Source of the DNA: Metabacillus dongyingensis
Lineage (GTDB): Bacteria > Bacillota > Bacilli > Bacillales > Bacillaceae
DNA: 64,000 nt
Assembly (NCBI RefSeq): GCF_019933155.2
Contig: NZ_CP082944.1
Span: forward strand, 4,342,001 to 4,406,000
Direction of reading: 5' to 3'
A program made the position numbers and the translations under genes. The notes beneath the pieces were generated by a model that searched no databases, was not told the origin of the DNA, and worked only from the letters and a program-made list of their open reading frames with translations. Position 1 is the first letter of the stretch; each line of letters starts with the position of its first letter. Below are positions 1 through 64,000 of the stretch, in pieces.

Positions 1-30
1 TTCAATAATAATTGGTGTCATTGATACCAT
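1..30 (-). CDS. yunC: YunC-like protein (DUF1805), 5' end only
   Basis: Ten codons of a minus-strand gene that runs off the left edge. An ATG at 30..28 follows a strong GAAGGAAGGGAGTG ribosome binding site. The N-terminus MVSMTPIIIE resembles the start of YunC, and yunC is the expected neighbour of yunD in Bacillus. Only the start is visible, so the identity rests mainly on synteny. Confidence 0.5.
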   Translation of the reverse strand, partial: MVSMTPIIIE

Positions 31-104
31 CGTTATTTCACTCCCTTCCTTCTACAATTTATGAAGAAAGGAGACATGGAGTGTGAAAATTAGGCATTCT
101 TGGA

Positions 105-1493
105 CTAATGTACCTGTTTTAGCTTCCAGGCAAGCAGATCCCTCAGCATTTCAGGCATATAATACGTTTTCTTTTCCGCATGACCAATAGATGGATACAG
201 GACACCAAGTGTAAACATATCCACTGTAGCTACTGCATAAATTCGTTCTGTCTGTATAGGTGCCCCTGATACCAGAATTTCTTTTACATGGTGCAAACCA
301 TCTTCTAATGGCTCTGTAAAAACCTCAATCCCGTCAAAAACCATTCGTCCCATTACATGGCCCCGGAAACCAAGCCCCTTTAATTTCAGCTGCTCCATCC
401 TTTCTGAGCGCGCTTCTAAAATAACTTCCTTTAGGACGTCTCCTTTTAAATAAACCGTGCATGGATTAATAGGATGCGGACAAATCCGGTGCAGATCCTT
501 TTTGGTGACAGGGCCTTTTTTAAGAGGCTCAAGCAGTATTCCTGCATTCACCATGCTTACTTCTCCCTTGCACCATTCTTTAATTGCAGCTGCTAATAGA
601 TCAGTGAATTCTGATGGACCAAACCAGTCCAATAATAAATCCTCTTCTAAAACAGTAACTGTTTCAGATAGGATCTCATCACTTTTTATAGTCTCATTTA
701 CTAGAAACTGCTTTGTGTCTTCACACTCGGGCTCTGAAAGAATGTTAATAACTTCAGCTTCCTTATCTATTAAGGTGCTGGTTTTATCCACAGTAAGAGA
801 AATATGCCCAACCAATCCACAGTTTTTCCCTGCACCTGTTAATAAAGCGCCATGCAGAAGTTTCCCTTTTTCAAAGATATGATGAGTATGAGCCCCGAGT
901 ATGACATCAATTTCCGGAAACTCTTTTGCCACGATTTCATCATCATTTATTCCTAAATGAGAAAGCAAAATGATCATATCCGCTTCATCTTTCACCATTT
1001 GAATTGTCTCCTGAAGACTTTGAAACGGATCTTTTATTTTCCAGCCGAGCAATTGATAAAATTTTTCGTAAAAAACGCTTACTCCCAGTAATACTGCCTT
1101 AGTGCCATTTGATAAAGTGATGATTTCATAAGGCTTCACCCAGCTCGGACGTTCACCCAGTTCCGTATATAAGTTTGAAAGAACAACCGGAAAACGCGCA
1201 TGTTTGTATAGAGTGTCAAGCGCTTCATGAGGGAGTGTAATTCCTTCATTATTGCCGATGGTAACGGCATCATAATTCAGGGCATTTAGAAGGTCGACAT
1301 TAGCTTTTCCTTCTGTTGCTTCTGTAATGGGATGAACACGGTCGATGTGATCTCCAACATCAACTAAAATCATTTCTTCACCGTTTGCAGCATGTTCTTT
1401 TTTCATTCTTTTTAAATAGTGCGCAACTTTGGGCCAGTTTTCAAAATAACTGTGTAAATCGTTAGTGTGATATAGATGAATGGTCTCTGCCAT
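105..1493 (-). CDS. yunD: YunD-like metallophosphatase / 5'-nucleotidase family protein
   Basis: 462 aa, the normal size for YunD. The N-terminal calcineurin-like phosphoesterase domain shows the metal ligands HTNDLH (9-14), GDHID (47-51), GNNE (80-83) and a later GAHTHH. The C-terminal half is the 5'-nucleotidase substrate-binding domain. The family hydrolyses nucleotides or other phosphoesters with a two-metal centre; the substrate here is unknown. No signal peptide is seen, so it is probably cytoplasmic, unlike many secreted 5'-nucleotidases. An AGAGGAGAATGTAA ribosome site supports the ATG. It lies 15 bp after yunE, probably in one transcript with yunF, yunE and yunC. Confidence 0.88.
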   Translation of the reverse strand: MAETIHLYHTNDLHSYFENWPKVAHYLKRMKKEHAANGEEMILVDVGDHIDRVHPITEATEGKANVDLLNALNYDAVTIGNNEGITLPHEALDTLYKHARFPVVLSNLYTELGERPSWVKPYEIITLSNGTKAVLLGVSVFYEKFYQLLGWKIKDPFQSLQETIQMVKDEADMIILLSHLGINDDEIVAKEFPEIDVILGAHTHHIFEKGKLLHGALLTGAGKNCGLVGHISLTVDKTSTLIDKEAEVINILSEPECEDTKQFLVNETIKSDEILSETVTVLEEDLLLDWFGPSEFTDLLAAAIKEWCKGEVSMVNAGILLEPLKKGPVTKKDLHRICPHPINPCTVYLKGDVLKEVILEARSERMEQLKLKGLGFRGHVMGRMVFDGIEVFTEPLEDGLHHVKEILVSGAPIQTERIYAVATVDMFTLGVLYPSIGHAEKKTYYMPEMLRDLLAWKLKQVH

Positions 1494-1508
1494 TTACATT
1501 CTCCTCTA

Positions 1509-2333
1509 TTAAAAAATACCTTCATAAATCAGTTTTAAACCGGCCAGAATGAGGACAAGACGCAGTAAGTTGATTACTGTTTTACCCGATAGCTTTGTCG
1601 CAATCATGGCTCCTGCTTTCCCGCCTGCCCACGCCCCCGGTATTAATGCTAAAGCAAAAAGCCAGTTCACATTTCCAAGCGCGATATGCATGACAGAGCT
1701 TGAAAGACCTGATAGAAAAATAATAAACATCGATGTGGCGACTGCAATATGCGGCGGAAATAAGAATAGCAGCACCATTGCAGGGACCATTAGAACTCCG
1801 CCGCCAATTCCGAACAGCCCTGAGATAAATCCAACTCCAAATGAGATAAAGACAGCAGGGGCAGGTTTATAAAAATAAACAGCATCATTGCCGTTTTCAG
1901 ATGGATAATAGCGGATTACATCACCCAGTCCCGGCTCTCTGTATTTCGGCTTCCATTTGTCTCTCATCATAAGCAGCAGTGAGACAGCAATCATGAATAA
2001 CCCAAAATAAAGAGAGAAAGAATCCAAATTTAAATACTTATTAAGATAAGCGCCTAATAAACCTCCGGGACCGCTTCCGATAAAAAAGATCCATCCGCTT
2101 TTATAATCTACTTTTTTAACCTTTATATAAGCAAGCGTTGAGGATAAGCCAGTGAAAATGACAACAAGCAATGAAGTTCCGACCGCCGTCTGCGGAGTTA
2201 CGTTTTCAAAAACCGTAAAAAAGGCAGAAGAAAACAGCATAGCCGGAACAACAATAATGCCTCCCCCAAGACCCACTAAACTCCCGATCGTACCAGCAAT
2301 AAAACCGATCAGGACAAGAAATAACCATTCCAT
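1509..2333 (-). CDS. yunE: TauE/SafE family anion permease (YunE-like)
   Basis: 274 aa polytopic membrane protein of the TauE/SafE (DUF81) family, whose members export sulfite, organosulfonates or related anions. Two homologous halves are visible. Each has the family glycine motif: GSLVGLGGGIIVVPAM near the N-terminus and GLFGIGGGVLMVPAM near residue 175, joined by a hydrophilic loop around residues 130-155. Its place between yunF and yunD matches Bacillus subtilis. The actual substrate cannot be read from the sequence. The ribosome binding site is weak, suggesting translation partly coupled to yunF, whose stop is 20 bp upstream. Confidence 0.85.
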   Translation of the reverse strand: MEWLFLVLIGFIAGTIGSLVGLGGGIIVVPAMLFSSAFFTVFENVTPQTAVGTSLLVVIFTGLSSTLAYIKVKKVDYKSGWIFFIGSGPGGLLGAYLNKYLNLDSFSLYFGLFMIAVSLLLMMRDKWKPKYREPGLGDVIRYYPSENGNDAVYFYKPAPAVFISFGVGFISGLFGIGGGVLMVPAMVLLFLFPPHIAVATSMFIIFLSGLSSSVMHIALGNVNWLFALALIPGAWAGGKAGAMIATKLSGKTVINLLRLVLILAGLKLIYEGIF

Positions 2334-2353
2334 TTAAGCCAACTCTTTTCCGT

Positions 2354-3211
2354 TTATTCACCGCTGAATAAATCCAGCTGTCTGGGTGCCAGGTCTTCGT
2401 ACTCAATATTTAAAAGCTTTTGCATTTGTTTTGCATTATCTGCAGCGTCTCCGCCTGAATTATTATTAAAGAGAAGATAAATATCTTTAGTCGCATCTTT
2501 CAGCTGATCAATCTTTTCATGCCATTCCTGCAATTCCTGTTGATTGTACCGGTACAGATACCTGACTTCCCGCCAATCTTCACCATTTGCAGGTCTTGTC
2601 CATCCATGCACATTTCTGCCGTGCATCCTGATTAACGTTTTATTGTTATCTGTCGCTCTCACTACAGCGGGAATGGACCCGCTTCCGGCTTGAGGCTCGT
2701 CGCAAATGCTGTGAATCCACTTTTCCTGTTCCATAAAAGTTAGGGTCTTCTCATATGTATTAGGTGCAAACCATGATTGATGCCTGAATTCTAACGCAAC
2801 GGGAACTTCACCCATTTGCTCTTTGCACCATCTCAAATAACTGACATTCTCTTTTTTGCATTCAAACCATGGCGGGAATTGAAATAAAACCATCCCAAGC
2901 TTGCCTCCTGCCTGATACGGTGCAATAGAATGATGAAAAGCCTGGAACATCTCTTCTTTAGAATCAAAAGGTATATCTCCCCGCTGATGTCCAGTCATTC
3001 CCTGATAAGCTTTCACGATAAACTGAAAGCTCTCAGGCGTATCCTTCACCCATTTTTCTGCGTTGCGCTGAGGCTGCACAGCATAGAAGCTAGCATCCAC
3101 TTCAACAATCGGAAAATGTCCAGAGTATTCCTTCAGCTTATCTCCGGCAGAAGTACCATTAGGATAAAGCGCATCATGATCTCCCCAGCCTGTAAGTCCA
3201 ATATAAATCAA
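2354..3211 (-). CDS. yunF: DUF72 family protein (YunF-like)
   Basis: 285 aa, a full-length DUF72 protein (a TIM-barrel family of unknown function). Family features are the opening IGLTGWGDHDALYP, the EVDASFYAVQP segment, and later FQFPPWF and ALEFRHQSWF. The start appears to be TTG, preceded by an AGGAGG sequence 11 bp away; no in-frame ATG sits nearer the ribosome site. It is the first gene of the yunF-yunE-yunD-yunC run. Cytoplasmic. Biochemical role not known. Confidence 0.82.
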   Translation of the reverse strand: MIYIGLTGWGDHDALYPNGTSAGDKLKEYSGHFPIVEVDASFYAVQPQRNAEKWVKDTPESFQFIVKAYQGMTGHQRGDIPFDSKEEMFQAFHHSIAPYQAGGKLGMVLFQFPPWFECKKENVSYLRWCKEQMGEVPVALEFRHQSWFAPNTYEKTLTFMEQEKWIHSICDEPQAGSGSIPAVVRATDNNKTLIRMHGRNVHGWTRPANGEDWREVRYLYRYNQQELQEWHEKIDQLKDATKDIYLLFNNNSGGDAADNAKQMQKLLNIEYEDLAPRQLDLFSGE

Positions 3212-3591
3212 TGCAGCCTCAGCCTCCTTTATTATTTCATGATACTACAAGGCATTTAAAAATTCATTGAAAAGGACATTCATTTACTGCCCTGAATAGA
3301 TGTCGGAGATTGAGTTATTGGAAGTACTTTTAAAAAAGGAAATATATATTATATTGATTTAAGCGGGGATTTGTGCAGGGCAAAAAGGAATGTAATAATG
3401 GATGGCGTTTTTTATCGGATCTTGCCATATATGATATGGGAAGATGGACAAGATTTTATAGGAATTAACTATGCCATGCTGATATCCACAGTTCCTGCAT
3501 TCATTTAGACAGTATGGGACTATTTACAAAAGGATACCTCTGAACGTTCGTTAGAAATAAGATCTCAAAGTTTTCCTTCATCAATAATCAC

Positions 3592-3617
3592 AAAAAAGCT
3601 CACCAGAACTGGTGAGC
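3592..3617 (-). terminator. Terminator behind the duplicated sufB end
   Basis: Hairpin GCTCACCAG/CTGGTGAGC followed on the minus strand by TTTTTT. It lies directly after the relic sufB stop codon, so it may be the ancestral suf operon terminator. Confidence 0.75.
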
Positions 3618-3636
3618 TTTTCTCCATCTTTAATAA

Positions 3637-3666
3637 CCGATAGAGCCTTCCATTTCGAACTTGATT
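3637..3666 (-). repeat. Duplicated 3' end of sufB (att-like direct repeat, distal copy)
   Basis: On the minus strand this encodes [10 protein letters not shown] followed by one codon and TAA, matching the last residues of SufB at 12475-12504. The two copies agree at 27 of 30 positions, and the three differences are all synonymous third-codon changes. Such a duplicated gene end is the usual footprint of a site-specific element that integrates in a 3' end and restores the reading frame. Confidence 0.75.
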
Positions 3667-3810
3667 CATTGAGGTTTTTCATAGTATTTCATAGGCTTGC
3701 AAAAACGTTGATATATCAGCGTTTTCAGTTATATATTTTCATTGATAGGAAAGTAGATAATAGAAAAGTTCAAACAGTCTAAAACTAACGATCTGATTTC
3801 TAATTAAAGA

Positions 3811-3844
3811 GACAGTTCACCTATCCTTAAATATGTGAACTGTC
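3811..3844 (-). terminator. Terminator of the bacillopeptidase F-like gene
   Basis: Perfect 10-bp arms GACAGTTCAC/GTGAACTGTC with a 14-nt loop, followed on the minus strand by TCTTTAATT. It lies 114 bp beyond the protease stop codon. The T-run is modest. Confidence 0.55.
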
Positions 3845-3957
3845 CCAAATCAAACTATAACTTTCCCTTTGACTTAATAAATTTTCAAACTGCACAACTA
3901 TCTATTTGACTTGAACGTGAATCGTTTTTCTCTCCATGTTCCCTGCTTTATAGATTT

Positions 3958-6900
3958 TTATTTGGATTCATATGAAACGACGGAGCGAATCATTGGATTG
4001 CCTGCACCTCCTGCTTCAGAACCAACTCCATCCAGGGGACCAGCACCACCAGATTCTTTACGCCACGGTTCATTGAAAGTTTTCCACCATAAGCGGTCTG
4101 AGAACGGGCTGCTGTTATCCAAACCAAGGGTCGGCGCAAATGGATATGGAGCTTGGGTGCTGAATACAAGGAAATATTCCTTCGGTACGTAAATGGAGTT
4201 ATGGCTAAGATCTACTCTGACCCAGCCAGGAACGACATCCGATTTTGCAGGAATGGATTCCGTTAACTTCTTTCCAGGCCCTCCTTCAGGCCCAGTGGCA
4301 TCATATACATCAACTTGAAAATTTTCCCCGCCTGGGTTAAGCCAGCGTGGGTCGATATAAAACAGGCCGGCAGTCAGCAATGCTTGTTCCTGTCCATCCT
4401 TCAATGACATTTTTAATGCGACCTCGTCTATTCCAGTGACCGGAAAGACACTTTCAGCCGAGCCATCATCATAGCTGATTTCATCTTCTGTACCGATATA
4501 AGGCTTTAAGTGTATATCGATTGAACGGATGGCATTGCCTTTAATTTCAATCCGTTCCCGGTAGGTATGAAAATAGGGGGCACTCACTTCAAGCGTATAT
4601 GTTCCAATAAAAGGATTAAGCGAGTATTTGCCGTTTGCACCTGTTTTTACCGGGGCGACAGCGGCGTCTTCAATGAGTTTCACCGTGGCTCCCTTAATCG
4701 TTTTTTTGGATTTGCTGCTCTTGACAGTTCCCTTGACGACGCCTTTATCTAATGGGGATAACTGTATATCTACATTGGTCGATGCATCTTTCATTACTCT
4801 TGCCGTTTGAATCTTTTGCTTAAAGCCATAGGCCTCGGCCAGCAGGTGGTATTCATCTGCTGGCAGCTTCATGCTGAAGCTGCCATCCGTTGGATCGGTC
4901 GCTAAAAGCCTTTCATTTTCAACAATCTGTATTTGCGCGCTAAGTGGGATGAGAACTTGTTTTTCATGGGTGCCTTGCAGCCTTGCAGCCTCCCCAAATG
5001 GTTCAAATGCAGTCGTTGATTGGGAGGGTTGATATACGCCGCCGGAAGGCTTGGCTTCTATGGCAACATCATCTAAGTACCACCCTAAATTTGTTTTGTC
5101 ACTGTCGGAATGGAAACGGTAAGCTGCATATACCGTTTTCCCTGAGAAGGAAGACAAGTCGACAGAAACGGCTTCCCATTTTGTGTATAAATGTCCTTCG
5201 TTTGTTTTCGCCACATGCCAGTTCTTCATGTCTTCAGAAACGAGCACTTGGCCGTAATCATTCGCCCCTACTAAAAACGGAAATCCAAAGGTCTGTTTAA
5301 AGTTAAGGAATACCTCTTCTCCTTTATTGACTTGGATCGGAGGCATAGTTAGCATGGATTCCTCGTTATTGTGATAACTCCAGTTAAATTCGATGCTATC
5401 TCTCCAGTCAGGGATCGAGGTCGCGTACGCATTGGTCCCTGAAGCCGCCTTCAGGACATGCGTCGGCATAACCTTCCCCCAATTCCACGAACTGTTTCTA
5501 CCGGTACTGTACCACCCTACAGGCGCTGTTTCAAAATCTGTTGCATACCCGACCGACAGCCCTTTCTTCAGGGGTAGGCGAACAGGGACGGTTTTCGTAC
5601 TGTTTCCTGCATAGTCCGTAATTTTCCAGTAATACGTAATTTCTTTCCCCCTTACTTGTTCTAAAGGGAGTTCACTGGAATAGGAACCGCTTTTAAAGTT
5701 GCCTTTAAAAAGTGTGCCATTTGATGTTTGCTCTCGTGCTCTGTCGACTTGGTAATGAAGTTCCACCGCGGAAACTGCAAAATCGTCAGAGGCTTGTACA
5801 GAGAGTTTTAAAGGCGCATTAGCATAAGCATATGGAAAAGGCTCATGGCTTGCTGCTGGTTTCTTTTTATCGACAGCTTTATAACCTACTTTTCCTACTA
5901 GACTGCCGACGCCGTTAGAACCGCTCTTAACCATACCTGTCAGGTCAACAATCCCTCTCCCATAGGCGTCATTTGGGGAAGATGGATACTGTGAATCAGA
6001 TAACGGAATCAATCCGGCATACAAGGTTTCTTTAAGCTTGTCGATCGGCATGTTTGGCTGCATTTGCTTTAAGATGGCAATGGCGCCTGACACATGTGGT
6101 GCAGCCATGGAGGTCCCATTTGACAACCCGTATTCGTTATTTGGGAGGGTTGAAAGAATCGCTTCCCCCGGTGCAACCAAATCCGGCTTTATTTCACTGC
6201 CGCCATAGGGAGAAGGCCCCCTTAAGGAAAACCCTGAGATTCGGTTGGCTGAATCCGTTGAGCCAACTGCAATGGTTTCAGGGTAATTCGCTGGATTGAC
6301 TATAGAACCTGGCCCGACGGGCGTCGTCAAACCGTCGTGGTTTCCTGCAGCAAAAACCGGTGTAATGTCGGCTGCCACCCATGCCTTCACAACCGATCGA
6401 AACCAGTCATTCAAGGTAGAACTGACACCCCATGAGTTATTAATAATGTCAGGTGCCATCTCTGGATGAGGAGTTCCCTTTTCATCCCGTGGGGCGAGAA
6501 GCCATTCTCCTGCTTTTAGCAAGTCTGTATCCAGCGCGCCGTTTTCTGAAAATGCGCGAACTGCAATCCAGCGTGCCCCCGGAGCCACTCCGGTACGCGT
6601 GCCTGTTTCCGGGTCATAGCCAACCATTGTCCCTGTCACATGTGTACCATGTCCAGTTGAATCAATTGGAGCAGGACTATCCCCAACCAAGTCCAGCCAA
6701 TTGAAGGTGTGTGTATAGGTGCCGTCCGCATTGAGTCCTCGGTATTGCTTCTTAAGCGACGGGTGGTTTGCGTCCACCCCTGTATCAAGCGTTGCGACCA
6801 CTACGCCTGATCCATCCAACCCTTTTTCCCATGCTTTTTTTGCCTGTATTTTTTCCAGGTTCCAAGGTAGCTCACTTGTTACTTTTTGGACTCCAGATGT

Positions 6901-7422
6901 CTTGGGTTTCGGCAAAGCGTGCCGTTCGTTTAAGTAAATATGGCTGACTTCCGGAAAGGCTGCTATTTCCTGCAAAACTTCTTTCGTGGATGTAAATGAA
7001 ATCGCATTCACGATGTAGTAAGATTGATCATCCTTCAGTTTGCCTTCAGCTTTCTTTTGACGGATAAAATTCTTAATATGATACTGTGTTTGTTCAGCGT
7101 TCGTTTGTAGTCCTGACACGACAGTTGAACGGACGCGGAGTTTCTCTTGATAGCGGGTAGCCTTCACTTTCTTAGCCTCTTCCCGAGCTTGATTAGAGAT
7201 TTTCCCAACATCCGCTTGGTTTTTTAACTCTACAATCACAGTCGTGTACTTGTTTTTTTCAAAGGCCTGTATGACCTTCGGATCCACCTTTCCTTCCATT
7301 GGGGTAGGATTCGATCCTCCGTTTTGAACCGCACCGCCTTTTACAGGAAAGATTGTTCCTAGTAAAAGAAAAATCATCAAAAAAGCTACTAAATTCCGTT
7401 TTCTCCTTTTTAACCCTTTCAT
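3958..7422 (-). CDS. bpr: Bacillopeptidase F-like secreted subtilisin-family serine protease
   Basis: 1154 aa. Residues 1-30 form a signal peptide (KRRKR then a hydrophobic core). An I9-type propeptide spans about 60-165. The S8 domain has the triad Asp213 (LDTGVD), His258 (GHGTHV) and Ser438 (GTSMAAPH), with oxyanion Asn near 361 (AAGN). An Ig-like segment follows, then an immune-inhibitor-A-like jelly roll (DFETAPVGWYSTG), two carboxypeptidase-regulatory-like modules, and a terminal module ending MIRSVVSYESK. The order matches B. subtilis Bpr, but the protein stops where Bpr continues into C-terminal repeat domains, so it is about 280 residues shorter. An AAAGGAGGATTC site supports the start. 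It is a single-gene unit inside the sufB-adjacent island. Confidence 0.88.
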   Translation of the reverse strand: MKGLKRRKRNLVAFLMIFLLLGTIFPVKGGAVQNGGSNPTPMEGKVDPKVIQAFEKNKYTTVIVELKNQADVGKISNQAREEAKKVKATRYQEKLRVRSTVVSGLQTNAEQTQYHIKNFIRQKKAEGKLKDDQSYYIVNAISFTSTKEVLQEIAAFPEVSHIYLNERHALPKPKTSGVQKVTSELPWNLEKIQAKKAWEKGLDGSGVVVATLDTGVDANHPSLKKQYRGLNADGTYTHTFNWLDLVGDSPAPIDSTGHGTHVTGTMVGYDPETGTRTGVAPGARWIAVRAFSENGALDTDLLKAGEWLLAPRDEKGTPHPEMAPDIINNSWGVSSTLNDWFRSVVKAWVAADITPVFAAGNHDGLTTPVGPGSIVNPANYPETIAVGSTDSANRISGFSLRGPSPYGGSEIKPDLVAPGEAILSTLPNNEYGLSNGTSMAAPHVSGAIAILKQMQPNMPIDKLKETLYAGLIPLSDSQYPSSPNDAYGRGIVDLTGMVKSGSNGVGSLVGKVGYKAVDKKKPAASHEPFPYAYANAPLKLSVQASDDFAVSAVELHYQVDRAREQTSNGTLFKGNFKSGSYSSELPLEQVRGKEITYYWKITDYAGNSTKTVPVRLPLKKGLSVGYATDFETAPVGWYSTGRNSSWNWGKVMPTHVLKAASGTNAYATSIPDWRDSIEFNWSYHNNEESMLTMPPIQVNKGEEVFLNFKQTFGFPFLVGANDYGQVLVSEDMKNWHVAKTNEGHLYTKWEAVSVDLSSFSGKTVYAAYRFHSDSDKTNLGWYLDDVAIEAKPSGGVYQPSQSTTAFEPFGEAARLQGTHEKQVLIPLSAQIQIVENERLLATDPTDGSFSMKLPADEYHLLAEAYGFKQKIQTARVMKDASTNVDIQLSPLDKGVVKGTVKSSKSKKTIKGATVKLIEDAAVAPVKTGANGKYSLNPFIGTYTLEVSAPYFHTYRERIEIKGNAIRSIDIHLKPYIGTEDEISYDDGSAESVFPVTGIDEVALKMSLKDGQEQALLTAGLFYIDPRWLNPGGENFQVDVYDATGPEGGPGKKLTESIPAKSDVVPGWVRVDLSHNSIYVPKEYFLVFSTQAPYPFAPTLGLDNSSPFSDRLWWKTFNEPWRKESGGAGPLDGVGSEAGGAGNPMIRSVVSYESK

Positions 7423-7796
7423 TTGAATCCTCCTTTTATAAACGTTATAAACCCATCATTCAAATTACTATAAATTCTGAAAATTGAAACCATTCACTTT
7501 CTTCTTTTTCTAGCCAACCAGCATTTTTTAATCTTTGATAGTTATTTGTCTAGAAATATCTGTTTTAATAGAAAATAAACTGCCTCTTAGTTCAAATATT
7601 CCTGAATAAATCAATTCCTAATTTTTAAAACATCGCTGCCTATACTGATATCTTTCATTCTCATAATCAACCTGTTCCTTCCAATTAAACACAATAGCAA
7701 AATTCCGAAGAGAGAAAGCCAGTATCTAGATGGTGTGAACTAAATTGCATGATTTTACTTATACTAGGATAAATCTCCTCCTTTTGAATTTATTAA

Positions 7797-7817
7797 ATAC
7801 TATTCCCAATAGTATAA
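7797..7817. promoter_or_regulatory. Perfect inverted repeat, possible orphan operator
   Basis: AATACTATT-CCC-AATAGTATT: two perfect 9-bp arms around a 3-bp spacer. It sits between repeat copy A and an orphan ribosome-site-like sequence. The shape fits a binding site for a dimeric regulator, but the regulator and target are unknown. Confidence 0.4.
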
Positions 7818-7818
7818 G

Positions 7819-7927
7819 TATTCTGAAAAGTTAACAATACAGGATTTTTGATCGAATCGATTGAGTATTCAAATGGATAATAAAGGAAATATTTTGACAT
7901 GCTTAACGATTTGTTTTTCCATATGTT
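7819..7927. repeat. Island direct repeat, copy A
   Basis: Shares long identical blocks with 12276-12376, including GTTAACAATACA, ATCGAATCGATTGAGTATT and TTTTTCCATATGTT, in the same orientation. Purine-rich ribosome-site-like sequences follow both copies on the minus strand, so the unit may be a duplicated promoter/leader. Confidence 0.7.
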
Positions 7928-8087
7928 AATCCCACTTATTTTTGATCGAAATCATTTTTATGTTACGGAATAACAGGGTTTATCAAATAAAAAATGACTA
8001 GCTGAAAATCATTTGGTTTTAATTGATTCGGGTGCTGTTTTATCCAACTTCTTACTCAAATTAATGGCCCGTTTGTTGAATAAAAAA

Positions 8088-8122
8088 CAAAAAAAGATGT
8101 CCTCTTTATTTAAGAGACACCT
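8088..8122 (-). terminator. Terminator of the DoxX-pirin-MarR-reductase operon
   Basis: Imperfect hairpin GGTGTCTCTT/AAGAGGACATC followed on the minus strand by TTTTTTTG, 43 bp past the reductase stop codon. Confidence 0.65.
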
Positions 8123-8164
8123 TTTTTCAATCATATTGGTTCAGTAAAAACGAAAGATATTTGA

Positions 8165-8716
8165 TTATTTTCTTAAGGTTTTTAATGCACCGCTCCAAGC
8201 ATCAACTTGGTCAAGCATTGCATTAACATTATTAAGATGTAATTCAGCTGGTTTGAACACTGTCCCGTTTTCAAAATCTGTAAATAAGGACAATGTAGGA
8301 TGTACACGCACATCTGCAATCATTAATTCACCCATGATTCCTCGTAAATGCTCAGCTGCACGAGCACCACCGGTTGAACCATAACTAACGATACCTGCTG
8401 CTTTGTTATTCCAGGCTTCACGAGCGAAATCAAGTGCATTTTTTAAGGCTCCTGTTATACTGTGATTATATTCCTGAACGATAAATACGAATCCATCCAA
8501 GCTGTTAAGTTTTTCGTTCCAAGCTGAAATTCCTGGTTCAGTCCCATCAGTTGTTCCTAAAAAAGGTAATTGATAATCAGCAATATCTACGATTTCATAG
8601 TTTGCATCTCCACGTTTGTCAGCAATTTCTTTAACCCATTCTCCCACTTGCGGGCTAACTCGCCCTTGCCTTGTACTACCTAAAATAATTCCAATATTTA
8701 ATTTCTCATTTGTCAT
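8165..8716 (-). CDS. NADPH-dependent FMN reductase family flavoprotein
   Basis: 183 aa, flavodoxin-like fold. The FMN phosphate-binding motif GSTRQGR lies at about residues 13-19 and the second flavin contact PEYNHS-type segment appears as QEYNHS near residue 93, followed by SYGSTGGARA. Such enzymes reduce FMN, quinones or azo compounds with NAD(P)H in the cytosol. AGGAGGAAGAAACA precedes the ATG. It is the last gene of an apparent operon led by DoxX, and the adjacent MarR regulator suggests induction by electrophiles or quinones. Confidence 0.88.
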   Translation of the reverse strand: MTNEKLNIGIILGSTRQGRVSPQVGEWVKEIADKRGDANYEIVDIADYQLPFLGTTDGTEPGISAWNEKLNSLDGFVFIVQEYNHSITGALKNALDFAREAWNNKAAGIVSYGSTGGARAAEHLRGIMGELMIADVRVHPTLSLFTDFENGTVFKPAELHLNNVNAMLDQVDAWSGALKTLRK

Positions 8717-8746
8717 TGTTTCTTCCTCCTGTATCGTTTTTTAAAT

Positions 8747-9190
8747 TTATTTTTCTAAATTTTGTGCACCCATTCCAATTCTCTTTAATAAATCAATTAG
8801 CTGTTCTTTTTCATCATTCGAGATAAATGATAAATTTTGAGAAATGGTTGCAACGTGTTTTGGGAAAATCTCATCAAATAGTGCTCTTCCTTCTTCTGTC
8901 AGGACGACATTAGAAGCCCTTCTATCATTAGGGTTTGGCTGTCTTGCTACAAGCCCTTTCTTTTCTAACTTATCAACAACATATGTGATACTTCCACTAG
9001 GAATAGAGTGTATCTCACTAATTTTTTGAACAGGATGAGGACCTTTACTGTAAAGTAATTCAAGAATCATAAAATTTTCATTATTAATTTTATGACTTTC
9101 AATATCCTTCTGAATATTTTCAACAACAGCTTTGGAAGCCTTCATCCAAATCCGAAACAATCTCAAATCCAGATTACTTTGATCTTGCAT
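8747..9190 (-). CDS. MarR family transcriptional regulator
   Basis: 147 aa winged-helix regulator. The recognition region HSIPSGSITYVVDKLEKKG and the wing sequence RQPNPNDRRASNVVLTEEG are classic MarR. ATG at 9190 is preferred over the GTG one codon earlier because AGGAGG lies 7 bp before it. It sits between pirin and the flavin reductase in the same operon, so autoregulation is likely. A near-palindrome over the DoxX promoter (10425-10448) is a candidate operator. No conserved cysteine is seen in the short N-terminus, so redox sensing is not evident. Confidence 0.88.
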   Translation of the reverse strand: MQDQSNLDLRLFRIWMKASKAVVENIQKDIESHKINNENFMILELLYSKGPHPVQKISEIHSIPSGSITYVVDKLEKKGLVARQPNPNDRRASNVVLTEEGRALFDEIFPKHVATISQNLSFISNDEKEQLIDLLKRIGMGAQNLEK

Positions 9191-9216
9191 CACACAACCT
9201 CCTTTTAAAATTAACG

Positions 9217-9978
9217 TTATCTTGGTTTTTTGTATAAAGGATAATCAACTTCAGTTGGAATCTCTATTAGCAGCATCCGAAGTTCTTCACCTTTAGGCTG
9301 AATGGTAAAGCTTTCAACATTCTCTGACTGAATAATAATGAAATCCTTATTCTCAAATGAAACCTCCAATTCATTAATCACACCACCATTACCCCTAATA
9401 GATAAAGCAGCTAGTGTCCGATTAGGTGAAAGAGCATACTTATAGGTTACACCATTCCCAATTTCAACATCGTACATTTTGGCATCTGTCACGAGATTGA
9501 TTGGTGAATGCTCACCTAATATCGTCTTAACCATTACACCGTTTTCTGAAGTGAGCGGGAAATCTTCATGCCCGTATTTTGAGTAAGTGGGTGTTCGCTT
9601 CTTGGCTTCATTTAAATACGGTTCGAACCAAATTTGAAACGCTTCTGACGGCTCAAGAAGAGATTCGGCATGTTGCATACCTGAGCCAGCTTGCATCACT
9701 TGAACATCACCAGCACCTACTTCGCTAATCGTACCAAGCGTATCTTGGTGACGACCTCTGCCCTTAGTGAAGTAGCCTAATATCTCAAAACCCTGATGAG
9801 GATGAAAGCCAATACCACCCTCCCCTTCAGATGTTCCCCATCCCCAGTAAAACAATGGACCGAGACGATTAATGACGGAGCCTTCACCAGAAAAGCCAAT
9901 GGGTTTTTGTGCTATTATTTTACCGTCATCAAACTGCTCTAACGCCTGATCCTGTGGTTTAATAATATTAATTTCCAT
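9217..9978 (-). CDS. Pirin family protein (bicupin)
   Basis: 253 aa. The N-terminal pirin domain has the metal-binding pattern HPHQGFEI (about 78-85) with ligands in HQD and ESLLEPSEAFQIWF. A C-terminal cupin-like domain follows. Some pirins have quercetinase-like activity; others affect redox-dependent regulation. The substrate here is unknown. AAAGGAGGAATTAAA precedes the ATG. Its neighbours DoxX, MarR and flavin reductase point to a quinone or electrophile stress operon. Confidence 0.87.
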   Translation of the reverse strand: MEINIIKPQDQALEQFDDGKIIAQKPIGFSGEGSVINRLGPLFYWGWGTSEGEGGIGFHPHQGFEILGYFTKGRGRHQDTLGTISEVGAGDVQVMQAGSGMQHAESLLEPSEAFQIWFEPYLNEAKKRTPTYSKYGHEDFPLTSENGVMVKTILGEHSPINLVTDAKMYDVEIGNGVTYKYALSPNRTLAALSIRGNGGVINELEVSFENKDFIIIQSENVESFTIQPKGEELRMLLIEIPTEVDYPLYKKPR

Positions 9979-10005
9979 TTTAATTCCTCCTTTATGTTAA
10001 TAGAC

Positions 10006-10359
10006 TTAAAGCAATGATCCAAAATTTATAAATAATACAATTAATCCAAGAATTAATAAAACAATCGGCATCATCATTTTGTTTACAGGATCCTTAACTT
10101 TGATGTGTGTGAAAATTGCCCCAATCATTGTACCGACAATAAATAAACCACCCCACGCAGCTAATTTATCATTCCAAATACCTGAGATAACTAGTACCGC
10201 TGCAATCACTTCAACAAGACCTGTAAATATCCTAAAACCTCCTGGATACCCATAACGCCCAAATTCATCCACCATTTGCTTTGAACCGAACTTCATAAAT
10301 CCAAACATTAGGAATCCTAATCCTAATAAAACTTGAAGAATAATTGATAAAACACCCAT
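10006..10359 (-). CDS. DoxX family membrane protein
   Basis: 117 aa from the ATG at 10359, chosen because AAAGGGAGAGGTTTTA lies directly before it. A longer reading would start inside the likely operator. Four transmembrane segments with FMFGFMKFGS and YPGGFRIFTGLVE, typical of DoxX/DoxD-like small quinol-linked membrane proteins. It is the first gene of the operon, 27 bp before pirin. Function is inferred only at family level. Confidence 0.85.
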   Translation of the reverse strand: MGVLSIILQVLLGLGFLMFGFMKFGSKQMVDEFGRYGYPGGFRIFTGLVEVIAAVLVISGIWNDKLAAWGGLFIVGTMIGAIFTHIKVKDPVNKMMMPIVLLILGLIVLFINFGSLL

Positions 10360-10424
10360 TAAAACCTCTCCCTTTATCCTAATATTATTTATCTCGAAAA
10401 AAATTATCCTAAACTTAGAATAAA

Positions 10425-10457
10425 TATATCCTATCATTAGGGTATATTATATGTCAA
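10425..10457 (-). promoter_or_regulatory. Promoter with near-palindromic operator for the DoxX operon
   Basis: On the minus strand TTGACA (10457-10452) lies 18 bp from TAGGAT (10433-10428). The near-palindrome ATATCCTA-TCAT-TAGGGTATAT covers the spacer and -10 region. The co-transcribed MarR protein is the obvious candidate ligand. Confidence 0.5.
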
Positions 10458-10494
10458 CAAAAAAACAACTCAATTTATATTTATTGAGTTGTTG
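10458..10494 (-). terminator. Rho-independent terminator
   Basis: Arms AACAACTCAA/TTGAGTTGTT followed on the minus strand by TTTTTTG. It insulates the DoxX promoter from upstream minus-strand transcription. About 220 bp between it and 10722 holds nothing recognisable. Confidence 0.7.
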
Positions 10495-10721
10495 CGAGCA
10501 CTTCTTTTGAGGAATGCCATTTATCTTTGTCCAAAATTAAAGATGCTTTTTTATAACAGTAAAAATACAATTTTATTCAGTGATAATTTATTGTAAAACA
10601 ATAAATCTTATTAAAATCAAATTTACAATAAATAAGTGAGACGCTTTTTATGAAACGAGAAACACTCTTTTTAAAGATAGCTGTTTTTCTTATTGGAATT
10701 CCGATTGTTCAAACATTAAGA

Positions 10722-10744
10722 AGGACAGCCATAACAGCTGTCCT
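10722..10744 (-). terminator. Hairpin behind the VanY-like gene
   Basis: Perfect arms AGGACAGC/GCTGTCCT directly after the stop codon. The T-run on the minus strand is weak. Confidence 0.5.
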
Positions 10745-10752
10745 AAATTAAA

Positions 10753-11553
10753 TTACGGTTTTTGTAAATATTCTTCAAGGGTGATGCCCTGTTCGTGGAT
10801 TTTTTTAGCATGTTCAACACCAACGTATCTTAGATGCCATGGTTCATAGTTATAACCTGTAATAGCTTCTTTCCCTTTTAGATAACGAATGATAAAACCA
10901 TATTTATGTGCATTCTCAGCTAGCCATTTACCTTCTTTTGTTTCTCCGAATGCCTCAGTAAGTTCATAATTCACTTCTGATGATGTTACATCTATGGAAA
11001 GACCTGTCTGATGTTCACTTTGTCCAGGTTTTGAGCTGGTTTTATTGGCTATTTCTTCCCCTTTTTCTTCAGCGTTAAAAGCAAAAATGGAAACTTGAGT
11101 ATCATACGAGCGGTAACCGGATTGTGCAAGAAGTTCTAAACCCTTATCTTCAGCAGCCTTAAACAACACTTCTAATGAAAGAGCTGCTTCTTTTCTCATT
11201 TTTTTCTTTGGTAAGTCTTCTTTAAATGGAAAAGGCACATTTGGTGTAACTAGATCTGCTGGTTCATAATCTTCAGGCAAGTTTCTTTCTTTATTAGCTA
11301 CGATTAAGAAATCATCTAGATTATGAACAACTGCTTTTCCATCTCCTGAGACGGTCACTGTTTCTTCTAGCCAAGGGAGATTTTCTTCTTGAGGCCTCTC
11401 TTCTTTTGGATCTTCTGTATTTTTTTCTTTTTTTTCACTTGATACATTGTTGAAAGGGGAATTCCACTGTTTTTCGGCCCAGTCAATTGGTTTACATGCC
11501 GAAAGGAGTAATACACTTCCAATTAGCATAGATGGTAAAACATAGTTCTTCAA
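10753..11553 (-). CDS. VanY-like D-alanyl-D-alanine carboxypeptidase lipoprotein (M15B)
   Basis: 266 aa. A lipoprotein signal with lipobox LLSAC puts the mature N-terminal cysteine at residue 20, so it is anchored outside the membrane. An acidic linker (about 35-65) precedes the M15 peptidase domain. The zinc motif SEHQTGLSIDV supplies His and Asp, and EPWHLRYV supplies the catalytic Glu and second His. The family trims the terminal D-alanine from muropeptide stems. It is a single gene with its own hairpin, inside the island. Vancomycin resistance should not be inferred: no vanHAX genes are nearby. Confidence 0.9.
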   Translation of the reverse strand: MKNYVLPSMLIGSVLLLSACKPIDWAEKQWNSPFNNVSSEKKEKNTEDPKEERPQEENLPWLEETVTVSGDGKAVVHNLDDFLIVANKERNLPEDYEPADLVTPNVPFPFKEDLPKKKMRKEAALSLEVLFKAAEDKGLELLAQSGYRSYDTQVSIFAFNAEEKGEEIANKTSSKPGQSEHQTGLSIDVTSSEVNYELTEAFGETKEGKWLAENAHKYGFIIRYLKGKEAITGYNYEPWHLRYVGVEHAKKIHEQGITLEEYLQKP

Positions 11554-11865
11554 AGTACTCTCATCCTTTAGTTCGATTTGTAATGTATGCTATCTTAGCA
11601 GGTTCCAGTCAATTGACTTCCTCAATTTTTTTGTACGATATCTGGTAAAGAATTAAAACCCGTCTGTAATGAAGAAATTGGACAAATTTCAGTACACGCT
11701 AACCGTTCAGCCTGTAGCTGAATGAATTTCTTTAGCTTCTCTTCACCGAAAACGAGGCATCCTTTTTAATCAATAAAAAGTTTTGCAAGCTTTTAGAAAA
11801 ACGTTGGGTTATGGCAATCCCTACTGCCTATGATTTGTTTCTTTCTGTTTTCTATATCCAAATAT

Positions 11866-12054
11866 TTACTTACTAATAAGTAAGTATCCATGTAAAAAAT
11901 CTTCAGGCCAGATTAATTTTCTTACCTCAAAAGATTCTAAAGCTTTCATTTGATAGCTTAAAGCAGGGTGCCCACTTCTTAGTTTTTCGGCAGTATTTGT
12001 AAAGTGCATTTCTTCACAAAGAGCCATAAAATGTTCTAATTGTCTCAATTTCAA
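11866..12054 (-). pseudogene. Truncated LysR-type regulator fragment
   Basis: 62 codons from a TTG start encode the LysR helix-turn-helix (KLRQLEHFMALCEEMHFT, then PALSYQMKALESFE). The frame then leaves the family and ends, so the roughly 240-residue effector domain is missing. The remaining sequence to 11570 shows no matching continuation. No clear ribosome site precedes it. It is most likely a gene relic near the sufB-proximal end of the island. Confidence 0.6.
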
Positions 12055-12059
12055 TATTC

Positions 12060-12420
12060 CTTATCCACCCCTTAGATATTTGTAAATCCATTTTAAAGTA
12101 AAACTCATATAATATACTATTCGAAATATTTTACAAAACTTCTATTAATTTTCTTTTATTACATAAAAAGGATGGAATGAGCTTATGAAATTCATCTACT
12201 AATGTTGCATAGTTTACAACTTGATTCAAAATCCCTCCTTTAAAATTTTAAAACTACTAGACACAATCATATTAATATTCTGAAGTGTTAACAATACAAC
12301 TTTTTTGATCGAATCGATTGAGTATTTAAATGGATAATGAAGAAGATTTTTTAACGAACTGCTTTTTCCATATGTTGACCGGATTTCGAGTATGCACGAA
12401 ATTGGCACGCCATGAATTTG
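12060..12420. other. AT-rich gene-free interval with repeat copy B
   Basis: No believable gene. It contains direct-repeat copy B, an AAAGGAGGG ribosome-site-like sequence near 12232-12240 without a coding frame, and the suf terminator at its end. Confidence 0.5.
12276..12376. repeat. Island direct repeat, copy B
   Basis: Same orientation as copy A at 7819-7927. The identical core includes ATCGAATCGATTGAGTATT. The palindrome that follows copy A is degraded here. Confidence 0.7.
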
Positions 12421-12429
12421 AACATAAAA

Positions 12430-12462
12430 AAGCCTTGGTATATAAAGGATATACCAAGGCTT
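12430..12462 (-). terminator. Terminator of the suf operon
   Basis: Long perfect arms AAGCCTTGGTATA/TATACCAAGGCTT followed on the minus strand by TTTTTT-rich sequence, 9 bp after the sufB stop codon. It lies on the island side of the sufB end, so an inserted element may have supplied it. Confidence 0.85.
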
Positions 12463-12470
12463 TTCAGTCT

Positions 12471-13868
12471 TTATCCGATTGAACCTTCCATCTCGAACTT
12501 GATTAAACGGTTCATTTCAACCGCATATTCCATTGGAAGTTCTTTAGTGAATGGTTCGATGAATCCCATAACGATCATTTCAGTTGCTTCTTCTTCTGAA
12601 ATACCGCGGCTCATGAGATAGAATAACTGCTCTTCAGAAACTTTTGAAACCTTCGCTTCATGCTCTAAAGAGATGTTATCATTGAAGATTTCGTTATATG
12701 GAATCGTATCAGATGTAGACTGATTATCCATGATTAACGTATCACACTCAATGTTGGAACGTGCACCTTCAGCTTTGCGGCCGAAGTGAACGATTCCGCG
12801 GTACGTTACTTTACCGCCTTGTTTAGAGATTGATTTTGAGACAATTGTTGAAGACGTATTAGGCGCTAAGTGAATCATTTTCGCACCTGCATCCTGATGC
12901 TGGCCTTTGCCTGCTATTGCAATGGATAATGTCATACCGCGAGCGCCTTCACCCTTAAGGATGACAGCAGGGTATTTCATCGTTAATTTAGAGCCAATGT
13001 TTCCATCGATCCATTCCATTGTAGCGTTCTTTTCACAAACTGCACGTTTCGTAACAAGGTTAAATACATTGTTCGCCCAGTTTTGAATTGTAGTATAACG
13101 GCAGTAACCGCCATCTTTTACGATAATCTCAACTACAGCACTGTGCAGAGAATTAGTCGTGTAAACCGGAGCTGTACAGCCTTCTACATAGTGCACATGT
13201 GCACCTTCATCAACAATAATCAGCGTACGTTCAAACTGACCCATGTTTTCAGAGTTGATGCGGAAGTATGCCTGAAGCGGTGTATCAACTTTGATGCCTT
13301 TTGGCACATAGATGAACGATCCGCCGGACCATACAGCTGAGTTTAGTGCTGAGAACTTATTGTCAGTCGGCGGAATAACCTTGCCGAAATGCTCTCTGAA
13401 AATATCTTCGTTTTCTTTAAGAGCTGTATCTGTATCTTTAAATACGATACCCAGGTCTTCAAGATCTTCTTTCATATTGTGGTATACAACCTCAGATTCA
13501 TACTGAGCAGATACACCTGCCAAGTATTTTTGCTCTGCTTCAGGAATTCCAAGTTTATCAAACGTGCGTTTGATTTCCTCAGGTACTTCATCCCAAGAGC
13601 GCTCTGATTTTTCAGAAGGTTTTACGTAATACGTAATTTCATCGAAGTTAAGTGAAGCCATATCGCCGCCCCATTGAGGCATTGGCATGTTATAGAAATG
13701 CTCCAGTGATTTCAGACGGAAATCAAGCATCCATTGAGGCTCGCTTTTCATGCGAGAAATTTCTTCAACAATTTCTTTAGTTAATCCCCGCTTTGAACGG
13801 AAAATCGAAACGTCTTTATCAGCAAATCCATACTTGTAATCGCCGATTTCTGGCATTTTTTTAGCCAT
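12471..13868 (-). CDS. sufB: Fe-S cluster assembly scaffold protein SufB
   Basis: 465 aa, standard length. It is the beta-helix scaffold subunit of the SufBC2D complex, which assembles Fe-S clusters from SufS/SufU sulfur in the cytosol. The segment [21 protein letters not shown] and the core [17 protein letters not shown] identify it, and the C-terminal [11 protein letters not shown] and [10 protein letters not shown] motifs are intact. Last gene of sufCDSUB. The final 30 bp are repeated at 3637-3666, marking the island edge, yet the reading frame is preserved. Confidence 0.97.
12475..12504 (-). repeat. sufB 3' end, proximal att-like copy
   Basis: The in-gene copy of the 30-bp repeat, matching 3637-3666 at 27 of 30 positions with only synonymous differences. 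Confidence 0.75.
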
Positions 13869-13949
13869 CCGTTTTCACTCCAATCATAGTAGAATGAGGT
13901 CTGCCCCCATTCTTTTTCTTAAGAAGGCATAAATTTAAAGGTTCAGCTA

Positions 13950-16892
<2,943 letters not shown>

Positions 16893-16909
16893 CTTAATCC
16901 CCCTAACGC

Positions 16910-17695
16910 TTACGCTTCTTGACCAACAGTTTCGTCTTCGATGCCAAGCTCTTGTTTAATCCAGTCATAGCCTTCTGATTCTAAACGCTGAGAAAGCTCA
17001 GGACCGCCTGATTTTACGATGCGACCCTGCATCATTACGTGTACATGATCAGGTGTGATGTAGTTTAACAGGCGCTGATAGTGAGTGATGATCAGGCAGC
17101 CGAAATCTTCGTTGCGCATTTGGTTAATGCCTTTTGAAACAACTTTTAATGCATCGATGTCAAGACCTGAATCGATTTCATCAAGAATCGCAATTTTAGG
17201 CTCGATCATCATTAATTGAAGAATTTCATTGCGTTTTTTCTCTCCGCCTGAGAATCCTTCATTTAGGTAACGCTGTGCCATATCAGGATCCATTTCAAGG
17301 AATTCCATGTTAGAATCCATTTTGCGGATAAATTTCATTAAAGAAATTTCCTGTCCTTCTTCTTTGCGTGCATTGATAGAAGAACGAAGGAAGTCAGCAT
17401 TTGTTACTCCGCTGATTTCGCTTGGATATTGCATCGCTAAAAATAGACCTGCACGTGCGCGCTCATCTACTTCCATCTCAAGAACATCTTCACCGTCAAG
17501 AGTGATGCTTCCTTTTGTTACTTCATATTTAGGGTGCCCCATGATCGCAGATGATAGTGTAGATTTACCAGTACCATTCGGTCCCATGATTGCATGGAAT
17601 TCTCCGCCTTTTATTTCAAGGTTTACACCTTTTAAAATTTCTTTCCCGTCAATTTCAACATGTAAATCTTTAATAACTAAAGTAGAACCTGCCAT
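16910..17695 (-). CDS. sufC: Fe-S assembly ATPase SufC
   Basis: 261 aa ABC-type ATPase of the SufBCD complex. Walker A GPNGTGKST (about 38-46), signature GFSGGEKKR, Walker B AILDEIDSGLD and the switch histidine in LIITHYQR are present. It drives conformational change of SufB-SufD during cluster assembly. First gene of the operon. Its start is preceded by TGGAGGTATAGTTATTT. Upstream lie repeats of TGAGAAT (17720-17752). Confidence 0.96.
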   Translation of the reverse strand: MAGSTLVIKDLHVEIDGKEILKGVNLEIKGGEFHAIMGPNGTGKSTLSSAIMGHPKYEVTKGSITLDGEDVLEMEVDERARAGLFLAMQYPSEISGVTNADFLRSSINARKEEGQEISLMKFIRKMDSNMEFLEMDPDMAQRYLNEGFSGGEKKRNEILQLMMIEPKIAILDEIDSGLDIDALKVVSKGINQMRNEDFGCLIITHYQRLLNYITPDHVHVMMQGRIVKSGGPELSQRLESEGYDWIKQELGIEDETVGQEA

Positions 17696-17719
17696 AAATA
17701 ACTATACCTCCAATAATCT

Positions 17720-17752
17720 ATTCTCAATTTAATCATTCTCAATTTATTCTCA
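17720..17752 (-). promoter_or_regulatory. Repeated TGAGAAT motifs in the suf promoter region
   Basis: TGAGAAT occurs three times on the minus strand (17720-17726, 17735-17741, 17746-17752). The context TTGAGAATGATTAA looks like half of a Fur-type site. Binding of an iron or redox regulator is possible but unproven. Confidence 0.3.
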
Positions 17753-17829
17753 TTCTAATTTTATAACAAATGAAATGTGAATACAACTTTTTCGAAGGCT
17801 TCCCAAAAAGGACCGGATATATATAACTC

Positions 17830-17860
17830 AAAAGGAATCAGCCAGTGACTGATTCCTTTT
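17830..17860. terminator. Bidirectional terminator
   Basis: Perfect arms AAAAGGAATCAG/CTGATTCCTTTT, just after the small ORF stop codon at 17871 on the minus strand. Confidence 0.75.
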
Positions 17861-17870
17861 GATTGGTATA

Positions 17871-18020
17871 TTAATTCATTTTACGATCTAATACTGCAAA
17901 TAGATGTTTGCTTTGCTGATAATCTTTTTCACGATTCTTTTCTACTTCCATACGCTTTTCATGGTTTCTGCTGTACACTGCATATCCCATTTTATGAGAC
18001 TGCATTAAGGCTTTTTCCAT
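17871..18020 (-). CDS. Small basic/charged hypothetical protein
   Basis: 49 codons from an ATG, MEKALMQSHKMGYAVYSR onward, rich in Lys, Glu and Gln and probably helical. The same frame stays open for 17 more codons upstream but contains no standard ATG; a TTG at 18038 is possible. A strong AAAGGATG sequence further upstream opens another frame (MIHYLRKSAKA then stop), so a frameshift or an unusual start is conceivable. A terminator follows directly, which argues for real transcription. Family not recognised. Confidence 0.5.
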   Translation of the reverse strand: MEKALMQSHKMGYAVYSRNHEKRMEVEKNREKDYQQSKHLFAVLDRKMN

Positions 18021-18235
18021 TTCACTTGTGTAATTCAAATCAAGCTTTTGCTGACTTGCGTAGATAATGAATCATCCTTTCAATGTTTATCAATTAGCAC
18101 TCTTATATGATAACACCTGGTCAAAACAGCCTCAATCATCATATAGAAGGATATGAAAGGATCATGGTTCTTCATATCGGATGTCAGTATTTAAGACACA
18201 GTTCTTTTATAAATACTCTGATATGCTCGAGTATG

Positions 18236-18604
18236 CTATTGCTTTAGGTGATTCAATTCTGTGATGCACTCTTGAACTAAGGTAACAGATTGACTCATTG
18301 CCGCTCCGCCGCCAAAGGCAGCTGTTACTCCGACTGTTTCTAGAATTTCCTGTTCGCTTGCTCCCTGGTCTAAACAGCCTTTTGTATGATAAATAATACA
18401 ATATTCATCTTGTGAATAGATGCTTATGCCAAGTGCAATCAACTGCTTTTCTTTTTGGGAAAGTGTTCCTTCTTTGAAACATTCTTCAGTGAATTCATTA
18501 TAAAGATGTGCAAGCTCAGGCATTTTTTCTGTAAAAACTCCTAGACCTTCTTTGTAATTATGCAAAGCGGCTTCGCTTATATTTCTCGGTTCAAAATGCT
18601 GCAT
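18236..18604 (-). CDS. yurZ: Carboxymuconolactone decarboxylase / AhpD-like family protein (YurZ)
   Basis: 122 aa, all-helical CMD domain. The usual active-site region is [21 protein letters not shown], with a Cys and a second Cys seven residues on instead of the AhpD CxxC pair, so peroxiredoxin-reducing activity is doubtful. The gene lies between suf and met as yurZ does in B. subtilis. Substrate unknown. AAGGAATGGAG supports the start. Confidence 0.8.
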
Positions 18605-18735
18605 TAATTTTCAGCTCCATTCCTTATATTAATCATCATTAGTATGCAAAACATTCAGGAGATGTATGTGTAAAAAGAGTTTTTTCGGAAGCGTTTATTC
18701 CTAATTTCTACTATATTATATTGGGTTATTTCAGA

Positions 18736-18771
18736 TAAAAAAGAGAGCACCGAATTTCGGGTGCTCTCTTT
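18736..18771 (-). terminator. Terminator of the metNIQ operon
   Basis: Arms AGAGAGCACC/GGTGCTCTCT with TTTTTTATC on the minus strand, just past the metQ stop codon. Confidence 0.85.
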
Positions 18772-18775
18772 CTAT

Positions 18776-19609
18776 TTATTCTCCGTCAACAGGTACTACT
18801 GCACCTTCATATTTTTCTTCAATAAACGATTGAATTTCTTTTGAATGAAGCACTTCTACTAAAGCTTTAATTTCTTTTTTGTCTTCATCGCCTTTGCGGA
18901 CTGTGATGATGTTTACATATGGTGATTCTGACCCTTCAAGTGCAATCGCATCTTTTTGAGGATTGAGTCCTGCACCAATTGCATAGTTCGTATTAATTAA
19001 AACAGCATCGCCTTCATCGTTGTTATAAGCCTGCGGAAGGATACTTGCTTCTACATCTGCTTTGAATTTCAGATTTTTTTTGTTTTCAGCGATATCATCA
19101 ATTGTTGCAGTTGTTTTATCGACACCTTCTTTGATCGTAATTAAGCCTTCGCTTTCAAGCAATGAAAGCATGCGGCCATGATCAGCTACAGAGTTACTCA
19201 TGATAATTGTGCCGCCCTCTGGAATCTCTTCTAATGATTTATGTTTTTTAGAATACACACCAATTGGCTCGATATGAATGCCGCCTGCATTAACAAAGTC
19301 GTAATCTTTATTTTCCGCCATTTGAGACTCTAAATATGGAATATGCTGAAAGAAGTTGGCATCAATTTCTTTACTTGCGAGAGATTTATTCGGCAGGATA
19401 TAATCCTGGAACGGCACGATATCAAGTTCAATGCCTTTTTCCTCAAGCAAAGGCTGTGCTTCCTCCAGAATTTCCGCATGAGGGACATTTGAAGCACCGA
19501 TTTTCAGCGTTTTTGTTTCTTCTCCTTCGCCATTTCCGCCTCCTGAACCACATGCAGCAAGAGCGAAAGCAGATGTTGCGAATACAGCACTTAATAATAA
19601 TTTCTTCAT
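18776..19609 (-). CDS. metQ: Methionine ABC transporter substrate-binding lipoprotein MetQ
   Basis: 277 aa NlpA family. The signal peptide ends in lipobox ALAAC, so Cys20 is lipidated and the protein is held on the outer face of the membrane. Family segments include GASNVPHAEILE, DANFFQHIPYLE and NTNYAIGAGLNP. It delivers D- and L-methionine to MetNI. Third gene of metNIQ under an S-box riboswitch at 21460-21580. Confidence 0.95.
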   Translation of the reverse strand: MKKLLLSAVFATSAFALAACGSGGGNGEGEETKTLKIGASNVPHAEILEEAQPLLEEKGIELDIVPFQDYILPNKSLASKEIDANFFQHIPYLESQMAENKDYDFVNAGGIHIEPIGVYSKKHKSLEEIPEGGTIIMSNSVADHGRMLSLLESEGLITIKEGVDKTTATIDDIAENKKNLKFKADVEASILPQAYNNDEGDAVLINTNYAIGAGLNPQKDAIALEGSESPYVNIITVRKGDEDKKEIKALVEVLHSKEIQSFIEEKYEGAVVPVDGE

Positions 19610-19622
19610 GTGAATTTCCTCC

Positions 19623-20279
19623 CTAACGTTTATCTAATTTTGATGTTATAAAGTCCCCAATAAATTGGATGATAAATACAATCACTAATATCAAGATTGT
19701 CGCAATCATTGTTACAGCATTATTATTCCGCTGGAAACCTTCAAGAAATGCAAGATTTCCTAATCCTCCGGCGCCGACAACCCCTGCCATGGCTGTGTAG
19801 CCGACAAGTGCAATTGCGGTTACGGTAATGCCGGAGATAAGCGCAGGAGATGATTCAGGTATTAATACCTTCCAAATGATTGTTGATGTTTTTGCACCCA
19901 TCGATCTTGCAGCCTCAATGACTCCTTTATCTATTTCTCGTAGAGCAATTTCAACCATTCGTCCATAAAATGGCGCAGCGCCGATAATTAAAGCCGGCAA
20001 TGCTGCTTTTGCTCCAAGAAACGTATCTAAAATGGCCTTTGTAAAAGGAATCAGCAAAATGATAAGCAGAATAAACGGAATCGACCGGAAAATATTCACG
20101 AATGCAGATATAATGATATTTACCGGTTTATTTTCCCATATTCCGCCTCTGGAAGTTAAGAATAACAGCAGCCCGAGTATAATGCCCAAGAAAAATGTTG
20201 CAGCCACGGAGAATCCTGTCATGAATAAGGTTTCACTTGTAGCTTCCCATACATTTTCCCATCTCACATTCTCAAACAT
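19623..20279 (-). CDS. metI: Methionine ABC transporter permease MetI
   Basis: 218 aa with five predicted membrane segments and the inner-membrane permease coupling motif EAARSMGAKTSTIIWKVLIPES. The ATG at 20279 is chosen because GGAGGTGA lies 6 bp upstream; the TTG two codons earlier touches the ribosome site. It overlaps the end of metN by 8 bp, consistent with coupled translation. MetP/YusB in B. subtilis terms. Confidence 0.94.
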   Translation of the reverse strand: MFENVRWENVWEATSETLFMTGFSVAATFFLGIILGLLLFLTSRGGIWENKPVNIIISAFVNIFRSIPFILLIILLIPFTKAILDTFLGAKAALPALIIGAAPFYGRMVEIALREIDKGVIEAARSMGAKTSTIIWKVLIPESSPALISGITVTAIALVGYTAMAGVVGAGGLGNLAFLEGFQRNNNAVTMIATILILVIVFIIQFIGDFITSKLDKR

Positions 20280-21297
20280 TTGCAATCACCTCCGCTTCAA
20301 CTTCTTGAGAGCGGATAAATGCCATTGCCTTATCAAGCTCTTCAGGTTGCCCGTCCATATGAATGAGCAAGGTACCATATGATCCGCTTTGAGTTTGCGA
20401 TATTTTCCCTTGAAGGATGTTTACTTCAATCGGATGGTTTCGTATAAGATTCGTAATGAGCGGACTTTCTGTTGAATCCCCCACAAATGTTAGCTGAATA
20501 ACCATTCCGTGTTTGTATTTTTCAAGAATCAATTCCATCGTTTCCTGCGTATCATCAGGCTCCGTAATTTGTTTCACAAAGCGCTTCGTAATAGACTGCT
20601 GCGGTTTTTTGAAAACATCGAGCACTTCACCCTGCTCAACAATCCTTCCGTTCTCCATAACGGCAACACGATGGCAGATTTTACGAATAACATGCATTTC
20701 ATGTGTAATCAGGACAATGGTCAAACCCAGTCTTTCGTTAATATCCACCAGCAGTTCAAGAATTGAATCTGTTGTTTGCGGGTCCAGTGCAGATGTTGCT
20801 TCGTCACAAAGCAATACTTTTGGGTTATTCGCAAGAGCTCTTGCAATACCGACACGCTGTTTTTGTCCTCCGCTCAGCTGGGATGGATATGCATCTTCCC
20901 GCCCTTCCAGCCCTACAAGCTTAATCAGCTCTTCCACTCGTTTCACCCGCTGCTCTTTTTTCACTCCGGCAATTTCTAATGGAAACGAAATATTTTCCCG
21001 GACCGACCTTGACCAAAGGAGATTAAAATGCTGAAAGATCATGCTGATTTCGTGTCTAGCCGTTCTCAGCTCATCTCCGCGGATTTTATCGATCTTTCTT
21101 CCCGCTACTTGAATGGAACCGCCTGTGGGCTTTTCAAGTCCGTTCAGCAATCTGATCAGTGAGCTTTTTCCCGCACCGCTATAACCGATAATTCCGAAAA
21201 TTTCACCTTGATTTATGTTCAAGTCAACTGAATCAACCGCGGTAACATTTCCGCTTTTTGATTGAAAGACTTTTTTGACATCTTTTAACGTAATCAT
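20272..21297 (-). CDS. metN: Methionine ABC transporter ATP-binding protein MetN
   Basis: 341 aa, the exact usual size. Walker A GYSGAGKSS, signature LSGGQKQR, Walker B VLLCDEATSALD and H-loop LITHEM are intact. The C-terminal NIL domain (about 265-341) senses methionine in homologues. ATG at 21297 is preferred because GAAGAAGGTGAATTC precedes it. First gene after the S-box leader. Confidence 0.95.
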   Translation of the reverse strand: MITLKDVKKVFQSKSGNVTAVDSVDLNINQGEIFGIIGYSGAGKSSLIRLLNGLEKPTGGSIQVAGRKIDKIRGDELRTARHEISMIFQHFNLLWSRSVRENISFPLEIAGVKKEQRVKRVEELIKLVGLEGREDAYPSQLSGGQKQRVGIARALANNPKVLLCDEATSALDPQTTDSILELLVDINERLGLTIVLITHEMHVIRKICHRVAVMENGRIVEQGEVLDVFKKPQQSITKRFVKQITEPDDTQETMELILEKYKHGMVIQLTFVGDSTESPLITNLIRNHPIEVNILQGKISQTQSGSYGTLLIHMDGQPEELDKAMAFIRSQEVEAEVIANV

Positions 21298-21407
21298 GAA
21301 TTCACCTTCTTCCAAAATTCCACTCACTATCATTTTGCACGAAATACGTCAGGTTCATGTTTTTATTAAGAAAAGCGGAACCACTTGTTCCCCTTTAACT
21401 TTTAAGA

Positions 21408-21447
21408 AAACAAAAATGCCTTTCTGCATAAATGAGCAGAAAGGCAT
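21408..21447 (-). terminator. S-box expression-platform terminator for metNIQ
   Basis: Arms ATGCCTTTCTGC/GCAGAAAGGCAT followed on the minus strand by TTTTTGTTTTC, located between the SAM aptamer and metN. Confidence 0.9.
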
Positions 21448-21459
21448 ATCTATAGAAGA

Positions 21460-21580
21460 ACCTTTCTCTCATCTTTCAAAACTGAATAACAGCTTTGAGT
21501 GAATTGGCACCTTTTCAATAAAATTGACGGTTGCCGGGCTTCGCAGGGCACTTTCCCTCCACCTCTCTGGATAAGAGACT
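21460..21580 (-). promoter_or_regulatory. SAM (S-box) riboswitch upstream of metNIQ
   Basis: On the minus strand the conserved S-box blocks appear in order: CTCTTATCCAGAGAGGTGGA, GGGA, GCCCTGCGAAGCCCGGCAAC, GGTGCCAATTC and a closing GATGAGAG that pairs with the start. A terminator follows. Known logic: SAM binding favours termination, so methionine uptake is expressed when SAM is low. Confidence 0.95.
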
Positions 21581-21681
21581 TACAATTTATTTAATTAGTT
21601 TACGTTTAAATTCAGTGAGTTAGTAGTACGAGTGTGATTTTATCATGTGCCAAAAGACGGTGTCAACCAAAAAGTTTTTTA

Positions 21682-23004
21682 TTAATTCGAAAAGACGGAT
21701 GATTCAATTAATGATTTCACACCCGTTGCTTGTTCAATTGCCTGTTCAAGATCCTCCAGAAGGTCATCTATATGTTCAATCCCAACAGACAATCGAATTA
21801 AGTCTTCAGTTACTCCTGATTTTTTCAGGCCTTCTGCATCCAGCTGCTGATGTGTAGTGCTGGCAGGATGAATGATCAGGCTTTTGGCATCTCCGACATT
21901 TGCTACATGCGACCATAGGTTAACAGAATTAATCACCTTTGCGCCTGCTGCACGGCCGCCATCAATGCCGAACACTACAACCGCGCCTGCCCCTTTAGCT
22001 AAATATTTATCTGCCAGGGCCTTGTCAGGGTGCTGTTCATCTTCAGGGTACAGCACCCATTTAACTGCAGGATGCTCATTTAAATACTCAACCACTTTTC
22101 TCGTATTAAAAATATGCTCTTTCATTCTTACATGAAGTGTTTCCACTCCAAGAGCAAATTGAAATGCATTAAAAGGACTGATAGCAGGCCCTAAATCCCT
22201 GAGGAGCTGAACGCGGGCTTTTACAATAAAGGCTGCCTCCGGCAATGCTTCTGCATATACAAGATTGTGATAGCTTGGATCTGGAGTCGTAAAGCCCGGA
22301 AACTTATCGCTGTTCCAATCAAACTTCCCTCCGTCTACGATAATTCCTCCGAGGGTCGTGCCGTTTCCAAGCAGCCATTTGGTGGCCGAATGAATGACAA
22401 TATCTGCTCCGTGTTCGATTGGCCTGCATAAATAAGGAGTTGCAAAAGTGTTATCAATAATTAATGGGATACCTGCTTCATGAGCAATTTTTGACACTGC
22501 CTCTATATCAAGAACCTGCAGACTTGGATTGCCAATCGTTTCTGCAAAAATGGCCTTTGTTTTAGGTGTGATGGCATCCCTGAAATTCTCAGGATCATCC
22601 GCATTTACAAACTTAGTCTGTATCCCGTACTTAGGCAAAGTGGTTTGAAAGAGATTGTAGGTCCCCCCGTATAGGCTTGAGGCAGAGACAATCTCATCCC
22701 CTGTTCCGGCAATATTTAATATGGAAAGCGTTATCGCAGCCATGCCGCTTGCCACAGCAAGACTTCCTACTCCCCCTTCTAGCTGGGCAACTCTTTCTTC
22801 GAAAACCGTTGAGGTAGGATTATGTATCCGGGTATAAATGTAACCCTGCTCTTTTAAAGCAAATAAATCCGATGCATGCTCCGTATCATTAAAAACATAG
22901 GCGTTAGACTGATAAATTGGCACAGCCCGTGCTCCTGTTGCAGGATCCTTCTGCAAACCCCCATGTACATTTAACGTCTCAAGCCGATACTTATTTTGTC
23001 CCAT
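21682..23004 (-). CDS. O-acetylhomoserine sulfhydrylase (Cys/Met metabolism PLP enzyme)
   Basis: 440 aa, the long form typical of O-acetylhomoserine aminocarboxypropyltransferases rather than the roughly 380-aa cystathionine synthases and lyases. [20 protein letters not shown], the PLP-lysine motif [17 protein letters not shown], and [10 protein letters not shown] support this. The enzyme makes homocysteine (or methionine) from O-acetylhomoserine and sulfide or thiols. The ATG at 23004 follows AAAAAGGAGATGGGAAT. It has its own S-box leader, so it belongs to the SAM-controlled sulfur regulon with metNIQ downstream. Confidence 0.92.
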
Positions 23005-23032
23005 ATTCCCATCTCCTTTTTCATTTTTCCAT

Positions 23033-23060
23033 ATAAAAAACCCCTTCAAAGAAGAGGCGG
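23033..23060 (-). terminator. S-box terminator for the O-acetylhomoserine sulfhydrylase
   Basis: Short stem CCTCTTC-TTT-GAAGGGG (one T-G pair) followed on the minus strand by TTTTTTATATGG. Confidence 0.8.
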
Positions 23061-23070
23061 AATCACCATA

Positions 23071-23185
23071 TCTCTTCTTATCTTCCAGAGCATTCTAACC
23101 TGCTCTGATGGAATTGGCACCGTGTTGCAATAACCGGTTGCCGGGCTTCACAGGGCCAAGTCCCTCCACCTCTCTTGATAAGATT
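23071..23185 (-). promoter_or_regulatory. SAM (S-box) riboswitch upstream of the sulfhydrylase
   Basis: Minus-strand blocks CTTATCAAGAGAGGTGGA, GGGAC, GCCCTGTGAAGCCCGGCAAC, GGTGCCAATTCC and a closing GAAGATAAGA that pairs with the 5' end. Same class as the metN leader. Confidence 0.95.
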
Positions 23186-23260
23186 AAACTTATTGAATCT
23201 AAATGAATTGTAACACCGCTTCATTTACACAGTCAATTAATAGTTTGAATTTTTAGATTA

Positions 23261-23602
23261 TTATTTAGACAAGTGAATAATGGATTCAAGCCTTAGTACA
23301 TTGCGAAATGATCCTTTTACTTCAATCGCTCCTAGCTTTGAGAGCTGAAGAAGTCTGATTGGTGAGTGAAAACAGTCAAGAAGATGATTTTCATCACCTG
23401 AAACCAGTACATGTGCTGAAAGATTGTCATTGTCGCTGCTTAAACAACAAGCCCCCTTTTTTAAAACAAGCAGGATGGGTTTTTGTTTTGAACTGGTTAT
23501 CCGTATTCTTAATTCTTCGTTTGGAAGCAGCGGCTGAATAAAATAAGACGCATTCATTTTTTCTACAAACGAAAATAAGTCCATTTCTTTTTTTCTCCCC
23601 AT
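23261..23602 (-). CDS. yusD: YusD-like protein, SCP2-like fold possible
   Basis: 113 aa, no signal peptide or membrane segment. The pattern of alternating strands with LRIRITSSKQKPILLVLKKGACC and a C-terminal KGSFRNVLRLESIIHLSK is reminiscent of SCP2 sterol-carrier-like domains, but I am not certain. Position between met and yusE matches yusD. Two starts compete: 23602 (AGGAAAG upstream) and 23584 (GGGGAG upstream). Function unknown. Confidence 0.6.
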   Translation of the reverse strand: MGRKKEMDLFSFVEKMNASYFIQPLLPNEELRIRITSSKQKPILLVLKKGACCLSSDNDNLSAHVLVSGDENHLLDCFHSPIRLLQLSKLGAIEVKGSFRNVLRLESIIHLSK

Positions 23603-23745
23603 TTCTTTCCTATCAGATCATAACGTATTAATTCGTTTTAATACGACTCATCACCTTTATGAAAAGTTCGACACTTTATTGGACTTGGAGAGACAAAATA
23701 ATCGTTTTTTCTATTTCCCAAGAAATATGTCAAATGCCGCCCTGC

Positions 23746-24054
23746 TCAGGCGGCATATTCTTTCAATATTTGATAAATATATTCAACAGAATGAAAGGCA
23801 TATTTCTTGTGGGTAACCGCTCCATTTTCAAATATAAGCAAGCAGGGAACACTTTCAATTCCCCACTCTTCCGCTTGCTTAGGCAGGAAATTTAAGTTTG
23901 CCGTATGAATCGCTAAAGCTGGGAGCAGCTCTTCAACAACAGACAGCATTTTTTTTGCAAGCTGACACGTTCCGCAAAATGGAGTGTATAGATAAAGGAT
24001 GCCAAATTCTTTTTCAGCAAACATATCTAATTGTTCTTCTTTTATTTCAATCAT
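23746..24054 (-). CDS. yusE: Thioredoxin-like protein YusE
   Basis: 102 aa thioredoxin fold with the active site PFCGTCQLAKKM at about 25-36. The dithiol is CGTC rather than CGPC, which usually changes redox potential. ESVPCLLIFENG supplies the cis-proline. Cytosolic. It follows yusF by 25 bp, and a hairpin with arms ATGCCGCC/GGCGGCAT overlaps its stop codon. Partner proteins are not known. Confidence 0.85.
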   Translation of the reverse strand: MIEIKEEQLDMFAEKEFGILYLYTPFCGTCQLAKKMLSVVEELLPALAIHTANLNFLPKQAEEWGIESVPCLLIFENGAVTHKKYAFHSVEYIYQILKEYAA

Positions 24055-24079
24055 TGCTTTTCATGAGACTCCCTTTATT

Positions 24080-24427
24080 TTATAAGTATTTCGCCTGAAC
24101 ATCGATATTTGCACTTAAAAGCACAGCAGCAACATGCTGATCAGGTGCAGTCGCAACTTCACGGTACATTCTATCTATAAATATATGAGCAGCTTCGGGC
24201 AGTTCCCGCTTGAATTGTTTTCTGAGGCGATCCCCTGATTCATCAGAATCTACAAGCACATATACGTCTCTATAAAACAGAGCATCAATCATTTCATCTA
24301 ATCGAGTAAGGCTTATTGTTCCATTTGTACAGATAATTTCTACAGGTTCATTGACAACATTAAGAACCTTTCGTTTGTCAGATGTTCCTTCAACTATTAT
24401 GACCTTTTCAACCTCAATTGCAGACAT
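24080..24427 (-). CDS. yusF: TOPRIM domain protein YusF
   Basis: About 115 aa consisting of a lone TOPRIM fold. IIVEGTSDKRKV supplies the catalytic Glu, and VLVDSDESGDRLRK the DxD motif. Small TOPRIM proteins of this kind resemble the ribonuclease M5 N-terminal domain; a nucleic acid cleaving or ligating role is plausible but undemonstrated. The ATG at 24427 is chosen because AGGTGA lies 6 bp upstream; earlier ATG and GTG codons overlap that site. Confidence 0.82.
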   Translation of the reverse strand: MSAIEVEKVIIVEGTSDKRKVLNVVNEPVEIICTNGTISLTRLDEMIDALFYRDVYVLVDSDESGDRLRKQFKRELPEAAHIFIDRMYREVATAPDQHVAAVLLSANIDVQAKYL

Positions 24428-24507
24428 CGCCATCACCTATTCAGTTAAAGTATGTGTTATCTTATAACCTATTCGAATTGCATGAGGTTGTTTCTTAAAA
24501 TAATTGA

Positions 24508-24541
24508 ACAAAAATGGCAGTGGAACATTCCACTGCCATTC
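24508..24541 (-). terminator. Terminator behind yusG
   Basis: Arms AATGGCAGTGGAA/TTCCACTGCCATT with TTTTTGTTC on the minus strand, 2 bp beyond the yusG stop codon. Confidence 0.85.
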
Positions 24542-24543
24542 GA

Positions 24544-24789
24544 TTAGCACCAGCCGTTTTCTTCGTCACAATCTACATACTTTTCATCTTGTTTTGATAA
24601 AACGTCTGCATCCTGGAAAAAGGAATGGTTTTCTTCTTCATATCCATTTTTCAATGAAACCTGATTTCCATTTTGACCAAAAGACATTGTGCCAATTTGC
24701 TCTTTTTCAAAAAACAAGTTCATTTGACCTTCTGAAAAGCGTCCTGTTACCCGGTCTGTAATATCTAAGCGCTTCTTTTCAAATGACAT
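24544..24789 (-). CDS. yusG: YusG-like small protein (DUF2553)
   Basis: 81 aa, acidic, soluble. Opens MSFEKKRLDITDRVTGRFSE and ends with CDEENGWC. The size and position after gcvH match YusG. No function known. The ribosome site AAGGAGGG lies within a hairpin (24791-24826) formed with GGACACCC upstream, which could limit translation. Confidence 0.78.
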   Translation of the reverse strand: MSFEKKRLDITDRVTGRFSEGQMNLFFEKEQIGTMSFGQNGNQVSLKNGYEEENHSFFQDADVLSKQDEKYVDCDEENGWC

Positions 24790-24790
24790 C

Positions 24791-24826
24791 CTGGAACACC
24801 CTCCTTTTTATAGCTTAGGGTGTCCT
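24791..24826 (-). promoter_or_regulatory. Hairpin around the yusG ribosome binding site
   Basis: GGACACCC pairs with GGGTGTTCC (one bulged T), leaving part of AAAAAGGA in the loop. It has no T-run, so it is not a terminator. It may modulate yusG translation or gcvH mRNA stability. Confidence 0.4.
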
Positions 24827-24842
24827 GAGTTGATGCCCTTTA

Positions 24843-25226
24843 TCAGTCTTCATTTGTCATTTCTACATATTGTTCAGCAGTCATTAAGCTGTCAACATCA
24901 CTTACATTGCTTGGCTCGATAACAATCATCCATGCTTTTTCATATGGAGATTCGTTTACAAATTCTGGGCTGTCATCAAGATCCTCATTGATTTCAACAA
25001 CTTTTCCGCTGATTGGCGCATAAAGCTCTGAAACCGTTTTTACTGATTCAACGCTTCCGAAAGGCTCGTCTGCTTTAATTTCATCTCCAACTTCAGGAAG
25101 CTCAACAAATACAATATCCCCAAGTTCTGATTGAGCAAAATCAGTAATGCCGATACGTACTTTTTCGCCTTCAACTTTAACCCATTCGTGCTCTTCAGAA
25201 TAGCGAAGTTCTTTTGGTGTGTTCAT
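24843..25226 (-). CDS. gcvH: Glycine cleavage system H protein
   Basis: 127 aa, standard length. It carries the lipoyl-lysine in [18 protein letters not shown] (about residues 58-75), with the modified Lys at VKTVS. The protein shuttles aminomethyl groups between GcvP and GcvT, and in Bacillus also serves as the platform for lipoate assembly on other complexes. The ATG at 25226 follows TTGGAGGTAATAAAA. No gcvP or gcvT is nearby, as in B. subtilis. Confidence 0.96.
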
Positions 25227-25287
25227 TTTTATTACCTCCAAGTTTTATCTTGTTTATTTGTAAAAAGACTGAAGTTAAAGTCTTCTA

Positions 25288-25647
25288 CTACTTTGCCCAT
25301 GCTGCTTCGAATTGATCTTCATTAAAGCCGACGGTAACTTTCTTGCCGTCTGTTGTTAATGGCCGTTTGATAAGCATGCCGTCTGATGCCAGAATCTCAA
25401 GCAGTTCTTCATCAGATAAAGAAGCAACCTTCTCTTTCATGCCTAATTCGCGGTATTTTTGACCGCTGGTATTGAAAAACTTTTTTACTTCTAACCCGCT
25501 GTTATCAAGCATCTTTTTTAATTCTTCTTTTGTCGGTGGATTTTCGACAATATGTACATCTTCTACCTGCAAATTGTGATCTTCAAACCACTTTTTTGCT
25601 TTTCGGCATGTACCGCATTTTGGATACCAATAAAACGTAAGAGCCAC
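25288..25647 (-). CDS. yusI: ArsC/Spx family protein YusI
   Basis: 119 aa, thioredoxin-like ArsC/Spx superfamily. The N-terminal motif YPKCGTCRKAKKW has a CxxC pair, as in Spx-type proteins. IKRPLTTDGKKVTVGFNEDQFE is the usual C-terminal signature. Whether it is a regulator or reductase is unclear; it is not a clear arsenate reductase. A GTG start at 25647 is likely, preceded by AGGTGGTGA. It lies 61 bp before gcvH. Confidence 0.83.
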   Translation of the reverse strand: MALTFYWYPKCGTCRKAKKWFEDHNLQVEDVHIVENPPTKEELKKMLDNSGLEVKKFFNTSGQKYRELGMKEKVASLSDEELLEILASDGMLIKRPLTTDGKKVTVGFNEDQFEAAWAK

Positions 25648-25757
25648 TCTTCTCACCACCTGCAACCGTAATTGAACAAGATTATTTTACCACAATCAAT
25701 TGGACAATCATAATCCCAAGTTTCTATTGTGTAAAAATCAGTTTCCTAAAAGAAATA

Positions 25758-25784
25758 AGACCTTTTCCATTACGGAAAAGGTCC
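25758..25784 (-). terminator. Terminator of the fadNAE operon
   Basis: Perfect arms GACCTTTTCC/GGAAAAGGTC followed on the minus strand by TTATTTCTTTT, just after the fadE stop codon. Confidence 0.8.
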
Positions 25785-25800
25785 ATTTCTTACACTTTGC

Positions 25801-27585
25801 TTAAGCGCGGTAACCATTTTCTTCAATTAGTGCAGCTGCAATTTCACGTTTTTTGGCAATCACGTTGATCGGAGTGTGACGAGTGAATTTTCTGAGTGCC
25901 GAAATCATCATGCGAAGTGTATCGCCCTGTTCAATCGCAACTAATGATTCCTTCGCGTGTGCTTCAATCTCATTAAATGCTTCCTGGCAGTACACTTGAG
26001 TATAAAGGAGCTTTTGAGCGCTCTTTGCTTCTCCAGCTTTGCTGATTGCTTTTTCAGTACGCAGAATCGCTGATTCCATAGCATAAATGCTGCTTACGAT
26101 ATCTGCAATGTTCACTAATACCTCTTGTTCCTTCTGCAATGCCTGGCCGTACTTTTGTGCAGCAAGTCCAGCAATCATCAAGCCGATTTTTTTAGCATTT
26201 TTCAATAAATGTTTTTCTTGTTCCAGAACGCCTTCACCAACTTCTTCAGGCATGAGCATCATTAATTCTTCCTGCAGAGCCTGAGCCTTTTGCAGCAATG
26301 GCAATTCACCTTTCATTGCTTTGCGCAAATATGTTCCAGGCACTAATAGGCGGTTAATTTCATTTGTCCCTTCGAAAATGCGGTTTATACGGGAATCACG
26401 GTACGCTCTTTCCACTTCGTACTCTGCCATAAAACCATATCCGCCATGGATTTGAACGCCTTCATCTACTACATAATCAAGCGTCTCAGATCCTAATACT
26501 TTATTTAATGAACATTCAATTGCATATTCAGCAATGGATGCAGCAACTTCTTTGCCGTCTTTCACTTCTTCAGGCGACAGACGGCTCATGCGGTCTTCAA
26601 ACAACCCTACAGTACGGTATACAGAACTCTCCATTGCATAGGTTTTAGAAGCCATATTAGCCAGTTTTTCCTGAATCAGCGAGAAGCTGCTGATTGGCGT
26701 TTTAAATTGCTGGCGCTGATTTGCATATTGAACAGAGACATCGATAATGCGTTTTGATCCGCCGATTGTTCCCACAGCTAATTTATATCTTCCGATGTTA
26801 AGGATGTTGAATGCGATAACATGGCCTTTTCCAAGGTCGCCTAATAGATTTTCTTTGGGAACCAATGCATCCTCAAGAATAAGAGTTCTAGTTGAAGAGC
26901 CTTTGATTCCCATTTTCTTTTCTTCCGGACCTGTTGATACTCCAGGATATTTTTTTTCGACGATGAAAGCCGAGAAGTGCTCGCCGTCAACTTTTGCATA
27001 GACTACAAAAACATCAGCAAAACCTGAGTTTGTAATCCATTGCTTTTCTCCATTCAGTACATAGTGTGTGCCTTCAGCATTCAATCTTGCAGTTGCTCTT
27101 GCACCCAATGCGTCTGATCCGGAACCCGGCTCAGTTAATGCGTAAGCTGCAATACGCTGGCCTGTTGCAAGGTCTGGCAGATATTGCTGTTTTTGTTCTT
27201 CGTTGCCGAAGAGCACAATTGGAAGCGACCCGATTCCTACATGTGCGCCGTAGGATAAGGAAAAACTGCCTGCACGTGCAAATTTTTCTGTGATCAAAGC
27301 TGAACTGATTTTGTCTAGTCCAAGGCCGCCGTATTCTTCAGGAACATCAGCTCCAAGCAGACCCAGCCCGCCTGCTTGCTTAAGCAGCTTCACAGATTTA
27401 TCAAATTGATGATTCTCAATATCTTCTAAGTGCGGCAAAACATCATTTACGACAAAATCCTCTGTCGTTTTAGCAATCATTTTATGTTCATCTGTAAAAT
27501 CCTCAGGAGTAAATACACTTTCAAAAGTCACATCATCTAGTAAAAAGCTGCCGCCTTTGATTACATTTTCAGTCGTTTTAGACAT
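25801..27585 (-). CDS. fadE: Acyl-CoA dehydrogenase FadE
   Basis: 594 aa, longer than short-chain enzymes because of a C-terminal extension typical of the YusJ/VLCAD-like group. FAD-binding YALTEPGSGSDA and WITNSGFADVF, and the catalytic-glutamate region near AYRDSRINRIFEGTNEINR are present. It performs the first step of fatty-acid beta-oxidation. Last gene of fadN-fadA-fadE, with a FadR box upstream of fadN. Confidence 0.95.
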   Translation of the reverse strand: MSKTTENVIKGGSFLLDDVTFESVFTPEDFTDEHKMIAKTTEDFVVNDVLPHLEDIENHQFDKSVKLLKQAGGLGLLGADVPEEYGGLGLDKISSALITEKFARAGSFSLSYGAHVGIGSLPIVLFGNEEQKQQYLPDLATGQRIAAYALTEPGSGSDALGARATARLNAEGTHYVLNGEKQWITNSGFADVFVVYAKVDGEHFSAFIVEKKYPGVSTGPEEKKMGIKGSSTRTLILEDALVPKENLLGDLGKGHVIAFNILNIGRYKLAVGTIGGSKRIIDVSVQYANQRQQFKTPISSFSLIQEKLANMASKTYAMESSVYRTVGLFEDRMSRLSPEEVKDGKEVAASIAEYAIECSLNKVLGSETLDYVVDEGVQIHGGYGFMAEYEVERAYRDSRINRIFEGTNEINRLLVPGTYLRKAMKGELPLLQKAQALQEELMMLMPEEVGEGVLEQEKHLLKNAKKIGLMIAGLAAQKYGQALQKEQEVLVNIADIVSSIYAMESAILRTEKAISKAGEAKSAQKLLYTQVYCQEAFNEIEAHAKESLVAIEQGDTLRMMISALRKFTRHTPINVIAKKREIAAALIEENGYRA

Positions 27586-27616
27586 GTTTGGTTCCCCCGT
27601 TTACTAAAGTTTTATT

Positions 27617-28792
27617 TCAAACCAGCTCGAACACTCCTGCAGCGCCCATTCCGCCGCCGATGCACATTGTAACAACTCCAAATTGTTCCTTGCGCCGCTT
27701 CATTTCATGAATAAGGGACAGGGTCAGCTTTGCTCCCGTACAGCCAAGCGGATGCCCAAGTGCAATTGCGCCGCCGTTAACATTCACTTTATCTTCATCT
27801 AATCCAAGCTCTCTAATCACCTGAATTGATTGAGAGGCAAATGCTTCATTCAGTTCAAAAAGTCCGATGTCAGATAAGCTCAGTCCTGCTTGTTTTAAAG
27901 CCCTCGGAATCGCTTCAATCGGCCCAATCCCCATTACCTCAGGCGGAACTCCTCCCACAGCGAAGGATCTGAATTTTACAAGGGATTGCAGACCTAGTGC
28001 ATCTGCTTTTTCACGGTCCATCACCATAACTGCCGCAGCCCCGTCACTTGTTTGTGAAGAATTGCCCGCTGTTACAGATCCCTTAACGGAAAATGCAGGT
28101 CTTAAATTCGCAAGAATCTGCATGCTTGTTCCAGGACGTACACCTTCATCTTTTGAGAATTGGAAATGTTTTTCATGAAGCTTATTATCGCTGCCAACAC
28201 TTCTTTGTGTGACATCTACTGCAATAATTTCATCATCAAATTTTCCTTCTTGGATGGCTCTTGCAGCGCGCTCATGACTGCGGACGGCAAATGCATCTTG
28301 ATCTTCACGGCTAACGCCGTACTTTCTTGCCACCTGCTCAGCTGTATGCCCCATTCCCATGTAATATTCAGGAGCGTTCTCAGCCAAATTTGCATTTGGA
28401 CGGACAACATGCCCCATCATCGGAACCATGCTCATTGATTCTGCTCCGCCTGCAATCACTGTATCTGAATGGCCAAGCATAATTTTTTCTGCTGCATAGG
28501 CAATGCTCTGCAATCCTGATGAGCAGTAGCGGTTAACGGTAATGGCGGGAACTGTGTAAGGCAGTCCGGCAAGCGCCCCGATGTTTCGCGCTAAGTTCAA
28601 TCCCTGTTCTGCTTCAGGCATTGCACACCCGATAATCAAATCGTCTATATTTCCTTCATAGCCCCCGGCACGCTTCAGCGTTTCTTTTACAACGAGAGCT
28701 CCTAAATCGTCTGGTCTTACAGTTGCAAGTGATCCTTTTTTTGCTCTTCCAACAGGTGTTCTCGCACCTGCTACAATGACCGCTTCTCTCAT
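27617..28792 (-). CDS. fadA: Acetyl-CoA C-acyltransferase (3-ketoacyl-CoA thiolase) FadA
   Basis: 391 aa thiolase. Nucleophile cysteine in [10 protein letters not shown] (about residue 91), the ELNEAFASQ motif, [19 protein letters not shown] with the catalytic His, and the second Cys in MCIGGGMG. It releases acetyl-CoA in the last beta-oxidation step. It lies 14 bp after fadN and 31 bp before fadE. Confidence 0.96.
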
Positions 28793-28806
28793 AACAGTGC
28801 ACCCTC

Positions 28807-31191
28807 CTAATTACGTAGTGGTTTCCCTTTAACAAGCATGTGCTGCATTCTTTGCTGTGACTTGCCCTCTTGAACCAAGCTCAGGAAAGCTTCTCTTTCT
28901 AAATCCAACAAGTACTGTTCATCCACTTCGGTGCCAAATGGAACCTTGCCGCCTGCAATGACATAAGCAAGTTTTTTTGCAATTTTTAAATCATGCTCGG
29001 AAATATATCCTGATTGAAGCATGGATTGCGCGCCAAGCAGCAGTGCTGCATATCCAGTTTCGCCTACAACCGGAACCTTTTTACGGACAGGTGCTTTATA
29101 TCCTTTATCAAACAGCTCAATAGCTTTTTGCTTTGCATCATGCAGGAGATGATCTCCATTAATACTCACAGAGTCGCTCTCATTTAAGAAAAAATTGTTT
29201 CTCGCTTCAGCAGCAGAGGCTGAAACCTTTGCAGTAGCGATTGTCTCAAAGACTTTATTTGCGACATTCTGCAGATCAAAGTCTACCCCTTTAGGAATGC
29301 TGTTTAGCAGTTTGATGTAAAGCTCTTTGTTGCCGCCGCCGCCCGGGATTAAACCAACGCCTGCTTCCACTAATCCCATATACGTTTCACTTGAAGCCTG
29401 AATGTGCGCAGCAGGCAGACAGATTTCTGCTCCTCCCCCAAGCGTCATGCCAAACGGTGCTGCTACAACTGGCTTAGGACTGTATTTAATCTTCATCATC
29501 GCCTGCTGAAAGTGACGGACAACCATGTCAACTTCAAAATAGTTGTCATCCTGTGCTTCCATTAATATCATCGCAAGGTTTGCTCCAACACAGAAGTTTT
29601 TCCCTTGATTTCCAATGACAAGCCCTTTGTAGTTTTTGCTGACTTCATCGATTGCGAAATTGATCATTTGAATGATATCCATGCCAATTGCATTGTTTGG
29701 AGAATGGAATTCAAGCAGGGCAACATCATCACCAAGGTCAATTAAGCTTGCACCGCTGTTCTTTTTAATGATCCCTTTTCTTTCTTTTATATCTTTTAAA
29801 TCAAGGACTTTTTCGTTTTGCTGAATGCGTCTGTAATCTCCGTCATGATAAAAATATGAGATGCCATCTTCTTTTTTATAAAATGAGGTAAATCCACGCT
29901 CAAGCATGTCTTTAATCCAAGCCGGAACACTCTCGCCTTCAGCCTCCATTTTTTCAACCGACTTTGACAGCCCAATGGCATCCCATGTCTCAAATGGACC
30001 ATATTGCCAGCCAAAGCCCCATTTCATTGCTTCATCTATCGCAACGATGTCATCTGCGATCTCTCCTGACAATTGTGCCGAGTAAAGGAGTGTCGGACTT
30101 GTAATATTCCAAAGTAATTGGCCTGCTCTGTCACCAGAGTATATAAGCGCTTTCATTTTAGCGGCGGCACCCTTTGACTGTTTTGCAATTTCTATGCTTT
30201 GGGCCTTTAATCTTTTTCTCTCTCCGTATTCAAGCGTGTCTGGATTAAGCTCAAGAATTTCTTTTCCCTCTTTTTTGAAGAAGCCTTGACCTGATTTGCT
30301 TCCAAGCCAGCCATTTTCAAGCATTTTTTTCATAAATTCCGGAATTTCAAAAACAGCTTTCTCTTTTCCTTCCACCTGGTCATAAACGTTTTTCGCCACA
30401 TGTGTAAATGTGTCGAGACCTACAACATCCAGTGTTCTGAATGTGGCGCTTTTTGGGCGGCCGATTAACGGTCCTGTAACAGAATCCACTTCGCCTACAC
30501 TGTAGTTTCCTTTGAGCATTTCCTGAACAGTGACAAGCAGACCGTAAGTTCCAATTCGGTTTGCGATAAAGTTTGGAGTGTCTTTCGCTTCAACAACGCC
30601 TTTGCCAAGCACATCTTCCCCGAACGTTTTAATGAAAGATAAAACATCTTGTGATGTTGCTTTAGTCGGAATGACTTCGAGCAATTTTAAATAACGGGGC
30701 GGATTGAAGAAATGGGTTCCAAGAAAATGCTTCTGAAAATCCTCAGATCTTCCCTCTGCCATCGCCTCAACAGAGATTCCTGATGTATTTGAGCTTACAA
30801 TACTTCCTTGTTTTCTATATTGATCCACTAATGTAAAGACTTTTTTCTTTATGTCTAAATTCTCAACGACTACTTCAATAATCCAATCGGCTTCAGACAA
30901 TCTGTGCATGTCATCTTCGAAGTTACCCGCTTCGATCAATGAAAGATTTTCCTTAGCAGTCAGCGGAGCCGGTTTTTGTTTTAATAACTTTTGGATAGAT
31001 TCATTAGAGATTCGGTTTCTGACAGATCGATCTTCTAAAGACAGTCCTTTCTTCTCTTCGTTATCCGTAAGTGAACGCGGGACAATATCAAGCAATAAAA
31101 CAGGGATTCCGATATTTGCCAAGTGTGCAGCAATTCCTGAACCCATAACACCAGATCCTAAAACTGCAGCTTTTTTAATTCGCTGGACCAT
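28807..31191 (-). CDS. fadN: 3-hydroxyacyl-CoA dehydrogenase / enoyl-CoA hydratase FadN
   Basis: 794 aa from ATG 31191, which follows AAAAGGGGGAGCATTC. The N-terminal NAD-binding domain has KAAVLGSGVMGSGIAAHLAN. The 3HCDH helical domains follow (IANRIGTYGLL). The C-terminal third is a crotonase fold with KNFCVGANLAMIL and GLIPGGGGNKE. This order (dehydrogenase first) is that of B. subtilis YusL/FadN and differs from E. coli FadB. First gene of the operon. Confidence 0.95.
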   Translation of the reverse strand: MVQRIKKAAVLGSGVMGSGIAAHLANIGIPVLLLDIVPRSLTDNEEKKGLSLEDRSVRNRISNESIQKLLKQKPAPLTAKENLSLIEAGNFEDDMHRLSEADWIIEVVVENLDIKKKVFTLVDQYRKQGSIVSSNTSGISVEAMAEGRSEDFQKHFLGTHFFNPPRYLKLLEVIPTKATSQDVLSFIKTFGEDVLGKGVVEAKDTPNFIANRIGTYGLLVTVQEMLKGNYSVGEVDSVTGPLIGRPKSATFRTLDVVGLDTFTHVAKNVYDQVEGKEKAVFEIPEFMKKMLENGWLGSKSGQGFFKKEGKEILELNPDTLEYGERKRLKAQSIEIAKQSKGAAAKMKALIYSGDRAGQLLWNITSPTLLYSAQLSGEIADDIVAIDEAMKWGFGWQYGPFETWDAIGLSKSVEKMEAEGESVPAWIKDMLERGFTSFYKKEDGISYFYHDGDYRRIQQNEKVLDLKDIKERKGIIKKNSGASLIDLGDDVALLEFHSPNNAIGMDIIQMINFAIDEVSKNYKGLVIGNQGKNFCVGANLAMILMEAQDDNYFEVDMVVRHFQQAMMKIKYSPKPVVAAPFGMTLGGGAEICLPAAHIQASSETYMGLVEAGVGLIPGGGGNKELYIKLLNSIPKGVDFDLQNVANKVFETIATAKVSASAAEARNNFFLNESDSVSINGDHLLHDAKQKAIELFDKGYKAPVRKKVPVVGETGYAALLLGAQSMLQSGYISEHDLKIAKKLAYVIAGGKVPFGTEVDEQYLLDLEREAFLSLVQEGKSQQRMQHMLVKGKPLRN

Positions 31192-31214
31192 GAATGCTCC
31201 CCCTTTTGTCAATT

Positions 31215-31232
31215 TGAATGAATGCTCATTCA
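31215..31232. promoter_or_regulatory. FadR-type operator
   Basis: TGAATGA-ATGC-TCATTCA is a perfect inverted repeat with 7-bp arms, 24 bp upstream of the fadN start. It matches the TGAATGA...TCATTCA site bound by the TetR-type FadR (YsiA) of Bacillus, whose binding is relieved by long-chain acyl-CoAs. Confidence 0.9.
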
Positions 31233-31390
31233 TTTTTTGATGAAAAAAATAGTCAGGAATCAATTCCTCTATATACAATATAAAAGATTTCGAAAATTTG
31301 TTCAATACATTTACAAAAAATTCACATATTTATTGTGACGGCATGAAAAAAAGCCAGACGGGAAGGCTAAAAGCCAGGAGGTGACCAATT

Positions 31391-31540
31391 ATGGCAAGGT
31401 TAAAGAAAGAACCATCTAAAGCAGGAGTAAGTGCATCCAGCGTAAAAGGCAGCTCTGGTCCAACAAATGAAATGGACGGCGGGGGCAAACGCTCGAGTAC
31501 AAATCAGCAATATAAAAAGAAAAACATGGGACATGAATAA
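31391..31540 (+). CDS. yuzL: YuzL family small protein
   Basis: 49 aa, MARLKKEPSKAGVSASSVKG onward: basic, glycine- and serine-rich, no cysteine, likely disordered. The composition and opening match the YuzL family of spore-forming Bacillaceae, which sits beside the fad and proline dehydrogenase genes in B. subtilis. GCCAGGAGGTGACCAATT precedes the ATG and a strong terminator follows 10 bp after the stop codon. Function unknown; similarity to small spore proteins is only compositional. Confidence 0.85.
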   Translation: MARLKKEPSKAGVSASSVKGSSGPTNEMDGGGKRSSTNQQYKKKNMGHE

Positions 31541-31550
31541 ATGATCGGAA

Positions 31551-31577
31551 GCTGATTCGGAGGAATCAGCTTTTTTA
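31551..31577 (+). terminator. Terminator of yuzL
   Basis: Arms GCTGATTC/GAATCAGC followed by TTTTTTATTC. Confidence 0.85.
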
Positions 31578-31609
31578 TTCTATAAACACTCCGTCACCCG
31601 TTTTACGTC

Positions 31610-31975
31610 AGAAGGGACAGAGCAGATTTCCTTACGGTTTTTCAAAGGAAGAAACGGATGATATCATTACAAATCTTCAAACAGACAGCCCAGCAAGGCT
31701 TGCCGAGTTTGGCGAAATATTCTTGAAAAGCGAGCTTTCTGAAGAGTTTAAGGAATGGTTGATGAAGATGGCCCTGATGATTTAGGAAAAGTATATGTTC
31801 CGACAGCCATTTTTTCTGGGAGATCAGATCTGTCCATTTCGAGTTTACTTAGACTTTGAGCGAAGGTATTCAATATTCGTCTGTTATTCCTTTTTTAGAA
31901 CAGCGGAAAAGGAATATTTTTTATGAGAGAGAAATTTAACAGTGCACTTTTCATTCTTTCAGAACAGCAGCATTC
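31610..31975 (+). pseudogene. Alpha/beta hydrolase relic
   Basis: Family-like peptides appear in order but in different frames and with stops: FPYGFSKEETDDIITNLQTD with ARLAEFGEIFLKSELSEEFK, then DLGKVYVPTAIFSGRSDLS, then NSGKGIFFMREKFNSALF. The last resembles the NSGHG catalytic-histidine region of haloperoxidase/arylesterase-type hydrolases, with Lys in place of His. The N-terminal half, with the nucleophile Ser, is absent. The gene is clearly broken. Confidence 0.7.
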
Positions 31976-31988
31976 CATGTTCATACTG

Positions 31989-32016
31989 AAACGCTCAGAC
32001 ATCTGAGCGTTTTTTC
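31989..32016. terminator. Terminator between the hydrolase relic and proline dehydrogenase
   Basis: Arms AACGCTCAGA/TCTGAGCGTT with TTTTTTCTT on the plus strand. On the minus strand it lies just past the proline dehydrogenase stop codon with a weaker T-run. Confidence 0.7.
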
Positions 32017-32934
32017 TTATTTTTTAACCATTCCCTTCAAAACGAATGCAACGTTTGCCGGCCTTTCTGCAAGACGGCGCATAAAGTAACCGTACCAGTC
32101 TGTTCCGTATGGGACATACACCCGCATTTTATATCCTTCTTTCACTAGTTCAAGCTGGCGTTCCGGCCTGATGCCATACAGCATTTGAAATTCAAATTGG
32201 CCATTCGGAATGTTGTTTTCTTTTACAAATCTTTTTGTAAATTCAATTATTGCATCATCATGGGTTGCGATTGCTGTATAATTCCCATTTACTAAATGCA
32301 TTTTAATTATTTTCTTGAAATTTCCGTCGACATCTTTCTTTTCAGGAAAAGCTACACGCGGAGATTCTTTGTAAGCTCCCTTAACAAGCCGTAAATTCGG
32401 ATGAAACTGATTCAGATCATCGATATCTTTGATCGTTCTGTAAAGGTAAGCCTGAATAACCGTTCCAACGTTATCATATTCCTTTTTCAGGCTTTTAAAG
32501 ATTTCTATTGTTTTCCCGCAGCGGGAATAGTCTTCCATATCAATGGTCACAAAAACATTATGTGTTTTTGCTGCTTCTAGAATCCGCCGCATATTCCGTA
32601 GGACAACCTCATTTGAGATATCAAGACCCATGGAAGTCATCTTTAAGGACAGCTGTGACTGCAGATTTTCCCTGCCTATTGCTTCAATTGCTTTTATCGA
32701 ATGATCCGCCATTTCATTTGCCTCTGCTTCGTTATCGACGAATTCTCCCAAATAATCAATGGTAACATCTAGACCCTTCTTATTTAACTCTTTAATTACT
32801 GCTGCTGCCAGTTCAATTGTTTCTCCTGCAACAAAACGAGCCGCTCCAAATCTCAGTCCATACCTTTTAGCTGCTTTGGTCAGAGCTTTATTTTTTGATA
32901 AAAACAAAAAAAAGCTTCGAAGTAATTGCTCCAT
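32017..32934 (-). CDS. yusM: Proline dehydrogenase (YusM-like)
   Basis: 305 aa, the compact monofunctional PRODH size. It is an FAD-dependent barrel oxidising proline to pyrroline-5-carboxylate. Key segments are VTIDMEDYSR, RLVKGAYKESP, IATHDD, FQMLYGIRPE and VYVPYGTDWYGYFMRRLAERPAN (shown in part), the last carrying the substrate-binding Arg residues. It is a stand-alone gene beside the fad operon, as in B. subtilis. No P5C dehydrogenase gene is nearby. Confidence 0.93.
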   Translation of the reverse strand: MEQLLRSFFLFLSKNKALTKAAKRYGLRFGAARFVAGETIELAAAVIKELNKKGLDVTIDYLGEFVDNEAEANEMADHSIKAIEAIGRENLQSQLSLKMTSMGLDISNEVVLRNMRRILEAAKTHNVFVTIDMEDYSRCGKTIEIFKSLKKEYDNVGTVIQAYLYRTIKDIDDLNQFHPNLRLVKGAYKESPRVAFPEKKDVDGNFKKIIKMHLVNGNYTAIATHDDAIIEFTKRFVKENNIPNGQFEFQMLYGIRPERQLELVKEGYKMRVYVPYGTDWYGYFMRRLAERPANVAFVLKGMVKK

Positions 32935-33108
32935 GTGAAGTCCCCCGCTCTCCGGCGAAAAAATTAAGAATTATCTGTTATTTTATCATTTTTATAATAG
33001 TTTGAATATATTTTGAGCTCATTTGCTGATACTCGTCACTAAAATTCCGTATAGAATTTTATGGCTGAGGAACGATAAGGAAGAAAATGTTTGAAGGAGG
33101 TTATAACT

Positions 33109-33378
33109 ATGCAACAACAGCAGAATACAGGCACACAGCAAGGAATGATGCAGCAGCCGCCGTCTGTTATTACAACAAAAGATCACCTTTATTTAACAGA
33201 TATGCTTTCGTGGAACCTGCTTGCCATGAAAAAAGCGCACTTCTTTGCATCGCAATGCAGTGATCAGAAATTAAAAACCGAGCTTGAGAAAGTTGGAAAA
33301 ATGCATGAACAGCATTATTCTAAAATTTTAACTCATTTAAATCCAAATCAGGAAGCATACGGAATTCAGCTTCAGTAG
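33109..33378 (+). CDS. yusN: YusN-like spore coat family protein
   Basis: 89 aa from an ATG preceded by GAAGGAGGTTATAACT. A Gln-rich N-terminus (MQQQQNTGTQQGMMQQPP) leads into a helical region with TTKDHLYLTDMLSWNLLAMKKA, the four-helix CotF-like architecture. Probably expressed in sporulation. It is followed 12 bp later by a second CotF-like gene, indicating a two-gene unit. Confidence 0.78.
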   Translation: MQQQQNTGTQQGMMQQPPSVITTKDHLYLTDMLSWNLLAMKKAHFFASQCSDQKLKTELEKVGKMHEQHYSKILTHLNPNQEAYGIQLQ

Positions 33379-33390
33379 GAGAGGTGCAGG

Positions 33391-33729
33391 ATGAATAATA
33401 ATCAGAACCAGAACAAAATCGGCAACCCTGAAACACAAGTACCTAAAACCCCTCAAATGAATGACCGCGACTTTGTTAATGAACTGCTGGCTACCGAAAA
33501 ATATTTGACAAATTCTTATAGCACAGCCCTAAATGAGATGAGCCATGATTCTCTTTATCAGGATATTCAGGGAATCTACAACGAGACTCAAAATTGCCAA
33601 AGAGAATTATATAATGTGATGTATCAAAACGGCTGGTACAAGCTTGAAGCCGCAGACAGCCAAAAGCTTCAGCAATCTTATCAGCAGTTTGCTGATTATC
33701 TGCAGCAGCAATCACCTTATCTTCAATAG
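33391..33729 (+). CDS. CotF family spore coat protein
   Basis: 112 aa. Family features are MNDRDFVNELLATEKYLTNSY and a C-terminal Gln/Tyr-rich tail (YQQFADYLQQQSPYLQ). CotF-like proteins are ferritin-like helical bundles in the spore coat or crust. AGGAGAGGTGCAGG precedes the ATG. A long hairpin follows the stop codon. Confidence 0.85.
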   Translation: MNNNQNQNKIGNPETQVPKTPQMNDRDFVNELLATEKYLTNSYSTALNEMSHDSLYQDIQGIYNETQNCQRELYNVMYQNGWYKLEAADSQKLQQSYQQFADYLQQQSPYLQ

Positions 33730-33754
33730 CGAAAATCGAATACCTACAGATAGG

Positions 33755-33799
33755 GGATCCGCAGAAAAGGCTTTTTTTCCTTTCCTGGCGGATCCTTTC
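33755..33799 (+). terminator. Terminator of the CotF pair
   Basis: Arms GGATCCGC/GCGGATCC enclose a long loop that itself holds AAAAGG/CCTTT pairing, followed by TTTCT. Confidence 0.65.
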
Positions 33800-33825
33800 T
33801 GACCGAAGAGATGCCTTTAACCTTT

Positions 33826-33930
33826 ATTCCTAGACTTTTCGTATTAATTCCCGCACTTTTATATTTAATTCCGAGACTTTCTAAGATTATTCCAAGACTT
33901 TTACAAATAATTCCGTACAATTGTGAACTT
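33826..33930. repeat. 21-bp tandem repeat array, ATTCC family
   Basis: ATTCC recurs at exactly 21-bp steps: 33826, 33847, 33868, 33889 and 33910. The first four units share ATTCC-n-n-n-ACTTT and an A/T-rich tail; the last is degenerate. The 21-bp period equals two turns of B-DNA. No spacers of constant length separate distinct sequences, so it is not a CRISPR array. Confidence 0.85.
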
Positions 33931-33982
33931 CACCCTAAACAGGATTCGGCTAGTTTGAAATTTCATTCAAACTCAAAAAAAA

Positions 33983-34012
33983 AATGAAAACAGCATTATG
34001 CCGCTTTCATTT
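33983..34012 (-). terminator. Terminator overlapping the amidotransferase gene end
   Basis: Arms AAATGAAAGCGGCA/TGCTGTTTTCATTT with a long T-run on the minus strand. The hairpin includes the stop codon region. Confidence 0.8.
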
Positions 34013-34729
34013 TTTTTTGCATTTATCCACAAATGTTTTAAACAGATTATGCATCGCCTCATCCTGGGCAGCCATTTCTTCAGGATGCCATTGAACAGCA
34101 AGCACATACCACTCATTATCGGTTCCTTCAATTCCTTCTATAATTCCATCAGAAGCCTTGGCTGTTGCCGTTAGTCCATCTGCAAGCTTTCCGACTGCCT
34201 GATGATGCATACTGTTCACACGGACTGTTTCTGTTCCAAAAATATTCTGCAGTTTGCTGGCTTTCTCAATCGTGATTTCATGAGTTGGATTTGGGCGGTC
34301 AGCTGTTTGATAATGCTTAATCGGATTTTCGTAATTGCTTTCGATATCCTGGATGACCGTTCCTCCAAGAGCTGCGTTAAGCATAGCAATGCCCCTGCAG
34401 ATTCCAAATACGGGCTTTTTCTTTTCTTTCGCATATTTCACGACGGCTATTTCCATTTCATCCCGCTTGCCATTTGTTTTTCTTAGTTTCGGGTCTGGGT
34501 CTTCTCCGTAAGAATGAGGGTCCACATCCTCCCCGCCGCTTAAGATGAAGCCATCGCATATTGACACAATAACCTTTGCCATTTCATCATCTACAAGAGG
34601 AATGACGACGGGAATGCCTCCAGCCTGAATGACAGAACTGATATATTTTTGATGCACATGCACGCTCGGTATATCTCCGTGATCTACTACTGAGCTTGAT
34701 ATGCCGATAACTGGTTTTGAATCATCCAT
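34007..34729 (-). CDS. Gamma-glutamyl-gamma-aminobutyrate hydrolase family protein (class I amidotransferase, C26)
   Basis: 240 aa. Nucleophile Cys in PVFGICRGIAMLNAALGG and the catalytic His-Glu in QWHPEE form the triad, and SGGEDVDPHSYGE marks the PuuD-like group. These enzymes hydrolyse gamma-glutamyl amides such as gamma-glutamyl-GABA in polyamine breakdown. No puu genes are near, so the exact substrate is open. A single-gene unit with its own terminator. Confidence 0.88.
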   Translation of the reverse strand: MDDSKPVIGISSSVVDHGDIPSVHVHQKYISSVIQAGGIPVVIPLVDDEMAKVIVSICDGFILSGGEDVDPHSYGEDPDPKLRKTNGKRDEMEIAVVKYAKEKKKPVFGICRGIAMLNAALGGTVIQDIESNYENPIKHYQTADRPNPTHEITIEKASKLQNIFGTETVRVNSMHHQAVGKLADGLTATAKASDGIIEGIEGTDNEWYVLAVQWHPEEMAAQDEAMHNLFKTFVDKCKKK

Positions 34730-34818
34730 TTATGTTCACTCTCCCTGGGAATTACTCTTCTTCTATCTATACCCCATCCGATCCCAGGTCGAATCCGCTT
34801 ATTATCATTTTATAAAAT

Positions 34819-35361
34819 TTACCTTATTAAAGATCGTTCTTCCCACTCTTCCCGCAATAAACCGATTCTAATAGAATCGTAGTATTCTCCATTAACCACT
34901 CTGCATTTTCTCATGCGTCCCTCTATTGTCATGCCGAGCTTTTCTCCCACTTTAATCATTCTTATATTTCCAGACCATGTAGTGTAGCCGACTCTTACAA
35001 TGGGCAATGTCTCAAACAGGTGATTTATCCATAATCGGAAGGCTGTCGTTCCATGTCCATCGTTCCAATAAGAAGGATCATAAATGCCTATCCCCATTTC
35101 AAGCCATAGTGAAGGCTCGTGCTCCCAATAATAGCTTACTGTCCCGATAATTTTTTCACCGGCAACGATCGCCCAGTAATCTTCTTGATTTACGATACTG
35201 TCTTTTTGTGAAAGGAAATCTGTCAGAGTAAGATTCTTATGTTCAAAATAAGGTGCATCCCACTTCTTCCACTCAGGATGTTCGTCTTTATACTTGATCT
35301 TCCATAAATGAATAAGATCCTTCGTTTCAATTGGACGGATCATTGCTTTTGACTGACACAT
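34819..35361 (-). CDS. GNAT family acetyltransferase (RimJ/RimL type)
   Basis: 180 aa. The N-terminal MIRPIETKDL opening (internal Met at about residue 7) and the acetyl-CoA region RVGYTTWSGNIRMIKVGEKLGMTIEGRMR (partial) match the ribosomal-protein/peptide N-acetyltransferase subgroup. Two starts are possible; the ATG at 35361 has GGGGGA 10 bp upstream. Substrate unknown. Confidence 0.85.
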   Translation of the reverse strand: MCQSKAMIRPIETKDLIHLWKIKYKDEHPEWKKWDAPYFEHKNLTLTDFLSQKDSIVNQEDYWAIVAGEKIIGTVSYYWEHEPSLWLEMGIGIYDPSYWNDGHGTTAFRLWINHLFETLPIVRVGYTTWSGNIRMIKVGEKLGMTIEGRMRKCRVVNGEYYDSIRIGLLREEWEERSLIR

Positions 35362-35482
35362 AACTTGTTAGTCCCCCATTTTTGCAAGAATTTATTCACT
35401 GATAAAAGATTTTGCAGCTCTTTCCCTCTTTCAAGATATACCGTATAATTAAAATAAAGGAAAATTTTGGAGTTGATTTTCT

Positions 35483-35698
35483 ATGAAATATTATGCAGCA
35501 TCTTTGCTAATCTATCTGTTGTCTGTAGGTATTTTATATGCGGCCGGCTATGCATTTGAAATTGTTTGGCTGAAGTGGGAACACACAGTCACTTATCAGG
35601 ATGGATCTATTAAAGCGGTTTCAGGATCCATTATACCCTTTTTCTTATGTGTGCCTATTTATTATTTCTTTACAAGAAAAGCGCAAACGCCAGCTTAG
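35483..35698 (+). CDS. Small membrane protein of unknown function
   Basis: 71 aa with two predicted membrane helices (about 5-28 and 46-62) and a short loop between. TTTTGGAGTTGATTTTCT precedes the ATG. No recognised family. About 165 bp downstream, to the yusU terminator, show no gene. Confidence 0.55.
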   Translation: MKYYAASLLIYLLSVGILYAAGYAFEIVWLKWEHTVTYQDGSIKAVSGSIIPFFLCVPIYYFFTRKAQTPA

Positions 35699-35857
35699 CT
35701 CAGGCATGGCAGATTATCACCTGGCAGAAAAGGTCCGGATTTGGTTTTTTGGGCGGATTTGATATGGCTGAGGAGTGGGTATATGGATCCAGACATCGAA
35801 GCAAAAAAATACTTTCTTATTAATTAAATCATCAAAAGAGTTTTGGACGATCAAAAG

Positions 35858-35893
35858 TAAAAAATCCCAGAGCTTTCATTCGTTCTCTGAGAT
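35858..35893 (-). terminator. Terminator of yusU
   Basis: Imperfect arms AAATCTCAGAG/CTCTGGGATTT with TTTTTTAC on the minus strand, adjoining the yusU stop codon. Confidence 0.75.
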
Positions 35894-36163
35894 TTATGAT
35901 TCTTTATTATTTGTCTTTAATTTTGCTCGATGCTGTTCATTCAGCTGCTTAATTTCAGAAATAAGCTGTTTGATCTTTTCTTTCTCTGCCGGATACGTTT
36001 CATTCCAATGCTTCGCAAGCGGCGGCATGGACTTGGCAATGTGTGTATAAATCAACCAGCTTTTCACTTTTTCCTGAAGTTCAGGCGTTGACTCTCCAAG
36101 AAGCAATTCTGTGTATTTTTCAATCAGGCCATTCAGCGGTTCTTTAAGATCTTCCTGCAACAA
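35894..36163 (-). CDS. yusU: YusU-like small protein (DUF2573)
   Basis: 89 aa, highly charged and helical, MLQEDLKEPLNGLIEKYTELL onward. Length and position next to the yusV-like ATPase match YusU. It may be co-transcribed with the siderophore genes, since only 20 bp separate it from the fhuF-like stop codon. AGGAGGAGATCTTGTTGC precedes the start. Function unknown. Confidence 0.78.
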   Translation of the reverse strand: MLQEDLKEPLNGLIEKYTELLLGESTPELQEKVKSWLIYTHIAKSMPPLAKHWNETYPAEKEKIKQLISEIKQLNEQHRAKLKTNNKES

Positions 36164-36183
36164 GATCTCCTCCTAATCATCCA

Positions 36184-36915
36184 TTATGTTAAACAATGCT
36201 TCGGACAGGTACTGCAGCGATCTCTTTTCTCAGAAGTCAGATAGTAAAGACAGCATGTTTGTCTCGTTACTTGTCCCTGTTCTCTATAGAAAGGCAAGAA
36301 AGGGTTTTTCATTCCTTCTCCGAAAAGTTCTCCGCCTGCTTCTTTCACTACATACACATAATCCGCTTGTATTTGCTCTATCGTAACATACTCAGGAATG
36401 TTTGCAAGCAGCGTGTTATACATCCAGACAACATAAAGGACGATATTCTCCCAAAGGACCAGTTTAGATATTCTTGCTTTCACTGACACGATGTTCACAA
36501 TTTTACTTAAGTGATTCCGAAATAAATCTTTCAGTATTTCATCTCTCCACGCATCTCTGCTTTCTCCAGCAGAAACACACTCCAAAGAGTGAAAGTAAAA
36601 AGAAGGGAGCCATAAAGGATCCTTATCATCTGTCTCAAGTGTTAAATTTAGAGGGTCAGTATTCATTTTTTTCCCAAAAACAGTCATGGAAAAAAGAGCC
36701 ATCGCTGCAAGAAAGGCGTATCGTTTAACAAGCATAGATCCTGTAACATTCAATCTGTCTGAATGAATTTTTGGCTGGATCTCAATTAAGTACCTTGAAA
36801 GAAAATCAGGATCCAGCAAGTTTGCCGCTTCTATCGATAAGGCTGATTCACTTCGTTCTAAACTCAGCCTGAATCTCGATAAATGCCCGAGCTCTTCTTT
36901 TGAAAAATGGTTCAT
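36184..36915 (-). CDS. FhuF-like siderophore-iron reductase
   Basis: 243 aa. The C-terminal cysteine set TCCLYYLTSEKRDRCSTCPKHC fits the CC-x10-CxxC 2Fe-2S site of FhuF-type ferric-siderophore reductases (the count here is close to, not exactly, the E. coli spacing). The N-terminal part is the helical IucA/IucC-like C domain. It starts 2 bp after the stop codon of the ABC ATPase, so it is part of the uptake operon and would release iron from the imported chelate in the cytosol. Confidence 0.8.
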   Translation of the reverse strand: MNHFSKEELGHLSRFRLSLERSESALSIEAANLLDPDFLSRYLIEIQPKIHSDRLNVTGSMLVKRYAFLAAMALFSMTVFGKKMNTDPLNLTLETDDKDPLWLPSFYFHSLECVSAGESRDAWRDEILKDLFRNHLSKIVNIVSVKARISKLVLWENIVLYVVWMYNTLLANIPEYVTIEQIQADYVYVVKEAGGELFGEGMKNPFLPFYREQGQVTRQTCCLYYLTSEKRDRCSTCPKHCLT

Positions 36916-36917
36916 GA

Positions 36918-37727
36918 TTAAATTGCCGCCTCTTTAATAATGCAGCGGCCTCTTCCATGCGGAATGCACAGAGGAGTTCCAAACAGCGGATCCATTGTAA
37001 CTTCGCAGTTCATTTGAAAAACATCCTTCACCAAATTGCAATTAATGACATGTTCGGGTCTGCCTTCCGCATAGATTTGCTTATCCTTAATAGCAACAAT
37101 ATGGTGAGCATACCGGCAGGCTAAATTAAGGTCATGCAGAACCATAACAATCGTACGCTGTTCTTTTTCATTCAGTTCAAATAAGAGATCCAAAATTTCG
37201 ATTTGATGAGTCATATCTAAATATGTCGTCGGTTCATCAAGTAAAATAATATCCGTATCCTGAGCAAGAGTCATGGCAATCCAGGCACGCTGACGCTGTC
37301 CGCCTGACAGGGAATCAACCGGTCTTTCAGCAAATTCCAGCATTCCTGTAGCATCTAAAGCGCTCATAACTGCCTTCTCATCTTTTTCCGTCCATTGTTT
37401 GAGCCAATTTTGATAAGGATAACGGCCTTGCTTGACGAGCTGAAGAACCGTCAGGCCTTCCGGTGCAGCAGGTCCTTGAGGCAAAATGGCAAGTTTCTTT
37501 GCCACTTCCTTTGTGGGAAGCTTCGCAATGGCTTCTCCTTCTAAAAGAACTGCACCTTTTTCAGGCTTTAAAAGCCGTGCTATTGAACGCAGAAGCGTTG
37601 ATTTTCCGCAGCCGTTGCTGCCGATGAATACAGTGATTTCGCCTTTTGGGATCTCTAAATCGAGCTCATTAATAATGGTTGTTTCTCCATACGACAATGT
37701 TAGCGCCTTTGTTTTAATAGCTGTCAT
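36918..37727 (-). CDS. yusV: Iron-siderophore ABC transporter ATP-binding protein (YusV-like)
   Basis: 269 aa from ATG 37727 (AAAAGGAGC upstream, somewhat far). FecE/FhuC family: Walker [10 protein letters not shown], signature SLSGGQRQR, Walker [13 protein letters not shown]-loop MVLHDLN. It powers the two FecCD permeases encoded directly upstream. In B. subtilis YusV serves several siderophore systems and lies apart from yfiZ-yfhA; here they form one operon. Confidence 0.92.
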
Positions 37728-37803
37728 TTTTACTATCCAGCTCCTTTTCAAATAAGGATTGATTAATGGCTGCGGGATGAATTTCTGGTGCTGCGGAAAC
37801 AGC

Positions 37804-38859
37804 CTAATTATTTCTGCTTCTATAAAGCAGGTAGATGAAATAAGGTGCCCCGATCGCTGCAGTGAATACACCTGCAGGAATTTCAAGAGGAGCAAAAAGA
37901 GTTCTTCCAATCAAATCTGCAACCATAACGAGCACCGCTCCGAGCAATGCCGATACAGGAAGCAAAGCACCGAAAGATGACCCTACGAGTCTTCTTGCGA
38001 TATGCGGGGCAATGAGGCCTACAAACCCGATTCCGCCCGCAAATGCAACAGCACTCCCTGTTAATGCAGTTGCAATCAGCAGCAGAATAAATCGATTGTG
38101 CTGTACAGCGCTTCCTACGCCAGCTGCAAGCTCATCCCCTAATTCCTGAATGTTGACGTTTCTAACAAAAATAAAGCTGATGATGACTAAAACGATTGTA
38201 ATCGGCACCATAATCTTTACTTGATCCCAAGTTGCTGAATAAACAGTTCCTGTAATCCAAATATTTGCCTGCGCCGCGCGGTAGATCGGCCCTTTTATCA
38301 TTAATAACGTCGTAAGAGACTGAGCAAGCATTGAAAGTCCAATACCGACCAAAACGAGTCTTATTGAAGAAGAACCGCCTCTCCATGACAAAATATAAAC
38401 TAATAGGGCAATCACTGTCGCTCCTATAAAAGCTGCAACTGGCATCCACTGGATCGGAACAGTCAATGTATTATTTTTATCACTGAATATCGCTAAAAAC
38501 ATCACAACAGCAACGGAAGCGCCGCCGGTGATACCGATTATATCGGGAGATGCAAGCGGGTTGCGGATGATTCCCTGAAGAATGCCGCCTGCAACAGCAA
38601 GTGATATTCCGACCATTAGAGCAATCAGGATTCTCGGCAAACGAAAGGATTGAATGACAAGCTCATCCATCTCTGTCCCGTATCCAGCAAGTGTTTTAAG
38701 CACCTGAATCGGGCCGATTCTCAAATCACCCATACCTGTACTGAAAAGAAAGGTAAACGCAGTGACAAGGAGCAAAACACAGAAGACCGTTAAGGCTTTT
38801 TTATCAATAAGGAAAGAAATAAATCCTTTTCCTATTCTAAAAGAATGATAGCTTTTCAT
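37804..38859 (-). CDS. yfhA: FecCD family siderophore ABC permease (YfhA-like)
   Basis: 351 aa, about nine or ten membrane helices. Family motifs are [28 protein letters not shown] (partial), [19 protein letters not shown] and the C-terminal [18 protein letters not shown]. It pairs with the upstream permease as a heterodimer. Its ATG overlaps the preceding stop codon by one base (TAATG), implying translational coupling. Confidence 0.92.
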
Positions 38860-39860
38860 TATTTCTGGAACCCCCTGCGCGCGATGTAGATGAAAAATGG
38901 TGTTCCGACCAGAGCCGTCATCACTCCTACCGGCACTTCTTCAGGCATCGCGACGAACCTGGCCCCAATGTCAGCCGTCACTAACAGCACTCCTCCGAGT
39001 ACGGCACAATAAGGAAGAATCCAGCGGTGATCATTCCCGACAAAGAAACGGGCAATATGCGGAATGACAATCCCTACAAATCCAACAGGACCTGCAATCG
39101 CAACTGCGCCTCCTGCAAGCAGAATAATAACGGCAGCCGTCATTAATTTGACGATGCCTGTTTTCTGGCCGAGCCCCTTTGCGACATCTTCACCCATCAT
39201 CAGCAGGTTGATCTTGGATGCAAGAAAGACACAGATAACAAAAGCAATTCCTATATAAGGAAGCACACTATAGAGAAGCTCTAGCTTCCTTCCCTGAACA
39301 GAGCCGGCAAGCCAAAATAATACTTGATCCAATGCAGCTTCGTTACTTACAAGAAATCCTTGCGTCAGAGAGGAAAACAAAGCAGCCATCGCTGCTCCGG
39401 CCAATGTAAGCTTCATTGGTGTTAATCCTTCTCTCCCAAAAGAACCTGCAAAATAAACAGTGAAAGCAGCTGCTGCCGCTCCTAAAAAGGAAATCCAAGT
39501 GAAGGCCTGCAAAGAGCTGACGCCAAATATGGATACGGCAATCACAACAAAGAATCCCGCTCCGGCATTAATCCCGAATACGCCCGGAGATGCCAGCGGA
39601 TTTTTAGTAAGAGCCTGCATCAGTGCCCCTGCAACTGCAAGGCTTGCTCCAACCACAACAGCTGTTGCTGCTCTAGGAAGCCTTACTGTCTGAATAATTA
39701 AATGTTCGTTAGAACCATCGAAATTTGTAAGCGCATTAATGGCTGTTTCCCACGAGGTTTGTGTATAGCCAAGCACGACACTTGCACAAATACTCACTAA
39801 AAGCAAAATAAAACCAGTGATAAGTCCAGCTATTTTCACTAAATTAGTCTGTAATAACAT
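38859..39860 (-). CDS. yfiZ: FecCD family siderophore ABC permease (YfiZ-like)
   Basis: 333 aa, the same length as B. subtilis YfiZ. GASLAVAGALMQALTKNPLASPGVFGI (partial) and AGPVGFVGIVIPHIARFFVG identify the family. First gene of the minus-strand operon yfiZ-yfhA-yusV-fhuF, transcribed from the Fur-controlled divergent region at 39935-40077. Confidence 0.92.
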   Translation of the reverse strand: MLLQTNLVKIAGLITGFILLLVSICASVVLGYTQTSWETAINALTNFDGSNEHLIIQTVRLPRAATAVVVGASLAVAGALMQALTKNPLASPGVFGINAGAGFFVVIAVSIFGVSSLQAFTWISFLGAAAAAFTVYFAGSFGREGLTPMKLTLAGAAMAALFSSLTQGFLVSNEAALDQVLFWLAGSVQGRKLELLYSVLPYIGIAFVICVFLASKINLLMMGEDVAKGLGQKTGIVKLMTAAVIILLAGGAVAIAGPVGFVGIVIPHIARFFVGNDHRWILPYCAVLGGVLLVTADIGARFVAMPEEVPVGVMTALVGTPFFIYIARRGFQK

Positions 39861-39934
39861 ATTTATACCTCTTGATGTGAAACCATCACTTCTTAATATT
39901 TTTCTAAAGCTATTGTAACAAAGTCAATTGAATT

Positions 39935-40062
39935 TGAAAATCATTTTCAATTAAATATTGGCAATCAAAATCAGAAAAATTAATATTTTATCCGCAAATG
40001 AAAATCATTTTCAATTAAATATTGACAACTGATAGTAAAAAAATTAATATTTAACTTGTAAA
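39935..40062 (+). repeat. 64-bp tandem duplication of a Fur-box/promoter module
   Basis: Units 39935-39998 and 39999-40062 are about 80% identical. Each has a Fur box and a plus-strand promoter: TTGGCA (39958) with TAATAT (39981), and TTGACA (40022) with TAATAT (40045), both with 17-bp spacers. A third Fur box follows the second unit. Confidence 0.85.
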
Positions 40063-40077
40063 TGAAAATCATTATCA
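39935..40077. promoter_or_regulatory. Three Fur boxes at exact 64-bp intervals in the divergent promoter
   Basis: TGAAAATCATTTTCA at 39935-39949 and 39999-40013, and TGAAAATCATTATCA at 40063-40077. They match the inverted-repeat Fur consensus. They serve the divergent yfiZ operon and the binding-protein gene. Iron-replete repression is the known role. Confidence 0.92.
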
Positions 40078-40102
40078 AACAAAAATATGGGGGTAACAAC
40101 AA

Positions 40103-41104
40103 ATGCAAGCTACATATCAAAAAGCATGGCTGTCACTTATTGCAATCGTTTTATCAGCAGTACTTCTAGCAGCATGCGGAAACAACGAGAAAGATAAAAC
40201 GGCTGGTGATACTGGCAGCAAAGATAAAGAAAGCGAATCATATACTGTTGAACATGCAATGGGAACAACTGAAGTGCCTAAAAAACCTGAAAAAGTAGTC
40301 ATTTTGACAAATGAAGGAACAGAAGCTTTGCTTGCAATGGGTGTTAAACCTGTTGGTGCTGTTAAATCCTGGTTAGGCGATCCTTGGTATGATCACATTT
40401 CAGATGAAATGACAGACGTTAAAGTTGTTGGGGATGAAAGTGCCCTTAATGTAGAAGCAATCGCTGCATTAAAACCTGATTTAATTATCGGAAACAAAAT
40501 GCGTCAGGAAGACCAATATGAAAAATTAAGCAAAATCGCTCCAACTGTTTATGCTGAAACACTTAGAGGCGACTGGAAAGAAAACTTCAGCTTCTACGCT
40601 AAAGCATTAAACCGTGAAGAAGAAGGCAAAAAAGTGCTTGCTGACTATGATGCCCGCATTGCTGATATCAAAGCAAAAGCCGGTGATAAACTAGATCAGG
40701 AAATTTCAGTCGTTCGCTTCATGGCTGGAACAACACGCATTTATTATAAAGATACATTCTCTGGTGTCATTCTTGAAGAGTTAGGATTCGCACGTCCAGC
40801 AAACCTTGAAAAGTTATTTTCAGACAATCCGGATGATTTATTTGTTCGCGAAGTAACAAAAGAACTAATTCCTGAAATGGATGGAGATTATTTATTCTAC
40901 TTCACTTATGCTCCTGCTGAAACAAAAGCTGATGCTGAAAAACAGGCAGAAGAATTTACAAATGATCCGCTTTGGAAAAACCTTGATGCAGTAAAGGCTG
41001 GCAAAGCCTACCAAGTTGATGATGCGATTTGGAACACTGCAGGCGGTGTCAAAGCTGCTAACTTAATGCTCGATGAACTTGAGAAAATCGTTCTCGAGAA
41101 ATAA
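40103..41104 (+). CDS. yfiY: Iron-siderophore ABC transporter substrate-binding lipoprotein (YfiY-like)
   Basis: 333 aa. Signal peptide with lipobox LLAAC places the lipidated Cys at residue 25. The periplasmic-binding-protein type III fold is shown by KPEKVVILTNEGTEALLAMG, GDESALNVEAIAALKPDLII and VRFMAGTTRIYYKD. It captures ferric hydroxamate or catecholate complexes outside the membrane for YfiZ/YfhA/YusV. ATGGGGGTAACAACAA precedes the ATG. Confidence 0.92.
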   Translation: MQATYQKAWLSLIAIVLSAVLLAACGNNEKDKTAGDTGSKDKESESYTVEHAMGTTEVPKKPEKVVILTNEGTEALLAMGVKPVGAVKSWLGDPWYDHISDEMTDVKVVGDESALNVEAIAALKPDLIIGNKMRQEDQYEKLSKIAPTVYAETLRGDWKENFSFYAKALNREEEGKKVLADYDARIADIKAKAGDKLDQEISVVRFMAGTTRIYYKDTFSGVILEELGFARPANLEKLFSDNPDDLFVREVTKELIPEMDGDYLFYFTYAPAETKADAEKQAEEFTNDPLWKNLDAVKAGKAYQVDDAIWNTAGGVKAANLMLDELEKIVLEK

Positions 41105-41146
41105 TTTTGTCTCCCAACCAATTTATATACGCTTAACCCTTTTAAA

Positions 41147-41182
41147 CGAAAAAAGTCTTCCACCCGGAAGACTTTTTTCGTT
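41147..41182. terminator. Bidirectional terminator between convergent genes
   Basis: Arms CGAAAAAAGTCTTCC/GGAAGACTTTTTTCG; T-runs on both strands. Confidence 0.9.
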
Positions 41183-41187
41183 TTCTT

Positions 41188-42837
41188 CTATATATATGCA
41201 TTCATAACAGATCCCTTATATTCAACTATTAAATCATAATATTTTATGGCCAGCATTTTTTCATCCTTATAGGAGTTGTTCCAGCAGTCTTCAAGCCATA
41301 TATCTGCAATTGCCTGTTTCCGCTGATCTCCTGATTTTGCATCTTTCAGCGCAACGGTGCTTAACAGCAGATCGCACATTAAAGCGGATAATTTTTTCGC
41401 ATGAAACTTCCATCCAGCTTCTTTCTGATTTTCCAGAAAAGCAAGCAAATCTTCAAGTTCCCTTATCCCGTTATGAATGGCTGTGCTGCCGGCCGAATTC
41501 TTTCTAATCCATGAGAGAAACAAAAGATGAACAGCATGCTTTTTAATGAGACGCAATACTTCTAAACCAAGTATATTTGCCGTACCCTCCCATACTGTCA
41601 GTACTTGAGAATCCCGCAGCAGTCTTGGCGTTACAAAATCTTCAATATATCCATTTCCGCCATGCATTTCGATTGCCTCATGCGAAAATGCAATTGCCTC
41701 TTCTGCCGTCTTTGCTTTTAATAACGCAATGAAAAGACGGGTCAGCATTTTTTCTTCATCTGTGGAAGTCTTTTCTCTCATTACCTTGTCAAAAAGCTGA
41801 ATTAGTTCAAAGCATGCACTGGTCTGAACTTCCTGCCGCACAGCCATTTTACACAGCGTTTCCTGAATCATCGGAGATTCCGTCAGCTTTTTGCCAAAAG
41901 CTATCCGCTGCTCTGCATAGCCTTTTGCTTCAATATAAGCTCTTCTCATTATTCCGGCAGATGCGATGGCATTCGAGATTCTCGAAAGATTAAGTGCCTC
42001 CATCATGTAGTAAAACCCTCTGGATGGATCACCGATCAAGAATGCTTCCGCCCCATTTAATTCGACCTCAGCCGATGGAACTGCTCTTACCCCCAATTTA
42101 TCTTTGAGACGTCTGATATGAATTTGATTTGAAGTTCCATCGTCCTTTTTCCAGGGAACTAAGAAAAGAGACAATCCCTTTGTTCCAGCAGGCGCTCCCT
42201 CCATCCTGGCAAGAACTGCTGCTATTTTGCATGCACCCGCATTGCTCGCAAAATATTTTTCACCATAAAGATGATACCCCATGTCAGCTTTTACGGCTTT
42301 AGTTTCATTTGCACCCACATCTGATCCGCCCTGTCTTTCCGTTAAAAAAGTAGCTCCTTCATAAAGCTCAACATCACCTGTTGAGATGACATGAGGTAAA
42401 TATTTCGCCTTCAATTCCTCATCTGCATATTCGTCAATTAAATAGGCAGCTGCCATCGTAAGGGTGACCGGACAATAAAACCCTGATTCAACCTGAGACA
42501 GAAGATATCCTAAAGCATATGAATAGTGATAGTCTGCCTTTCTGTTCAATTCAGGAATGTTTTTATGCAGATAGCCGACAATCCCTGTTTGATAGGTGTC
42601 ATGGATTGTTTTTTTATACCCCTCGTTCAGCCAGACTTCCGAGACATCATTTCCAAATTTATCATAGCGGATAAGCTTTGGCTGTCCCTCTCTATCCGTA
42701 TGCGCTGCACGCTGATCAATTTCTTCAAAACAAAGCTTTTGAAATTTTGACAGTCTCTGAACGGTATATTCATAAAGCTCTGCATCCATAAATTTCCTCA
42801 GATTAAACAGCAAATTAGCATCCAATTTAATCAGCAC
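41188..42837 (-). CDS. AidB-like acyl-CoA dehydrogenase family protein
   Basis: 549 aa, close to AidB (541) and longer than ordinary acyl-CoA dehydrogenases. FLTERQGGSDVGANETKA, KYFASNAGACKIAAV, and EMHGGNGYIEDFVTPRLLRDSQ with VWEGTAN match the family. AidB-type proteins bind FAD and are linked to alkylation stress, but Bacillus members may simply oxidise acyl-CoAs. A possible start may lie at the Met 16 codons further in (MDAELYEY). It is transcribed toward the siderophore gene. Confidence 0.85.
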   Translation of the reverse strand: MLIKLDANLLFNLRKFMDAELYEYTVQRLSKFQKLCFEEIDQRAAHTDREGQPKLIRYDKFGNDVSEVWLNEGYKKTIHDTYQTGIVGYLHKNIPELNRKADYHYSYALGYLLSQVESGFYCPVTLTMAAAYLIDEYADEELKAKYLPHVISTGDVELYEGATFLTERQGGSDVGANETKAVKADMGYHLYGEKYFASNAGACKIAAVLARMEGAPAGTKGLSLFLVPWKKDDGTSNQIHIRRLKDKLGVRAVPSAEVELNGAEAFLIGDPSRGFYYMMEALNLSRISNAIASAGIMRRAYIEAKGYAEQRIAFGKKLTESPMIQETLCKMAVRQEVQTSACFELIQLFDKVMREKTSTDEEKMLTRLFIALLKAKTAEEAIAFSHEAIEMHGGNGYIEDFVTPRLLRDSQVLTVWEGTANILGLEVLRLIKKHAVHLLFLSWIRKNSAGSTAIHNGIRELEDLLAFLENQKEAGWKFHAKKLSALMCDLLLSTVALKDAKSGDQRKQAIADIWLEDCWNNSYKDEKMLAIKYYDLIVEYKGSVMNAYI

Positions 42838-42966
42838 CTCTCTTTATTAAATCGCTTACAACTCATTTTACAGAATATTCTCTTTATTCGATATGTACTT
42901 TTTGCATTCTTTGTTAGATATTTGGTAAGCTAACGGTAGATAGTAAGTTAGGAGGGACTCAGTCGA

Positions 42967-43692
42967 ATGCTGCAGGCTGCGATGTGGGGAGCTTTTGCTG
43001 GTTCCTCTATTTTATTAGGTGCTTTGCTCGGCATCTACAAGGAGATACCGCGCAAGGTTTTAGGTTTTATTATGTCGTTTGGAACGGGTGTCCTGATCGG
43101 GGCAGCTTCCTTTGAACTGCTTAGGGAATCAGTGGATGACGGGGGACTGCTGGCAGCATCGGGCGGATTCATTTTTGGATCTTTGACATTTACAGTGTGT
43201 GAATTGCTGATAACAAAAAAGGGAGGAAGCGACAGAAAACGCTCAAAGCAAAACCCGGAAAATCACTCAGGAGTATCCATTTTTATCGGAACTGTCGTTG
43301 ATGCTATTCCTGAATCGGTTATTATCGGCGTCAGCCTGCTTCAGGAGAATACAGTCAGCTTCTTAATGGTGACAGCTGTTTTTATCAGCAATTTTCCAGA
43401 GGGTCTTTCAAGCTCTGTCGGATTGCGTAAAGATGGCTATTCCAAAAAAAAGATCCTTTTCATGTGGCTGATCGTTTTACTTCTTTCTTCTCTCAGCTCA
43501 TTTCTCGGCTTCTCGCTGCTGCAAAATGCCGACACTGCAGTGATTGCATTTATTGGAGCCTTTGCAGCAGGCGGCATCATTGCAATGGTGGCCTCGACGA
43601 TGATGCCGGAAGCATTCGAAGAAGGCGGTCCGATTGTAGGTTTGATTGCTTCTTTAGGCGTACTTGCTTCGCTGATCCTCTCAAATCTATAA
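42967..43692 (+). CDS. ZIP family metal transporter
   Basis: 241 aa, about seven to eight membrane helices. The ZIP metal path appears as GTVVDAIPESVIIGVSL in helix IV and FISNFPEGLSSSVG in helix V. The first helix IV histidine of many ZIPs is replaced by Asp-Ala (VDAIPE), so metal selectivity may differ. GTTAGGAGGGACTCAGTCG precedes the ATG. A hydrophilic basic loop lies at about 80-95. Substrate (Zn, Fe, Mn or other) is unknown. Confidence 0.87.
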   Translation: MLQAAMWGAFAGSSILLGALLGIYKEIPRKVLGFIMSFGTGVLIGAASFELLRESVDDGGLLAASGGFIFGSLTFTVCELLITKKGGSDRKRSKQNPENHSGVSIFIGTVVDAIPESVIIGVSLLQENTVSFLMVTAVFISNFPEGLSSSVGLRKDGYSKKKILFMWLIVLLLSSLSSFLGFSLLQNADTAVIAFIGAFAAGGIIAMVASTMMPEAFEEGGPIVGLIASLGVLASLILSNL

Positions 43693-43696
43693 TAAA

Positions 43697-43724
43697 AAAG
43701 GCTTCGCATCTGCGAAGCCTTTTT
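43697..43724. terminator. Bidirectional terminator between the ZIP gene and ktrB
   Basis: Arms AAAAGGCTTCGCA/TGCGAAGCCTTTT with T-runs on both strands. Confidence 0.9.
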
Positions 43725-43725
43725 T

Positions 43726-45060
43726 TCATCCTGTTAATATATCTTCGTTAGGATATTTAATTTTTTGTTTTTGTGGTTTAGCAATAGAGAACAAGAGCGT
43801 CAATGGCCCAACTTTCCCTAAGAACATAATAAAAATGATCACTTCTTTTCCCAAATCTGATAATTTAGGAGTAACAGACATTGACAGTCCTACTGTACCA
43901 AAAGCAGAAACAACTTCAAATAAAATTTCCATAAAAGTAAGATTTTCCGATAAGGTTAAGATAAACACGGCCACTAGTACAAATAGCAGACTTGCCACTG
44001 TAATGGCAAGAGCTTTCACTATATATCTAGTGTTAATTGAGCGTTTCGCAATGCTTATTTCTTCTCTGCCCCGCAAAAAAGTAATGGTTGCCAGCAGAAT
44101 GATGATGGCTGTAGTTAACTTTATTCCACCGCCAGTTGATGCACTCCCTGCTCCAATAAACATAAGGATGACCATTAGAAAAAGAGTTGTATCTTCCAGA
44201 CTTGCCATATCCAATGTATTAAAACCTGCGGTTCTGGGCGTTACCGCCTGGAAATATGAAGCTAATAGCTTACTTCCCGAAGAAAGGTCTCCAAGTGTAG
44301 CAGGATTGGAATATTCAATAACAAATATAATAAACATCGCTGTTACATTTATCACAAGTGTACCGACAAGCATCAGCTTTGTATGCAATGAAAACTTTTT
44401 AAAGCTGCGCTTTCTCCATACATCAACAAGCACTGTAAAACCTATACCTCCTATTATAAAAAGAGATGACAGCACCAGGTTTATAAGCGGATCTCCTACA
44501 TACCTCATTAAATTATCCGGCCAAAGAGCGAAACCCGCATTATTAAATGCAGAAATTGCGTGAAAAAAACTGTAGAAAAGACCTTTAGACCACCCATACT
44601 CGGGTATCCATCTAAACGATAAAAAGATCATTGCAATGAATTCAATTGAAAGGGAAAAGTAAAACAAATACTTTACTAAATTTATAACTCCGCCAATGGA
44701 GGTTTGATTCAGCGCAGTTTGCATCACTAATCTTTCTTTAATGCCAATTTTCCTCCCTAAGAGGATATAAATCAGAACCCCAAATGACATGATCCCTAAT
44801 CCGCCAAGCTGAATCAGCATAGCAATGATAAATTGTCCGGTATAAGTAAAGGTTGATCCGGGGTCCACAGGTGCAAGTCCTGTTACAGTCATCGCGGATG
44901 TAGCAATAAATAACGCATCAATCCATCTAATCGGTTCATGAGTTGAAACAGGCAGCATCAATAAGGCAGATCCTCCTGCAATTCCAACTGCGAAAATAGT
45001 AACCAATAGCTGTGATGGATTAAACCGAATCATTTTTTGCAGTTTATTTGAGCTTATCAC
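43726..45060 (-). CDS. ktrB: Potassium uptake membrane subunit KtrB
   Basis: 444 aa, matching KtrB. Four-fold M1-P-M2 architecture of the TrkH/Ktr superfamily; selectivity-filter-like stretches are SAMTVTGLAPVD, AISAFNNAGFALW, TPRTAGFNTLD and SAFGTVGLSMS, each with the key glycine. It conducts K+ (with Na+ coupling) across the membrane and is gated by KtrA. GTG start follows the ktrA stop codon directly (TAG GTG), so translation is coupled. Part of a c-di-AMP-riboswitch-controlled pair. Confidence 0.93.
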   Translation of the reverse strand: MISSNKLQKMIRFNPSQLLVTIFAVGIAGGSALLMLPVSTHEPIRWIDALFIATSAMTVTGLAPVDPGSTFTYTGQFIIAMLIQLGGLGIMSFGVLIYILLGRKIGIKERLVMQTALNQTSIGGVINLVKYLFYFSLSIEFIAMIFLSFRWIPEYGWSKGLFYSFFHAISAFNNAGFALWPDNLMRYVGDPLINLVLSSLFIIGGIGFTVLVDVWRKRSFKKFSLHTKLMLVGTLVINVTAMFIIFVIEYSNPATLGDLSSGSKLLASYFQAVTPRTAGFNTLDMASLEDTTLFLMVILMFIGAGSASTGGGIKLTTAIIILLATITFLRGREEISIAKRSINTRYIVKALAITVASLLFVLVAVFILTLSENLTFMEILFEVVSAFGTVGLSMSVTPKLSDLGKEVIIFIMFLGKVGPLTLLFSIAKPQKQKIKYPNEDILTG

Positions 45061-45717
45061 CTATATGCCCTCCTCCTCGAAACGGCTGATGTCCTTATTC
45101 CGTCCAATCACAAGCAGAATATCACCTGATTTGATGGATTCTTCGGCAGGAGGCGAAACAATCATCTCTTCATCCCGCTGAATCCCGACAATATTACATC
45201 CATATCTTGCCCTAATATCTAAATCAATTAATGTTTTACGGTGAATTTTTGCTGAAGCAATCAGCTCTACCATGCTGTATTCCTTTGAAAGCTCAATATA
45301 ATCAATCATTTTTTCTGAAATAATATGATGGGCAATCCGCTTTGCCATGTCACGTTCAGGATGAATGACTTTGTTTACACCTATTTTGTCTAAAACCTTC
45401 TGATGATAGTCATTTTGAGCTTTTGCCCATACTTGCGGAATCTCCATTTCTTTTAGCAGAAGTGATGTCAAGATGCTTGCTTCAATATCATCTCCAAACG
45501 ACACAAAGGCATGATCTACGTTACGCACGCCAAGCTGCTTCAGTGTCGCCTCATCAATTGCATTTGCCTGCACAGCAAGTGTCGCATATTGAGAATAATA
45601 TTGAACCTTTTCATCATCTTTATCGACCGCTAAAACTTCCATCCCCAACTCATGAAATTCCTTTACAAGACTTCCTCCAAAACGGCCAAGTCCAAATACA
45701 GCAAATTGCTTTTTCAA
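45061..45717 (-). CDS. ktrA: Potassium uptake regulatory subunit KtrA (RCK domain)
   Basis: 218 aa. RCK_N Rossmann domain with GLGRFGGSLVKE and the ribose-binding VLAVDKDDE, then an RCK_C (TrkA_C) domain in which homologues bind c-di-AMP. It forms an octameric ring gating KtrB according to ATP/ADP. KtrC is a close relative; the linkage to ktrB and the ydaO riboswitch favour KtrA. Control is therefore likely at both RNA and protein level by c-di-AMP. Confidence 0.9.
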   Translation of the reverse strand: MKKQFAVFGLGRFGGSLVKEFHELGMEVLAVDKDDEKVQYYSQYATLAVQANAIDEATLKQLGVRNVDHAFVSFGDDIEASILTSLLLKEMEIPQVWAKAQNDYHQKVLDKIGVNKVIHPERDMAKRIAHHIISEKMIDYIELSKEYSMVELIASAKIHRKTLIDLDIRARYGCNIVGIQRDEEMIVSPPAEESIKSGDILLVIGRNKDISRFEEEGI

Positions 45718-45751
45718 CAGGATTTCCTTCTTTCAATACTAATTTTTGCAC

Positions 45752-45788
45752 ACAAAAAGACACAGAGGTCCCATGAACCGCTGTGTCT
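45752..45788 (-). terminator. Riboswitch terminator upstream of ktrA
   Basis: Arms AGACACAG/CTGTGTCT followed on the minus strand by TTTTTGTGTG, between the aptamer and ktrA. Confidence 0.88.
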
Positions 45789-45817
45789 GATTTTTTAAGA
45801 TCACATTAGTTTCATTA

Positions 45818-45958
45818 TCCTCTCTCAAGAACGCTTGCGAAGTTAGCTGTCGGGTTCGGGCAATGAGAGTAGCCCTACCAGTAAAGGATTCACCCCAAGC
45901 TGCAAAAGATGCCAGCAAAATTGGGTCCCCCGCTCCGTAATGGATTAAGCGAATTAAG
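45818..45958 (-). promoter_or_regulatory. Cyclic di-AMP (ydaO/yuaA) riboswitch upstream of ktrAB
   Basis: Minus-strand blocks in family order: CGCTTAATCC, GGAGCGGGGGACCCAAT, TTGGGGTGAATCC, GGTAGGGC, ACTCTC, GCCCGAACCCGACAGCTAA, CTTCGCAAGCGT and a closing GAGAGAGG. High c-di-AMP is known to favour termination, shutting off K+ import. Confidence 0.95.
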
Positions 45959-45974
45959 AATATCTGAAATGTAT

Positions 45975-46406
45975 TTATGAAAGTATCTTACTCCTGTTGA
46001 ATTGGACAGTAAAGAGCCAATTATTGCAGAAATTAGTTAAAATTGAGCAAATATAACCGTTTAAGCGCTCTCAAGTCTTATTTACTCAGCATATCTGTTT
46101 ATTTTAAATTCTTTGAAAGACTGATATGATGCGAAGAAGTTGTGGTTTAACAGCATATATTGAAGCGTTATTCATTTAAATTGATGTTCTATCAGTGTAA
46201 ATTGCAGTTTTATCTGCATAAACCGGATTTCTATCAGTATCTTTCCAGATCACACATGAGCAAGTTAAAAACACCAAGCCCACATGGACTTTGTGCCGGA
46301 AGTTTACAGTTTGGCTCTTTGCAGTCTCAGCGTGTTCAAAACAACGGAAACCGAACTGAATGCCCTTGCCGCTCCATATCAGCTTCTGCAAGGGCTTATT
46401 GTCTTT
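45975..46406. other. Gene-free interval with 21-bp repeats
   Basis: About 430 bp between the ktr leader and the symporter terminator. Apart from the tandem repeat at 46140-46243 and a short CCTTGC/GCAAGG inverted repeat near 46365-46394, I see no gene. Confidence 0.5.
46140..46243. repeat. 21-bp tandem repeat array, TTG-TTTTATC-AAA family
   Basis: Units begin at 46160, 46181, 46202 and 46223, each exactly 21 bp, preceded by a 20-bp degenerate unit at 46140. A typical unit reads TTGCAGTTTTATCTGCATAA plus A. Several units have their own short inverted repeat (TGAA/TTCA, TGAT/ATCA, TGCAG/CTGCA), suggesting that pairing or dyad symmetry is retained while sequence changes. Confidence 0.75.
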
Positions 46407-46441
46407 AATAAAAAAGACGGCCACTTTAGGCCGTCTTTCTC
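46407..46441 (-). terminator. Terminator of the DAACS symporter gene
   Basis: Arms AAAGACGGCC/GGCCGTCTTT followed on the minus strand by TTTTTATT, adjoining the stop codon. Confidence 0.88.
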
Positions 46442-46442
46442 A

Positions 46443-47690
46443 TTATGACAATTTTTCTTCCATTTCAGGAAATTTAAAGTCTCCATGTTTCTTTTCTGTT
46501 TCTGCTACAATCACTGCACATGCCGCATCTCCTGTAATATTAACTGCTGTACGAGCCATATCCAGCAGACGGTCTATACCGATGATCAAGGCGATGCCTG
46601 CTACGGGAAGGCCTACAGAGTTTAAGACCATCGCAAGCATGATAAGTCCAACTCCTGGTACACCGGCTGTTCCAATTGAAGCGAGAACAGCTGTAAGTAC
46701 TACTGTCAGCAACTGAGTGAAAGAAAGATCAATATTGTAGACTTGAGCGATAAAGATTGTTGCTACACCCTGCATAATGGCCGTTCCATCCATATTAATG
46801 GTTGCGCCGAGCGGCTGAACGAAACTTGAGATCGGCTCTGGAACCTTCAGACGCTTTTGCGCTGTTTCCATAGATACAGGAAGTGTCGCATTACTGCTTG
46901 ATGTACTGAAAGCTACTGCCATGGCAGGAGCGAAATTTTTAAAGAACCAGATCGGGCTTTGCTTTGCCAGAAAAAGAATGGATGAACCATAGGTGACAAT
47001 AGCATGAATCACAAGTGCAAGCATTACAACTCCCATGTAGAGTCCCATTGCTTTAAGGGCGTCTAAACCTTGACTGCCTACAGCAGTAGCAATAAGACCG
47101 AAAGTACCGTATGGAGCGAATTTCATCACTAGATTTACTAAATACATCATTAAATCATTGCCTTGCTCAACTACCTTAAATAATGTATTTGCTTTCTTTC
47201 CAAGAAACGTGATGCCAAGGCCAACAAAAATTGAGAAAATAATAATTTGCAGCATATTACCATCGGCAAATGCTTTAACAGGATTCGTCGGAATCATATT
47301 TAAGAATGTTTCTGCAACAGATGGAGCTTCTTCAGCTTTATATTCAGCGGACTTTGTATCGAATTCACCTACATTGCCGGGCTGAATGGTCAGTGCAAGG
47401 ATTAAGCCTATAACAATGGCTACTGCTGTTGTTACTAAAAAGTAGGTGACCGTTTTAACACCTATTCTTCCTAATTTCTTTGGATCTCCTAACCCAGCAA
47501 CTCCCAGAGTAATAGAAAAGAAGACTATTGGTACGACGAGCATATTGATTAAGTTTAGAAAGATTTTTCCAAGCGGGGTAAATAGGAACGTGTCTAACTG
47601 TTTAAATAAATCCGGAGCCGTGATATTAAGAATGAGGCCGACAATTGCCCCCAGAATAAGACCAATGATGATTTTCGTTGCTAGTTTCAT
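46443..47690 (-). CDS. Dicarboxylate/amino acid:cation symporter (DAACS family)
   Basis: 415 aa, eight helices plus two re-entrant hairpins. Hallmarks are FSTSSSNATLPVS (HP1 serine-rich loop), LGATINMDGTAIMQG (Na+/H+-binding NMDGT) and GIDRLLDMARTAVNITGD (substrate Arg-free variant of the last helix). It imports glutamate, aspartate, C4-dicarboxylates or cystine; which one is not clear, and it is not closely similar to the GltT-like protein at 60698. It has its own c-di-AMP riboswitch. RBS AACGGAGGTTTTAT precedes the ATG. Confidence 0.9.
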   Translation of the reverse strand: MKLATKIIIGLILGAIVGLILNITAPDLFKQLDTFLFTPLGKIFLNLINMLVVPIVFFSITLGVAGLGDPKKLGRIGVKTVTYFLVTTAVAIVIGLILALTIQPGNVGEFDTKSAEYKAEEAPSVAETFLNMIPTNPVKAFADGNMLQIIIFSIFVGLGITFLGKKANTLFKVVEQGNDLMMYLVNLVMKFAPYGTFGLIATAVGSQGLDALKAMGLYMGVVMLALVIHAIVTYGSSILFLAKQSPIWFFKNFAPAMAVAFSTSSSNATLPVSMETAQKRLKVPEPISSFVQPLGATINMDGTAIMQGVATIFIAQVYNIDLSFTQLLTVVLTAVLASIGTAGVPGVGLIMLAMVLNSVGLPVAGIALIIGIDRLLDMARTAVNITGDAACAVIVAETEKKHGDFKFPEMEEKLS

Positions 47691-47782
47691 ATAAAACCTC
47701 CGTAAAAAAGTAATAGATAGTGTTTAATTCCCAATAAATAGAGAAAGAGAAACATATATGTGGGAGTTTTTTTAAAAAATAC

Positions 47783-47812
47783 AAAAAACCGCGAGAGAAT
47801 TCTCGCGGTTTT
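47783..47812 (-). terminator. Riboswitch terminator upstream of the DAACS symporter
   Basis: Perfect arms AAAACCGCGAGA/TCTCGCGGTTTT followed on the minus strand by TTTGTATTTTTT. Confidence 0.9.
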
Positions 47813-47848
47813 ATTCGTCAATTTGAATAATTATAACATTTCCACAGA

Positions 47849-47980
47849 TGAGTCTCTCCACCGCATACGAGGTTAGCTGTCGGATTCGGACGAAGAGTGT
47901 CCTACCTTTTGACCATAAAGGATTCACCCCAGTGCAACTGCACAGTTTGGTTCCCCCGTTCCCATTTTAGGATTAAGCGT
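47849..47980 (-). promoter_or_regulatory. Cyclic di-AMP (ydaO/yuaA) riboswitch upstream of the DAACS symporter
   Basis: Minus-strand blocks ACGCTTAATCC, GGGAACGGGGGAACCAAA, TGGGGTGAATCC, GGTAGGAC, ACTCT, GTCCGAATCCGACAGCTAA, CCTCGTATGCGG and GGAGAGAC. ACCCAAT of the consensus is AACCAAA here and GGGC/GCCC became GGAC/GTCC, a compensated change. A strong terminator follows. Confidence 0.93.
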
Positions 47981-48107
47981 ATATTTATTAAGTTATACTA
48001 CTATTCTAAATACAAGATTTAATTTTTGCAAATATAAAAATTTGCCTTTAATTGGATTTGAACATAAAATTTAGCAAAAAACGTTCTTACTTTAAGGAGT
48101 TTTAACC

Positions 48108-48842
48108 ATGAAAAAGTGGATAAAAAATTTTTTTCTGATTGCATCAGGGGGTCTGATTCTCTCTTTTGCAGGATTTTATATCTGGTCCCAAATCACCTAT
48201 AAACCGGCTGAAGAACTGTTTTACACTACTAATTTACTGGATCAAAATGATAAAAATGGGTATTTGCTGTTTCAGCCTGAAAACCAAAAAACGAATAATG
48301 GCATCATTCTATATCCTGGAGCAAAAGTTGATCCGAGAGCATATGCCTATCTTGCAGAGCAGTTAACTCAAAAAGGGTTCACTGTCTTAATTCCTAAAAT
48401 GCCCTTTAACCTGGCTATTGCAGGCATCAGCAAAGCAGATAAAATTATAAATGATAGAGACGAGATTGAAAATTGGTACATTGGAGGACACTCTCTCGGA
48501 GGTTCGGCTGCTTCTATTTACGCGTTTGAACATCAGGAAAATATAAAAGGGCTTTTCCTGCTTGCTGCTTATCCGGCAGATTCCAGTGATTTTTCAAACA
48601 CACATTTTCCGATTCTGACCATCTATGCAGAACATGACGGATTAACAACCCTGGATGAAATAAAAGAAACGAAACACCTATTGTCTGACAATACCTTTTA
48701 TTACAAAATTAACGGCGGCAATCATGCACAGTTTGGCATTTACGGAGAACAAAAAGGAGATAACAAAGCCCAGATCAATGTCTTTGTTCAACAAGATCAG
48801 GTCATTCGAGAAATAAACAGCTGGATCGGGCGGATTGAGTAA
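48108..48842 (+). CDS. Membrane-anchored alpha/beta hydrolase
   Basis: 244 aa. An N-terminal hydrophobic helix (about 8-27) probably anchors it with the domain outside. The nucleophile is Ser129 in GGHSLGGSAA, with Asp in AEHDGLT and His in GGNHAQFG, so the triad is complete. The opening NNGIILYPGAKVDPRAYAYLA fits the Abhydrolase_5 family. Substrate unknown. TTAAGGAGTTTTAACC precedes the ATG. Confidence 0.87.
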   Translation: MKKWIKNFFLIASGGLILSFAGFYIWSQITYKPAEELFYTTNLLDQNDKNGYLLFQPENQKTNNGIILYPGAKVDPRAYAYLAEQLTQKGFTVLIPKMPFNLAIAGISKADKIINDRDEIENWYIGGHSLGGSAASIYAFEHQENIKGLFLLAAYPADSSDFSNTHFPILTIYAEHDGLTTLDEIKETKHLLSDNTFYYKINGGNHAQFGIYGEQKGDNKAQINVFVQQDQVIREINSWIGRIE

Positions 48843-48892
48843 AAGGCAAGGGAGATTTTCTCGTTTTTTTCTGCATTTACAAGCCATAAAAA

Positions 48893-48930
48893 AAAACGGA
48901 AACAGGCAGCAGAACCATGCCTGTTTCCGG
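48893..48930 (-). terminator. Terminator of the M3 oligopeptidase gene
   Basis: Arms CCGGAAACAGGCA/TGCCTGTTTCCG, then a long T-run on the minus strand. Confidence 0.88.
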
Positions 48931-48935
48931 TTTAT

Positions 48936-50729
48936 TTATTTTGTCGCTTCCAAAAACTCTTCTACATCTTGCACAGTCAGCTGAACAGCTTTTTGCCAGA
49001 AATCCTCTTTTGTTAAGTCCACTCCTAAGTGTTTCATAGCCAAATCTTCTACCTGCATGGATCCTGTATCTTTTAAAAGAGCAATGTATTTCTCTTCAAA
49101 CGCTGTTCCCTCTTCCAATGCTTTCGCATATATGCCAAGTGAGAACAAATAGCCAAACGTATATGGGAAATTATAGAACGGCACACCGGTAATATAGAAA
49201 TGCAGTTTTGATGCCCAGAAATGAGGATGGTACTCTCCTAAAGCATCACAATAAGCTTCTTTTTGTGCAGCTTCCATTAATTGATTTATTCTTTCCGTAC
49301 TGACGATTCCTTTTTTGCGTTCCTCATAAAAAGAAGTTTCAAATAGGAAGCGGCCGTGAATATTCATGAGCAGTGCAACACTTCTTTGCACTTTATCTTC
49401 TAATAGTGCCAAACGCTCGTCATCAGATTTTGCTTTTTTTACTGAGGCATCTGCAACAATCATTTCAGCAAATGTTGATGCTGTTTCAGCTACATTCATC
49501 GCATAATTGCGGTTAAGCGGATGCACTCCCGCCATTGCATGCTGATGGAAGGCATGGCCCAGCTCATGGGCAAGAGTTGCGATATTTGACGGGGTGCCGG
49601 AGAATGTCATGAAGATTCTGGACTGGTCACTTTCGGTAAAACTTGTGCAAAAACCTCCCGGAGCTTTTCCCGGACGATCTTCAGCCTCGATCCAGCGGTT
49701 CTCAAATGCTTTTTTTGTAAATGAAGTCAGTTCTTCTCCAAAGTGGCTGAATTGATCTAAGATAAATTCAGCTCCCTCCTGATAGCTGACCTTCGCTTCT
49801 TTCCCGCCAATCGGTGCATCGAGATCGTACCAGCTAAGCTTTTCGACACCAAGCAAATCTGCTTTTCTTTTTAAATAGCTTACAAGCGGCTGTTTATTCT
49901 CAGAAATCACCTTCCACATGACATCAAGGGTCTCGCGTTTCATTCTGTTGATTTCAAGCGGCTCACTCAGAACATCGTCCCAGCCCCGCTTTTCATATAC
50001 ATTCAGTCTAAAACCAGATAAATGGTTCAGCGTATGGGCAAATAAATCTGCACCGCTTCCCCACGCCTTTTCCCATTCTTCAAACACAGATTTTCTGACT
50101 GATCTGTCCGCGCTTGAGAATTTATTGGCTGCCTGGCCTACAGACAATTCATGTACTTTGTCATCTTCTTTGTATGGTATTTTCACTTTGGAGACGAGAG
50201 TATCATATAGCTGTCCCCACGCATGATAGCCGTCCACTGACAAGGCATTGATCAGTGTTTCCTGCTCCATCTGCAGTTTGTTTTTTGCTCTGTTCCTGCG
50301 CTCGGTCAAGGCAAATTTTAATTCAGTCAAGGCATCAGCATTTACAAGCTCAGGCCAAACCGTATCGTCAACTTGAACGAGCTTTTGATCAAAGGCTGCC
50401 AAAGCATTTTGAAACTGAGAACTGAGTTGAGTAACCTTCCCCCGGAGCACGGAGGCATGCTTATCATTTGTATCCTGAGCCTGCAGACACCCGACAAAAG
50501 CTCCTGCCTGTCTCATCCGTTTTGCAATACCCTGAAATTTCTCAAGAACCTCTCCTAAAAGGATGCTGTCTTCTTTTGTTTGAGGTACTTTGATGCTCTC
50601 TGCCTGCACCTTAAATGAAGGAACATCAACTTCAAGCTCCTCTAAATACTTTTTAAAGGCAACAGATTTGCTTCCACCTTCAAAAAACACATCTAAATCC
50701 CACGTTTCAGCATACGTAGCAGCTTTCAT
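48936..50729 (-). CDS. M3 family oligoendopeptidase
   Basis: 597 aa from ATG 50729 (GGGGG lies 7 bp upstream; an ATG two codons earlier is also possible). The zinc site LAHELGHAFHQHAM gives HExxH with the third ligand Glu in NVAETASTFAEM. GGFCTSFTESDQSRIFMTFSG (partial) is typical of the PepF/M3B subgroup. It degrades oligopeptides in the cytosol; no signal peptide is present. Single gene with its own terminator. Confidence 0.92.
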   Translation of the reverse strand: MKAATYAETWDLDVFFEGGSKSVAFKKYLEELEVDVPSFKVQAESIKVPQTKEDSILLGEVLEKFQGIAKRMRQAGAFVGCLQAQDTNDKHASVLRGKVTQLSSQFQNALAAFDQKLVQVDDTVWPELVNADALTELKFALTERRNRAKNKLQMEQETLINALSVDGYHAWGQLYDTLVSKVKIPYKEDDKVHELSVGQAANKFSSADRSVRKSVFEEWEKAWGSGADLFAHTLNHLSGFRLNVYEKRGWDDVLSEPLEINRMKRETLDVMWKVISENKQPLVSYLKRKADLLGVEKLSWYDLDAPIGGKEAKVSYQEGAEFILDQFSHFGEELTSFTKKAFENRWIEAEDRPGKAPGGFCTSFTESDQSRIFMTFSGTPSNIATLAHELGHAFHQHAMAGVHPLNRNYAMNVAETASTFAEMIVADASVKKAKSDDERLALLEDKVQRSVALLMNIHGRFLFETSFYEERKKGIVSTERINQLMEAAQKEAYCDALGEYHPHFWASKLHFYITGVPFYNFPYTFGYLFSLGIYAKALEEGTAFEEKYIALLKDTGSMQVEDLAMKHLGVDLTKEDFWQKAVQLTVQDVEEFLEATK

Positions 50730-50836
50730 CGCCATTCCCCCTGTTATGTATTTCGGGACACTAAATAATCCCTCACTTGTCATTATAAAACAATTAACGA
50801 AAAATTTGTACAATTCAACCGGCTAAAAACAAAAGA

Positions 50837-50867
50837 AAAAGGCATGACGAAGTGTCATAGCCTTTAC
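50837..50867 (-). terminator. Terminator of tatA
   Basis: Arms AAAGGCTATGAC/GTCATGCCTTT (one extra base in one arm) with TTTCTTTTG on the minus strand. Confidence 0.8.
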
Positions 50868-50876
50868 GAATTTTAT

Positions 50877-51071
50877 TTATTTAATTTGTTTATCTGATTT
50901 TGCATCATCGTCGTCCATAAGACCTTTAGTAGCATTCTTAAACTCTCGTAGCGTTTTGCCTGCAGCTTTACCTAATTCAGGCAATTTTTTCGGTCCGAAA
51001 AGAAGCAATGCAACAAAAACGATCAACATAATTTCGCCGAATCCTAAGTTCACTATGAACCCTTCTTCCAT
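50877..51071 (-). CDS. tatA: Twin-arginine translocase subunit TatA
   Basis: 64 aa. One membrane helix ([23 protein letters not shown]) with the FGPKKLPE hinge and an amphipathic helix ([15 protein letters not shown]), then an acidic tail. It forms the pore component for export of folded proteins. No tatC is adjacent, so it acts with a TatC encoded elsewhere. Confidence 0.93.
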
Positions 51072-51203
51072 CTCAATTTAATAGATTATTTATCAGTAAA
51101 AAGAAAACGCTGCCTTTGTAAATTATAGTTGATTTATCCATGAATTGCAAAATGAAATTCGGCCAATATTATTTAGGGAAAATTTAGAAATACATGAATT
51201 CCA

Positions 51204-51232
51204 TTGACAAAAGGAAGCTGAATTGGTAGTTT
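51204..51232 (+). promoter_or_regulatory. Candidate promoter for the lysine-riboswitch transcript
   Basis: TTGACA at 51204-51209 and a weak TAGTTT -10 at 51227-51232 with 17-bp spacing, about 40 bp before the aptamer. Confidence 0.35.
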
Positions 51233-51273
51233 TATTTTATTCAAATATTATTTTTACTATAAATCCTCACTAT

Positions 51274-51459
51274 AATCTCGGTGAGGTAGAGGTTGCACCA
51301 ATTAAGAGTAGATTGCAAGAGGCTAGTGGAGCTGTTGACTGCAAATTCGAAAGGACTTGGTGCCGAAGTTTGAAACAGCCACTTTGTTTCTTGCTGGGAC
51401 TGTATCGAATAGGTACTGGACTGCCACAGAGAATCTGTGGAGTGCTATCATGAGATTTT
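51274..51459 (+). promoter_or_regulatory. Lysine (L-box) riboswitch
   Basis: Conserved blocks in order: AATCTCGGTGAGGTAGAGGT, AAGAGTA, GGACTTGGTGCCGAAG, GCTGGGACTGT, GTACTGGACTGCCAC, GAGTGCTATCATGAGATT. The ends pair (AATCTC with GAGATT). It is followed by a terminator and an APC permease gene. Confidence 0.93.
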
Positions 51460-51483
51460 TGAGTGAGTTTTTTGTGTATTTTT

Positions 51484-51513
51484 GCGCATGGACTTGTTCC
51501 ATGCGCTTTTTGT
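51484..51513 (+). terminator. Lysine riboswitch terminator
   Basis: Perfect arms GCGCATGG/CCATGCGC followed by TTTTTGTTTG, 89 bp before the permease start. Confidence 0.88.
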
Positions 51514-51601
51514 TTGTCAAAAATGATCCATTTCTTCAAAAAATACACACACTAATTATGCAGCCATAACATTATGGTTCTATTTATAGGAGGTTTCAGC
51601 A

Positions 51602-53017
51602 GTGAAACAGAAAAAATGGGGATTTTGGCTTTTAACAGCCTTTGTAGTAGGAAATATGGTGGGCTCCGGAATTTTTATGCTGCCAAGCACACTGGCACAG
51701 ACCGCAAGTCCGCTTGGCGTCACAAGCGCCTGGCTTGTAACCGGATTAGGTGTTTTAATGATTGCACTTGTATTCGGAAATTTATCAATCCGCAGACCTG
51801 ATCTTACAGCAGGTCCGCAAAGCTATGCTAAAGCTTTATTTGATACTCCCAAAAGAGGAAAAGTCGCCGGATTCAGCATGGTGTGGGGATATTGGGTCGC
51901 AAACTGGATCAGCAATGTCGCGATCATCACAAGCTTCGCAGGCTACCTTTCTACATTCTTTCCTATTATGTCCGACGAATCTATTCTTTTTTCAATTGGT
52001 TCGCAGGATGTTCAATTAGGAAGAGCCGTTACATTTATTGTTTGTACCATTTTGCTTTGGGGCACTCATACCATTCTTTTAACGAACTTGAGCGGTGCAG
52101 GCAAATTGAATTTTGTGGCTACTGCTTCAAAAGTAATCGGTTTTATGCTTTTCATCATCGCTGGTTTATTTGCACTGGAGTCAGCAGCGTTTGGAGAATT
52201 TTATTTCCCGGTGGAAGCAGAGCCTGGTGTGACTTACGGGCTGACAAATCAAGTTCAATTTGCTGCAATCTCGACTTTATGGGCATTCGTAGGAATAGAG
52301 TCGGCAGTCATTCTGTCAGGACGCGCGTCTTCTCAGCGTGATGTAAAAAGAGCGACCATCACTGGCCTAATTATTGCTGTGTTTATCTATATGATTATCA
52401 CACTTATCACAATGGGCGTTCTGCCGCACGATCAGCTGCAGTCATCTGACAAGCCTTTTGTTGATGTTCTTTCAATCATTATTGGCGATGCCGGTGCAAA
52501 TGCAATGGCACTATTGGCTGTCGTATCTTTGTTTGGATCAACGATCGGATGGATTCTGCTGTCATCTGAAGTGCCGTACCAGGCTGCAAAATCAGGTATT
52601 TTCCCTGCTTTCTTTGCTAAAACAAATAAAAAAGGAAGTCCGAAAAATGCTTTGATAATAACGAATTTAATGTCTCAAATCTTTATTTTCTCAACGATTT
52701 CCGGAACCATCAGTGAAGCTTATACATTCTTAACAACATCAGCTACACTTGCCTATCTTTTCCCATACCTTGTATCGTCTATCTTCTTCTTAAAGCTGAT
52801 TGCCAAAGGAGAGACATATGATCTTATTAAAGGGTCAAGAGTAAAAGACGGAATCATCGCCTCACTAGCCTGTATTTATTCTGTTTGGGTGATTGTTACA
52901 GGAACTGCTGATATAAAAACATTTATACTTGGAGTCGGCCTTTTCTTTGCAGGATTTGTGATTTATCCGTTTTTGACGAAATATATGAAAAAACAAGATA
53001 CTGGCTCAACCATATAA
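51602..53017 (+). CDS. Basic amino acid APC permease, probable lysine transporter
   Basis: 471 aa, about 12-13 helices. MVGSGIFMLPSTLA (helix 1 glycine-rich binding site), WGYWVANWISNVA and ALWAFVGIESAV-type sequence in helix 6 place it in the arginine/ornithine antiporter group with YvsH. The GTG start at 51602 follows AGGAGGTTTCAGCA. The L-box leader makes lysine the best guess for the substrate: expression rises when lysine is scarce. Confidence 0.9.
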   Translation: MKQKKWGFWLLTAFVVGNMVGSGIFMLPSTLAQTASPLGVTSAWLVTGLGVLMIALVFGNLSIRRPDLTAGPQSYAKALFDTPKRGKVAGFSMVWGYWVANWISNVAIITSFAGYLSTFFPIMSDESILFSIGSQDVQLGRAVTFIVCTILLWGTHTILLTNLSGAGKLNFVATASKVIGFMLFIIAGLFALESAAFGEFYFPVEAEPGVTYGLTNQVQFAAISTLWAFVGIESAVILSGRASSQRDVKRATITGLIIAVFIYMIITLITMGVLPHDQLQSSDKPFVDVLSIIIGDAGANAMALLAVVSLFGSTIGWILLSSEVPYQAAKSGIFPAFFAKTNKKGSPKNALIITNLMSQIFIFSTISGTISEAYTFLTTSATLAYLFPYLVSSIFFLKLIAKGETYDLIKGSRVKDGIIASLACIYSVWVIVTGTADIKTFILGVGLFFAGFVIYPFLTKYMKKQDTGSTI

Positions 53018-53020
53018 TAG

Positions 53021-53048
53021 AAGGCTGCATGTTGAATGCAGCCTTTTT
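53021..53048. terminator. Bidirectional terminator between the APC permease and CBS gene
   Basis: Arms AAGGCTGCAT/ATGCAGCCTT with TTTTTT on the plus strand. On the minus strand it adjoins the CBS gene stop codon and so may also end the kdp operon. Confidence 0.85.
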
Positions 53049-53461
53049 TAATTCTTTTTCCCCAAAAGCTGAGCTGCGCAATATTCAATAATTTCCCTTC
53101 TTCTGATTATACCTATAAAGATTCCCTTATCGTCTGTAACAGGTACGAAATTCTGTTCCATCGCCCTTGTAATAATGTTCTCCATTTCAGCATGAATGGA
53201 TATTGGTTCATTCTTTCGATGGTAATTAAGATCAGTTAATCGGATTTTTTCTGTGTTATGAAAATGCAAATCAGGTGTGTTTTTCAGCATCCACAGCAAA
53301 TCACCTTCTGTAAGTGTTGTTACGTACTTCCCCTCATCATCAAGCAGCGGAACGGCTGAATAACGGTGATATTCCATTCGTTCAAGCGCCTGCCTCATGG
53401 TGGCATAAATGTTTAAATAAACAACTTCCTTTTTGGGTATAAGGAAAAAAGCAATATTCAT
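53048..53461 (-). CDS. CBS-domain protein at the end of the kdp operon
   Basis: 137 aa with two CBS motifs: about 18-70 (VYLNIYATMRQALERMEYHR, AVPLLDDEGKYVTTLTEGDL) and about 82-135 (MENIITRAMEQNFVPVTDDK, FIGIIRRREI). The pair would form one Bateman module, which usually binds adenine nucleotides. CbpB/DarB-type CBS proteins bind c-di-AMP, so a nucleotide-sensing role in K+ control is an attractive guess. It follows kdpD by 15 bp in the same direction. Confidence 0.85.
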   Translation of the reverse strand: MNIAFFLIPKKEVVYLNIYATMRQALERMEYHRYSAVPLLDDEGKYVTTLTEGDLLWMLKNTPDLHFHNTEKIRLTDLNYHRKNEPISIHAEMENIITRAMEQNFVPVTDDKGIFIGIIRRREIIEYCAAQLLGKKN

Positions 53462-53476
53462 TTCTCCTGAACTCCT

Positions 53477-54628
53477 TTAAGATCGTCCATCTGACACGAT
53501 GTGAATATCAATATTCTCTGTCTTTCTCATTATGGTATTCACAATGGAACCCTTTCTAATTTCTTCCCATCTTGTTCTTGCTGACTGACCGAGAAGGATT
53601 TGTGTAATGTGATACTGCTTAGCAATATCAATAATGACCTGAGCGGGTTTGCGGCTGCCTTCCTGCTCCAGCAAAAATACAGCATTAAATTGAGAGGCAA
53701 GTATTTTCCATTGCTCCGTTCTTTCCCGTTTTTCCTGTGAAAACGCCTCAGGGGAATTCTTCGTTACATTCAGAATATACAACTGAGCTTTTAGCCGGTT
53801 CGCCATCCGCCATCCTCTTCTGATTAATTTTTCAGCAGTTGGCCCATACCCGACACATACAAGGATTTTTTCATGAACACCTATTGGACCATACACTAAA
53901 TTCCCGCTGATCTGCTCTATTTTTTCGTCTACATCATCTGCTACTTCTCTCAAGGCAAGTTCTCTTAGGGATGATAAATTGGTTACTGTAAAAAAATGAG
54001 TAAGGCTTTGCTCAATTTTTTCCGAGGCATATATTTTCCCATCTGCCAGCCGCTTCCGAAGGGTTTCAGGAGTGACATCAATGAGCTGAATTTCATGAGC
54101 ATCCTGAACAAATAAATCCGGCACTCTTTCTCTCACTGCCACTCCCGTTATTTGCTGTACAATGTCGTGAACGCTTTCTAGATGCTGGATGTTTACCGCA
54201 GACATCACATTAATGCCGGCATTTAAAATTTCTTCTACATCCATATATCTCTTTTTATTTTTTGAGCCCGGAATGTTGGTATGGGCCAGCTCATCAATCA
54301 CAATGACTTTAGGCATTCTTTGTATGATGGCATCTACATTCAATTCTCTAAAAATACTTCCTTTATAATTCATCTCTTTCAGAGGAACCACTTCAATATC
54401 TTTAATCAGTTCCTCTGTTTCTTTTCTCCCGTGGCATTCGATCAGACCGATTGCAACATCTATTCCTTCCAGCTTTAAATCATAGGCATCCTGGAGCATT
54501 TTATAAGATTTCCCGACACCAGGTGCTGCACCGACATAAAGCTTCAGCTTTCCCCGCTTTTCTTCAGCAATTTCATTAAGAAGCTCCTGCGGGGTTTTTC
54601 GTCTGAAATAAGGGTGTTTTTCACTCAT
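53477..54628 (-). CDS. kdpD: Short KdpD: N-terminal sensor and USP domains only
   Basis: 383 aa from ATG 54628 (AGAGGTGATGA upstream). The KdpD domain (about 20-230) has Walker A GAAPGVGKS and VIVIDELAHTNIPGS. A universal-stress-protein domain (about 240-380) follows. The four membrane helices and histidine-kinase core of full KdpD (about 890 aa) are absent, and the protein ends cleanly at a stop codon. No kdpE is present. In Staphylococcus the KdpD USP domain binds c-di-AMP; here the comparable loop reads VCVGYGP and I do not see an SxS motif. It may regulate KdpFABC directly. Confidence 0.9.
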   Translation of the reverse strand: MSEKHPYFRRKTPQELLNEIAEEKRGKLKLYVGAAPGVGKSYKMLQDAYDLKLEGIDVAIGLIECHGRKETEELIKDIEVVPLKEMNYKGSIFRELNVDAIIQRMPKVIVIDELAHTNIPGSKNKKRYMDVEEILNAGINVMSAVNIQHLESVHDIVQQITGVAVRERVPDLFVQDAHEIQLIDVTPETLRKRLADGKIYASEKIEQSLTHFFTVTNLSSLRELALREVADDVDEKIEQISGNLVYGPIGVHEKILVCVGYGPTAEKLIRRGWRMANRLKAQLYILNVTKNSPEAFSQEKRERTEQWKILASQFNAVFLLEQEGSRKPAQVIIDIAKQYHITQILLGQSARTRWEEIRKGSIVNTIMRKTENIDIHIVSDGRS

Positions 54629-54687
54629 TTCATCACCTCTGAAAAGTTGAATGACCTCAGCTGAATAGAAGCTGAGGTGCATCATCG

Positions 54688-55272
54688 TTAGTTCAACATA
54701 TTTTTTAAAGCCAGATTTAATTGAAGAACGTTTACCTTCTCTTCACCAAACATTCCAAGTTCCCTTCCTTGAGTATGCTGCTTGATCATGTTTTCAAGCT
54801 TTGATTGATCAATTCCAGTTGCTTTTGAAATACGTTTCACCTGAGCATATGCGGCACCCGGGCTGATATGAGGATCAAGCCCCGAGCCTGAATTCGTCAG
54901 CAGATCATTTGGCACTTCACTTACTGGCGTTTCCGGGTTGTTTTTCTTCCATTCTTCAATCGAATCCAGCGTGCGCTTTATCATATCTGCATTAGATGGT
55001 GCATAGTTGTTGGAACCTGACCCCGCACCATTATTTTCAATGCTTGAAATTCTGCCATGAAAATAGCTGTCCGCGCTGAATGATTGCCCGATAAGCTCAG
55101 AGCCTATTACATTCATATTCTCATCATATACTAAGCTGCCATTTGCCTTTGCTGGAGAAATGGTTTGAGCGATTCCTGTCACAGCCACTGGGTAAATTAT
55201 GCCGCAAATCACCATTAAGAATAAACTCATTCTGATGATCGGACCCATAATTGATTGTTTTTCTTCCATCAT
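54688..55272 (-). CDS. kdpC: Potassium-transporting ATPase subunit KdpC
   Basis: 194 aa. One N-terminal membrane helix (about 12-32), then an extracytoplasmic domain with GSELIGQSFSADSYFHGRIS, NYAPSNADM and the family C-terminal GSGLDPHISPGAAYAQVKRI. KdpC assists K+ transfer and complex stability in KdpFABC. It is followed by the short kdpD. Confidence 0.95.
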   Translation of the reverse strand: MMEEKQSIMGPIIRMSLFLMVICGIIYPVAVTGIAQTISPAKANGSLVYDENMNVIGSELIGQSFSADSYFHGRISSIENNGAGSGSNNYAPSNADMIKRTLDSIEEWKKNNPETPVSEVPNDLLTNSGSGLDPHISPGAAYAQVKRISKATGIDQSKLENMIKQHTQGRELGMFGEEKVNVLQLNLALKNMLN

Positions 55273-55305
55273 AAAATACCTCTTTTCTACCTATTTAAAT
55301 ATACG

Positions 55306-57429
55306 TTACAAAATCAGAGCAAGAACAACATCAATTCCTTTGATTCCAATAAAGGGAACCAGCACTCCCCCAAGTCCGTAAATTAGAAGATTTCTGCTCA
55401 GCAAAGCATTCGAACTCATCGGTTTGTAGCTGACACCTTTCATTGCGAAAGGAATCAAGACGGGAATGATAATGGCATTGAATATCAAGGCTGACAGAAT
55501 CGCTGAAATCGGTGAGTCCAGTCTCATGATATTCAGCACATTCATTTCAGGTATGGCAAGCATGAACATAGCCGGAATAATGGCAAAATATTTCGCGATA
55601 TCGTTGGCAATACTGAACGTTGTCAGAGCTCCTCGCGTCATCAGCAGCTGTTTGCCGATGGAGACTACTTCAATTATTTTCGTAGGATTCGAATCTAAAT
55701 CCACCATATTGGCTGCTTCCTTGGCAGCTGCTGTTCCGCTGTTCATGGCAAGGCCTACATCTGCCTGTGCGAGAGCCGGGGCATCATTTGTTCCATCTCC
55801 AGTCATGGCAACAAGCTTGCCTTGTGATTGTTCATATTTAATGACTTCAATTTTATCCTCAGGCTTGCACTCTGCGATAAATTCATCAACACCTGCTTCT
55901 TTAGCGATCGTTGCTGCTGTTAGCGGATTGTCTCCTGTACACATGACGGTTTTGATCCCCATGCTGCGCAGCTTATCAAAGCGCTCTTTCATGCCCGGTT
56001 TAACCGTATCCTTCAAGTAAATCAAACCAAAAATCTGATCGTTCATCGCAACAGCAAGAGGCGTGCCTCCCGCCTTTGAAATTTCATCTGTTTTTTTGTC
56101 TAAATCAGAAGGAATGGTTCCCCCTTGGGAGATTACCCATTTCTTAACGGCATCTACTGCTCCTTTTCTGACAACACTTCCATCAGCAAGATCCATTCCG
56201 CTCATCCGCGTTTCCGCCTTAAACTCGATAAACGTTCCGCCTATCGCGATATCTGTTTGATAGGAAAGCTGTTTCTTTTTCAGCAGTTCAAGGACAGATC
56301 TTCCTTCTGGTGTCTCATCTTCAAGCGAGCTGATGGCTGTCCACTGAGCCAAATCCTGCATGGCATGATTTCCTGCCGGAATAAACTCGCTTGCCATCCG
56401 GTTTCCAAAAGTTATCGTTCCGGTTTTATCCAAGATAATTGTATTAATGTCTCCAGCCGCTTCAACCGCTTTCCCTGACATCGCAATCACATTAAACTGT
56501 GTAACCCGATCCATCCCTGCTATTCCGATGGCAGAAAGCAGACCGCCAATGGTTGTTGGAATTAAGCACACAAGCAGGGCAATTAATACGGGAATCTCAA
56601 GCTCAAATCCCAAGTAATTTGTGAAAAAAGGCAATGTGACAACCACGATCATAAAAATGAGCGTCAGACTTGTTAAAACCGTGTTCAATGCAATTTCATT
56701 CGGTGTTTTTTGACGCTGTGCTCCCTCAACAAGGGAAATCATCTTATCAAGGAATGATTCACCAGGATCACTCGTGATTCTTACTTTGATCTGGTCACTG
56801 ACAACTTTTGTGCCCCCTGTAACGGAGTTGAAATCTCCGCCAGCCTCCTTAATCACAGGTGCAGATTCTCCTGTAATTGCTGACTCATCTACAGAAGCGA
56901 GGCCAGAAATGATTTCTCCATCACCTGGAATAAACTCACCTTGTGATACGACAACTATATCCCCTTTACGGAGCGAGGCAGAGTCTGTTTTTTCAATTTC
57001 GCCATTAGGCTTTAATTTGTTTGCAGTCATTTCCTTTTTTGAATTCTTAAGAGAATTTGCCTGGGCCATTCCTCTCCCTTCTGCAAGTGCTTCTGCAAAA
57101 TTCGCAAACAAAACGGTAAACAGAAGGATGAGGGACACTGTTAAATTAAACCAGACATTTACTTCACTTGACCCAAAAGCAGAAGGGATAAAGGCAAGCA
57201 GCAAAGTAAGGGCAAATCCAATTTCTACAATGAACATGATCGGGTTTTTCACCATTACCCGAGGATCCAATTTGAAAAAGGATGCCTTGATGGCGTTTCC
57301 GATCAGTTCCTTTTCCATCGCCTTTTTGTTTGCAGGCTTTTGATCATTAGGCTGGATTTGTTTAACTGGGGCCTTGCGTTCATATCTTTCAGCAGATTTT
57401 TCTGCTGCTGCTAAAAATGGCTTACTCAT
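55306..57429 (-). CDS. kdpB: Potassium-transporting ATPase ATP-binding subunit KdpB
   Basis: 707 aa P-type ATPase, slightly longer than usual at the basic N-terminus. The phosphorylation site is Asp in [17 protein letters not shown] in the actuator domain, [18 protein letters not shown] and [15 protein letters not shown] are intact. It hydrolyses ATP to drive high-affinity K+ uptake through KdpA. The TGES serine that is a known phosphorylation-inhibition site is kept. Confidence 0.97.
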
Positions 57430-57450
57430 TTTGGATCCTCCAATTATCTT

Positions 57451-59127
57451 TTATAAAGTTAATAGCTCAGCAACCGGTCCCAGAACCAAAACCGGGAAGA
57501 ATGTCAGAGCACCGACAATAAATATGGCTCCTACAAAAATGGTTCCAAACAAGCCAGTGTCTGTACGGAATGTACCTATCGTCTCCGGCACAAGCTTTTT
57601 GGCGGCCATTGATGCTCCTACAGCAAGCATGGCAATGATTCCAAAATATCTGCCTATAAACATGACAATACCGGTTGAGATGTTCCAAAACGGTGTTGCA
57701 TCACCGAGACCTTCAAAGCCTGAACCATTATTGGCAGCAGAAGATGTGTACTCATAAAGAACTTGGGAAAGCCCGTGAAATCCAGGATTTGATATACCGT
57801 CAGATCCAAGCGGTGTAAATAAAGCAACAGCTGTTGAAGCAAGGATCAAGAAAGGATGAATAAGCAGTGTCACAGCGATCAGCTTCATTTCTTTACCTTC
57901 AATTTTCTTGCCAAGGAATTCCGGAGTGCGGCCTACCATTAACCCTGATAAGAAAACGGCTATGATCGCATACATCATAATGTTCATGAACCCTGCGCCA
58001 ATTCCGCCGAAAACGGTATTCAGCAGCATGTTGGATAAAGCAAGCATTCCTGTTATTGGCGAAAGCGTATCGTGCATCGTGTTGACTGCCCCTGTTTCAG
58101 ACGCCGTTGTTACAATAGCGTAAAGGGTTGACTGTACCGTACCGAAACGAACCTCTTTTCCTTCCATACTGCCGGAAGACTGCTCAAGGCCTGCTTCTGC
58201 AAATCTGGGATTCCCCTGAAATTCTGAGAATAGGGCCGTTCCAAGAAAGACAACGAAAATCATGGCCATCGCCGCGAATAGAATTCTTCCCTGTTTAGCA
58301 TTTCCGACCATTTTTCCGTAGGTAAACGGAAGAGCTGCCGGAATTAAAAGCATCAATAGAATTTGCAGGAGGTTGCTCATCGCATTTGGGTTTTCAAACG
58401 GATGTGCTGAGTTTACTCCGAAGAACCCCCCGCCATTGTTTCCAACTTCCTTAATTGATAAAAACGATGCAACAGGTCCTCTTGCGATCGTTTGCTCGGC
58501 TCCTTCCACCGTTGTGGCCGTGACACTTGAATCAAGTGTTTGCGGAACCCCAAGAAAGACGAATATCAGTGCAGTAATAAAAGCAATCGGTAAAAGCACA
58601 CGTGTAATTGATCTTATTAAATCTACAAAGAAGTTTCCAAGCGGATTCCCTGCGAGTCCTCTTATTAACGCAATTGCAGCCGCAAATGCAGTTGCAGGAG
58701 CCACGAACATCATAAACGTAATGGCGATCATCTGAGACATATAGGATAATCCGCTTTCTCCGCTGTAATGCTGAAGATTCGTGTTTGTCATAAAGCTGAT
58801 TGCTGTATTAAAAGCAAGGGTGGGCTCCATCCCTGCTATGCCGCTTGGATTCAGCGGCAGAATGCCTTGAAAACGAAAGACGAGATAGACAAGAAAAATC
58901 ATAAAAATGTTCGAAAATAATAGTGCCATTGCATATTGCCTGAAGCTTTGGTTTTGCTGTTTTAATCCGCTGACTTTATAAACAGCATTTTCCACCGGGC
59001 CAAACACGGCATCCAGTTTAGTAGATTGATAAGTAAAGGCTCGGGCTATATAGTAGCCCATCGGCTTTGCCAGAAGCACAGCCATCGTCAAAGTAAGAAT
59101 GATAGAAATGATGGATATTACGCTCAA
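57451..59127 (-). CDS. kdpA: Potassium-transporting ATPase channel subunit KdpA
   Basis: 558 aa, ten helices, a K+-channel-like superfamily protein. Filter-type loops appear as SFMTNTNLQHYSGESGL, GNNGGGFFGVNSAHPFENPN, ETGAVNTMHD and SAANNGSGFEGLG. GxG-like segments are intact. The gene starts 18 bp after the kdpF stop codon and is followed by kdpB after 21 bp. Confidence 0.97.
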   Translation of the reverse strand: MSVISIISIILTLTMAVLLAKPMGYYIARAFTYQSTKLDAVFGPVENAVYKVSGLKQQNQSFRQYAMALLFSNIFMIFLVYLVFRFQGILPLNPSGIAGMEPTLAFNTAISFMTNTNLQHYSGESGLSYMSQMIAITFMMFVAPATAFAAAIALIRGLAGNPLGNFFVDLIRSITRVLLPIAFITALIFVFLGVPQTLDSSVTATTVEGAEQTIARGPVASFLSIKEVGNNGGGFFGVNSAHPFENPNAMSNLLQILLMLLIPAALPFTYGKMVGNAKQGRILFAAMAMIFVVFLGTALFSEFQGNPRFAEAGLEQSSGSMEGKEVRFGTVQSTLYAIVTTASETGAVNTMHDTLSPITGMLALSNMLLNTVFGGIGAGFMNIMMYAIIAVFLSGLMVGRTPEFLGKKIEGKEMKLIAVTLLIHPFLILASTAVALFTPLGSDGISNPGFHGLSQVLYEYTSSAANNGSGFEGLGDATPFWNISTGIVMFIGRYFGIIAMLAVGASMAAKKLVPETIGTFRTDTGLFGTIFVGAIFIVGALTFFPVLVLGPVAELLTL

Positions 59128-59145
59128 CGTCTTTCCCTCCGCAAG

Positions 59146-59226
59146 TTAAAATTTTTCTGGATTTACTAACGCATACAATAAATAAATCGTGACAGCAGCG
59201 ATGCCGCCCATTAAGACAATCATCAT
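59146..59226 (-). CDS. kdpF: KdpF small membrane subunit
   Basis: 26 aa, MMIVLMGGIAAVTIYLLYAL then VNPEKF. A single hydrophobic helix ending in the LVNPEKF-type tail is diagnostic of KdpF, which stabilises KdpABC. AAGAAGGAAGGGAAGAGAA precedes the ATG. Its start overlaps the stop codon of the preceding 35-aa ORF by 4 bases (ATGA). Confidence 0.92.
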   Translation of the reverse strand: MMIVLMGGIAAVTIYLLYALVNPEKF

Positions 59227-59330
59227 TTCTCTTCCCTTCCTTCTTTCACAAGCTCTCCAGACCATTTAACAAACCCGGCCATGGCAAGTGTAAGTGCTGT
59301 AAATGAGATGATCATTATACTGTCAAGCAT
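59223..59330 (-). CDS. Small single-helix membrane protein upstream of kdpF
   Basis: 35 aa: MLDSIMIISFTALTLAMAGF, then VKWSGELVKEGREEK. One membrane helix with a charged cytoplasmic tail. AAGGGGGAACG lies before the ATG, and the stop codon overlaps kdpF by 4 bp, a tight operon arrangement. It is a second small Kdp-linked peptide; I know of no assigned function. It could be a KdpF-like accessory subunit or a leader that couples translation. Confidence 0.75.
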   Translation of the reverse strand: MLDSIMIISFTALTLAMAGFVKWSGELVKEGREEK

Positions 59331-59717
59331 CGTCGTTCCCCCTTGTTCTTACTGAAGAAAAAATCGCAAAAACCTGTTTTGTTAGCTCCAATCCATGCAT
59401 TAAGTTTTATCGGGCACCTTGCGTTTTTTGTAATAACTGTGACCGGGAACGTGAACAATCGCATGAAGCCAAGCACTAGTATCGGCTATCATGTCCACGT
59501 GCTGTAAAGCTCGTGTAATTTGCTGGTGTATGATTAGAAAATGAGCATTTTGTCTATTAAAATAAATGTCTTTATATCCTCTTTTTTTGCAAATGACTCT
59601 GCACACGATAATTACCCGTTATAAAATGCAGGTGATAATTCTTCCGGGCAAATACCATCCGGGCATTCAAACCCTTAATAGCCATGTGAGCATTGCATTC
59701 TCTTCCTTTCGCTAACA
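59331..59717 (-). other. Long kdp leader between the last terminator and the first ORF
   Basis: About 385 nt of transcribed leader. It includes two overlapping minus-strand frames (59572-59784 and 59400-59606) with no family resemblance and no good ribosome sites. One of them runs through the riboswitch terminator. I regard it as untranslated leader or a relic. Confidence 0.4.
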
Positions 59718-59755
59718 TAAAAAGCCGCGGAAGAGGGATCTCTTCCGCGGCTTTT
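59718..59755 (-). terminator. Terminator of kdp riboswitch 3 (gene-proximal)
   Basis: Arms AAAGCCGCGGAAGA/TCTTCCGCGGCTTT followed on the minus strand by TTTATG. Confidence 0.88.
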
Positions 59756-59798
59756 GGCATCACTAAAGAAACGTGATGAATCACTGCGATTTTGATTT

Positions 59799-59937
59799 TC
59801 CCTCACAACGCTTTCGGGGTTAGCTGTCGGATTCGGGCTATGAGAGTAGCCCTACCATTTTTTCAATGGACTCACCCCCTAGTGATAGAAATCACAAAAG
59901 ATTGGGTCCCCCGATTTCCTTAAGAAATTAAGCGATT
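59799..59937 (-). promoter_or_regulatory. Cyclic di-AMP riboswitch 3 of the kdp leader (proximal)
   Basis: Minus-strand blocks TCGCTTAATT, AAATCGGGGGACCCAAT, GGGGGTGAGTCC, GGTAGGGC, ACTCTC, GCCCGAATCCGACAGCTAA, CCCCGAAAGCGT. The closing P1 is weaker than in copy 2. A strong terminator lies 45 nt downstream. Confidence 0.93.
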
Positions 59938-59982
59938 AGGTTTTTTAAAAAAATATTCAATTCATTTACACTAAAAATGCAC

Positions 59983-60016
59983 ACAAAAGAACACTGAGGC
60001 ATAAACCCAGTGTTCT
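59983..60016 (-). terminator. Terminator of kdp riboswitch 2 (middle)
   Basis: Arms AGAACACTG/CAGTGTTCT with a 10-nt loop, followed on the minus strand by TTTGTGTG. Confidence 0.85.
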
Positions 60017-60028
60017 CCACAAAGGTAT

Positions 60029-60176
60029 CCTCTCTCAGAACGCTTACGAAGTTAGCTGTCGGATTCGGGCATCTTTGAGAGTAGCCCTACCACTTGAACA
60101 TTCAAATGGACTCACCCCTAGTGACACTTAGTCACAAAATCTTGGGTCCCCCGCTCCTAATTTAGGATTAAGCGAT
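60029..60176 (-). promoter_or_regulatory. Cyclic di-AMP riboswitch 2 of the kdp leader (middle)
   Basis: Minus-strand blocks TCGCTTAATCC, GGAGCGGGGGACCCAA, AGGGGTGAGTCC, GGTAGGGC, ACTCTC, GCCCGAATCCGACAGCTAA, CTTCGTAAGCGT, GAGAGAGG. All core blocks are intact. Confidence 0.94.
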
Positions 60177-60219
60177 TAATAGGAATTCTATTTTTAAAAA
60201 TCGTTTGACCGTGCACCGT

Positions 60220-60368
60220 CCCTTCTCTTATGACGCTTACGAGGTTAGCTGCCGGGTTAGGGCCTAAGAGTTGCCCCTCTTGCACTTTCTGCGTCGATTC
60301 ACCCCAAAGTGCCTTCATCACACCTATGTGGGTCCCCCGCTCCTTATCAGGATTAAGCGATTATGAGA
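60220..60368 (-). promoter_or_regulatory. Cyclic di-AMP riboswitch 1 of the kdp leader (distal)
   Basis: Minus-strand blocks TCTCATAATCGCTTAATCC, GGAGCGGGGGACCCAC, TGGGGTGAATC, GAGGGGC, ACTCT, GCCCTAACCCGGCAGCTAA, CCTCGTAAGCGT, ATAAGAGA. GCCCGAAYCCGACAG is altered to GCCCTAACCCGGCAG, so ligand affinity may differ. No clear terminator follows; the next 40 nt on the minus strand hold only a weak stem and ATTTTT. Confidence 0.88.
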
Positions 60369-60660
60369 GTAATATTACTCCTGTGGCTGAAACTTGTAAA
60401 GAACTTAAAAAGCACGAAATTTCTCAAAAAACAAGTAAATACCCTTATATCTTTGCAAATTTCAAAGGAAATATGACCCTTACTAACTAATTCATCATTT
60501 TCCTTCTGAATACATATCAATCAGAAATAATGATTGATTTTTTCCAAAGATTACATAAAAACCATTTCGCTTTATAAATGCAGTCAAACTATTAAGATTT
60601 TCATAGGGAAAACATATTATTAAAATCAAAAAAATTAGAAATAACATTATGATATACATA
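60369..60660. other. Gene-free interval, probable kdp promoter region
   Basis: AT-rich, no gene. The kdp promoter should lie here on the minus strand, ahead of riboswitch 1, but no pair of good -35 and -10 boxes stands out. Confidence 0.4.
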
Positions 60661-60661
60661 A

Positions 60662-60694
60662 AAAAAAAGCCCGATTCAGATAGAATCGGGCTCT
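60662..60694 (-). terminator. Terminator of gltT
   Basis: Arms AGCCCGATTC/GAATCGGGCT followed on the minus strand by a nine-T run. Confidence 0.92.
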
Positions 60695-60697
60695 CTT

Positions 60698-61948
60698 TTA
60701 TGCAGCAATATGCTCTTTATTCTTTTCTTCGTCAAACTCGCCTTCCCACTTAGAGATCACAACTGCAGCCAGTGAGTTCCCTACCACGTTTACAGCGGTT
60801 CTTGCCATATCCAAAATACGGTCAATACCTGCGATAAAGGCCAATCCTTCAACCGGAATTCCTACCGTACCCAATGTAGCGAGAAGCACAACGAATGATA
60901 CGCCCGGTACACCGGCAATCCCTTTAGAGGTTACCATTAACACTAAAAGTAAGGAGATCTGTTGAGAGATCGACAGGTCAATCCCATACATTTGAGCGAT
61001 AAATACAGCAGCCAGAGCCTGATAAAGTGTCGAACCGTCCAGGTTAAAAGAATACCCTGTCGGAATAACAAATGATGTAATGGCTTTCGGACAGCCGAAT
61101 TTCTCCATTTTCTCCATGATTTTTGGTAAAACTGTCTCAGAGCTTGCGGTAGAATAAGCAAGAAGCAGCTCATCCTTCAGCAGACGGATAATGTTAAATA
61201 GATTAACACCAACCATTTTCGCAACTAGCCCTAAAACTACAACAATAAAGAAAATCATTGTTCCATATACTAGAATAACTAATTTACCAAGTGGTATCAG
61301 CGATTCTAATCCAAACTTAGATACAGTTATACCAATTAATGCAAAAACACCAAATGGAGCGAATTTCATAATTAGATTTGTTACATAGAACATGGTTTCA
61401 GCCGTTCCCTGGAAAAACGCAAGAACAGGTTTTCCCTTTTCTCCAATTGCAGCAATTCCAAGACCGAATAATACGGAGAAGAAAATAATTGGAAGCATGT
61501 CCCCTTGAACAAAAGATTCAAATATGTTGCTTGGTACAATATTAACAAATGTATCAGCAAAACCATGTGATTCTACATCCTCAGCTGTATCCACATAGCT
61601 ATTGATATCCGTTTTCTCCAACTTGTTCATATCTACTCCAGCACCCGGAGTAAATAGGTTTGCAGCAACTAAACCGACTACAATTGCAATCGTTGTAATA
61701 ATTTCAAAATATAAAATGGTTTTCCCGCCGATTTTTCCAAGCTTTTTTGTATCGCCGACGCTTGCTACGCCAACAATGAGACTTGAAATAACAATCGGAA
61801 TAACAATCATTTTAATCAAACGTATAAAAATATCACCTATTGGCTGTAAATAATTTTCGATTGTTGGGTTACCGTAAAAAATAGCACCGAGTGCAATACC
61901 CAAAACTAACCCGATAAAAATCTGCCATGCAAGGCCTAATTTTTTCAT
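60698..61948 (-). CDS. gltT: Glutamate/aspartate:cation symporter GltT
   Basis: 416 aa DAACS transporter closely resembling B. subtilis GltT along its length: MKKLGLAWQIFIGLVLGIAL opening, GDMLPIIFFSVLFGLG, AYSTASSETVLPKIME (HP1), PTGYSFNLDGSTLYQ (the NMDGT-equivalent motif as NLDGS) and GIDRILDMARTAVNVVGN. It imports glutamate and aspartate; GltT-type carriers also take up glyphosate-like anions in Bacillus. No riboswitch is seen upstream. It lies directly upstream of the kdp leader but reads toward it. Confidence 0.92.
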   Translation of the reverse strand: MKKLGLAWQIFIGLVLGIALGAIFYGNPTIENYLQPIGDIFIRLIKMIVIPIVISSLIVGVASVGDTKKLGKIGGKTILYFEIITTIAIVVGLVAANLFTPGAGVDMNKLEKTDINSYVDTAEDVESHGFADTFVNIVPSNIFESFVQGDMLPIIFFSVLFGLGIAAIGEKGKPVLAFFQGTAETMFYVTNLIMKFAPFGVFALIGITVSKFGLESLIPLGKLVILVYGTMIFFIVVVLGLVAKMVGVNLFNIIRLLKDELLLAYSTASSETVLPKIMEKMEKFGCPKAITSFVIPTGYSFNLDGSTLYQALAAVFIAQMYGIDLSISQQISLLLVLMVTSKGIAGVPGVSFVVLLATLGTVGIPVEGLAFIAGIDRILDMARTAVNVVGNSLAAVVISKWEGEFDEEKNKEHIAA

Positions 61949-62198
61949 TCAATCCACCCCTTATGTTTGTTATTTATGAAAATAAAATGGTCTATTGAAA
62001 ATAGTTAGAACTAAACCATCTTATCATTTACCATGAATCACATTTTTTTATATTATATCAAAATTGATTATTTAACAATAACATTAATTTCCATAAGTTT
62101 ATTCCATTTGAATCAAAGAAATATTCTAAAAATTGTTGACATTCTATCAATTCGACAATATACTACAAAATGTTCACTTCTAAGATAGGACTAAAATA

Positions 62199-63605
62199 AT
62201 GGAGGATTATATGAGTTCATTGTTCAGAAAAAAGTCTATTACAGATTTACTTGCACAAAGTCAGCAAAAATCACTTGCCCGTACTATGGGTGCATTTGAT
62301 TTAACACTGCTTGGGATTGGTGCAATTGTAGGAACTGGTATTTTTGTACTAACCGGTGTCGTTGCGGCAGAAACTGCAGGTCCGGCTCTCATTTTATCGT
62401 TTATTTTATCTGGAATTGCCTGTGCACTCGCAGCCTTTTGCTATGCGGAATTTGCTTCTTCTGTTCCGATCTCTGGCAGCGTGTATACCTACACATATGC
62501 AACTCTTGGTGAGCTGTTTGCTTTCCTTATTGGCTGGGATTTAATGCTTGAATATCTTCTTGCAACCTCGGCAGTTGCCACTGGATGGTCCGCATACTTT
62601 CAATCCCTTATTGCAGGATTTGGAGTTGAACTGCCGGATGTCATTACTTCAGCACCAGGGGCAGGAAAAGGCGGATTTATTGATTTGCCTGCAGTGATTG
62701 TTATTCTGCTCATAACCGCTCTCCTATCAAAGGGAATTAAGGAAAGCACACGGGTAAATAACATTATGGTATTTGTTAAACTTGCTGTAATCCTGATATT
62801 TATTGTTGCAGGCGTCTGGTATGTTAAACCTGATAACTGGACCCCATTTGTACCATTTGGATTTGATGGCATTGTAACAGGTGCAGCTACAGTCTTTTTT
62901 GCCTATATTGGATTTGATGCAGTAGCAACTGCTGCTGAGGAAGTAAAAAGACCGCAGCGGGATGTGCCAATCGGAATTATTGCTTCATTGACTGTTTGTA
63001 CTATACTGTACATTATCGTCTCGCTTATTTTGACAGGGATGGTTCCATATACTCAGTTAAACGTCGCAGACCCTGTTTCTTTTGCTCTTCAATTTGTAGG
63101 ACAGAATTCTCTTGCTGGCTTGATTTCAGTTGGAGCAATTGCCGGAATTACAACTGTACTTCTTGTTATGATGTATGCACAGGTCAGAATATCATTTGCA
63201 ATGAGCAGAGATGGGCTGCTTCCAAAACGGTTATCAAAAGTACATCCATCTTTTAAAACACCATTCCAAAATACATGGATTACAGGTTTCGTTGCAGCAG
63301 CGATCGCAGGTTTTGTTGATTTAACTACGCTCGCACATCTTGTGAATATGGGAACACTTGCAGCATTTACGCTGATTTCAGTCGCTGTTATTGTTTTAAG
63401 AAAAACACATCCAAATCTGGAACGTGCCTTTAAAGTGCCTTTTGTTCCGGTATTGCCGGCAATCAGCGCACTGTTCTGCATTTATCTCATGATAAGTTTA
63501 CCAGCTATTACGTGGATCTCTTTCTTCATCTGGATCGGGATCGGCACGGTCATCTATTTTGTATACGCCAGAAAGAACAGCAATCTTGGCCGTTTAGAGA
63601 AATAA
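62199..63605 (+). CDS. APC superfamily amino acid permease (YfnA/CAT-like)
   Basis: 468 aa, about 12 helices. GIGAIVGTGIFVLTG (helix 1), the YTYATLGELFAFLIGWDLMLEY segment (partial) and AYIGFDAVATAAEEVKRPQRD (partial; helix 6 and loop) are typical of the cationic amino acid transporter group that includes YfnA/AapA. Substrate not determined. The first ATG has AATGGAGGATT upstream at a short distance; the Met four codons later (MSSLFRKK) fits AGGA-spacing better. Divergent from gltT with a 250-bp AT-rich promoter region between. Confidence 0.9.
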   Translation: MEDYMSSLFRKKSITDLLAQSQQKSLARTMGAFDLTLLGIGAIVGTGIFVLTGVVAAETAGPALILSFILSGIACALAAFCYAEFASSVPISGSVYTYTYATLGELFAFLIGWDLMLEYLLATSAVATGWSAYFQSLIAGFGVELPDVITSAPGAGKGGFIDLPAVIVILLITALLSKGIKESTRVNNIMVFVKLAVILIFIVAGVWYVKPDNWTPFVPFGFDGIVTGAATVFFAYIGFDAVATAAEEVKRPQRDVPIGIIASLTVCTILYIIVSLILTGMVPYTQLNVADPVSFALQFVGQNSLAGLISVGAIAGITTVLLVMMYAQVRISFAMSRDGLLPKRLSKVHPSFKTPFQNTWITGFVAAAIAGFVDLTTLAHLVNMGTLAAFTLISVAVIVLRKTHPNLERAFKVPFVPVLPAISALFCIYLMISLPAITWISFFIWIGIGTVIYFVYARKNSNLGRLEK

Positions 63606-63641
63606 AAAAATCCTTTCTCCTGTGTTGGAGAAAGGATTTTT
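63606..63641. terminator. Bidirectional terminator between convergent genes
   Basis: Arms AAAAATCCTTTCTCC/GGAGAAAGGATTTTT with T-runs on both strands. Confidence 0.9.
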
Positions 63642-64000
63642 TTATAATCTTCTTACTTGCCTAAAGAAGTAGCCAACAAGAAGCAAAACAATTGCAAATG
63701 AAGACATGACGATAAATTTCAAGTGATCATGCAAGATGCTTTGACCCAGCGATGGCTGTACATCTGAAACAGTTCCTTTCACAACATTGCCTGCATCAGC
63801 AATAACAGGTTTTAGTTTATGGGAAGCAATTTTCCTGCCATCCTCGCCTTCAACCGCAAGCATTCCATTTAAATCAACATCTTCAGAGATGCTTTCATTT
63901 AATTTTTTGGCATAATACAGCGGTTCACTCAGTGTAAACTCCTGGCCGCTCTGATCTTCAAAGGCTGTATCCTCTGCAATAAATTCTGATGTAAAATGAT
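63642..64000 (-). CDS. C-terminal part of an unidentified membrane-anchored protein
   Basis: About 118 codons, open to the right edge of the window, so the gene starts outside. Most of the visible part is a hydrophilic, acidic, probably extracytoplasmic region (LSEPLYYAKKLNESISEDVD). It ends in one membrane helix (FIVMSSFAIVLLLVGYFF) and a short basic tail RQVRRL. This topology suggests a C-terminally anchored surface or sensory protein. Family not recognised. Confidence 0.7.
   Translation of the reverse strand, partial: HFTSEFIAEDTAFEDQSGQEFTLSEPLYYAKKLNESISEDVDLNGMLAVEGEDGRKIASHKLKPVIADAGNVVKGTVSDVQPSLGQSILHDHLKFIVMSSFAIVLLLVGYFFRQVRRL

Follow-up and report, generated by a model that had tools for sequence, protein, structure and literature searches.

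Three tandem c-di-AMP-type aptamers and two terminators in the kdp leader of Metabacillus dongyingensis

The second messenger c-di-AMP controls K+ and osmotic balance. In Bacillus thuringiensis, a single c-di-AMP riboswitch turns the kdp operon off by intrinsic termination, c-di-AMP drops under K+ limitation, and the operon carries a truncated kdpD and, according to the available part of the source, no kdpE (PMC6488665). The kdp leader of Metabacillus dongyingensis raises the question of how one operon might be governed by three aptamers of this kind. A sequence-only reading of the locus, which cited the B. thuringiensis precedent in agreement with the published account (PMC6488665), had proposed three complete ydaO-type aptamers lying head to tail on the kdp leader strand and had suggested counting separate RF00379 matches with Infernal. 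Here the array is examined in the window, the whole 64,000-nucleotide stretch of the genome that was analysed, and in kdp leaders across the order.

A cmscan of the whole window returned three separate full-length RF00379 matches (model 1-134), all on the minus strand, inside 575 bases and far over the gathering score (89.1-102.2 bits against 38), and the proposed arrangement is thus borne out. By covariance model, A1, A2, and A3 are c-di-AMP-type aptamers. They would be transcribed in the order A1, A2, A3, followed by kdpF, and A2 and A3 are separated by 80 nt (Table 1). A search of the whole genome gave these three again and six RF00379 copies altogether: the three of the array, two more in the window, and one elsewhere. 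A single congener (G005) was found with the same contiguous array; three further congeners (G001, G003, and G004) serve below for comparison.

Table 1. Features of the kdp locus and other riboswitches in the window
Feature	Position	Strand	Evidence or remark
Predicted kdp promoter	60400-60372	-	-35 TTTACA 60400-60395, 17-nt spacer, -10 TAATAT 60377-60372
Perfect 14-bp palindrome GAGTAATATTACTC over the kdp -10 box	60367-60380		read directly
Aptamer A1, promoter-proximal and kdp-distal	60369-60218	-	RF00379 89.1 bits, E 1.6e-19
A1-A2 junction, 33 nt	60217-60185	-	no recognisable terminator; 23/33 aligned letters same in G005
Aptamer A2	60184-60025	-	RF00379 94.6 bits, E 4.8e-21
Terminator T2, after A2	60016-59988	-	AGAACACTGGGTTTATGCCTCAGTGTTCT then TTTGTGTG, -16.2 kcal/mol
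Aptamer A3, kdp-proximal	59944-59795	-	RF00379 102.2 bits, E 3.7e-23
Terminator T3, after A3	59754-59721	-	-27.4 kcal/mol
Spacer, ~390 nt, remains of a small ORF broken across frames	59331-59720	-	three-frame translation
35-aa small ORF before kdpF	59223-59330	-	tblastn matches in 6/14 loci searched, 40-74% identity over all 35 aa
kdpF	59146-59226	-	PF09604 29.6 bits
kdpA	57451-59127	-	PF03814 770.9 bits
kdpB	55306-57429	-	ORF; 91% identical to syntenic G005 gene
kdpC	54688-55272	-	ORF; synteny
Truncated kdpD (kdpD'), KdpD sensor and Usp domains	53477-54685	-	PF02702 306.5 bits, PF00582 39.3 bits
CBS-pair protein gene, 15 bp 3' of kdpD'	53048-53461	-	PF00571, two stretches
c-di-AMP riboswitch	47847-47989	-	before sodium:dicarboxylate symporter gene
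c-di-AMP riboswitch	45817-45961	-	before TrkA-domain (ktrC-like) gene with ktrD-like neighbour
Lysine riboswitch	51279-51455	+	before amino-acid permease-like ORF (by eye)
SAM riboswitch	23075-23184	-	
SAM riboswitch	21466-21577	-	

The location of the array is that of a K+-uptake leader, with kdpF-A-B-C downstream on the same strand; the names kdpB and kdpC are those that we take these ORFs to merit from knowledge of the operon, along with synteny. The product of kdpD' has no Pfam domains besides PF02702 and PF00582, and no other KdpD sensor domain in the genome exceeds the cut-off, the sole further PF02702 match scoring 20.9 bits. The CBS-pair gene probably belongs to the same operon as kdpD'. 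Three genes with a diadenylate-cyclase domain are present in the genome. The small ORF whose remains lie in the spacer between T3 and kdpF is open in all four congeners, and a protein of G001 that resembles the remnant by eye matches TrkA-N weakly, at a score under the cut-off; the 35-aa ORF has no Pfam match. Outside the kdp locus, a canonical c-di-AMP aptamer in G003, and also in G004, precedes an ORF that presumably encodes a glutamine synthetase (L042:15253-15382 and 15494-16840, both on the plus strand); in G005 the aptamer is retained and the ORF is reduced to a fragment.

The placement of the terminators gives the array its shape. As the sequence-only reading had it, the middle and proximal copies are each followed by a terminator, T2 and T3, and none was found after A1. 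T2 is the weaker of the two because its U-tract is interrupted, with TTTGTGTG standing 3' of the stem. T2 is of a short type resembling the terminator of the ktrC riboswitch in Table 1, and its stem is kept in G005; T3 is of the GGAAGAG...CTCTTCC type seen 3' of many kdp-proximal copies, and its stem in G005 is preserved through the swap of a G-C for an A-T pair. No hairpin with a U-tract was found in the A1-A2 junction of either species. Because only two terminators were found, by hairpin criteria A1 lacks its own platform, and the notion of serial terminators forming one gate per aptamer does not agree with two terminators for three aptamers. By the same criteria, the locus differs from a pseudo-cooperative tandem, in which a platform follows every aptamer, and other kinds of platform would be possible after A1; what it does contain, in A1-A2-T2, is two adjacent aptamers of the same class before one terminator, joined by a 33-nt junction. 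Folding lends no support to the switching step, since in duplex folding no antiterminator pairing was better than that of shuffled strands (shuffles as good in 144/300 for the A2 region with T2, 88/300 for A3 with T3, and 191/300 for A1 with T2), nor did any pairing peculiar to A1-A2 emerge. The possibility that the A1-A2 junction encodes a leader peptide was rejected, because in G005 a stop comes directly after the would-be GTG (by eye).

How common such leaders are was assessed through a KdpA (PF03814) search of 397 genomes of the order and 80 genomes of the family, which yielded 71 kdp leaders. Same-strand aptamers up to 2.6 kb from kdpA (L106, L117, and L124 cover less than 2.6 kb) were counted with an nhmmer profile based on 39 aptamers, of which five belong to the window; the KdpA rows of G342 (~560 bp upstream), G413 (two pieces), G125 (partial), G127, G269, and G294 (23-26 bits), and G029:C5 and G013 (below the cut-off) were excluded. 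RF00379-like aptamers are present in 69 of the 71 leaders, more than the 12 species of the B. thuringiensis paper (PMC6488665), with one copy in 46, two in 19, and three in 4. The contiguous complete triple occurs in 2 of the 71, M. dongyingensis and G005, both of one genus, and the earlier judgment that a triple ydaO array is remarkable survives this survey of related genomes. In the two other triples, a doublet is separated from the third aptamer by an HPr-like ORF (G040), or the middle copy reaches only 30 bits, below the cut-off (G388). In a contig collection of 84,980 species, which may lack the M. dongyingensis genome and those near it, one exact doublet pattern occurs at 18 loci, 9 of them with kdpA in the 8-kb stretch examined. 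A third aptamer lies ~360-370 bases beyond the doublet in Halalkalibacter alkalisediminis (L052) and Alkalihalobacillus bogoriensis (L065), the latter scoring the same as L037 of G040. Pattern scans run on 398 genomes from the class matched 0 and 2 genomes and say little, because the patterns miss the array of the window itself. Two side observations concern these leaders. HPr-like ORFs lie inside multi-aptamer kdp leaders at L037:7510-7848 (minus strand, by eye) and L052:5142-5420 (plus strand, PTS-HPr 24.9 bits). In addition, 35 of the 71 leaders, from several families, carry a divergent RF00379 subtype recognised as a class of low nhmmer score; the one copy aligned, L041:16070-16208 (minus strand, 82.8 bits), ends in CAGCTAACTTCGTCGGCTAAAGCGAA and lacks the usual GUAGGGCUACUCU side helix.

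Terminators were counted in 19 of the 23 leaders with at least two aptamers, leaving aside G001, G003, and G004, which pair the divergent subtype with one canonical copy, and G205, whose copies lie 1051 bases apart. A terminator follows the last of the adjacent canonical copies in 19/19 leaders and the first in 4/19, at both -9 and -12 kcal/mol; dinucleotide-shuffled controls gave 5/190 after the first and 11/190 after the last at -12 kcal/mol, and 10/190 and 41/190 at -9. Two of the 15 terminator-less first copies have weak hairpins (G411, -7.5; G040, -6.1), and first copies of this kind recur in several families. This is the opposite of what is described for 77 c-di-AMP doublets before all kinds of genes, most of which appear, in the part of the survey available, to have a terminator between the aptamers (PMC9481103). 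Because terminator-less first copies are common (15/19, vs 0/19 for last copies), an arrangement of a two-aptamer, one-terminator unit plus a separate riboswitch is favored. Judged from sequence, the leader of M. dongyingensis is therefore read, with moderate confidence, as a paired-aptamer unit, A1-A2-T2, followed in series by an ordinary riboswitch, A3-T3, for OFF control of kdp.

Three independent gates would require A1 to act without a hairpin terminator, through pausing, Rho-dependent termination, or RNA cleavage. The full conserved core of A1 would suit such a role, as would the doublets of G178 and G099, which have a terminator after each copy, and the 3' tail of A1 ends in a G-rich GGTG element, as do those of most other terminator-less first copies (by eye). 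However, the GGTG element also stands 3' of the terminator-bearing first copy of G178, the 33-nt junction is free of a hairpin with a U-tract in both species, and no positive sign of another platform was seen. We regard three gates as rather unlikely.

The paired-aptamer reading gives A1 a function, and A1 is the copy that might be thought degenerate. It has the lowest score of the three, the UA that usually precedes GGGC is missing, and its side helix is poorly matched in both species. Its core reads GCCCTAACCCGGCAG in place of GCCCGAATCCGACAG, and that of A1 in G005 reads GCCCGAACCCGACAG. The sequence-only reading was right that the distal copy has changed letters in its core, but the changes fall at variable positions: in different canonical aptamers, T stands at the first in 13/142, C at the second in 23/142, and G at the third in 4/142. 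None of 45 near-invariant columns deviates in A1, A2, or A3. When the columns were recomputed as those at least 95% conserved in 135 sequences outside both arrays, they again numbered 45. Between M. dongyingensis and G005, 0/45 of these columns differ in any of the three copies, while other columns differ at 30/93 in A1, 19/97 in A2, and 18/96 in A3; at the rate of the other columns, the chance of 0/45 in A1 is 2.4e-8. Fourfold sites differ at 140/266 in kdpA and 163/299 in kdpB (53-55%). Since no near-invariant column has changed despite this divergence, all three copies are probably functional, and they look to have been maintained over a long time; the hint of a degenerate A1 is contradicted by this conservation. 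The same comparison bears on the idea that A1 is a relic or a decoy, binding c-di-AMP or nothing and having no effect on kdp, so that the leader is effectively a doublet. The low score and the irregular features of A1 are what such a relic might show, but a core kept intact since the split from G005 and the recurrence of terminator-less first copies in several families make this distinctly unlikely.

Both units of the paired-aptamer reading are expected to lie on one transcript. The predicted promoter would start transcription at ~60365, ~6 nt 5' of the first A1 helix. A consensus scan gave 7 sites against 4.7 expected by chance and is weak evidence when taken alone; the same -35 box and 17-nt spacing, with TAATAT or TAAGAT, recur in all four congeners (by eye), and in G001, G003, and G004 the matching promoter stands 5' of a different aptamer. 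The palindrome over the -10 box, a possible candidate operator or repressor site, is identical in G005 and is not palindromic in the other three. If kdp were instead expressed mainly from a promoter between T2 and A3, A1-A2-T2 would govern a short separate RNA and A3-T3 alone would govern kdp. The T2-A3 part of the A2-A3 gap is AT-rich, but the consensus scan places no minus-strand promoter in it, and in G001, G003, and G004 what lies 5' of the matching aptamer is the tail of a gene, the recognised promoter preceding the upstream aptamer as it precedes A1 here; an internal promoter is highly improbable. We give barely any weight to the proposal that A1 binds a changed ligand, or a single c-di-AMP, and lets the leader integrate a different signal: the UA before GGGC deviates in 10/14 terminator-less first copies (12 from kdp leaders and 2 from other leaders, with G040, G160, and G411 not included) against 0/14 of their partners and 22/114 other aptamers, but all near-invariant columns are intact and the sequences, being related, do not count as independent, for which reason the pattern is a lead and not a test.

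The copies appear to differ in age. In the tree, A1 pairs with A1 of G005 (support 99/97), the two A2 copies pair (75/90), and A3 falls into a clade with the kdp-proximal copies of G005, G001, G003, and G004 (100/99). In the last three congeners, the same promoter is followed by the divergent RF00379 subtype, a small gene, and a single canonical aptamer. Because that aptamer groups with A3, A3 is probably the older, kdp-proximal copy, and A1-A2 probably stand where those congeners have the divergent aptamer. The tree is compatible with a common origin of A1, A2, and A3 but does not show it (AU test, p 0.367), and the same is true of one clade uniting eight first copies that lack a terminator (p 0.186). 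All six copies from L037 and L052 fall into one clade (96/91), apart from those of the window, which suggests that those arrays arose separately.

In the paired-aptamer model, kdpFABC-kdpD'-CBS would be transcribed from the promoter directly 5' of A1, and the RNA would cross two c-di-AMP OFF units, the first made of two aptamers sharing T2 and the second a single-aptamer riboswitch ending in T3. When K+ is sufficient, c-di-AMP would be high and the aptamers occupied, T2 and then T3 would form, and kdp would be off; when K+ is scarce, c-di-AMP would fall, both terminators would be read through, and the pump would be made. We infer the ligand, the OFF direction, and the role of K+ from the B. 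thuringiensis kdp riboswitch, and the layout points to A1 acting through T2. Because two gates multiply their leaks, the off state would be very low, and the pump would probably be shut very tightly when potassium is plentiful. With assumed Hill values, the computed leak at 10x K falls from 2.5e-2 for one gate to 6e-4 for two and 1.5e-5 for three (h=1.6), and the 90-10% span narrows from 15.6-fold to 10.0-fold and 8.8-fold; for a cooperative pair (h=3.2) plus a single gate it is 5.8-fold. This arithmetic shows low leak to be the main gain that serial gates would bring. The sequence-only reading had expected a steeper or multi-threshold OFF response; of these, a steeper response is reasonable on the model, and multiple thresholds have no direct support.

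Pairing with A2 would allow A1 to steepen or shift the first gate. It is tentatively conceivable, and rather doubtful, that A1-A2-T2 is a cooperative four-ligand OFF switch, with A1 its specialised partner that lacks a platform, in series with an independent third riboswitch. The tandem glycine riboswitch has two aptamers that share one platform, as A1-A2-T2 would; its ligand and fold are different, and cooperation between A1 and A2 is putative. That system is mentioned in a 2022 survey of tandem riboswitches, which, in the part available, names triplets for other classes and none for c-di-AMP (PMC9481103). The 77 doublets of the survey are likewise tandems of the c-di-AMP class, some of them without a strong intervening terminator, for which four-ligand cooperativity was suggested (PMC9481103); the present leader differs in that a third, complete riboswitch comes after the terminator-less pair. 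The kdpFABC leader of B. thuringiensis BMB171 has the same aptamer family, operon, intrinsic terminator, and truncated kdpD after kdpC, but one aptamer and one terminator, in contrast to the three and two found here, where a CBS-protein gene also follows kdpD' (PMC6488665). The triple-tandem c-di-GMP-I leader of B. thuringiensis CT-43 likewise places three same-class aptamers in one leader; there each aptamer has its own platform and the switches are ON switches, whereas here no platform of A1 was found and OFF control is expected (PMC4759541). Serial c-di-GMP riboswitches are described as more stringent and digital (PMC4759541). Thus c-di-AMP doublets are already published, and no c-di-AMP triplet was found in print by a literature search that missed many subscription papers.

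Whether two adjacent c-di-AMP aptamers cooperate is a question raised by the 2022 survey and, in the part available, left unanswered there (PMC9481103). The kdp leader of M. dongyingensis is a natural test of it, and of what extra terminator-less aptamers do. The comparison across the order shows that the first of adjacent canonical copies in kdp leaders is usually without a terminator. If the cooperative reading is true, this leader would combine cooperative and pseudo-cooperative control, and the succession of aptamer, aptamer, and terminator would be how kdp leaders of this bacterial order are generally built.
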